Positions 1 through 64,000 of a stretch of 64,000 nucleotides of DNA are shown in pieces. The position numbers were made by a program, and so were the translations under genes. The DNA comes from Xestospongia bergquistia (Eukaryota > Porifera > Demospongiae > Haplosclerida > Petrosiidae): positions 253,001 to 317,000 of the forward strand of contig OZ014425.1 in assembly GCA_963965975.1 (NCBI GenBank), written 5' to 3'. A model generated the notes under the pieces. That model did no database searches. It saw only the letters and a list, made by a program, of their open reading frames with translations, and was not told where the DNA came from. The number at the start of each line of letters is the position of its first letter. Position 1 is the stretch's first letter.

Positions 1-1
1 G

Positions 2-517
2 GCTTCAGGAGAAGATGAAGTAGAGAGTACAATATCATCACCTGATAATACTAACAATGACTTGTTAGACTCGTTTGAGCAGTTTATAAAAACATTTCAA
101 GCTCATGCTGAACGCAGTGGTGTTGTGAGTGTATCAAATCCTGATAAAGTCAGTAAATTACTTAAGGAGCTTTTAACATCAATATCAGCCCCGCCCTCCT
201 ATGTAGATGCTATGTCATGTGACTTTTATTCTAATGTAAGTTCTTCTAGTCCACATCCCACTATAGATAGTTTACAAGCAGAACTGGAACGTCTACAGAA
301 AGAAAATCAAGAATTACACCTTGATCTTCAAACTTCAAAACAAGAGGTCGAATGTAGAGCTGAGGAACGTCAAGAGGTTTTACAGCAACTTGTTGAAGTT
401 CAAATGAAGTGTGCCTCACTGGAATTAGCACATGACAAACAGTTATCTCAAATTGATAAACTATTGACTGAGAAATCAGATCTCCAGGACCAACTTAAAT
501 TAATGACAGAACATTAA
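2..517 (+). CDS. C-terminal end of a coiled-coil protein (partial)
   Basis: This is the last coding stretch of a gene that begins left of the window. The frame is open from base 2 and stops at 515-517. The first ~80 residues are Ser/Asp/Glu-rich. Roughly the last 75 residues are heptad-like (LQAELERLQKENQELHLDLQ and onward), rich in Leu, Glu, Gln and Lys, and predict a parallel coiled coil that runs almost to the C-terminus. There is no membrane segment or catalytic motif. I do not recognise the family; a centrosomal, Golgi or scaffold coiled-coil protein would fit, but nothing here decides it. It converges on PUS1, with 178 bp between the two stop codons. Confidence 0.75.
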   Translation, partial: ASGEDEVESTISSPDNTNNDLLDSFEQFIKTFQAHAERSGVVSVSNPDKVSKLLKELLTSISAPPSYVDAMSCDFYSNVSSSSPHPTIDSLQAELERLQKENQELHLDLQTSKQEVECRAEERQEVLQQLVEVQMKCASLELAHDKQLSQIDKLLTEKSDLQDQLKLMTEH

Positions 518-695
518 TGATAGCAGTAGGATTTTTTGTAGCATTTTTAGTACTAGCTATTTGCCATTGTTCATTTGTGTGTATATTATTAGCTAATGAT
601 ATGATGTATTGTTATATAAAATCTGCTAATTATTCTTCGAGTCAAGATATTTATCATTTTTTAAAATATCAAAAAATATTTTGTTATGTTAATTT
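518..695. other. Convergent 3' spacer, coiled-coil gene / PUS1
   Basis: A+T-rich spacer between two facing stop codons. The 60-codon open frame at 517-699 is hydrophobic, lacks a homologue I recognise and starts in the stop codon of the upstream gene, so it is most likely 3' UTR. No RNA gene is visible. Confidence 0.5.
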
Positions 696-2686
696 TTAAG
701 ATCTACTTGTTGGTGATTTCTGTTCAGTTTGCATCTCCATAACTTCAGATTGAGACTCAATAGCCTCAGTCTGAGTCTTAGACACTTCAGTCTGAATTTT
801 GGTAGTATCAGTTTCAGTTTCAGCTTGATTGTCAATAGTTTCAGTCTTAGCAGCTTCAGTCTGAGTCTCAGACACTTCAGTCTGAATGCTGGTAGTATCA
901 GTCTCAGCTTGATTGTCAATAGTTTCAGTCTTAGTAGTTTCAGTCTGAGTCTTACTAGCCTCAGTTGGTGACTCTTCATTGTTTTTTCCTAGTCTCTCTA
1001 CTGATTGATGGAAATTATGTAATTGTAATGTCTCCAGCCAACGTAGCATTCTATTAAGATATAGTCGATATTATTATTGTTGACTCCACCCACTTACGAA
1101 TATTCTCTGATTTCAGTATCAATAATATGTTTATAAATATATTGTTCTTTAAATGAGGTTACTGCATCCTGTGAGAATAGATAGTAATTAATGAGTGGGT
1201 GTGAATACCTACCTCAAATTCTAACCAGTCCAATCTTTCATGAACACCATCATCTCCAAATTTTCGGTTGTAATGATTATATTTAACTTCATCTAACAAT
1301 AAACCTAGTGCTGGTGCACGTGGTATATCAACCTATAGAGTTAAATTTATAGATGATAAATAAAATGGACAAACCAATGAATATGATTAATAATAACCTT
1401 TTCAGGTTTAAAAGCTTCATATATGACATCATCAATTAAATACCCTCGTACAATGGCAATAACAAGACCTATCATTTTTCGTATTTGATGTAGCATAAAA
1501 CTTTGTCCTTCAACACTGAGAGATAAGAACTCAACATCCCCACGTACAAAGGGATGTCCCACAATAAATGACATAATAAATCTATTAGCACTAGGATCAT
1601 CATGTTTTCTAGAGAGAGAGAGAGAGTGTGTGTGTGTGTGTGTGTGGGTGTGTGCAAAGTAAATAATTTTTCAATGAGGCAACTGACTTTCCAGAAGTAA
1701 AGTTGTGAAAATTGTGAGTTCCCTCGTACTTTTTGAGGAGCTCTTGTACACGAGAAAGCAGTGATGCTATTAACATTACAATATATACTGATAAAGGAGG
1801 TATAATTAATAGTTAACTAACCATTAATACGATAACGCAAATTAGTACTCTGTAACAGAGAGAATTATATGATATATTTAGTTGATAAACTTACTTCAAA
1901 TGGAGCAAAAACATATGTTGGTAATAAATACTCATAGACTCGAGATGTACATGCTTGTTTACTATTGAAACTCTTTACAACTTTCTTAAGAGCTACATAA
2001 TATATATCATACAATATAACATTACACACATACACACATATGTACCTATGACTCGGATCTGATTTGGAAGATACTGGTTAATAGTTGGGATGACCAAGGG
2101 ATCTGGTACCATGTAAAGGGATATATTTTAATTAGTGTGGGTGGAACATGTAACCAATGGCAACATGTCTGTACTTATCTTCAATGATACAACTTGTCTT
2201 GCAGCTGACACACCCTTATCTGTACGAGCACAACGTTGGAATCCTAGCTTGCCTAAATTATCTTTATGTTCCTCAGAAATTACATTTGCTTTCCATAATG
2301 CTTGTACAAGATCTTCTTCAATTGTTGGAACACCAGGATTTCTATTTGGTGCAGTCAGAGGATGTGTTAATGTGTGTGTACTAACCTTTGCATACCCAAG
2401 TAGCCTTTCCCACAGTAAGACAGAAGGAGAATACACTTCTTCCTTGGAAGACGCTGTCAGTATAGAATACAAGATCATACATTTGTTACTGTGATAGTAC
2501 CTTTTTAGCAGTTGTTGATGGCTCCACGCTACTAGGTATTGGATCATCAGTTCCTTCTGCTTCATCTGAATCATCTTTCTCTTCTTTTCTTTTTTTAGTA
2601 GGAGGAGCTTCAGCCATAACTCTACTTCTCCAAATCTTTAGATTATTGAAAATGCTGCAAGACCATCTGGAGACCACTTTGTTCAT
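696..2686 (-). CDS. PUS1: tRNA pseudouridine synthase A family (PUS1)
   Basis: Isomerises uridine to pseudouridine in tRNA and other RNAs, in nucleus and mitochondria. About eight exons read on the minus strand. The catalytic aspartate lies in [18 protein letters not shown] (about 2195-2236). Other family blocks follow: [23 protein letters not shown] (about 1690-1725), [18 protein letters not shown] (about 1440-1497) and [14 protein letters not shown] (about 1290-1330), then [12 protein letters not shown], which matches the end of the vertebrate enzyme. Two in-frame starts are seen. The longer, at 2686, adds a basic, Ser/Trp-rich leader before [11 protein letters not shown] and could be a mitochondrial presequence, with the shorter form nuclear, as known for mammalian PUS1. 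The C-terminus carries an acidic Thr/Gln/Glu repeat tail. It diverges from the HORMAD gene, with 131 bp between starts. Confidence 0.95.
729..971 (-). repeat. Coding tandem repeat in the PUS1 tail
   Basis: A roughly 30-codon block rich in [11 protein letters not shown] and [11 protein letters not shown] is present twice in full and once in part, encoding the acidic, low-complexity C-terminal tail of PUS1. The reverse strand is also open for this reason and is not a gene. Confidence 0.8.
1609..1646. repeat. (GA)n(GT)n microsatellite at a PUS1 splice acceptor
   Basis: On the PUS1 strand this reads (CA)n(CT)n and then TAG, directly before the exon beginning with codons for [10 protein letters not shown]. 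It therefore doubles as the polypyrimidine tract of that intron. Confidence 0.85.
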
Positions 2687-2817
2687 TCCAAGTCACCACG
2701 TGGGTAACAGGACTACGGAGTTAACGGAGGTATTCGGAAATACATCTGCGCGGTAAAATTCAAAACAAAAAGCAGGTGCACGTGGAAAATAACTCAGTCT
2801 CACAGCAGAGTATAGTC
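2687..2817. promoter_or_regulatory. Shared promoter, PUS1 / HORMAD
   Basis: 131 bp between divergent start codons, holding two palindromic CACGTG E-boxes (2697-2702 and 2779-2784). No clear TATA box. A bidirectional promoter is inferred from spacing. Confidence 0.6.
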
Positions 2818-5490
2818 ATGGCCACTTCCCAGATGCGTAGGAACCAGCAAAAAACAGGAAATGTACGTTTCATTGATATTCATTATGTTTTATATCTATA
2901 TGTAACGTAGTGGTCAACAGTGTTTCCAGTGGATCAGGTCACACAGACACAGTCTTCATTATTTGTCAAGAAACTATTGGCTGTTGCTGTAAGTTAGAAA
3001 TCCATTACTTACAAAAAAACATTTATCAAATCTACTACTTTACAGATATCAAATATCACTTACTTGAGGTACATAATAAATTATAACATAATAATTATAC
3101 TTACTAACAATTTTTAGAACTGTGTTTCCTGAGCATGCATTTGGTGACCGTTGTCTTGAAGGTGAGTCCTGGATACATTTCATTATTTCCTATATCCTTA
3201 GATCTTAACTTGAAGATATTAAGAGATGATAGTGCCTGTCCTGGAGCCTGTCAAGTAATACAATGGTTAGTATTTTGACCTTGACTTGCTCCTCCTACTT
3301 TGTCATTTGTTACAGGGTTAAAGGATGTTTTGATGCACTAGACAAGCAATATGTATGTCATTATAATGTCTATATATTGTTATAATGTTATATTGATATA
3401 ATTTCTGTTAGTTAAAGATGATTGTCATGGCTATTTATAAAGACAGTGACGACCCTAATGTAAGCTTTATTGTCACATTACTTTATATCATATATCTCTC
3501 TTTTTTATAGACTATTGTGGAGTCATATACATTTAAAGTAAGTTAGAATTATATTATGTTTTTTGTTCACTTCCATTAGTTCTCTTATAACTCTAAAAAT
3601 GAAGATGGTATATCTATATATCGTAATGGTAGTAAGATTACAGGGGCAACCAGTCCATCTGAGACACGTAAAGCCACTATTAAGTTATTGAGGACTATAG
3701 TTGTTTTAACTCAAACATTGAAACCACTACCTGGTAAAGTCCAATGTGAGATTACCACTAATGTACATTATTTAGATGATGTCATGATGACTATGAAACT
3801 CTTCTACTATGACGAGGGTAAGGAATGGATGTACAGGGAAACTGATCAATTCCTTGTTTATTTTTAGTGACTCCGTCTGATTATGAACCTCCTGGATTTG
3901 AGGTATAATATGTGGACTTAGCTGTACAGTAGTGAACATTGTATTATTTAAGGCTACATCTGATGATGAATTCCTTTTTAAAGAAGAGCCTTTAAACATT
4001 AGAGTAGGAGATGTTACCACAGTAAGTCATTGTATAAATTTTTATTCATCCTATTCTTTTCTTTCTCTATATAAAGCCCTTCCACATGTAAGTATTATTA
4101 TATCTAGTATTAGTTTGTAAGTCTTATGTTTTAGTGTTAAGTTACGTATTAAAACAGAGTGTCAACAGTTTGCATTGAAAGAGGAGGTCAATAATACTAT
4201 AGATATAGCAGACAAGACAATTGAAGTACATGACACAACTCACCCAATACAAGATGATACCACAGAAGCTATCAGTAAATATATCCATAATACATCATAG
4301 CTACTGATATCATATGTTATATTAGGTAATGGTTTAGTTGCTATTGAACCAGTAGAAGGTACTCAAGCTTATGTCATTAAAACATAATTATGTTCTCTCA
4401 GAAGGGGGGCAGTCCCCTCCATTAGATGCAATGACACAAATTAATGAGGAACCTATTATAGTTAGATGTCCTTGTGATTATAACAAAGTATATTACATAT
4501 AATAGATGTATTACATGTACATTGTATTTTAGGACGAGGGTTTAATGATATTATGTGGAATATGTCACAAATGGCAACATGCTGCTTGCTTTGGGTTACT
4601 CGAGGAAGAGACAGTACCTGAGTTACATGTCTGTGAAATATGTGGCATGGTATATCCCTCAAGTAGTTATAATTATAATCAATATAATTATTATAGGGTT
4701 GTACTCATTCATGTACAGATCCTAATCTTGTCAAATTAACTCCAGCTGTTCTCCAGTCTCATTGTCTTTGGCGGAGAGCACTACTTGCTTGTCTTGATAT
4801 GAACAGGATTGTGCCTCATGTATTGGCTAAAAGAATGGGTAAGACACGTTGTGACTAGTATCTTGAATTAACTTAGAGAAACAGAGGTAGAGTTAAATGT
4901 TGCTCAGGGTTTAGTGAACAGACTTGAGAGAGAAGGTTATGTTCAACAACCTACAAAGTCTAAAAGGTAATCATTCTCAGACAAATATTGTCATAACATC
5001 TTGTAGTCGACACTGGAAGATTGTCCTCAAAGATGTAATTCAAAACAATGGACTTGAGAAATATTTTCTAAATGTTAAAGGGAACACAAAGAAAATGACA
5101 TCAAAAATTGATGTAAGTCACAGGAGAATGACCCTAGAATTGTAACTTAATATTAATTAGGATGGTTTGGATCAATTAACTGAGAAAGCTTCAACAATGA
5201 ATATATCTTCTATTAACACTGATAAAACTGCTATGCCACTGCCTAAGGTATGGAGAAAGTGATCACTGTATTGGTGATATCAATTATAGGGCTTGGTCTC
5301 TCATATTATGGAAGAACAAAAAGATCCAGTGAGACGGTCCCCACGTCTTGCCAAGCGTGCTCTTTCTTCAATGGATCCATCTGTAGAATTTGAAATTTCA
5401 GAGAGTCAAGATTTTGATACAACACAAGAAGTGACTGGAAGAAGAAAACGCCGCAAAGCAAGTGTAGCATCTAGGGCTATATTGGTATGA
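2818..5490 (+). CDS. HORMA-domain meiotic chromosome-axis protein with PHD and winged helix
   Basis: A Hop1/HORMAD1-2 homologue, a meiotic axis protein that promotes double-strand breaks and pairing. The start at 2818 gives MATSQMRRNQQKTGN, as in HORMAD N-termini. The HORMA fold spans about 2930-4190 over many small exons: FVKKLLAVAISNITYLR, then FPEHAFGDRCLEDLNLKILR, then MKLFYYDEVTPSDYEPPGFE, all close to vertebrate HORMAD1. After a short linker comes a C4HC3 PHD finger (CPCDYNK, then CGICHKWQHAACFG, then CEICG; about 4465-4648) and a basic helical region (about 4695-5110) that fits a winged helix. The C-terminus is basic (RRKRRKASVASRAILV) and recalls the HORMAD closure motif. Mammalian HORMADs lack the PHD-winged-helix part; yeast Hop1 has it. 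Confidence 0.88.
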
Positions 5491-5662
5491 GGTTGGTTGG
5501 TATCTTATGACTTGTGTTTTAAGAGCACAATAATTGATGTAATATAATTGAAATATAATCTCATTAGTTATCATAGTCATCAGAAATTTTTACAAGCTAA
5601 AACATCTTGTTGATATAGTATTGTCAAAGTTACATGTCATATTATTACTTATAGTCACAGTA

Positions 5663-6023
5663 CTATCTTATATTAGTATTAAAAACCTCATTCTCTTTAT
5701 TTAACCAGCGTAAGTATTTCTGACGTACCCACTTTGGTTGATAAGTATTACGTCGTTCTTTTGCTAAGACCTGACACGCCTCTTCATTAGCTGTCAGATA
5801 AGGAGTTGATAAGAGACTTTCCATCTACAAATAAAATACAATTGTTGTTAATAGTGGGTGTGGTCATATTGCAAACCTTAGAAATATGTTGAGCCTGGTG
5901 TTTTTGTCGTAGTCTCTGATTATATGTCACTTTTTTTGTTTTTCTGTACTTTCCAATCCATTGATAACCTGGAACACGCCTTTGACCATATAGCAATAAG
6001 GTAAGAAACATTCTTGCTACCAC
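5663..6023 (-). CDS. MRPL57: Mitochondrial large ribosomal subunit protein mL63
   Basis: A small structural protein of the mitochondrial large subunit. Two exons: the first (from 6023) encodes MFLTLLLYGQRRVPGYQWIGKYRK, which closely follows the vertebrate N-terminus (MFLT, then PG.QWIGK.R). The second (about 5663-5824) encodes MESLLSTPYLTANEEACQVL and ends in a Trp/Lys-rich tail. About 100 residues, the usual size. The second methionine at 6011, which begins MFLT, matches the family start better than the one at 6023. Its start faces the tetraspanin start across 154 bp, and a CACGTG box (6021-6026) overlaps the upstream ATG. One GGGTGTGG octamer lies in its intron (5856-5863). Confidence 0.88.
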
Positions 6024-6177
6024 GTGGTAGTTAGTGGACGGAACAATCTACTGAAAATATCCTGAAAGATTGCACATGCAGAGCTTCCCAGGCTCCTAAA
6101 AGGCTTGCAATTTGAATTCAAGGCAGTTACGAAACTAGCCAGAAAGTCTGACAGTGTTTACTGCAAGAACAAGAAGA
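6024..6177. promoter_or_regulatory. Shared promoter, MRPL57 / tetraspanin
   Basis: 154 bp between divergent start codons. A CACGTG box sits at its left edge (6021-6026). I see no TATA box or other recognisable site. Confidence 0.5.
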
Positions 6178-7336
6178 ATGGCACGGCTCAATCTTTTCAG
6201 CTGCACCAGTCCCCGCCTCACAGTAGTGAAATGGGCTATCATTATATTCAATGCACTATTCTGGGTAAGCTCTAGATACCAATAATAGTAATTGATAGCT
6301 CCGTCTGTTGATTTTAGGTAACATGTTCTGTAGCCCTAGGATTGGGCATTTCCTTATACGTTGGAGCAGAGTATGCAACTTTTACTGAAGGCCAGAGTCT
6401 ATTAGGTGTGTCTTTATTTGTAGCTGCTGGTTTAGGTGGCCTTGTTATCGGATTTGTGGGGATCATTGGAACTGTTTGGGAGAATCGTCTACTAACTGCA
6501 TTAGTGAGTTATTTGATATAATTAACAAGTGATTATCTTGTTTTGTGTAGTTTGCTTTAATGGTCTTTTTAATGGCTAGCACATTCTTTACTGCAGGTGT
6601 TTGGACGGTCCATTGGAATACCACTGTAAGAAAACAATATTATTTATTGATTTAATGTGGTTTACTATAGATTGAACACAGGATAAGAAAAGAATTGAAT
6701 AAAACGTCTCATTTGTATCAAGAGTTCACAGCTTATCAACATATTTGGGATCAATTGCAAATTGAAGTAATTTACAATTATTTCAATTACATACATTATT
6801 ACTTTATTACTTTAGTTTAAATGTTGTGGAATTGATGGCTGGAGAGATTGGACTGAAGTATTTCATGATAGCAGCACTGTAGCACCTGACTCCTGTTGTA
6901 TACCTAGCTATTATTATGTTAATTGTGGTCACAGTGCTGTTCCTATTGGCAAATTTTACAACGAGGTACAATATACATATATAATAGTAGTAATACATCT
7001 AATGTGACACATAAATGTGTAATGAACCTCTTATTGTTGACTAATTGTTTTCAAATGAACTTGAGTAACACCACTTTGATAATTAGTTGTTAATCTGACT
7101 AGGGTTGTCTATCAGTTGTGTTACAATTTGAGACTAGACTTCACAATATCATTGGACCATTGGGAATAGTATTTGGAGTAATACAGGTATACTAATAGTT
7201 TTAATATAACTCTTTATTTACTATAAAATATACTTAGTTACCTGGAGTGGTTCTTTGTGGAATCTTGTATTATCTGCTGACCCATACAAAGAAATCTTAC
7301 TCAACAGAATCCATACATGAAGAGGCTGTACTGTAA
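6178..7336 (+). CDS. Tetraspanin
   Basis: A four-pass membrane organiser. The start at 6178 gives MARLNLFSCTSPRLTVVKWA. TM1 (about 6235-6330) and TM2 (about 6390-6500) are followed by TM3, which ends in a short basic stretch. The large extracellular loop has all the family cysteines: KCCGIDGWRDW (CCG motif, about 6817-6850), PDSCC (about 6890), NCGHS and EGC before TM4. TM4 (about 7140-7290) and a short cytoplasmic tail ending HEEAVL complete the protein. Several small exons. It is not assigned to a vertebrate subfamily. The next gene follows in the same direction 128 bp downstream. Confidence 0.92.
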
Positions 7337-7464
7337 AGAAGTGATTCTTGAATGACCTTTTTAAATCATTTATCAAAACTGTTTTTTTGATCCCCCCTTC
7401 TTATTTGTATAATCAATTCTCATTGTACACTTTATGGTTTCAATAATTATACAGGAATTTTAAA

Positions 7465-9759
7465 ATGGCTGATTATTTAGGTTTTCCTGGCACGATTGAA
7501 GGTGACATAGAAAAAGGCATTGTTGATAGTAAAGGAGATGATAATGATAAAGTGACTCCCCGTGAGTTCTTCTGGGACAGAATTACAGTGCTATTTGGAT
7601 CTCTATTACTTGGTCTTGCTGCCATCAATATTTTCACAGAGCTACTTCGTGGGGACAGTGGTGTAGCCTGTGACTTCACAGATTATGATAATCTCTCTGA
7701 TGCTACTGTACAATATATCTTAACATTGTGTTCACAGCAGCTTCCATTAATTCAGTACATACCAGTCTATAATGTGTTACAAGGACTACTTATATTGTTA
7801 CCACATTTCTTATGGAAAGGTGTATTTACTAGTGATATTGAACACTTTCTCTCTCTATCTAACTCTTTACAACTCATGCCAAATTTATCTTCTGGTAGCT
7901 ATCCTAGAAAAAACAAAGTCATTATTGAACGTCTTCAATTGTTCTATTCTGTTTATAATCGCAATGATATGTTCTTTTGGTATAAAGTGAAGTTAGTATT
8001 ACAAATACTTGCATTAATTGTTGGTATTCTATTAATAATAATACCACAAGCTGTTTATTCTTTTGGAAATGCTTTCTCGTGTCCATCAGATGTTTCTCTC
8101 TCAGCTTGGCCTCTCCCAAAGGCAGTGACTTGTATCTTACTCTCAGAACGTCTTATTGGACTTATCTTAATATTTGATGTTGTCCTATTAATTGTGTTAG
8201 TACCTATTATTGTCTTGGGTATTTGGTGGTGTTTTACACGACATCCTTCTCAACTTGACCACAAAGAGGTTGCTGCTTTTTCCTATGTCTCTGGTATATC
8301 ACACTGCTATGCTGTTTCCAAGTCAAAATTCAATAAACTACTTCGTGATCTTTCGTCTTCACCTGGCGGTCGTTGGCAAGTTTTAAAGAAGAGATTTTTT
8401 ACACCTCGTATCAAAACTGATTTCGATTTTCTAGTGATGTCATTATTTACTTTTGATAGTGGATTAGGGGGGGTGTTCTTTGCTGGACTAGTAGAGTTAG
8501 AATTGGAACGACTCTTTGATGTTGACCAACAGTCTCTAAATAGTCATATTGTACATAATGGTGACCCAGTCTTGATGAGAGGGAGTGGTCAGTTAACATA
8601 TATATATGTGTCTGATAGACTATATTTTACAGGTGGTTTTATTGAAGGAGATGATGGAGTAACACTGGATCTTGGGTGGGAATTTCCAAGTTCTGTATAT
8701 GCCAAACACAAGGAAAAACTAGCAAATAATGAACACCTAGTCAGTACCACATAATCTCATTCCTATATTACTTATTTTCATAATTTCATTCTAGATTATT
8801 CCTAATTTGGTACGTGGTGCTGTGATAGGGTTTGGTTTACGAGCCCCTGACAATAAGGTTGCCATAGAAGTTGGCTTTGGTCCATTGTATTCAGGATTGT
8901 CACTGGCCATAGCTCGTACTTTTAAGAAGGTACATCTAGTGTAATTTGTACATTTTTGTGGTTTGGTTACCTAGCAACCATTGTTGGGCATACATTCTAT
9001 TAGGTGGGGTATATCAACTTTGATGCAGCATTTAGACCAGTCCTATCACCTGAAGACTTGGAGAATTTAGAAGATGAAGGAGAGGAAGAAAAAGGTGATG
9101 ATGAGGAGACAATTGTCGTAGAGACAAAAAAATTTGCTAACAATGTGACATCTTATAGAGTTCAAGATAATATATTTAGTCAGACAACTACACTTCAGAA
9201 CAAAGTAATATAGTGTGTGTGTTATATCATGTAGTCTACATGTATTATTGATAACATAGTTTACAAAAGAGATTGAACCTCTATGGAAATACAGTGAAGA
9301 TCTTAAATTTCCAATATCATTACTTGTTATTGGTCCAATTACTAGAGGAGAACACCGAACTACTGGTATGATAATTAATACATGTTATCTCTTTATTTAT
9401 TTGTGTATAGTAAAGTTGTTTTTGGAATTGTTGGAAAGATTATTTGATAAAAATGCTATTGTTTTAACATTACGTCCTTTATACATTGAAAATATAAATA
9501 CTGAAAAACAATTTTTAAAATTTATTCCTTCCATAAAGTAAGTCATACATTCATTTCTCCATCCATTCATTATTATATTTTGTATAGTCATTTTCAACCA
9601 TTACAACATGAAGTTGATATTAATGCTATTACTCAACAATGGCCTCTTACTGGCAGTCCATCTTCTTCCTCTACTATTCCTACCACAACTTTCCCTGTAC
9701 AATGTGGCAACACTGTTTGTCATATGGAAGTTATTGCTTATGAGCACAAAGAATTGTAG
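7465..9759 (+). CDS. Four-TM protein with pannexin/innexin-like channel topology
   Basis: The first exon is unusually long (to about 8722); five or so short exons follow, for roughly 650-700 residues. Predicted membrane segments lie at residues about 41-61, 98-117, 174-196 and 230-256. The loop after TM1 has exactly two cysteines (69 and 89) and the loop after TM3 has two (206 and 223), the pattern and near-spacing of pannexin and innexin extracellular loops. TM2 ends LILLPHFLWK, like the LPPLFWR or IPHYLWK end of pannexin or innexin TM2. TM4 begins VTCILLSERLIGLILIF and ends in LVPIIV, again pannexin-like. The N-terminus and the TM2-TM3 loop would be cytosolic. The long C-terminal half (about residues 320-690) is soluble, acidic near 9055-9115, and unfamiliar. 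A distant CALHM- or LRRC8-type channel, or an unrelated four-TM protein, remains possible. Confidence 0.6.
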
Positions 9760-9991
9760 GAAAACAACAACGTCTCTATTATTAAAACATAATATTGTCT
9801 TCGTCAATATGTCAATTATAATTTCCTTGTAGAGTGCTGTATTATTATAACTAGTCTAGCACAGCTGTTGATGTATTTAATATTATATGTGGGCAGTGTT
9901 GGGGTAGTCCATATAAAATAGTAGTATTATAGCATAGCTTGCAACTTGTGACTCAAGAGAACACCCAAATAAGTGTTTTTTTCCCGTTAAG
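9760..9991. promoter_or_regulatory. Spacer and likely MICAL promoter
   Basis: 232 bp between the stop of the channel-like gene and the MICAL start. A TATAAAA string lies at 9912-9918, 74 bp before the ATG, a plausible TATA box if transcription starts near 9943. Nothing else stands out. Confidence 0.35.
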
Positions 9992-15127
<5,136 letters not shown>

Positions 15128-15297
15128 TTATATAACACTCTAGGAGTGTAGATATATGTCTTAAAATAGAATCTTCATTAGTATATGTATAATTTAATGT
15201 ATTGTCAATATAAATTTATATATTAAATTTTACGAACAAGGGGCGTTATTAGGGGTGGAGGAAAGTTCAACACGTGTCATTTTTATTAGGAGATAGC
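15128..15297. promoter_or_regulatory. Spacer and likely PRMT1 promoter
   Basis: 170 bp between MICAL stop and PRMT1 start. The first part is A+T-rich 3' UTR. A CACGTG box (15271-15276) lies 22 bp before the PRMT1 ATG. Confidence 0.45.
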
Positions 15298-16850
<1,553 letters not shown>

Positions 16851-17022
16851 TGTCATCACAAGTCTTGCCCCTTCTCCCCTGCTATTATCCAGTTTTGTTT
16901 TAAAGAAAATAAATTAACACTTGTTCTTTACTTAAGAGTAACAATATTTTCATGATGACAACATATTTACTTTAAAGAAGCCACATAAAGTATACTTGTA
17001 CATTAAAAGAATACAAAAAACT

Positions 17023-18070
17023 TCATATCATTAATGGAGTACTTTCAGTTAATTGTCCTCCGTGATGACGTAATGTCACACTAACAGCAAGATTAATACG
17101 AACAAAGTCAGGATGAAAGGTCAAAAAGAAAAGTAAAAAACTCAGTCCTAATCCCCATTCAGCGATAGTACTTGCAATGTGGAAACCAAATCCCTTTAAA
17201 AGGAAAATAATATCCTTTCACCAAATCCAAGATGACTTACTCCATCATTTATTGTCCAGATGAGGGGGTTAAAATTTCCAGGACTCTTTTGTTCTCTTTC
17301 ATATGAAGCCACTTGCATTAATGCTACAGCTATGTAAACATAATTATAATATATTCCATTAACTAATGACACTTACTGGCAGCAAATAGCACAGTTGCTA
17401 ATATTGATAACAATAATCTAATTAGAATAACAATACTACTAATGTGTCTAGTAAGACTAGCATGATAGATTCGATAAGATATGATGGTGTGTAACCATGC
17501 GTAGAGAACCCCGCCTACAAATACTAACATGGCGCCCACTATATGTGCAACGGATACTTCGTCATCCTAAATAAAATAGGAGGAGTCAATGATGTAATCA
17601 AGAAATAGGTCCTGACCTGAAAAGCACCTACAACAAACAAACCAAAACTAGATATGAGTCCCATACCAAAAGCAATAAAGTTTAATATCTTAACTCGAGT
17701 TATGCTCTGCCGATAATACTGATGAATGTGTTGATAACGTACATAGACAATAAGAAGACCTGTTTAACAAGATATGAAGTGAGCAGATTACAAACTCTTT
17801 AACTTACATAGTACACCTGAAATACTACATATTAAAGTGAAAATGCAACTTTCTGGTGGTTTACCGCCAGTATCACTTATATATGGAAAATCGGGCGTGA
17901 CATGACCTTCTTGCACAGCTATGATATATCTGTTAATAGTGAAACAAAAACAAAGAAAGTGGTGTTATAATAAACGGTGTGTGTATAATAATCTCTTACG
18001 TTAAAATAAAGCCCAGAGTCTGAAGGACAGCTAAAGCCACAACCAATAATTCGATACCAAACTTCTTCAT
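17023..18070 (-). CDS. DRAM2-like multipass membrane protein (Frag1/DRAM/Sfk1 family)
   Basis: A lysosomal-type six-TM protein; vertebrate DRAM1 and DRAM2 modulate autophagy. The start at 18070 gives MKKFGIELLVVALAVLQTLG, the first membrane segment. The luminal loop has HVTPDFPYISDTGGKPPESC, which matches the family signature PYISDTG.xxPE.C. The last exon (about 17023-17195) encodes FHIASTIAEWGLGLSFLLFF, close to the AAEW-containing last TM of DRAM2, then a short cytoplasmic tail. Introns are 45-70 bp. It converges on PRMT1 (172 bp between stops) and diverges from the CIMAP3-like gene. Confidence 0.85.
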
Positions 18071-18218
18071 AACCACAAAAAGACCTTTGATATAGCAATC
18101 AGCACTGCGAAAAGGTTATGTTTATACAAACTGACCACACCCTTGCTTTATTAGGGTGGAGCTCGTATATTTTGCACCTTATAAGGTATGTTTGAAGAAG
18201 TAGATACCTTACTGTTCA
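18071..18218. promoter_or_regulatory. Shared promoter, DRAM-like / CIMAP3-like
   Basis: 148 bp between divergent starts, containing one CCACACCC octamer (18135-18142). No E-box or TATA box seen. Confidence 0.45.
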
Positions 18219-19316
18219 GTGAAAACAAAGGTAAGTGCTTCATTGATGCACAGTGGATATTTGCATATGTCAGATACAGGTATATCACCTGTAGTCTTTG
18301 GAAGTAATGTTGAACGTTTAATGTTTCCAATGCACTCTGCTCCAACACGACTTGGCATTGAGCAAGGTATAAGAGGAGAACCACATTGTGGTCCAGGCTC
18401 ATATGATCAAGATCCTGTAAGAGAAATAAGTATATCGATGGGCATTTCTTTCTTCTTTAGGTGGCATTGTTTTTACAGCCTCAAGACAAGAAACCTAAAA
18501 GTTCCAAAGGATGGTATTTTGGATGTCGTACAAGCAATGCCAGACAATCTCTTACTAAGGTAAATGACACAACAAGATTTTTAGCTTTTTTTTTGTCTAT
18601 TGTTAATAGAATTTACAAGTACCAAGTCCAGCATATTATCAAAAGATAGAGTATGATCAATGCACTCCAGATTATCAACCATTTGGTGCTAATTCTCCAC
18701 GTTTTTCACCCAAACAATACTGTACTCTTGCTCCAGGGTATGTCCCCGTCATAATGCTAATATAATTATCATATATTAGTCCTGGTCGTTATAATCATGA
18801 TGTTGAGACAAACAAAACAGTGGATGTGCATTGTTCATTTGGTGGACGTCGCAAACTGAAAGAGACAGTGACAATAAAATGCACAAATGGTATACCAGAG
18901 CAGGTATTATAATAATTACTAATTGTCATCATTTTGTTGATATAACAGTGTAATTCTTGTCGAGTACCTCATGTTGGAGACTACTATGAACTGGTTGGTA
19001 GTAAAGACTGCTCTCTCTGTCCTAAGTGTTTTAGTATATTAAAAAATGCTAACAATCCTATGAGAGCCAAGTAATGATGTTTTATTCTTTTAATATTTAA
19101 ATCATTTTTAATATAGGACAGTTCGTGGTTATCATAAAGTACGTGATTGCAGTTCAATACATAAACATGAGTTCCCTGGGTTTCCACCTAAACTGATAGT
19201 ATGTTAGATTAGTTTTTGTTGTTAACTTTTGTTACTGTTTATAGTTGAAGACTGAGAAAGAACAACAACATTTAAAGCGCAAAGAAGCATATATGAGTCT
19301 TTATTACTCGGAATAG
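18219..19316 (+). CDS. Pitchfork-like ciliary microtubule-associated protein (CIMAP3/PIFO)
   Basis: Vertebrate Pitchfork acts at the basal body and primary cilium. Shared features: an N-terminal block ending RGEPHCGPGSYD (vertebrate RGSPHRGPGCY), a GWYFGCRTSNAR block (vertebrate GYTLGARTA), a PGPGRYN repeat, and the C-terminal KRKEAYMSLYYSE (vertebrate NRVAYLSLYYN). An insertion carries CNSCRVPH and, 16-19 residues later, CSLCPKC (about 18948-19030), a possible zinc-binding knuckle not known to me in the vertebrate protein. The start may be 18219, or the in-frame ATG at 18267 that begins MSDTG. The gene converges on AGBL2/3, another ciliary gene, with 95 bp between stops. Confidence 0.75.
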
Positions 19317-19411
19317 TCTACTAAAATAGGATGATTTTTGTTAGATATAATCGATTTATTATAAGACCATCAAATGTTATTTTTGAGATTTTTAATTTTG
19401 ATTTATTAATT

Positions 19412-22400
19412 TTACATGTTGAAGAGACCCCTCCTATAATTTGTGTAGTAACGAAGATGAAGTGATCTAGATTGATAAGGTTGCTGTGACACAGGTTGTG
19501 AAGTTGTCTTACTAGACAACATGAGAGATACAGTAGTGGGTGTAACACCACCACCAACCACATCAGAGCTTGTATTTTGTCTGGACTTATTGGAGTATGT
19601 ACGATATTGAATTGATTGGGTATCATTAGAGGGTCTCTCTCTTCTGTTAAAACTCGATTGTATTCTCTTCTCTTCAGCAGTGGGTGTGGTGTATAGATCT
19701 CTTGTAGGAGGAAAACCGGAGCTAGTTTGAGGACGAGAAATGGTATCAGAGGAGCTGAGAGGATCCATAAAAAATGTTTTTTTACGCTGTTGTAAAGTTT
19801 CCACAGCGCTAGCTATCAACTGTTTATGTGCAGCTGCACTTTTACTGAACTTTTTTCTGTTATATTGTACTCCCTCTTCACTAGTAGAATCTGTTGTAAT
19901 ATTATCTCTTTTCTTTATTCTCTGAGATGACTGTTCAGGAAGTGATTGTGACTTCTTTATTGCTAAAGGCTAAAATAAAATAAAAATCACTAGTCCTTTA
20001 TAAATGTGACAATTAATGGACTCACCAACGGAGCTAGAGATGATTGAGGTAATTTTTCACTTTTCATTTGATGTATTAGTTCTAATGATGTAATAGGTGG
20101 TTGCATTAAGTGTAGAAGAGAGCATCCTTCTTTACTATCTATACTCAATGATTCTAGACCTTGCAGAGGATCACTGTCAGAACGAGTGTCATGACTAGAT
20201 CCGGGTTGCTCAACTAGTGAGCTATATGAATGACGAATGTTTTCAACAGCTTTCATATCAGAAGTTGTTGAACTGGTTATAGGAACCAGTTTATTGGATG
20301 AACTGCTTAAGGGAACAGGTTTGGTAGTAGGTAATGATGTATCTTGGTCTGGTGGGTGTGACTTTATTTCTGTCTCTACAGTCTCGTTCTCCTTTGATTG
20401 TATAACAGGGTTAAATTTATTTTCATATCTTTGAGTTCTAGATGAAACTGGACGACTGATGGAAGAGACCTGGCGATGCACAGGTTGTCCATCAAATCCC
20501 ACGTACTCCAACTTAACAGGAGTTTGGGGTCGACTAGGTCTATTGTGAATGTGGCTACTACTTGCTTGAGGGTTGTCATGGTGACTACTATTATTGAGAT
20601 CCTTTCGACTTAATGAACTGAGTAGGTGTGGTTTGAGTTGGCGAAATAATTTGGAAAGACTGACTAGATTTTTTGTATGATTAGCAGTTGGTTCATCAGT
20701 TGCCCCTATATTATTAAGATATAATTAGATAATAATTATTGTACATTTACCAGCTGTATCTTGTAAATGATGTTCTACATAGTTTCTAGCAAATATACCA
20801 CTTCTACTTGCTGTTGTAAGTTGGTGAGTTATCATTGTTGAAGTTGATGGTTGTAATTGTGGCAAATGTGTTTGTGAGTTTAATTTAGATTGTGAAGGTT
20901 GTTGTAATATCATTGGAGCAATAGACATTGGACAGGGAGGATAGTATGATAGAAGAGAGGCAGTAGATTTAAGTAATTCTACAAGAAAATAATAAAGATA
21001 TTGTTTGACGTATACTATATCATTGTTAATACCTCTATTAGTAGTCAGTGTTGCATTTTGTGGTAATCCATTTTTCATATAATCTGCTGCTACAGCCTCT
21101 AGCTGATACGAGGAGGAGATAATGTCCTCTTGAGATATAGACTCCTATCGTCAAACCAGTAAATAAAACTGGTAAAACCAGTTAAAAAATAGTTTTACTT
21201 TCTTCTGTTTCTCTTCCATTCTTTCATGAACAAATTTTGGTATGCCTCCATTAGCTGGTATTGTAGTTGATGATAACACAGGGGCTGTGGGAGACTGGGT
21301 TGCCATAGTAACAGATGGTCCGGTTTCAACCATCTGATAGTGAAGGTTGTCATTATAAGATAAAGAAAGAAACTATATTGACCTTTTTATGATGATCTTC
21401 TTGTTGTGATTTATTCTGTAATTGATATCAAAATGTTATTATAATTAGTTAATTAAGCTATTACTTACAGGGTCATTGTCTGATAATTGCTCATTGAATT
21501 TATGAGTCAATTTGAGTTGAGCTTTTTGTCTGTTCCTCTCTTTACGAGTTTGTAACTTCTTGTGTTTCTTCTACAATAAAAGAAAAAGAGATCATTTGCT
21601 GTCAATTTTTAAATTAAATGAACTGACTTTCTTCCCATTTATTTTCTCCATTAAATGTACTGGTGGTCCATCAGAATCTGAACTATCACTGCCGCCATCA
21701 CTAACACAATAATAACAAAATCATAATATCCAGTAACAATTCTAATACCTTGAATCTATATCAGAATATAGATCAATATCAAATTGGATATCTAAGGGGT
21801 CTACTCCAGGAGGTATCTCTACTCCTAAAGCTGTTAATTTAGAGATTAAATTCTGTCTATAGTCATCAGTTAGTTTTGTTAAGATATTTTCCACTTTAGT
21901 TTGATCAGGATCACAATAATCAAGTAGTGTATCACATATATGATAACCCATTAACTCAAGATCTTTAGTTGAGAAATGAAAGCCTTTCTCTTTACCAAGA
22001 ATGGACCCACAAAATGTCGCCTCCATTGTATAGCTATTGATAATACCCATCTCTCTCCACATAACAACACGACCAGTTCCTTCCTATAGTACTTCAAATA
22101 TAATGTCTGTATTAAGTAATATAGAGTGCGATACCTTAGACTTTTGAACTTTAAAGCTACAACCATCATAGTTAAATTTACTAGGTGCATTTAGTGATAA
22201 CATCATTGGAAAAACTCGAGAACGAAGACGAACTGTTAGATCTTGTCTAATGGAAAATAATTTATCTACCTGCCTCCTCATCCATCCATCCATCCATTCT
22301 TACACATTATCACAGCCATATATAAACACATTTTGTTTTCTACTATGTCCATGAAGATCACAATATACTGCAATAGTTCTCTCCTCAGATAACTTCTTCA

Positions 22401-24463
22401 TAAACTGTTTGAAGTGCCAAACAATTGGATAAGAGTCTCTTAATTTAGTTTTATAATTTCTATTAAGATCTCTTCCACTTAAGGAACACCGATAATTACC
22501 CACAATAACACCATCTGGATTTAACATCGGGATAATTTTAAAGACAAACACATCTCGTAAAATCTAGACAAAAGGGGGTGTGGTTGAAGGCATGCTCTTA
22601 GATGAGATACCTCAGCATCAGATGAGTCTGAAGTGAGCACATCTATCAGACCTTTCATCATCCATGAGCTGTTTGTCTCTCCTGGATGAACTCTGGCTGT
22701 TATAACTACAGCTCTTTTAGCCTGTACACACAATATGTCTATGTCATAAATGTACATTTATTTAATATACCTGTGTTTCTTCAGGTGATGATGAAGGTGA
22801 TGTGATGGTTAATATTGGGACAGGATTACCAGCCAAACTGTGACATAATGTGCGTTGCTTGCAAAATGAGGATTTAATGGGATTGCAAGAAATGGAACGA
22901 AGATATTCCTAATAGAGATAAGTATATTAAAACTTGTATTTAATATTGGTTATTGTCTTACTTGAAGATTTGTATATGTATAAGGATAGCAATGAGCAAA
23001 ATAACAGATATCATTGTCATAAGGGAAAGTATAGGACCAAGTCAGTGCATAATAGTATTGTTCACTATGTGTGTCTATTCTCCTAGAATGAAACAAAGGT
23101 ACAATCATATGTGATAATATCAAGCACTATCTCGTACCTAATGTCTGTTTTAAAATACTTAATGTTATGACCAACTCTTCTCCATCCAATGTGTTGGAGA
23201 TCTGCTTTCTTTTCAGAATACATTACTGGTTGCATACCTTCATTATATAAACTGCTAGGCTGTACACAACAAATAATATAGAAAATGTTAATAGAGATAT
23301 TACCTTGTATAAATTGACTATAGTGAAACGATAGGTCTGTCCTGCTCGCATATTATGAACACTGAAATAAAACCATTGAGTGTGTTTGTGTGTATACAAA
23401 TCAAAACGTAAATATAACTCATAATCCCAACGACCTCTGAAAGTGAGAGAGAGAGAACATACCAAATATGGCACTCATAAGACTTACACTTGGATAGCTC
23501 TACCAAGATTACCACACTCAAATCTGGATTCAAATATCAGAGAAGTACTACTATTCCGTCTCTGTCGTTTACGTGGAACAGATATATTAGGACCAGCTCG
23601 AGCTGAAGTGAACTAAATAAACAATGATATACAGAACTAATACAAGATCTGTCGTACATATTTCTCTAGTCCAGGCAAGTTACTGTAAGCAATTGATCCT
23701 TCACCCAATGAGCTTCTGATTTTTGGTGTGACAATAGGATCCTCTATAATAAAGGAAGGCATCATGCAAATCTAAGTACTGGAGTACCAGGTATATAGAA
23801 GGGCTCTGGTGATGCTGGAACATCCCATAGGAAATTACATTGATATGAGATACAGTCAACTTCAACTGGCCTATAATATATAGGGCACCAGTACAGTACA
23901 GTACATTAATGATTCACTGACCACAGTGTGAGAGTCTTTTGTGGTTGTCTATGATATGTAATATTTAATGGTTCCCTCAACAAATGAAACTATATATATA
24001 AAGTATAATATGTCACTTGGAGTAATGGATACCTCTTTGCCTTCTTTGAAATGATATATGAGTTGAGTGGTTCGTTTCTTATCCTCCTCTGTAATACCAT
24101 CTAATAGGATTAGTATAATTTATAATGGAGTATTGTACCAGTATGTAGACTAGTATACTTACCATTGGTCTGTGTTTTCTTTTGAGCTAATTTCTCTTCT
24201 TCTTGTATTTTTCTCTTATGTTCTAGAAAGGTTTCAAATAGTTGCGTTATTTTAAGTGCAGACCTTCAAGAATTTGATGATGTGTGAAGAATCCATGAGC
24301 TAATAAGGTCTTCTTCACATATTCTTCAGGAAATCTGTGAGTCTGCAATGAATATGGACTATAATTAGATTCTTATTAGTATAAATTTTACTGCTAGCTC
24401 TCTCTGTTTACTTACAGCAGATTCTGTAAGTTCTTTATTCAGCTCCTCCAATTTCGACCCCAT
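19412..24463 (-). CDS. Cytosolic carboxypeptidase 2/3-type (tubulin deglutamylase)
   Basis: An M14-family metallopeptidase of the CCP2/CCP3 (AGBL2/AGBL3) group, which trims glutamates from tubulin tails in cilia. The start at 24463 gives [16 protein letters not shown]. The CCP-specific beta domain lies at about 23150-23900. The zinc ligands are in [16 protein letters not shown] (His and Glu, about 22665-22700) and the histidine of [18 protein letters not shown] (about 22310-22360). The substrate-binding segment is [20 protein letters not shown], then LNRNY. The catalytic glutamate is in [11 protein letters not shown] (about 22000-22035). All are intact. The last ~500 residues (19412-21600) are Ser/Thr/Gln-rich and look disordered. 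A short (CATC)n run lies near 22280. I cannot separate AGBL2 from AGBL3 by eye. Confidence 0.93.
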
Positions 24464-24704
24464 CTTCTTCACAGATGTTTAGTTGTCATGGTAACAAGGG
24501 TAGCCACACCCAACACCCTCTACACACCCACGTCACTCCTGTAAACGTAAACATAAGATTATTGTGTGAAAAAAGAAAGATTTGTAGAGAAAGCAGCAGT
24601 CTGAGGCTCAGAGCTAGCAAAAGCGATAAATAGTAGCTTTTCTAAGTAAGTAAATAAAGATCATAACGGCTAGAAGCCGTTTTTGACGAAGTTACGAGAC
24701 GAAA
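24464..24704. promoter_or_regulatory. Shared promoter, AGBL2/3 / patatin-like lipase
   Basis: 241 bp between divergent starts. One CCACACCC octamer (24504-24511) lies near the AGBL start. No TATA box. Confidence 0.45.
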
Positions 24705-26377
24705 ATGACTACATCGATTTCGTCAGAAAGAAAATCGGTCTCGTTCGCAGGTTGTGGATTTATGGGAATGTATCATATTGGTGTTGGAATGGCAATACAA
24801 GAATACGCTCCAGAATATGTAGACCGTTTAGAAATGCTTTATGGGGCCAGTGCTGGAGCTCTAGTTGTTGCTTTTGCAGGCTGTGGACTTGGAGTCCATG
24901 GTCTTGAAGGATATAAGTTTGTGCGGGAACTATATGATCATGCTCACTCACGGACATGGATGGGTCGTTTTGGATCACTCCATCCATCATTTGATCTAGC
25001 AGGAAGAGTACGTATGTTTTTAAACAAAAACTTGCCTCGTGATGCTCATAGAAAATGTAATGGAAAAATAGGTATTTCATTGACTATATTACCCACTATG
25101 AAGAATTGGATAGTAACTGATTTCAATACAAGGGCTGAACTCATACAGGTAAGCTAGTGAGACACAAAGAAACCAATGACTTTGATGTGGTTTACATGTC
25201 CAAACATCAAATGATATCATGTCCTTAATATAGGCTGTAGTATGCAGTTGTTTCATACCACTGTATAATGGAGTGAATATACCTAAATTTAGAGGGAAGG
25301 TAAGTACTAATATTTACTTGTAATCAAAACCAGTACTTAGTATCTGACAACATTAAATCATTTGATCTTTCTTTGTAGTGTTGTTGTGATGGAGGACTCA
25401 GTTGTAATCTACCTGGTTCATCTGATCCCACAGTGATCACTGTGTCTCCTTTTGCTGGAGAGTGTGATATATGTCCTCACGGTGAGAGTGAGACATATTA
25501 TCAACTCTATATAGCAAACCAGATTATTAATGTCAGTTGGGATAATATAGGTAGAGGGCTCAATGCATTATTATTTCTATCATGGAAATGTATGGAGACT
25601 ATTTATCAACAAGGTTACAATGATAGTTTGAGCTTTTTAAAGAGAGAAGGTAAGGATATTTAATGGATAGATGGATGTATAGATAACTAAATTAAGGGCT
25701 GGGATAGAGGAATGTAATAATAGAACAATCTCATTTATATAACATAATTAGTCATGTGAGTTTTGCTAATGACATTGTCTGGTTTTTTGAGGAAGTTACA
25801 CTTTGACACTATGTTAACAGCTTAAGTGTCATGTTACTATATGTACTTTGTCAATAGGTATCATTCCTATAACTATAACAAGTAATGATATAACCACGTC
25901 TCCTCCATATGATGATGCTGCTAGTGATTACTATTCAATGACTCCACTCTCTCACTCGTCAGCAGTTACAGATCTCGACACAGCCTTAGCAAGTTTAGAA
26001 AACAAGTCTGATGTATCTTATGAAGACGAGGATATTAATGAAGGGGCAATGTGTAGGTCACCACAGTTAAATTGGACAGAACCACATATTATATTAAATC
26101 ATTGGATTATAACAATATCTACAAGTATTCGTCAGAAAATGTAAGACTATAGATAGTTATTAATATTCATAGCTTGGTGGTAATTACTGCATCCCTTATA
26201 ATAATATTCATTGGACCACCCACTTTTAAGATGTTTCTTTTCATATATAGGTATATAATACAGTTATCTCAATGTCGTCCAGGTGTTGTATACAAACTTT
26301 GGCAGACATTGAAAAAGAAATGTTTGACTACTGGTAAATTATCAATCTCATCTTTGTCTTTATTTTTATCACTTTAA
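24705..26377 (+). CDS. Patatin-like phospholipase / triacylglycerol lipase (PNPLA1-5 group)
   Basis: Adiponutrin/ATGL-type lipase acting on lipid droplets. The Gly-rich oxyanion loop is SFAGCGFMGMYHIGVGMAIQ. The nucleophile elbow is YGASAGALV (GxSxG, about 24840-24865). LHPSFDLAGRVRMFL and ISLTILPTMKNWIVTDFN follow the ATGL pattern. The dyad aspartate is in CCDGGLSCNLP (about 25388-25415). Then come ITVSPFAGECDICP and QQGYNDSLSFLKREG. After an acidic linker, a hydrophobic stretch (about 26180-26260) could be the lipid-droplet-targeting part. The 3' end is uncertain: the open frame runs to 26377, but a GT at 26334 might splice onward. It converges on ALG10. Confidence 0.88.
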
Positions 26378-26462
26378 TTTATTAATCATTCTCCTTCATC
26401 TCATGCTGCCATTATTATTATTATGATATAATATTGTGAAATGTTTTATAATTATACAAAAT

Positions 26463-28301
26463 TCACCACATGAATCGCTGAAGTCCCTCGTGACCTTCCC
26501 AGCGAAAAGGATGCCTTAAAAATAGCCAAATTGTTATGTAATTAACTAAGCTATATAACAGGAGCTCAAGTCCAATTCCCCATAAAGGACTTGGTTTGGA
26601 GTGCAAACGAAAGAGGAGATAAGGAATAATGTAGTAACGAAACTCAAGGAGAGATTGAGGTATAAGTGCTAGGACACAGGCAGCAAAATAAAGGATGACC
26701 CTGAAAGATTAAAAGATAATTATTATTGTGACTACAAAACTGTTATACATACCACAAAATTGACTGAGTCTCTCCTATAGAAACAATTAGAATATTACTA
26801 TAGATAATCTAATGTATTAAGACGTACTTAATATTGCTGTAATAACTAACAGACACAAACTATATACTGGAGTTAGAAGATACTTGATGGCAACATGTCG
26901 ACGAAAAATATCCTTCCAAATGTAAAAAGTAAAATGACGATTATCAGCTAATAAATAGGAGTGCTCATATCTATGAGGAAAGGAGGATAATATGAGAATT
27001 AGTGTGCGAGAGATTTACGTGTAATAATGCACAGAGAACAGTCCAAAGAGAGAAAGAATAATGAAACTCAAAATATAGCGAGGTTTAACTAGACAATGCC
27101 ACAGTAATTTCCAGCGAGAGAGAAGAGGACCAGAAGAGAAAAGACACACAAAACTACAAAGATATAATAATATTTTATTATAAGTCTGTTATCATATTAC
27201 CAACTGTAGTAGAATAGTTGTGGTAGATGTAACATAGCAACATGATGTGTTTTATCACCTAATACTATACTACCATTGATCAATACAAAGACAACAAATC
27301 CTATAGCTAGTAACAAATATGGCCACACTAAAAGTAGAAGACGAGGAAGACACTCTAGAGTAACTTGTACAAGAACTAAAAAAGTTTGTACCATTGACGA
27401 TGGAGAACCTGGACACCATATAATAATTATTATGTAACAACATCAAAATATATCATACTTTTTTTATTTAATTTGTTATTAATAATAGGGTCTATTTGAT
27501 AAAGGACAACTGTACCAGCTACAAAACCACACCAAACAATGTTTGTTTGACGGAACAATACACTAACTCCAAGTACCTTTAAAAAGAAGACTCATGTTAG
27601 AAATTCTATTTGTTTTATAACTGACTGTTGCTGCTAATAGATTATGCTTATGTCTTGTTAGCCAGTAGCCAAACAACACTGTAAAAGTAGAGCCATTATC
27701 TGTGTAATAGAGGAATGAAAAGAAGAATAGCAATGGAAAAGAGGAGAGAGTGAATGAAAGAATAAATGTTCTCTGAGAATGAAGTGATTTGAGAAGATCA
27801 TTAAAGAGAAGAAAAGAGCCAAGTGCAAAGAGGATATTAATAGAACTAATTAGAGGAAACTGTATTAATTATTAATAGACTTGGATATCTTTGTTACCGT
27901 AGTATTATGGGAGTACATAGATTTAACTGGTTGTTGCCTAGCAACCAATTAAATGGTTCAATTATTAATAACGACACAAGGTATCTAGGTAATATAACAT
28001 AAAGTCATGTGAACACCATGTGACTTACAGTCCTGGAGGTGTGGTTATCATAGGGTTCCAATGTGAGAAATTATGGTGGCAGTATTGTTGTGCTTGTGGT
28101 ATATGAAAAACTTCATCCTAGAGAGAGAGAGAGAGAGAGAGGGGGAAGGAGGGAGAGAGAGGTAATTATAGTAAGGTCAGATCTGCTCACCATATATGGT
28201 TCAGGAATCTCTCTGTTGACATACTGAGCTATTAAAGCCATTAGAATTACTAGAATTGCCAGCAAAAGACATGACATACCACCTGAATACATGTGTAACA
28301 A
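26463..28301 (-). CDS. ALG10: Dol-P-Glc:Glc2Man9GlcNAc2-PP-Dol alpha-1,2-glucosyltransferase
   Basis: An ER membrane enzyme that adds the last glucose to the N-glycan precursor. The start at 28301 gives a TM followed by [20 protein letters not shown], matching the family (REPYMDE.FH.PQAQ.YC). [11 protein letters not shown] follows in the next exon. The acidic pair DE in the first luminal loop is the expected catalytic site of this C-fold group. The multi-TM middle spans 26700-27900. The C-terminus [18 protein letters not shown], then [13 protein letters not shown], is close to the vertebrate end (LLEFRYFI.PY, QRFMW). A (CT)n tract abuts one splice acceptor (28118-28141). Confidence 0.95.
28120..28160. 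repeat. (GA)n microsatellite at an ALG10 splice acceptor
   Basis: On the ALG10 strand this reads (CT)n-AG directly before the exon that starts with codons for DEVFHIPQ. It is the polypyrimidine tract. Confidence 0.9.
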
Positions 28302-28426
28302 TAAAGAGGATAATGTTAATATATATAATTATTAAATTGCAGGAATTGTTGGGCGTGGCTATTGGTAGTTCCTAATCTTTCGATTTTTTTGGTGCCCTTT
28401 CCACAGGGTCGACCTCGGACTAAATC
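28302..28426. promoter_or_regulatory. Shared promoter, ALG10 / first FAR
   Basis: 125 bp between divergent starts. It holds one GGGCGTGG octamer (28351-28358) and an ATTGG (inverted CCAAT) a few bases further on, the only CCAAT-like site near a start that I noted. Confidence 0.5.
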
Positions 28427-30720
28427 ATGAGTGGTTACTCGACGCTGTCCTCGTCGTCAGCTCAACAGTTACTACCTCAAAGTGAATGGCCTAGTATTGC
28501 TGATTTCTATGCGAGGAAGTCTATCTTTATTACTGGAGTGACTGGATTTATGGGAAGATGTCTGCTGGAGAAAATACTACGTGGTTTACCTAATGTGGAT
28601 CGTATATATCTCCTAGTTAGACCTAAGAAAGGTAAAAATATCGAAGAAAGATTGGAACATCTTAAGACTTTAAAGGTGAATTTTATAACAATATTCATAG
28701 AATAACTGTTTTTTTCACTAGTTGTTTGAGAAGGTGCTGTCTGATTCTCCAGATATATGGGACCATATTGTTCTCATAGCTGGAGATATCAGTCAACCAA
28801 AACTAGGTATTAGTGAAGAAGATGAGAAGACACTAGTAGAAGATGTGTCTATTGTATTCCATCTTGCAGCCACTATTCAATTTAACATTACACTCAGAGA
28901 TGCCATTCAATACAATGTTGTTGGGGTTCAAGAGGTGGTCAAACTTTGTCATAAAATGACAAAACTTGAGGTAAAATATTTATGTTGTTATTTTATGTAT
29001 TATCTCTCTCTCTTTCTCTGTAGAGTTTTGTACATGTGTCATCAGCTTATTGTAATTGTCATTTAAAGAAAACTGACGAAGTTGTTTATCCAACTGCAAT
29101 TAATTATAAAAATGTCTTGAGTCTTCTTGAGTATGTTCATATAATTTAACTGATACATGTACAATTTTCTCATATCAATATACACTAGTTAGTCAGTCAT
29201 CCATTGTATTAACAAATATAAGTATCTTCCTTTTAACACCAAGTATTTATTTTGTAGTTGGTTATCTGATGATCAATTACAACTACTTACTCCATCATTA
29301 ATTGAGGGGCGTCCCAATACATACACTTACTCAAAGTCTCTAGGGGAACAGGTCATTTTAGAAGAGGCTGCTGGTCTCCCTACAGCTATTATAAGACCAA
29401 GTATTATTTCAGGAGCTTATAAGGAACCTTTACCAGTTAGTGATGTTATGTTTATTGTAAATTATCTTGTCTTTTATCTTGTTTTCTTGTAATTACATTT
29501 GTTATAATGTTTAAAAGTATCTTTAATATCACAGGGTTGGATTGATTGTCTACATGGACCTGGTGGACTATTTGTAGCGGTAAGTCCCTTATAATTTCTT
29601 TATATATTATTTTCTCAATGTCACTATAGTGTGGTAAAGGATTGCTTCGAGTTATTCGAGTTTACAAAGAAGGCATAGCTGATTTTATTCCTGTCGATTT
29701 TGTGAACAATATGTTACTGAGTATAGGATGGATTACAGCTCTAAAAAGGTACATAATATATTATTATTGTATTGTATTGTTATAACTATCAACTATTTCA
29801 AGGACACCACAACCTCTTGTCTATCATTGTAACACAGGGACTCGTAATCCAACTACATGGATCGACTTATGTGAGGCAGTCCCTTTTATTAATAATTACT
29901 TAATTTGTCCCCTAGATCCACATGTGATAAAAGCTTATATGGACAATCCTTTTGATCAGATATTTAGACGCCCTCATCTCTATCAATGTCGACCACCTAG
30001 TACTTGGAAGTATTGGCAATTTGTCTTTCACTATATACCAGCTTATCTGGTCGACTTTATCTGCACTATTATTAGAAAAAAACCAAGGTCTCATTCCCAT
30101 TCTAAACATCTCATAATTGTACCTAGTCTCATTCCCATGCCAAACTTCTCATACTTGTACATGGTTTCATTCCCATACCAAACATGTCATACTTTCTATA
30201 GAATGGTGGTGATGTATAAAAAGATCGAAAAGGCACTTGATCAATTGGACTACTTTACTCAAAGATCATGGAAGGTAAATGATGATGATGTCAATATAAT
30301 GTCATTAATATACTACTGATAGTGGCCAAATGAGAATTCCATTCAACTTTTATCTCTCATGAAACCACAAGATCGTCAACTCTTCAACTTTGATGTTACC
30401 ACTATGGATTGGAAGACATATGCTGAACGTTTCTGTATGGGGACTAAGATATATCTAATGAAAGATGACCCTAATAATTTGAAACAAGCTAGGAAGCAAA
30501 TTAAAAGGTAATTAACTTTATGACAGGGTAATCTTGTATTTCCCCCTTCTTTAGACTTCGGAACATTCGCTATACATTTAATTTTATCATGTTTCTATTG
30601 GTAACACGTCTGTTATATATACGATCTAAAATTGCTCGTGAACTGTGGACAAGCTTTCTTGGTGTTTGCCTAAAATTCCTCACAAAACTTGGTCTTCCAG
30701 TCCTCCATTATACAATGTAA
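28427..30720 (+). CDS. Fatty acyl-CoA reductase, copy 1
   Basis: Alcohol-forming enzyme of the FAR1/FAR2 family, which reduces fatty acyl-CoA to fatty alcohol for ether lipids and waxes. The NADPH-binding Rossmann motif is ITGVTGFMGRCLLEKILRGL (TGxxGFxG, about 28530-28590). VDRIYLLVRPKKG, VFHLAATIQFN and SFVHVSSAYCNC follow. The active-site YxxxK is in YTYSKSLGEQVILEEA (about 29325-29370). IIRPSIISGAYKEPLPGWID and the HCNTGTRNPTTW block come next, then the FAR_C domain with a C-terminal hydrophobic segment. Exons 1 and 2 are 28427-28675 and 28722-28970. The protein is intact. Large parts are nearly identical to the next gene, introns included. Confidence 0.95.
30095..30200 (+). repeat. Short tandem repeat in a FAR copy 1 intron
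   Basis: Three diverged units of about 36 bp built on TCTCATTCCCAT and TACTTGTACATGG. Copy 2 has only about one and a half units here, so the array changed after duplication. Confidence 0.6.
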
Positions 30721-30969
30721 CATTTTAAAGACAGTTCATTTTTATAGGAGACTTACAGATTATTTTTCAAAAGGTGGTTTTGATTTTTTAGGAAATAAAA
30801 TGACTTACAATAGCTTTTGGTTTTATAAATCATAGCTATTGTTTTCATACTAGACTTATTCACTTATAATAATAGGGGTGTGGCTGGTTTATAGAGTAGT
30901 CACATGTTGTGTAGTCTAGTGTAGTAAACTTCTTTAAAAGTTGTGAAGTGGAAGTATTAATGTCTTATC
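30721..30969. other. Spacer between tandem FAR genes
   Basis: 249 bp with the 3' UTR of copy 1 and the promoter of copy 2. It contains one GGGTGTGG octamer (30876-30883). It does not resemble the promoter of copy 1; the duplicated segment starts inside exon 1. Confidence 0.55.
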
Positions 30970-33190
30970 ATGAACATATTATCGTCAGCTCAACAGTTAC
31001 TACCTCAAAGTGAATGGCCTAGTATTGCTGATTTCTATGCGAGGAAGTCTATCTTTATTACTGGAGTGACTGGATTTATGGGAAGATGTCTGCTGGAGAA
31101 AATACTACGTGGTTTACCTAATGTGGATCGTATATATCTCCTAGTTAGACCTAAGAAAGGTAAAAGTATCGAAGAAAGATTGGAACATCTTAAGACTTTA
31201 AAGGTGAATTTTATAACAATATTCATAGAATAACTGTGTCTTTTTCACTAGTTGTTTGAGAAGGTGCTGTCTGATTCTCCAGGTATATGGGACCATATTG
31301 TTCTCATAGCTGGAGATATCAGTCAACCAAAACTAGGTATTAGTGAAGAAGATGAGAAGACATTAGTAGAAGATGTGTCTATTGTATTCCATCTTGCAGC
31401 CACTGTTCAATTTAACACTACACTCAGAGATGCCATTCAATACAATGTTGTTGGGGTTCAAGAGGTGGTCAAACTTTGTCATAAAATGACAAAACTTGAG
31501 GTAAAATATTTATGTTGTTATTTTATGTATTATCTCTCTCTCTTTCTCTGTAGAGTTTTGTACATGTGTCATCAGCTTATTGTAATTGTCATTTAAAGAA
31601 AACTGATGAAGTTGTTTATCCAACTGCAATTAATTATAAAAATGTCTTGAGTCTTCTTGAGTATGTTCTTATAATTTAACTGATATATGTTGTACAATTT
31701 TCTCATATCAATATACACTAGTTAGTCAGTCATCCATTGTATTAACAAATATGAGTATCTTCCTTTTAACACCAAGTATTTATTTTATAGTTGGTTATCT
31801 GATGATCAATTACAACTACTTATTCCATCATTAATTGAGGGGCGTCCCAATACATACACTTACTCAAAGTCTCTAGGGGAACAGGTCATTTTAGAAGAGG
31901 CTGCTGATCTCCCTACAGCTATTATAAGACCAAGTATTATTTCAGCAGCTTATAAGGAACCTTTACCAGTTAGTGATGTTATGTTTATTGTAAATTATCT
32001 TGTCTTTTATCTTGTTTTCTTGTAATTACATTTGTTATAATGTTTAAAAGTATCTTTAATATCACAGGGTTGGATTGATTGTCTACATGGACCTGGTGGA
32101 CTATTTGTAGCAGTAAGTCCCTTATAATTTCTTTATATATTATTTTCTCAATGTCACTCTAGTGTGGTAAAGGGTTGCTTCGAGTGATTTGTGCTAATGG
32201 CACAGCAGAATTAATGCCTGTTGATTTTGTGAACAATATGTTACTGAGTATAGGATGGATAACAGCTCTAAAAAAGTACATAATATATTATTATTGTATT
32301 GTTATAACTATCAAACATATCAAGGACACCAGAACCTCTTGTCTATCATTGTAATGCAGGGACTCGTAATCCTATTACATGGAATAATCTTAGTGAGCTC
32401 ATCAAGTTGATACATTTTATTTATTACATATTTAGCTACTATGCATGTAATAAAAGCATATGTGGACAACCCATTTGATCAAATATTTCGTCATCCTGGC
32501 TTCTACAATTGTCCATCTCGTAGACTTTGGCCATATTTGCAGTTTTTCCTACACACTGTTCCAGCATATCTAGTAGATTTTGGTTGTATTGTTATTGGAA
32601 AGAAACCAAGGTCTCATACTTGTACTTAGTCTCATTCCTAAGTTTCATATTTAGTCTTGTTTGTATAGGATAGTGAAGTTGTATAAAAAACTGGAGAAAC
32701 AGATAGACCTATTGGATTACTTTACTGACAATTCATGGAAGGTAAATGATGATGTCAATATGATGTCATTGATATACTACTGATAGTGGCCAAATGAGAA
32801 TTCCATTCAACTTTTATCTCTCATGAAACCACAAGATCGTCAACTCTTCAACTTTGATGTTACCACTATGGATTGGAAGACATATGTCGAACGTTTCTGT
32901 ATGGGGACTAAGATATATCTAATGAAAGATGATCCTAATAATTTGAAACAAGCTAGGAAGCAAATTAAAAGGTAATTAACTTTATGACAGGGTAATCTTT
33001 TATTTCCCCCTTCTTTAGACTTCAGGTTATTCACTATACATTTAATTTTATTATGTTTCTATTGGCAACACGTCTGTTGTATATAAGGTCTAAAATTGCT
33101 CGTGAACTGTGGACAAGTTTAATAACTATTTGCTTTAATTTCCTTATTAAACTTGTCTTTATTGTAAAACATGTATTTAGAGGAATTTAA
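30970..33190 (+). CDS. Fatty acyl-CoA reductase, copy 2
   Basis: Tandem paralogue of the previous gene with the same exon structure and intact motifs: TGVTGFMG, YTYSKSLGE and the FAR_C domain. The first six residues (MNILSS) differ because homology begins at the TCGTCAGCTCAACAG string inside exon 1 (30983 here, 28453 in copy 1). One change near the active site is IISAAYKEP where copy 1 has IISGAYKEP. The middle (about 32190-32215 and 32380-32680) and the last 20 residues are clearly diverged, while flanking blocks, introns included, are almost identical. A different substrate preference is possible but not shown by the sequence. Confidence 0.94.
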
Positions 33191-33240
33191 AAATAGAAAA
33201 AATGAATAGAGTATAAGAATGTATTGAAACATAGTACACC

Positions 33241-33340
33241 ACAATCTAAAAGTGAATGGTCTAGTATTGAAGTGTTCTAATATGAGGAAGTCCATCTTGA
33301 CTACTGGATTGACTAGAAAAATGTCAAATTTTATTGGATA
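33241..33340 (+). pseudogene. Relic of a third FAR exon 1
   Basis: A degraded copy of FAR exon 1. Strings matching both intact copies include AAAGTGAATGG, CTAGTATTG, TGAGGAAGTC and ATTGACTAG-like positions, in the right order and spacing. An in-frame stop and small shifts break the frame, and no downstream exons follow. It sits just past the stop of copy 2 and before the C6orf89-like stop on the other strand. Confidence 0.75.
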
Positions 33341-33398
33341 TTAACAAAAAATAGTAATTATTAAAATATTGGCTGTTTGGAATACTTTCAAGACATCA

Positions 33399-34665
33399 TT
33401 ATATACCAATGGATGTCATCATTGTAAATGATAAGTCACTCCAACTTTGAGCTGAGAATGTCCAGTATCGTTTATCATAAATAACTAATAAAGAAGTAGA
33501 GTCATATAATGGAGCAAACATATATTGATTATAATACCTATATCGCCTTCATTTAGTATAACTCCATTAGATGTTATACGACAATATTGAATACAATGTA
33601 CAACTGTGTCAAATTTAACTTTAACTCTACCTTGAAGTACAACCAGCAGTGTTGTGTTATGATTGTTAGGCTGTTAAAATAATGTATTAAATTAATGGAG
33701 TATTTTGATACTAACTGACCATATCATAAGAAAAGCTCTTCTCCCAAAGTGTAGTTAGAGTATACAGGCTAAGGGAATTCCCCTCTTTGACAGGTTGAAA
33801 TAATGGCATGACGGACGGTAAGAGGTTGTGCAATGGAGGTGTCGAGTCAAGTTGATCCTCACAATCATGCCTTTAAATAGAAGTATTATTATCTCTTTGT
33901 CTGTCTATATGTCCATACATCCATCATTCATTTAACTAACCACATAAATCCCCACGATTCATTCATTTTTTTAAAGTCTTCCCAACTTTTTTCATTGATT
34001 ATCTCATCCAATTGTACTGGTCCATTCTTTCCCAGACGAACTTGCATACAGACACTGGGAGCTATACCATACTCTTTCTCGTACTTCAGTAAAGTAACTC
34101 TACCATACACCTCAGGTATAGGAACAATCCCACGTACAATATATACTGGTTGGCGATCTTCTAATACTACTTTAGGAAGGTTACCATTATCACTGTTAAC
34201 TTCAATGGGAGATGGATAGTCAATACATGGACATTTCATGGTCTCATTGACTAGCGGATTTTCAATGAGACAGACACGAGTGAAGTCTAGCCCAATATCA
34301 AGTAAGCGAGGATGAAGGACGATGAAGACTTGTCTAAAAGCTCGGTCGATGGTGTAAATTTTGCTATGAAGATGTTTCTGTAGGAAACTATTAACAGGTG
34401 GACAATAAGCAATAATACCAACTAGTAATGTTAACAGTAATATAATCGTCCATATACAATCAAAAAGACAGGTACAACATTTTCTTTTCTTCTTTTTTAC
34501 GACTCTTTCCTTTTTTGTAATTTTATCTCGTAGAGTCTGAATATAATGCTCCTCATTGATACCATCCTTCTTAGCCTCTTCCCATGATTCTTGGAATGCA
34601 CGAGACAATTTGTCAAAGGCTGTATCCTCTTCTCTCTCTGAAATCCTTTTCCTAATCTGGGACAT
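33399..34665 (-). CDS. C6orf89/BRAP-like type II membrane protein
   Basis: The first exon runs from 34665 and encodes a charged N-terminus (MSQIRKRISEREEDTAFDKL), a Lys/Cys-rich stretch, and one TM at residues about 73-93 (TIILLLTLLVGIIAY). A luminal domain follows, with CPCIDYPSP and LEDRQPVYIVRGIVPIPEVY. Later exons encode VVLQGRVKVKFD and LNEGDIVIINQY, then WTFSAQSWSDL near the end. Layout and several blocks resemble vertebrate C6orf89 (bombesin-receptor-activated protein), including the EPGD.GYVDT-like cupin strand near the C-terminus. The similarity is modest, so the name is tentative. Biochemical role unknown. Confidence 0.6.
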
Positions 34666-34775
34666 TTTTTTCTAAAGTTATCTTTGCAACACCCAGCCAC
34701 ACCTCCTTTACTACGTCCTATTACCATGGTTACCGCATGTTCTGATACACAGCTTGAAATACCTCCATAATTCTC
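34666..34775. promoter_or_regulatory. Shared promoter, C6orf89-like / TTC6
   Basis: 110 bp between divergent starts, the shortest such gap here. No E-box or TATA box seen. Confidence 0.45.
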
Positions 34776-37700
34776 ATGTCTTCAGGCAAACCTCGCCAGT
34801 TGGGAAGAAAAGGCACATGGAAACAACCTAAACTGTCTCAGAACAAGAAGTTTGCTATAATCAGTAGTCTTGATACGAGCAGACCAGTGACCTATAGTCA
34901 TAGACCGTCAGGATTACCAAAGACCCAGCACCATATTGCTAGCAGACACCATCCTTTAAATCAGACATTATCAACATTTTCTCAGAGTAGTTTCCAGCAA
35001 TGCATAATAGACTATGATAAAGGGGAACCTAGTGATACAACAAATCCTAGATCATCATTGGACCTCTATGAAAGCAGTGAGGAGATACTCACTGAAGAGG
35101 ACAGAGGAGAAAAGGGTATAATGAAAGTGGACATTGATATGACTAAAATTATTGCTGAGTTGGATGTTGATTTGTCCTTGCTTTCATCAACCGAATCTCA
35201 TTTTCAATCCTCTGCAGAGTCTCAGACTCAGTCCAGATCCTTCATTGAGTCTCAGACTCATTCCAGATCCTTCATTGAGTCTCAGACTCATTCCAAGACG
35301 TCAATATCAGACACGAACACGCAATCCAGAGCTTCTTTGTTTGAGGTTCATTCCAAAACTACTCAGACTGAAACCCATCCCAGAACTACCCCAGGTTTAA
35401 GTGATGACATCTCTACTGTACGTCCTCACTCTTCTCCATGCACATCACCATCATCCTCACATATATCACATGAGACAGTGGGTGTGGTATCTTTATGTAA
35501 CCAAGAAGATGTTCAAAGAAATGATTGTACTTTCTCTGTAAGTGATCTGTTCTATTCTTAATATTTAGTTTGTATAATTGATAATAATATATTATTGATG
35601 GTAATATATTGAGTAGGGATCTATCCTAATGGATAATAAATGTGACACACCCCTTTCCCGAAATATATGCTATTGATAATATATCATCAAATTTAGGAGC
35701 AATAAATAATTACAAAGTGTCTAGGTAGCCTGCAAAGAAACATCATATTTGAATGTGAAATTAATGATGATGTCTGGTCTCTATAGATACTAAAACTATA
35801 ATTTTTTAAGAACTAAAACTATTATAATTTAAATCAACATTATCCCATACAGGAATATTTAGCATATAGTAAAGAACCACTCTCTCTTGCTGATGTCCTC
35901 AATGTACAAAGTGCTTCACTTACTACAAGACCTCCCACAAAAGAGAAATATAAGAGAGAGACAGACACTAGATCACCGACAACATGTCAGAAGCCAACAT
36001 TTAATGTATGTTGCTCCCCTATAATAAAAGTCCACTTATTATATTTATTATTAGGTATTACCAGCTAGTATACATCAATTCTGTGCCCCAATGACTTCAT
36101 ATCCTCAATTACCTCTTCAACTTCAAATCCTTTCTCATAAGAGTCACACAAGACCTGTTTCCTCACTGGACTACAACAAAACATTGATAACTCAGGACAA
36201 AGTACAAAGTCAGGTAATATCAGGAGATCCTACATTGACAGTGTGTGGTGTTGTAATGCCTGTTGAAAATGATCCTATGGGGTAAGTAGTATGATACAAT
36301 GAAACTTCATCAACTCTGTAATCTACTGTAGACTTCTATGGGCATCATCTCCTCCTAAACTTGCTCTCTATCCTTTAACAATCAAACAACAATTATGTCC
36401 TCAATATATTGAAGAGGCTCCAGTAACAGAAAATACTGAGATAGATGTACAGGATAGAAATGAGGATCACATTTATAATATAAGTCTAAGGTATTATAAT
36501 GTAGTATATAATGTTAGTTAATTTTTGTATGTTAGTAGTTTAATTTCAGAGTCAACAGTATCGCATACTTCTAACCTATCTGGAGTTGTGGAGCAGGAAG
36601 AAGAGATAAAACATGTGGAAAAGGAAAAAGAAGAAGAGAAAGAGATGACAGCAAAAAAAGATAGTTATGATTTATATAAATTGAATATGTCAGAGGTATA
36701 TTCTAATCTGATCAGTAGTACTATATCACTCACTATATATAGGTAGCATGGCAGAGAGAGCAGTTGATAGATATTCATAAAAGGAGAATTGAAGAAGAGG
36801 AACAAATGAGACAAACTAAAGATAATGATGAAGATGAAGATCTCAGTCAATGTGTTGACTCAGAGTCTGACAAATATAATTCTAGTAGTATCTTTACAAC
36901 ATCATCATTATTACAACATGCTATTAGACGGTATTGTCTAATATTAGATAACTGTATTATTTATTTTGTATACATAGTGCTGGCCAGAAGAGAAGAGGTG
37001 TGTCCACTCCTGCTAAGACACGCCTAATAAGGAAGACAAAAAGTGCTTTGGTATGCTCTAATTAATTATAAACTTTTTTTTTCACTTCTTTAATTAATAG
37101 ATGAGAACTCAATATGTTCGTCTTGAAGTATCTAAACCGGCAAGACAATTAAAACATAGTCTCTCTTATCCTTCACTTTCTTTTGAATTAGACAAGAGTA
37201 TTATTATACAAGAACCTATTAAACAGTAACTAATAGTAGTATCCTAATAATATACTAGTTAGTAATGTAGTATACTAGTTATTGATGTGTTATAGATATC
37301 GTCATTCAAGAAGTGGGAGTCTACCATCGTTGTTAGACTTTGATGCTCTCTTTGTTGCCAAAGGACAAAGGTACTGTACATGTACATGTATAATTGATCT
37401 AGTAGATGTTTATTACTGTAGTTCTAAAACTACTCCCTACAAGTGGGCGGAGTCATTATGGGACCAATGGTTCTATGAAGTATTAGCTGAAGTTAGAGCT
37501 GCATTAGCTGAGCTCAACCGTGGTCGACGTCCCCTTGTATTATGGCAACCACGCCCCCAAGCTACAAGTAAACGAAAAGAAGATAAAGTAGTTGATAAGA
37601 AAATTTTTACAACAAAGCAGTCGTCATTAGAGAAAGTAGAATTAGCTGCCATACCTTCTCTAGTCTCTTTGGACAATCAAGTATGACACCATATGACATC

Positions 37701-40700
37701 ATATGACATAATTGTCCTGTTTTAGATGTTCCAAAATGAGGTAGAACAACTGACCAATCAAATTGAAGCATGTAAAATTCAAAAAGACAAGGCATCTGAA
37801 TTGGCAGAGTACCTTAGTCAGAGAGGAAGTTTATACAGAAAGGTTTAACATAACATTATATTACTACATTATGATCCTCTCTTTATAGTATGGTGAATTA
37901 AAGAAAGCAATAAATGATTGTAATGAAGCTTTGAGTTTATCAAAGTCAATTGTACATCCTCACTGGGAACGTCATCTCCTGTATCTTATCCAAGGAGAAG
38001 AAAAGGTAATTAGTACAGGGTATTACCCTTCATACTTACACCTGTCCTAGCTATCATAGAATTATATTTTTAGCTTGCAGCAGATGAACTCACTGTACTA
38101 TTAAAGAAAGACCGCAAACACATTCTAGCATTTATATCAAAGTGAACTCATTATTAGATATAATACATTCTATAATCATTATATATATTGTATATAGAGC
38201 CAGTTTGTTGGCTAAAAGGGGAGAACTCAGTGATGCTATACAGAATTATACTCAAGTCAGTCCTTTCAGTAATATGTACATGATTATAGTAATATTATCA
38301 TAGGCTATATGGTTGGAATCAGACAATCCAAGACTCTATTTCTTGAGAGCTGAATTACGAGAGAAGGTTCTACCAAACACTCTACATCTATTGTATTATT
38401 TTTGATATAGAGAGGAGAGATTGAGGCTGCAGTTAGTGACTACGCTACTGTAGTTGAATTGCAACCACACAATGAAGAAGCCCTTATAAGACAAGCTAAG
38501 CATAAATTTAACAAAAAGTGAATTACATTAAATAGATCATATTTTAAATATAATAATTTATTTGTTCTAGTCTCTGGAGAGCTACTACACAGACATTAAC
38601 TTCATTACTTACTATAAATCACAGTAATACTGAGGCATGGCTATTGCGATCTCAGGCACAACTTCAAATGGTGAGTTATTTATCAATACAGGTCCCAATC
38701 CATTACATTGTTTTAATAGGGCAACTATGAGGCAGCCTTACAAGATTTATCTGCTGCTATTCATCTCAATCCCACTAATGCTACACTCTTTTATCAACGA
38801 GGCTGCCTCTTAAGAGGGTAAGTCCCCTGGTTTTCCTCTTTGTTAATATTATAATTGATTTGACAGTCATAATCCAGAGAGAGCCTTACACGACTTCAGT
38901 ATATCTGTTTTACTTGATAGTTCCAAATCTAATGCAGTATCATTTCTATATCGTGGTATTGTTTATACAGAAATAAAATGGTATATATATTGTCTGTCAT
39001 TGGTCCTTGTTATTGACATATATAATATTTATATATAACAAGTTATGATGAAGCTTTGAAGGACTTTTTAACAGCAAGGCAATTGGATATGTCATTAGCT
39101 AGTGCCCATGCTAATGCAGGACTAGTTATTATGAATTATCATAATAACTCAAGGTCAGTACTTCATAGATGTACATTCTATATGTATATCAAACTATAGA
39201 GTAGCTGTAAAACATTTTACTGCTGGGCTTCTAGCAGATCCCACGTACATTAGAGCCCTCCTGTGTCGAGCTGAGGCATTTACTAAGTTAAACAAGGTAT
39301 ATTGTTCTATATTAAGTGACATTATTATGCATTATTAATAGCTCCAGGAAGCCATATTAGACTGGAGCAGAGCCATCCATATGTATCCCAGTGATCCTTC
39401 ATTGCACCTTAACCAAGTAAGTAATCTATGCTATTTAAATATAAGTCTATATGTTTGTAGGGCAAAGTCCATTTACTATTAGAGGATTATACTAATGCTA
39501 TTGGTTGTATCAGGTAATACATATATAATATTATAATACATTATAAACAATTGTATTATAGGACTGCTAGTAAATTAGACAGTGGAGTAGGGTCTTCCCC
39601 AGACCAGAAAGCTCTTGTTCACTCATTCCTAGGTGAACATCAAGAAGCAATAGCTAAACTTTATTCGGGGGTCAGAGGTCGTAATAATGCTCATTTACAT
39701 ACAGTACTCGGAAAAGTTCAGCTTAGAGCCAGAATGTTTTCAGAGGCTGCAGCAAGCTTTAGAGAAGCTTTGAAGTTTCATGTAAGTATCTTATACCCAG
39801 ATTTTCAAACTTGAGGATCTGGGTCTATGAATTTCTCTTTAGAATCAATTATATCCATCATCAAATGAGACCCAAGCACTCATAATAGAACTTCATTTTC
39901 TGTGTGGGCAGAGCCTGTTGAAGGCAGGACAATTTCGTGAGGCCTCCGAGGAATTTGGTCGAGTTATAATGTCTGAGCCTAATAATGTAATGGTAAGTCA
40001 TTGTTACTATTAACATGATACTATATATAAATAATAGTTCTATTTATAGTAACATATATTTTATAGGCTCACTATTATCGTGGAGTATCACTTCTCAAAC
40101 TAGGACATAATAGAGGAATGATGTCTATAAGTCGAGCATTGGTGTTAAAATCTGACCTTGTTAAAGTACATACACTATTTGTTATTATGTTATATATGAT
40201 ATATATAGGGATATTTGACGAGAGCAGCTTATTATGGTCAACATAATAGACTCTCTAAAGCTATTTTGAATTGTTCTGAGGCAATACGTTTACAACCTAA
40301 GAGTGTCCGGGCATACTTGTACAGGTACATTGTCATGTGATGCAAAACTATGAATGTCATTATCATTATTATTATTAGAGGTGTTTTAAGACATCAAATG
40401 GGATATCATGATGCAGCGATTGCTGATTTGTCAATAGCTATTTCACTTAGTCCCACCCATTCAGTATTAGCACTGTACAATAGAGCTATATGTCACCATA
40501 CAATAGGAAATATAGACCAGGTGGGTGTAGCTTGTTACAAGTTATTAACAACTCCTTCATTATTAGGCACTTAATGATTATAGTGTTGTTTGTTTATTAG
40601 AAGACACACCCAACTATCGAGTAAGTTATTAAGTAGTTATTAAGTGATAGATGTGATATATAATATGATATATAATAATTTAACAGGTAATGGTTAATCG

Positions 40701-41980
40701 TGGTTTGTTATATCTGTCTATCAATGATTATCACAATGCTTTATCAGATTTTACAACAGCTAGAAACGTTAGTTTGACAATTCCCAATAATCTATGATAG
40801 TACATATTACATATAAAGGTATTATCTCATGATCCTTTATTATGGCAAGCTACAGCATTATGTTATCATAAGTAAGAACATTTTTCTCAAATACTTATAT
40901 ATTTTTTGGCAGACTGGGTAATTTGAAAGATGCTATTAAATGTTATTCTCAAGCACTGAAACTGGACTCTTCATTTACAGAAGCATATATAGGAAGAGCT
41001 AATGTTTATACTGAATACTTAACTATTGAAGGCAACCAGAAAGCAAAGTAATATAGGACATATTGACTGTTCTCTGTGATTGTATTTATTAGAGTTGACT
41101 ATATCAGTGTACTACATCAGTATCCAAACTGTTTTCCAGCTCGTATCAACTTGGCTTTACTCTTACAATGTGAAGGACACTACATGTTGTCATGGAAACA
41201 GTTAACATGTATACTTGCTATTGAGAAAGGTAAGGATGTGTGCACGAACAGCACTAACCTTATCTATCAGATTATCCACCTGCTCTGGAAGCACGAGCTA
41301 TCATTAGTTTACAAATGGGAAATACGTTTGGTGCTTTATTGGACATATCAAGAGCTCTCACCCTCCATTCCACGGCACAATACTTCACTGAAAGAGGAGC
41401 CATTCATCATTACACAGGAGATGTTATAAATGCTGTCCGAGACTATGAGAAAGCCATTCAACTAGATTCAACTTATATCTTAGCTCAATACAACTTTGGC
41501 AATATTCTATTACAACAAAGATTATATAAACAAGGAATTGATAAATATAGCAAAGTCCTCGCTCTTGTCCCAGAAGAAGACGGCACTTTGATTAACAGAG
41601 CATTGTGTTATATAGCAATAGGAGAAAGAGACTTAGCATTACAAGATCTGAACAAAGCCAGTAAGTATCTTAATGTGTGTCCATTTCAAAAAATCATCTG
41701 CCTATAGTATCATCTAATCCATTTGCCGCTCATGCATACTTCAATCGTGCTAATATATTAAGAGCTCAAGAGAAATATCAAGAAGCTGAGCAAGATTATC
41801 GTCAAGGTTTATTTATATATTAAGACGACATTGCATGTAACTAATGTTTGCTTTATAGCACTTGAGCTCCAACCCCTTGATTCTCTCACCCTCAATTATC
41901 ATGGTGATGTGCTAGGATTGTTAGGAGAGAGAGATGCTGCTCGTGAACAATTTATTGCAGCTGCACAACTTGAGATATAA
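34776..41980 (+). CDS. TTC6: TTC6-like tetratricopeptide repeat protein
   Basis: A large protein of well over 1,500 residues in about 30 small exons. The N-terminal third (34776 to about 37680) is Ser/Thr-rich and low in structure, with a conserved patch near SGSLPSLLDFDALFVAKGQ and YKWAESLWDQWFYEVLAEV (about 37310-37490). From about 37880 to the stop it is a nearly continuous TPR solenoid; typical helices are LKKAINDCNEALSLS, YEAALQDLSAAIHLNPTNAT and YDEALKDFLTARQLD. I count more than 20 repeats by eye. This matches vertebrate TTC6, whose expression is tied to multiciliated cells. The last repeat ends REQFIAAAQLEI. The link between the N-terminal and TPR parts rests on continuous frame and short introns; two adjacent genes cannot be fully excluded. 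Confidence 0.85.
35216..35305 (+). repeat. Coding tandem repeat in TTC6
   Basis: Three units of 30 bp encoding ESQTHSRSFI-like decapeptides, in frame within the disordered N-terminal region. Confidence 0.85.
35540..35851 (+). other. TTC6 intron of about 310 bp
   Basis: A+T-rich between the first long exon (GT donor after the CTTTCTCT string) and the exon starting EYLAYSKEP. Nothing recognisable inside. Confidence 0.55.
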
Positions 41981-42079
41981 ACTATTACATCATTGACATA
42001 TAAATACTAATAAATAAAAAAAATGTCTCATGAATTTAACCAAGTGATCTTCACTAGTTGAAGTTGATTTGTACCTCAC

Positions 42080-43999
42080 TCACATTGTAGATGTGTCCTT
42101 TGTCATAATTGACTCATACGAAGGGGGTGGAGTCAAAGGAAGAAGGGAAGTAGGAGATAGAAGGATGGGAGATGTTCCAAGTGTGTTCAGTAAGTCTGGT
42201 CTGATGTTTATTTCAACAGCTGCTGTAGCATCGCTACCATATCCTCGTCCTATGTTAATGGATGCCACCCGTTCACAAGTCTGAGGGGTGTGGTCTATCA
42301 TCAGACCCTCTCCTTCTAAGAGATGTTCTCCAGTAATTGTTAATGCTACGACAACGTTATTGGAAGCCATTACTTCATGGTCATTGTTCTCTTTAAGGGT
42401 ATCAACACAAGGGGAATGACGTGTTCGACACTCAATACTAATATCCCACTTCCTAGACTGTGGGGATGATGCTCCTTGCCCCTGATAATCAGTGTTGTTA
42501 ATTAATTTAGAATCTTCCATAGTGTCATACAACTTACTACTGATATCATCATCACAATGTCTTTTATACATTGAATGGGATTGAGTTCGTTTTGAATAGA
42601 AGGTTCTTGGAGTGATGCTGGTCTGTGTGTTAGTATGTTGTACTATTCCCTGACACGATGGCTTCTTTTGGATACGAGATCTTTTGACTCTTTTCCTATC
42701 TCGAGTATCAACACATGCCTTCTTGTTCACCAAAGGTTTAGCCTCAGTGTCTAAGTGTAGCAAATATAGACATAAAGTCTCAATCCTATACTCACCAGAT
42801 CCTGATTCTAGATCCGCCATTCTTTTTCTTCTTAATCTTTTGTCTGTTTCTCTTAAAGAATATTTGGAACTTTCTTTTTTTGAGGAATCTACTGACTCAG
42901 TTAAATCTTCAGCATGAATAGCAAATGAACCTGCACCTCTTCTAATTAAGTGGGTGTGGTCAACAATATATTGTATTTAACAACAAATTAACCTTTCACA
43001 TGTAACACATTCACAATACATGTTTTTATCACCAAAGAAGTTGTCACCATAGTAACATGTGACCTCGTCGCCAGGGACCATATCTCGGAGAACGAGGACA
43101 CAGGCTGTATTTCTACCAGTAGGAATGAACTATGGAGAATAAAATTAAAAGTAGTTTGAGAAAATAAGTCACTTACTTTACACGTTGGCCTACAATCTAA
43201 AAATAGAACAGAATAATTTGACATCAAAGTAATGTTGTTATAACTGACCATGATTGATGTAAGCTGCTGGTCCTAACCAGAGTTGTGAACAACCTTTACG
43301 AGTTGAGAACATAACAGAAAAGTCATTTTGTCCTGGTACTAGAAACTGTGTCTCTTCTTCCTTAGTCATTTCAGCAATACAACCACACAACTTTGTAATA
43401 CGCTCACCAGCAGACCTAAGGAAAAGGAGACAAGATGACAACTCTCATTCTTACTGACCTACCAATTTTGTTTGACGACTACTTTAGCCCCACAAGTCTC
43501 ATCAGAGTATCGAGAACAAGGAACTATTTCAAAACCAGCATCGTTATCATACATATGAAGATATCGCATAAACTATTAGTAAAATAATTATATTGACAAT
43601 GTGTTATAGAAATATTCTTAAACTTTACATGTTCCTGTAAAGCTTCTAATTGTCGTTTATTTTTTCTCATCAAATATGCACGTCCCCAGTGACTGTTCAG
43701 AACAAGTGCTTGATACGCAGTATCTTCATTGCCAGATTGACTGTATTGAGCTAATATGGGTCGTAATTTGTGATAGCGACCTTGAAAATAAAACAACTTA
43801 ATAAGTTTGAAATTTAAATCAGGTAGTGTCATATCACGACTAATTTAGGAGTTAACGTACAGCTTTCATTGTTACCTTTAACATGACGATGTCTTGGGCT
43901 CATTTTGTGAGTTGTAAACCCAATCACAGGATCTACACATATACTGTTCGAAATATCATCATATTCTGCTAACTCTCTTGCTTTGATTTCATTGGCCAT
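42080..43999 (-). CDS. KMT5B/C: Histone H4 lysine-20 methyltransferase, SUV4-20 type
   Basis: SET-domain enzyme that di- and trimethylates H4K20 for heterochromatin and DNA repair. The start at 43999 gives [20 protein letters not shown], matching the family N-terminal helix (ARELAEYDD, then GFTTHKM). The SET core runs [60 protein letters not shown] (the NHDCRP SAM/knot motif, about 43180-43270), [14 protein letters not shown], and the post-SET zinc site [10 protein letters not shown]. All key residues are present. A basic, then Ser/Thr-rich tail of about 240 residues (42080-42820) has no domain I recognise. It diverges from caprin (386 bp) and converges on TTC6 (99 bp). Confidence 0.95.
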
Positions 44000-44385
44000 A
44001 CTTGGAATCTAGTGGAGAAAAGGTGGAGCTGAATCACGTGATTAGATTTCTGCTACACAACAACTTTTTTACCTGTATTTCGAGTAATCAACTCGGTGAA
44101 AATAGGGGAAGATCTCTTCCCATTGACAATACCATAAAACTCCTGTAATGATGATTACTAATTGATTTAGTTCAAATATTGAAACCAAGTAAATGACATC
44201 ACGTGATTATCATGTGACAGTTAGTCCAATCCCACATGGTTTAGAATTTAGAAGCCAGTGAGAAAGTTAGACTGTAGTATTGTTTAGACTGGTAAGTTAG
44301 TCTAGTATTTCTCTTGTTAACATTGTTCTATATCATATTAAGATTAATGTTACTTTCAAGTTATTTTTAACTGAATTTATTAGAA
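44000..44385. promoter_or_regulatory. Shared promoter, KMT5B/C / caprin
   Basis: 386 bp, the longest gap between divergent genes here. Two CACGTG boxes (44035-44040 and 44200-44205), each within TCACGTGATT. On the minus side a short frame beginning MVLSMGRDLPLF with GT-AG-like edges could be a 5' UTR exon of KMT5B/C; it stops after about 15 codons and is not called as coding. Confidence 0.5.
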
Positions 44386-46427
44386 ATGCCATCAAAAAAA
44401 GGAGAAAAAGTTCGTGTAGCTGGAGGCTCCGAGAAAGAGAACAAAGGTCCACGACCTAGTTCTCCTCTGATGCCCGAAGGGAAAGATCCTCTTGAATCAA
44501 TCATCAACATTGTCGAGAAAAGAGCAAGAAATCTGGAGAAGAGAAAGGTTCAGTGACCACACCCCCACAGGTTACTTATTGTATTCATTTTCTAGGTTCG
44601 TCTTGCTGCACTTCAAAGTGAACAGAACGAGGGCAAATCTCTTGATAAAGATCAGGTATATCCTCTGTGTCTTATTTTATTTATCAATTGTATTTCTTTA
44701 GTGTGATGCAGTGTCTAAGTTACCAGAGGTATCAATAAGAGTAGATACTCTTCATGATTTGATATCTGGATTTCAACAATTTCGAGAGGAGTATCAAAAA
44801 GAGATGAAGAGACGACAAAAAACAGAAGACAAACAACGCAGAGATCACGAGAGAGATGTTCACCGTAGCATGGTGCGATACTCATTGAGAATTCAGCAGT
44901 TATTAAATTATTTTGATGATGATGCCAAGGAAGCATTTCGTACAGGTACTGATGGAGCAATTATCCTCTCAGAAGCAGAACTAACTCAACTGGATGAGCT
45001 CTATTGTCTACTAAACCCCACAAGAGCTGGAAATGAACAGTAAGCAACACACACACACAATGTTATTATCCACTCATCCTTTAATACTGTAGATTTGATC
45101 GTCAATTAACACAGGGGACCAATCATCTTGTACTCTTGTTTGAGAAGAGTTCTAAAGAAGTGGTCCACACAACTTGTATCCCAGTCTTGTATCTTTACTA
45201 GTAAATTTACTGATGCTATATTCCTTAATATAATATAATAGATCAATCACTCTATGATTTACTAGAGAGGGTTGATTCCTGTGGTTACTTTGATCAAGTA
45301 CGGAAAGTTCATGAAGAACAACAGGAAGAAGAGGAAGAAGAGGTTGGATTATTTTATTTTATATTTTTATTGATCAAATTCTGGTTTAGGAGTCTGATAA
45401 TACTGACAAAGAACAAGAGGAGTATCAAGTTCCTAATGTGGCTCTGGAACTCCCACCTAACGAGGTAACAAGTAGTAATAAGTGGTTTGTTATCATCTGT
45501 CTGTATAGCCATTTATTGGGGTGGAGTCACCACCTGAAACCACACCTTCTAATCAATTACCCCCTACTCTTTCTCCTCCTATCAAATTTGGAGAGTCTCC
45601 TTTTCATGAACCAGTTCCAATAGATACAAAGGTTGCTCCCATTACTGAGGGATACCATGTATCAGTACCATCACCTGATTTTGTTGGTCTCCAGGGAAGT
45701 AGTGCTTTCTCTCCTATTGGAGATCTGACCTTCATGAGAGATTCACCAAGTAAGTGATTTGTTACCATGACAACTGTTATTATCTTGTTTTAGTTCATCC
45801 TCAGTCAGTTATGTTGGAAACTCAACCTCAATATTCTACATCATTACCATCTTCAGGAGGGCATCCCATGGAATCAGAGCCTCCTCAATCTTTTCCTACG
45901 TCTTATCCACCTGAAGAAACTCCACCCTTTGATTCTCAAACCACACCCCTTACTGACGAAAACTTTGTACCAGAGACAGGTCAGCAAATGGCAGATGATA
46001 AATTAGGAGGCGGGGCTAATAAACAAGTGGAGCAAACAAGTCACCAGTCTCGGAACAGTAAAGTCAGTTATAGATCTCACCCACTAATTAATTAATTAAT
46101 TAATTATCCCTTCATAGGGTAATAGGGGTAGGTGGGGAGGTTCCACTAGTCGACCATATAACCAACATAATGGAGGATACAATGGAGGCAATGGATACCA
46201 CCCACGTGGTGGATATGGAGGACAACCCAAATATGGCAGCAATAATTATCAAAAGAATGGGAGTAATAGAGGAGGTACATGTCATGTAATTTTAGATACC
46301 AATAATTACTTGTTCTGAAGGTCGTCCCAATTACTCCTATAATCGTTCATCAAGAGGAGGAGGAGGAGGAGGAGGAGGCGGGGCTTACAATTCAAAGCCT
46401 ACTCGAGCCCCACATACAGTTCAGTAA
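44386..46427 (+). CDS. CAPRIN1: Caprin RNA-binding protein
   Basis: A cytoplasmic RNA-binding regulator of translation and stress granules. The N-terminal homology region is helical and matches caprin HR1: DPLESIINIVEKRARNLEKR, LRIQQLLNYFDDDAKEAFRT and LDELYCLLNPTRAGNEQ. An acidic EEQQEEEEEEES stretch follows. The middle is Pro/Ser/Glu-rich (45500-46050). The C-terminus is a Gly/Arg/Asn/Tyr-rich RGG region ending in a nine-glycine run (about 46350-46427), the usual RNA-binding tail and a likely PRMT1 substrate. Overall order matches caprin-1. Vertebrates have two paralogues; one is present here. Confidence 0.9.
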
Positions 46428-46525
46428 TTAGGTGTGGGTGTGGTCTTTCTGTAACAATATTTCAATAATAACTTGTTTAGTTTAATTGACATGTATTACA
46501 TTATATTATATAATTATCATTTTAA

Positions 46526-46966
46526 TCAACTATGTTCATTTCTAGGTGGACGAGGGTATCTTTTAATTAGGGGTGGAGCCTCTAATCCTTTACTTGATAT
46601 AGCTTTGTGCATTTCTTCCTTCAAATATAGTCCTAATTTTGATCGAAGTTTCTCAGATGGAGTGTGATAAATATAACTATCAAATCCACCAGCTTTATCA
46701 ATGCATTTCATTGCATTAGTGGTCACTCTTAACTGTAATTTTACTCCTAATATTTGACTGGCGTACGTTTTACGTTGCACGTTTGGAAACCATTTTCTTT
46801 TCGTCCTACAGTTATATGTTACATGTAACGAAATATTGAGAGATTGTAGTTACTTTTTATTAGAGAAGGTAACTCGAACACTGTTCATTATCCCTTTACC
46901 AGCATACAAACCATAATCAGCTCCTTTAGGAACTTGTTTCAAGAAAACTCGTCCCAACAAGACCAT
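46526..46966 (-). CDS. MRPL28: Mitochondrial large ribosomal subunit protein bL28m
   Basis: Two exons. The first (from 46966) encodes MVLLGRVFLKQVPKGADYGL. The second encodes RKWFPNVQRKTYASQILGVK, then TTNAMKCIDKAGGFDSYIYH and TPSEKLRSKLGLYLKEEM, close to the core of vertebrate MRPL28 (DEAYG.D.YIL.TP.EDL.SK.G..LK). About 125 residues, shorter than the vertebrate protein, nearer bacterial bL28 size. A CACGTG box lies 8 bp before the ATG (46974-46979). It converges on caprin, 98 bp between stops. Confidence 0.88.
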
Positions 46967-47227
46967 ACTTTACCACGTGACACACCTTAGAAATTTACGG
47001 CAATTTTATAACGTTTTCGCATATTCCCGTAATTTAGTAAGACTTGTTTAATTTTTAATTTAGTGTTGTTTTTTGAAAAAATTAATTTTAATGTAACAAT
47101 ACAAAACAATAACAAACAAACAACCCTTCGTTACAAAAATTTAGAATATGAGTGAAATGTGGGTAGGATGGCTCATGGTGTAAGAGAGAACGAGAGAGAA
47201 ACTGAGAACTAGAGAGGATTAAGGAGA
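46967..47227. promoter_or_regulatory. MRPL28 promoter and LRP5/6 3' UTR
   Basis: 261 bp, A+T-rich, with a CACGTG box at 46974-46979. The right part is 3' UTR of LRP5/6, with AATAAA-like strings on the minus strand. Confidence 0.4.
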
Positions 47228-56564
<9,337 letters not shown>

Positions 56565-56830
56565 GTCACGTACAAAAAGAGACTCAACTCGCGAGAGAAG
56601 AGAGAGAAGAAATCGTTTTTAGAGATCTTCTCGTAGTTCTTGTCAATCTTTATTGCAGATTAGAGTCTTTTGAAGACGAATAGAGAGAAATGCAAAGACA
56701 CACTCGTGGAAGATGAACGGAGTGATTTCATTAGTTGCAATAGACACACGATATTAAAACTGTATTAAATACCATGTACCGTATATCTTCTATTTAATAA
56801 TGAAAATATTTACGTGTCATCACCACAATA
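56565..56830. promoter_or_regulatory. Shared promoter, LRP5/6 / RIC8
   Basis: 266 bp between divergent starts. It has a purine-rich stretch (AGAGAAGAGAGAGAAGAAAT, 56596-56615) and a TACGTGTCATCACCA segment near the RIC8 ATG. No full CACGTG or TATA box. Confidence 0.45.
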
Positions 56831-59593
56831 ATGGATATGTTATGGAGTAATCTATTATCTTCACAAACTGAGAAAGAAGTCTTTAAAAATCTATCTGATT
56901 TTATAAATGAGGTTATTTGTTTATTAGTTAAATTACAGTAATTATTTTCGCAATTAATTTTTATTTAGAATCAATCAAATTTCCAAATTGAAGGATCATT
57001 GGAAGTTAAAAATGTACGTAAAAAGTATATTATAATATTATGTTCAATATTTCTTTATTTTAAATAGAATATATGCACATTTTTATTTGAACACATCGCA
57101 CCCACAACTCCAGATGATACAAAATGGTCTCTTAAAACACAAACTATAGCATTAACTACATTACGTCTCATGGCTAGAGGCAAAACAGATGGTGTTACAA
57201 ATGCCCTATGTAGTGATGATGGCTTAAACATTTTTTGTGCATTGGCTGATGTGGGTGTGGAAAACAGGCAGAGCAAATTCAAAGATGAAATCTCAGACGA
57301 TGACATCATTAAAGGTTCTATTTATAGATATGTTATGAATCCATAGTCAAATAGCATACATTCATTGTAATGCTTCCTCTCTCTTCTTATCCTAACCACA
57401 GTGATAGTTGAGGCTACAAAGTGTTTGTGCAATATTTTCTTAAACAACAAACATTTAATCTCAAGAAGTTCAGAGCTAGGTATAATAAGAGGTCTATCAG
57501 AGAGATTGACCCTTCATTATGAGAACTTATTACCCATTGAAGTAGTATACTTTGACCTTCGATTGCTCTTCCTGATCACGGCATGTGACTCAAATGAGAG
57601 GTGAATTTCAATCATAACAATTAATTAAGAGGTGGAGGAGTAAACCCCCTTATTAATTGATTAGTTTACTTGTTCATGTACAATGGTATGATGTTTTTAC
57701 AAAAAGTAGAATTGTTTTTACTGTGTGAGTAAACAATAGGTATTCATTAATTAATTAATCTAATTATAAGTATTTGTACATAGATCCATCCATTTAGTAT
57801 GCGCCTGTCCATTCAATTATTGCATTCATCCGTTAATCTGTTTATTGATCCATTCTATCTAGAACTATATTTCGTGAGAAATGTAATGGTCTCTTAATAA
57901 TGACGAATGTAATAGACAAAACGTTGTTTACCGTATCTCCTGAAGCCACACCCACTTTGTTGAATACCACTCCATCTATCGATTGTGCTAGTGAATTTCC
58001 CCTGCGAGCAAATGTAGTCACATTGCCACACCCACTAACAGAGATGGATATCAATGTACTGTGTGAAACATTAAAGACGATATATAATCAAACAGTTCAT
58101 TGGAATGATCATGACCAGATACCAGATGTATGTTAGTTAAATTTAACACTTAACATAACATTGTGGTTAACATATTGTGGTAGCCCATAGCCACATACTA
58201 AATTGTTTTGTTTTTGCAGCTGGAGATTTGACTTCATTATGTATATAAGCAATTATCTTGTTTTCTTAGTACACTCTACAAATAATGACAAGACTTGGTT
58301 ACCTCATTCGATTACTTCTTGTGTCTGTTCCAGCACAACTCAATCCACAAACACTTTTATTAATAAGGTAACGTAAGAGATCATGAATATTGTTATAGCT
58401 CTGACCACTCCTACTTTTAAAGTCATGTAGTAGAAGTATTAGTTAACTTTCCCAAATCTTCGGTTGTCTCTCTTCTTCTCCCTGCTGACATTGAAGTTAA
58501 TCCATATCTTTGTAACTTGTATCCTCAACTTTATCCTTGTAAAGCCGAAAAGACGCAAATTGTTGAAGGGGGTGTGGCTAGTGGAGTGGGTGTGGTTTAT
58601 ACATTGACTATTGATAGAATATTTGAAGGTCACAATATGGCAGCAATTTTAGCACTTGTTAACATTTTACATATCAGACTGGTAAACTGACATTGATCAT
58701 ATGACAGTCATGTGACATTCAGCCTTAGACTAGAGAGAAAAGTGGTCATGCAGTACCTACTTTAATGACAGCATTACGGCAAATTTGTTGTGGTCACAGA
58801 CTTGTACGTCGATTCCTGAGAGCTGAAGTAAGTTTAATAATGATATATAAATTAAGAAAAATCCCATTTTTAAAGATATTGCCTCCATTGGGGGCTATTA
58901 CCAAAAGACCAGATGAAGGAGAAAGTCTTAAGAGCAAGTCAGTTTTATATCTTATGTATTTTGATCACATGACTGTCACATGACTATAGAATAGTTCGTC
59001 TAATGACAGCTGCTAGCACATATGGTGCTGAAGAAGTAACAAGTGAATTCTTATTTGTACTTTGCAAAGAAAATAGTAGGTTAATGTAGATGAATCTGTA
59101 ACTCCACCCACTTAATAGCTTCGCGTTTCATTAAACATGTTGGATATGGTCGAGCTGCTGGTCTATTGATGGCCCATGGATTATTAGGAGGTGGTCCCTC
59201 TCCAGGAGAGTCTCAATATTCAAGTGATGAAGGCACATCAGATACTGAAGAATATGAACAATCCAAACCCAAGTACATAATGTTTATTGTTGCTACACAT
59301 ATAACATTATCTCTAGAGTTGATCCTATCACTGGAGGGCCAGTAGTGAAAGAAGACTCTACTCCATTAGACAATATGACAGATGATGAGAAAGAAGAAGA
59401 GGCAAGAAAATTAGCTGATCTCATAAGAAGATTGAATGAGTGAGGAGACAAAGTTGTATTAACTTAATGACATATTTTATGCAGGAAAGGGATAATTCAA
59501 ATGATGCCATTAGGTAGTGACAACCAACCAATGGAATTTCCTCCTGATGATGACAATGATAAAGGAAATGACCATGATGTAAATGTTGACTGA
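56831..59593 (+). CDS. RIC8: RIC8 (synembryn), G-alpha chaperone and exchange factor
   Basis: Folds nascent heterotrimeric G-alpha subunits and acts as a non-receptor exchange factor. The start at 56831 gives [20 protein letters not shown]. The body is an armadillo/HEAT-like helical repeat. The C-terminal part is most diagnostic: [20 protein letters not shown], then [30 protein letters not shown], the acidic [20 protein letters not shown] (conserved CK2-type region), DPITGGPV and [20 protein letters not shown]. About 530 residues, normal length. An ordinary-looking exon includes [11 protein letters not shown], encoded by two GGGTGTGG octamers. It converges on the next gene, with 62 bp between stops. 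Vertebrates have RIC8A and RIC8B; this is the single ancestral form. Confidence 0.93.
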
Positions 59594-59655
59594 TTTTTTT
59601 AAAATACTAAAACTAAAAATTTTATTAAAATAAATCTACCATTTTATTCTATTGT

Positions 59656-61602
59656 CTAAGTTGTTTTTTTCTTAATATGCACTCGATAAACACGGCAAGA
59701 TATGACAATTGAGATGACAAACCACGCCCCCAACCCAAATGCTACATACAGTGAAATTTCACGAGGCCAAAAAGTATACTTGTAGCTCAAGAAGTACATG
59801 TTGCCATGGGAACCACAAATGGTTTCTTCTAGTTCAACCAAAATACATATGTCATGAGATGATGACCAATGAGGAAAAAATGGCGATCGTAACTTTAACT
59901 GCACTGAGACATCTTGACAATAGAGAGTCATGTTTGTATGTAATTCATCAGAAATTGTTTGTGATAAATTATAAAATAGCTGAGAATATTGCCATTGTTG
60001 TAGGTCAGTACAATTATAACCATAGTCTACACATCGAAGGAAGTAATATGAAGAATGTCCAATATCAAATACCAAAGGGGGATGGTTAGGTGACGGAGAA
60101 AGCATACCACATTGTATGCCGTGGTCACCATGATTATAACTATCACAGCTGCTTAATTCATCAAATTTAGTTCTCACAGCATGATTGGCCTTGTGTATAG
60201 AATCAAATAACCATATAGGATAAGGTATGTCACTGATTTGTTTCCTGATAGTAACACGAGAGCCTTTCAGTAGATAAACAAAGTCTCTAGGAGGGTTTTC
60301 AAGAGTTACGTTATCAGTCTTCAATTTATCACAGGTGGTAGCAAGTACTGTTGCCTGACAGCCGTCATTTTGACCATAAAGTTGCAACTCAATTGTTGGA
60401 GGTGCAAAAAATGGTAAAGGGATAGTTATGATATCTCCTGAGAGAATGATTTCAATTCCATCAACATTATTAGGCAACAATATTAATCCACCAATCATTA
60501 CTACAATACCTAATATCAATGGTAACCAAGTTAAGATCAAAATGATAACCATATAGACTTTTGGCTTGCAGAATGGTCCTGTAAAGAAGACAGAATATTA
60601 ACAAAATGTAAACAAGAGATCCATTTACTAGTTTCATTATTATCATCATTATCACGAACACGTTTTTGTCGCCTTCTTTTATCAACTCTCTTCTTTATCA
60701 AGTGAGTTTTTTCTACAAACAATAGAGTATTATTGATACAACAGCTGTATTTTATCGAATTAATGAAGTGTTTAGTACAGTGCTTATCATATCAACAAAC
60801 CTGATAAGCCATCTTCATTATTCATTGCAGTTTCTATAGCTCCATTGAATTTTTGAACCATTGCACTTTTAGAAAGACGACAATCTCTTTGCCAATCGTG
60901 ATACATCTTCTGAGCCTTTAATCCACCTCCTCCTTCAGATCTCATGGCTTCATCAATTTGTCTGTCAGACAGACTAAGTTGTAAGCCAAACACCCGTGCT
61001 TGTCCATCTGTCATTCTCTCAACTTGACTCCAGACATACGGCTGACTAAAAACCTCTAAATTAAAACAATAATTACTGACAAGAGTACTTTCAAGATTTT
61101 ACCTCCACTAAATTCACTAATAGGTCTTCTTCCACCTGTAAGATATTTAGCAACACGACCAAGTCTAATAGATGATAGAGCACTGTCCAGTTTGTTATAT
61201 GCTGTTCTCTTGTCCATTCTCTCATTCTGTTTTATCCATTTGCGACATACATTCATTGCTTGTACAGCAGGATCATTAGGATCAGCAATGGATATTTGTG
61301 TTACCTCGTGTTCTGGTACTTCAAGAAAAATCCCCAATTTTTTCACTTGAGCATTATTGATACCACTTTTACTGAACAGATTCAGTAGAAAGCGTGGCGT
61401 TAATTCTTCCAAACTGTCTTCATCCTCAGTCACATAGGCAGGTTCAACATCTTCAACTTCTGGGTAAGCTGTGGAACTAACACCAGAATCAACTATATAT
61501 AATATAAACAAATGAAAAGAACATTCCTTATCTTGGATAAGGACAATTCTTACCTCCTCTTCTGCTGGTAGGAAGAACACTGGAATCAGGAAAGGTAGCC
61601 AT
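59656..61602 (-). CDS. Double-death-domain, two-TM membrane protein, paralogue 2
   Basis: The start at 61602 gives MATFPDSSVLPTSRRGG. Two death-fold domains come first. The first (about 61110-61440) reads LTPRFLLNLFSKSGINNAQV, KKLGIFLEVPEHEVTQI, AMNVCRKWIKQNERMDKRTA. The second (about 60787-61020) reads VWSQVERMTDGQARVFGLQL and KMYHDWQRDCRLSKSAMVQK. A basic exon follows (KKTHLIKKRVDKRRRQKRVR), then TM1 (VIILILTWLPLILGIVVMIG), an ectodomain of about 215 residues with about ten cysteines and several N-glycosylation sites (NVT, NCT, NLS, NMT), TM2 (VAFGLGAWFVISIVISC) and a short basic tail. The basic stretch before TM1 puts the death domains in the cytosol. The ectodomain matches no family I know. 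Related end to end to the next gene. Confidence 0.8.
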
Positions 61603-61671
61603 TATATATAACGCTATTGCTAACTTACCAGTAGTAATGCGTGAGGTTGTTATGATAAAATATAAATTAAA
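61603..61671. other. 69-bp gap between the two death-domain genes
   Basis: Must hold the 3' end of the upstream gene and the 5' end of the downstream one. On the minus strand it contains a good splice donor (CTGGTAAGT, about 61625-61633) with no acceptor before the next ATG. Confidence 0.6.
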
Positions 61672-63908
61672 TTAAACTTTATTAAATTTACAAATACAAA
61701 ATGTAATAATTATTGTGATCATAAACCACACTCCTATACCAAAAACCACATACACTACAATCTCACGCTGCAAAGATACATACTTAAAAGTCAAGAAAAA
61801 CATATTTCCATTGGAGCCACAAGTGGTTGCATCTAACTTGGCAAGGACACACACGTTACTGGTAGATGACGGCGAGGGAAAATATTGACGTCGTAATTTA
61901 AGATGAGATGATGTATCTTGTGCTTTTATCACAGTTCTAGATACGGCCATGTCAATGGTAAGAGAAAAGTTATAAGTAACTTCATGAAAACGCCAATGTG
62001 TAACTTGAGTGCAGTTAAAGGAAGGTCCTTCTACACATCGAAGGAAATAATAAGAGGAACTCGTTATATTGAATACCACAGGATTGGAATCACCAGAATT
62101 TACAATGTGACATTGGGCACCTTTCATAGGTCTCCTACAATTATAGCCATGGTCAAATTCAAACTGGTTCTCGACAGCATGTTTTGCTAATTCCAATTTG
62201 TCAAATAACCAGATACCATAAGGACGTGATCTCTCAGGGATATCCTGTGAGTCTATAATTACACTGGAACCTTGTACCAAGTACTCATAGTTTAATGCAG
62301 GATCATTAACTATTATACTGTTAGTTACAATATCATGACAGTTCACTGAAATAACTGTTCCCTCACAGTAATCCTCTGGACCCCAAAGAAGGAGTTCTAA
62401 AAGTGGAGGAGAACGAGAAGAAAGTGGGAGTGCAATGGTGTCCCCTTGACGAATGACTGTGGTTTCTTGTGTGTATTGAAATGCAAACACTGTTAGTATT
62501 ATTGCAGCAATTATAAGCAGAACTAGTATAAACCATGATATACATAGACAACTGAGCTTGACTTTCAGGGGTTTTCCTAGGGACACCAGTGCAATGAATA
62601 TCATGAATTAATAATATATAGTACTACTTACCAATAAATTTGACAATCACATTAGATGCACCTGCATTATTAGTAACAGTAGTAGCATGGGTAGCACCAT
62701 ATCTGTTTGGTTGTTCTAACAAAAGTGTACTTTCATCATCTATTGTGATAGATAGACTTCAAATCTAGACAATAGTATCAAAACAATGAAACTTACTATT
62801 AGTTGGAGGACCACCCACAGTTGGTTCAGTTGGTTCAATAGTTGGTATATGCTCAATCACAGTGGTCATAACATGTGGTGGTGGTATAGGGTCTTCTCTA
62901 ACCTGTAAACTGTCTTCTGGAAGTCCTACTTCAGTCATTGCTTCATTAAGTTTGTCTAACATAACACTGTCTGTTAATTCACTCTCCTTCTTCCATTCTA
63001 CAAACATGCTGAGAGCTTTGATATCACCAGACTCATCAGCTTCTTTTTGCAAAATGTTATCAATAACATTGGTTGACAGACCTAGAGCTAGTCCAAATCT
63101 ACGTGCTTGATGATCATCAAAATCTTTGACTCTCAAATACACAGCACGCTCTGAAAGCCCTAACAAACAAAGAAACAGACCAGTACATATGTTTATCTTA
63201 TTCAAAGATCAACACCATCATTACCTATATATAGATAGCATCAACATTCATCCTCATAATGCATTACTAATAAAGCAATATCATGTTTATGTTTTTGTAT
63301 CAAATCATTTTGTTACATGTAACCTGTATAGTGCTAGCCATAAATTAATTTTATAGTGAGTAATTAAAGTATATATACTTTATATATGTTATTAGTCACT
63401 ACAAATTTATATATAAGTACCTATTCTAGTTGGGAGTCGTGTCCTAGATATTAAGTTTCTTGCAGCACGACCACGTTTCATGTCTTTAAGTACTTGTATA
63501 AGCTCAGTATATGCTTCACGTTCATTCCAGTCTCTCTTGCTCTTCTTCCATTTGTGGAAAACTTCCAAAGCTTGCATAGCAGGATTATTTTGTGGATGAT
63601 GATCCTGAATTTCAGCAATTTGAGCTCTTGTAAGTTGTAGCAATATTCCCAAAAGTTTGACATCACTTAAAGTAAAATCTTTAAATAAATTTAAAAGATA
63701 AGGATCATCCAATGATTGTGAAGACTCTGCGTTATCCTCATCTACAGAGCCTGCATTTGATCTGGCGTAACCCGAATCTCTTCCTTTTACTGCAGAAATA
63801 TCAATCTGTTATTAAAGTAATTCATTGAGATTTGTAGCACTAACCTTTTTGTCTGTCTCTATCTGCTTCTGGCTGTGATTCTAGATCGCTGCTGTAACCA
63901 GTGGCCAT
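61672..63908 (-). CDS. Double-death-domain, two-TM membrane protein, paralogue 1
   Basis: The start at 63908 gives MATGYSSDLESQPEADRDRQ. First death-fold domain about 63430-63705 (LLNLFKDFTLSDVKLLGILL, then ALEVFHKWKKSKRDWNEREA). Second about 62930-63165 (DDHQARRFGLALGLSTNVID, then ALSMFVEWKKESELTDSVML). A Pro/Thr-rich linker and a short exon (NDESTLLLEQPNRYGATHAT) lead to TM1 (WFILVLLIIAAIILTVFAF), an ectodomain, and TM2 (VVFGIGVWFMITIIITFCIC) ending CKFNKV. Ectodomain blocks shared with paralogue 2: GIWLFD/PIWLFD, SSYYFLRCV, NCT, and TCGS-x-GNM-FL-KY. The AATAAA poly(A) signal (61678-61683) overlaps the last sense codons. Family and ligand unknown. Confidence 0.8.
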
Positions 63909-64000
63909 AATTTAAGCTGAAGCCCGCAGCTAGTAACTGCTAGTTAATTTTGGTAGGCGTGGCTATCATGTCCTATTTAGCTGTTATCACTTCATCAACT

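Follow-up and report, generated by a model that had tools for sequence, protein, structure and literature searches.

The window analysed here is the whole stretch of 64,000 nucleotides from the sponge Xestospongia bergquistia. Two five-exon genes, A and B, lie on its minus strand and occupy positions 59656-63908 (Table 1). Both gene models end exactly where an earlier note, made from the letters alone, had placed a tandem pair, and the two products align over nearly their full length (280 bits, 32% identity). The splicing of both genes is predicted from the genomic sequence, and the acceptor of exon 4 in gene B was set at CAATAG/ATGATG so that the frame stays open. In both predicted proteins the order of parts is a first death domain (DD1), a second (DD2), a linker, a transmembrane segment (TM1), an ectodomain, a further transmembrane segment (TM2) and a short tail.

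Table 1. Predicted genes and domains in the window (positions are those of the window)
Feature	Positions	Strand	Parts	Product	Basis
Gene A	59656..61602	(-)	exons 61602-61554, 61492-61103, 61055-60801, 60712-60629, 60578-59656	566 aa	spliced open frame, GT-AG phase-1 introns
Gene A DD1 (exon 2)	61158..61403	(-)			family HMM; Pfam Death 16.5 bits, below cut-off
Gene A DD2 (exon 3)	60814..61050	(-)			family HMM; without Pfam Death match
Gene A exon 5	59656..60578	(-)	TM1 60549-60493, ectodomain 60492-59758, TM2 59757-59701, basic tail		hydropathy, family alignment A1
Gene B	61672..63908	(-)	exons 63908-63845, 63789-63421, 63159-62797, 62739-62632, 62576-61672	602 aa	spliced open frame, GT-AG phase-1 introns
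Gene B DD1 (exon 2)	63470..63712	(-)			Pfam Death 33.7 bits, cut-off 22.6
Gene B DD2 (exon 3)	62921..63157	(-)			AlphaFold model pLDDT 82; Foldseek to death domains
Gene B exon 5	61672..62576	(-)	TM1 62550-62494, ectodomain 62493-61762, TM2 61761-61705, short tail		hydropathy, family alignment A1

Judged by profile matches, DD1 is a death domain. Pfam Death (PF00531) passes its cut-off in DD1 of gene B and stays under it in DD1 of gene A; within the family described below, a Death match at E ≤ 0.1 is found in 4 of 13 DD1s, the best at 4.1e-8. A profile of the DD1s of all 13 members finds the death domains of Fas (3.6e-5, the best among true death domains), FADD (0.0081) and ankyrin-3 (0.019). 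The top of the same search is held by designed repeat proteins (dTor, 5e-12 and 9.4e-10), with no stretch passing alone; these were discarded as repeat artefacts.

DD2 is more divergent. A Death match at E ≤ 1 occurs in two of 13 members (best E 7.4e-4), and none of the 13 passes the Pfam Death cut-off, the best score being 20 bits against 22.6. The DD2 family profile reaches Fas only at 0.11. A match of gene A DD2 to A_deamin at 0.036, below the cut-off, was dropped. The DD1 and DD2 profiles, however, match each other at 97% (E 1.3e-10). A structure model of gene B DD2 that was built with both window sequences (pLDDT 82.3) shows a bundle of five helices, plus a sixth that is short and of low confidence. 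In a Foldseek search of the PDB, the first 29 of its 47 matches are all death domains, led by those of TNFR1 and Fas/FADD, with a best E of 0.1 at probability 1.00 and none below 0.001. Because of the DD1-DD2 profile match and of these fold matches, DD2 is taken as a divergent death domain. Thus, the two N-terminal death folds proposed in the earlier note are borne out, and the fold search that it suggested, run on DD2 only as the weaker of the two domains, came out in favour of this reading.

A and B are part of a gene family with at least 13 members. The genome searched comprises 146 Mb in 21 contigs, window included. The ectodomain exon of gene A leads to 14 places and the member on contig C9 to a fifteenth. 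Three of these lie on C15 (two being the window genes), one on C9 and eleven within about 60 kb of C2. When the death-domain profile was run over the fetched regions, a DD1-DD2 pair was found upstream, in the same order and orientation and no more than 4 kb away, at 13 of the 15 places. These 13 full-architecture genes are the two window genes, the one on C9 and ten in the C2 cluster; one of them (C2:7152) has an interrupted DD1 frame. One place without the pair is a C2 copy with stops in frame. The other is a membrane exon at C15:496287-497267, where no death-domain exons were detectable in the 4.4 kb upstream. The domain order of A and B is therefore more than a chance arrangement, since it recurs at 13 of the 15 places, and the proposal that the architecture predates the A/B duplication holds. 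Although the genome contains at least 150 Death matches, the searches with the gene B domains at E ≤ 0.01 stay within this family: all five non-self matches of DD1, and the sole one of DD2, are family members.

Trees of the three exon types have their main groups in common. The ten C2 genes unite in the ectodomain, DD1 and DD2 trees (95/98, 95/96 and 97/96, respectively), and the same near pairs within C2 recur in all three. In a joint death-domain tree, 12 DD2s are split from 13 DD1s at 100/100. From these groupings, it is likely that the double death-domain arrangement is older than the split between the window genes and the C2 genes. The two C9 death domains pair with each other (98/98, on long branches), and the death domains of C9 may have been doubled or replaced independently. 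A and B are not recovered as a pair in the DD1 and DD2 trees, where their branches are long.

The two transmembrane segments and the cysteine-rich ectodomain that had been read from the sequence stand: hydropathy gives TM1 and TM2, and across 14 exons the ectodomains hold 8-11 cysteines and 2-7 sequons. The ectodomain is longer than the 215 or so residues first estimated, the span between the membrane segments being 245 residues in A and 244 in B, within a family range of 231-250. Seven cysteines align between the two proteins (nine in A, eight in B), as do two sequons (NCT and N-[LF]-S), in agreement with the shared cysteines and glycosylation sites noted before. The blocks WLFD and SSYYFLRCV are likewise present in both; the proposed TCGS-x-GNM has its T only in B, and the common block is CGS-x-GNM. 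The cysteines would probably form disulfides.

Charges favour a topology in which both ends are cytosolic and the loop is predicted to lie outside or in a lumen. The 25 residues preceding TM1 carry a charge of +4 in both A and B, in all 14 exons the first 15 residues of the ectodomain have a neutral or negative charge, and the C-terminal tail (4-31 residues in the 14 exons) is positive in 13. A positive charge (+1 to +4 in 13 of 14) is, however, also carried by the 15 ectodomain residues that end at TM2, so that the positive-inside rule speaks less clearly for TM2.

The ectodomain exon is constrained and not driven to diversify, as judged from its dN/dS of 0.20-0.53 in ten of ten pairs (the pairs overlap). 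In the death-domain exons, 15 of 20 comparisons give a ratio of 0.15-0.78; the other five leave it undefined, three of them showing amino-acid changes without synonymous ones.

Exon 5 (TM-ectodomain-TM) of A and of B has no match in Pfam. The structure model of the ectodomain is unusable (pLDDT 45); azurin comes first in Foldseek (E 0.058), which is meaningless at that confidence. No relatives of the ectodomain were found in phage records, prokaryote genome contigs or viral contigs. Three of the 13 family ectodomains give a weak Pfam match to APD1-4_M at E ≤ 1 (best 0.083, 13.6 bits against a cut-off of 25). In L015, a C2 member, the matched residues are 168-284, which immediately precede TM2, and the matched profile positions are 2-106 of the 108 of PF16041; the other two matches probably come from near-identical copies of L015 and hence are not independent. 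No member of the family that was tested passes the Pfam cut-off for PF16040 or PF16041. Some other candidates were set aside. PCNA_N is weakly matched in three of the 13 ectodomain exons, at a better value (0.033) than APD1-4_M, and a PCNA chain is reached at 0.0049 by the ectodomain profile against the PDB, with no stretch passing alone; PCNA_N was dropped by judgement, a nuclear clamp being unsuited to a membrane loop and lacking support from the layout. A tetraspanin match (0.019) concerns only the TM1 region of L056 and was dropped as well.

Clear APD1-4-type genes are found in the same genome, with PF16041 over its cut-off at three places on C12 and PF16040 at two places on C12 and one on C1. 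By eye, their frames look TM-ectodomain-TM; L036, the sole one scanned, has neither a RING nor a death domain. Four such frames were aligned to give a comparison profile. Against it, the 13 ectodomain exons score a probability of 83.7 over 113 columns, and a set of ten members, the C15:496 kb relative among them, reaches 94.1 (score 60.2) over 254 co-linear columns running from TM1 to TM2. This match was given weight only after controls that keep the membrane columns. In 100 shuffles of the ectodomain columns the score is at most 31.0, compared with 60.2; with the ectodomain reversed it is 26.5; and when blocks of 10, 20 or 40 columns are shuffled (60 times for each size), it is at most 39.6, 46.6 and 52.9, respectively. 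When one membrane segment is removed, the probability falls to 32 or 75. With both removed, the ten-member set keeps a weak match (24 columns, probability 2.3, score 22.4 compared with no more than 18.2 in 100 shuffles), and the 13-member set scores 18.9, inside its shuffle range (at most 20.3). Used one at a time, the sequences of A, C15:496 kb and C9 reach 0.4, 1.6 and 76, respectively. Remote homology between the TM-ectodomain-TM part and the two-pass module of APD1-4, which would also be its origin, is in our view probable. The earlier opinion that the ectodomain matches no known family is accordingly not supported, in view of the 94% profile match over 254 columns.

The combination can be compared with several known systems. 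A and B share with TNFR1, Fas and DR3 a cysteine-rich ectodomain and a cytosolic death domain, and the DD2 model is nearest to the death domains of TNFR1 and Fas/FADD. They nevertheless differ from the death receptors of the TNFR superfamily, as had been noted, by two death domains placed N-terminal to the span, by two membrane segments (on the predicted splicing) and by the lack of a TNFR repeat; Pfam gives no TNFR family in A, B or the 13 ectodomain exons. Plant APDs have a two-pass topology. The A/B family resembles APD1-4 (ABERRANT POLLEN DEVELOPMENT, PF16040/PF16041) in its TM-ectodomain-TM layout. Plant APDs are, in the part of PMC6118397 used here, RING E3 ligases; unlike these, A and B have no RING in Pfam and the family tails are short. 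In Amphimedon, a large lineage-specific expansion of proteins with Death-like and TRADD-N domains is described in part of one survey (Kaur et al., 2021; PMC8195603). As presented there, these proteins begin with one to three Death-like domains and continue into a C-terminal part that varies, as do A and B; a TRADD-N-type family is, however, absent from A and B in Pfam. A and B fit the Amphimedon theme, in which numerous C-terminal parts are attached to N-terminal Death-like units. A two-pass ectodomain is not named for Amphimedon in section 10 of that survey, which mentions, for the oyster Crassostrea virginica, a membrane form with an N-terminal cysteine-rich ectodomain and one membrane segment (PMC8195603). 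Sponge NLRs, according to a part of PMC12909245, have an N-terminal Death domain, and some have membrane helices, two features in common with A and B, where the NACHT and LRR families are absent in Pfam. Judged by titles and the openings of abstracts, the architecture was unreported in the literature searched, which took in few subscription journals.

The reading that we favour, with a probability of about 0.6, is that A and B are two of at least 13 two-pass receptors in which an N-terminal pair of death domains is joined to an APD1-4-like membrane module, and in which the ectodomain controls death-domain clustering. In Fas/FADD and TNFR1, clustering of death domains nucleates an adaptor complex. 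By analogy, ligand binding or clustering via the ectodomain would bring the tandem death domains together; the assembled domains might then nucleate such a complex, recruiting death-domain adaptors and leading to cell death or NF-kB-type signalling. With the domain doubled, avidity would be higher and assembly would start at a lower threshold. A location at the cell surface, a ligand and an immune role are presumed in this scheme.

Alternatively, the death-domain exons and the membrane exon could belong to separate genes, cytosolic double-death-domain adaptors being followed by two-pass proteins that start at a methionine in or near TM1, so that the fusion would be an artefact of prediction. 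The weak donor of exon 3 in gene A (GTTTGT), a methionine in TM1 of its exon 5 that could start a signal anchor, and the C15:496287-497267 exon with no partner detected speak for such a split. It is argued against by the co-occurrence at 13 of the 15 places: DD1 and DD2 immediately precede the membrane exon in the same orientation, and 191-731 bases separate DD2 from the ectodomain frame in all 13 genes. Moreover, a pyrimidine-rich phase-1 acceptor stands just before TM1 in 11 of 13 (the near-identical 7174/7152 pair being the exceptions), although AGs in other phases occur there too in several of the 13, and the main tree groups are common to the three exon types. Separate genes are therefore improbable. 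A further view, scarcely better placed and still unlikely, is that the proteins act as decoys or brakes, tethering death-domain adaptors at a membrane and dampening other death-domain proteins. Potential partners exist among the many Death matches of the genome, and DD2 has diverged from the Pfam profile; however, the death domains are neither truncated nor lost in the family, apart from the one interrupted DD1, and a simple anchor would not need a constrained ectodomain.

The favoured receptors could also be placed elsewhere in the cell, as sensors of an inner membrane (ER, lysosome or phagosome) whose luminal loop would report damage or cargo through the death domains. The predicted topology suits a lumen equally well. 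A protein with a cytosolic N-terminus is not expected to have a cleaved signal peptide. We hold this placement to be about as improbable as the split into separate genes. Finally, the two-pass layout with a cysteine-rich loop is one that we take to resemble that of P2X and ENaC, and a ligand-gated two-TM channel bearing death domains was considered; the likeness is one of topology, and with no channel family found by Pfam in A, B or any of the 13 ectodomain exons, this reading was rejected as very improbable.

In sponges, the TNFR cysteine-rich domain and death domains are both present and never found in one protein, the proteins with the TNFR domain carrying no death domain, as stated in a part of PMC4979521. 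The two-pass receptors favoured here bear on how cues from outside came to be linked to death domains in early animals. They would represent an alternative wiring, with death domains doubled, placed on the opposite side of the span and joined to a module possibly shared with plants.

The C2 cluster shows traces of exchange between its genes. Profiles along the whole length were made for seven C2 pairs, of which two showed patches and went on to a permutation test. Between 7180 and 7177, a stretch of 880 columns over the ectodomain exon is 97.0% identical, compared with 68.5% for the remainder; between 7121 and 7131, a stretch of 349 columns inside that exon reaches 97.1%, compared with 66.4%. 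None of 5000 permutations reaches the observed value in either pair, in a test that disregards the better conservation of coding sequence relative to introns. In agreement with its patch, the 7180/7177 pair has a dS of 0.055 in the ectodomain exon versus 0.63 and 0.53 in the death-domain exons. The patches in the ectodomain exon of these two pairs are gene-conversion-like. It is tempting, if speculative and rather unlikely, to see here a new class of animal receptor for self or non-self recognition, in which an old two-pass sensor of the APD1-4 type, borne in plants by a ubiquitin ligase, would have been joined in this lineage to tandem death domains and then multiplied into a cluster, its ectodomain exon being remodelled by conversion, so that the set would be diversified in the germline and able to trigger death. 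The C2 cluster would offer natural variants for probing ectodomain recognition. Within it, 7157 and 7168 are 99-100% identical, introns included, and copies of this type may stem either from recent block duplication or from duplication in the assembly.

Next to gene A, one of the two minus-strand putative receptor genes of the window, lies a Ric8/synembryn gene (see table). Of its five frames tested, two matched Pfam Ric8 above the cut-off (8.1e-12 and 3.4e-8) and two further frames matched it weakly. The two genes are convergent, with about 65 bases between the stop of gene A and the end of its neighbour.

Outside the window, contig C15 of the same genome carries a diverged sequence related to the ectodomain exon. 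Used as a search query, this sequence matched only three other members of the family, and no death-domain exons were detectable in the 4.4 kb examined upstream of it. Within the receptor cluster of contig C2, a 693-residue frame shows by eye a P-loop-like motif, and a Pfam scan of this frame gave no match of any kind at E<=0.01. The retroelement-like frame of the same cluster may have helped its duplications.

Genes of the APD1-4 type, a probable remote relative of the TM-ectodomain-TM part, occur elsewhere in the genome, and ankyrin-repeat frames adjoin two of the four (one identified with Pfam, the other by eye). Alongside those of C12 and C1, a piece 82% identical is found at C13:6491074. 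Finally, because the genome's best Death match sits behind a weak COR-B match (0.0012, below cut-off), Roc-COR proteins may be a further type of partner to which death domains are joined.

Coordinates of the features in the window and on other contigs (C) of its genome; L, regions or sequences from that genome
Feature	Location	Strand	Basis or remark
Ric8/synembryn gene	window, about 56800-59592	+	Pfam Ric8
Weak LDL-receptor class B repeat match (frame)	window, 54925-55119	-	Pfam, 0.0018, below cut-off
Divergent ectodomain-exon relative	L056:1390-2370 = C15:496287-497267	+	
693-residue frame, receptor cluster	L025:5492-7570 = C2:7135492-7137570	-	
1296-residue frame, retroelement-like, same cluster	C2:7159840-7163727	-	by eye
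APD1-4-type two-pass genes L035, L036, L037	C12:17.6-24.6 kb		single open frames
APD1-4-type two-pass gene L039	C1:2356351		single open frame
Weak COR-B match, then best Death match	L001:1420-2598 (C10)	-
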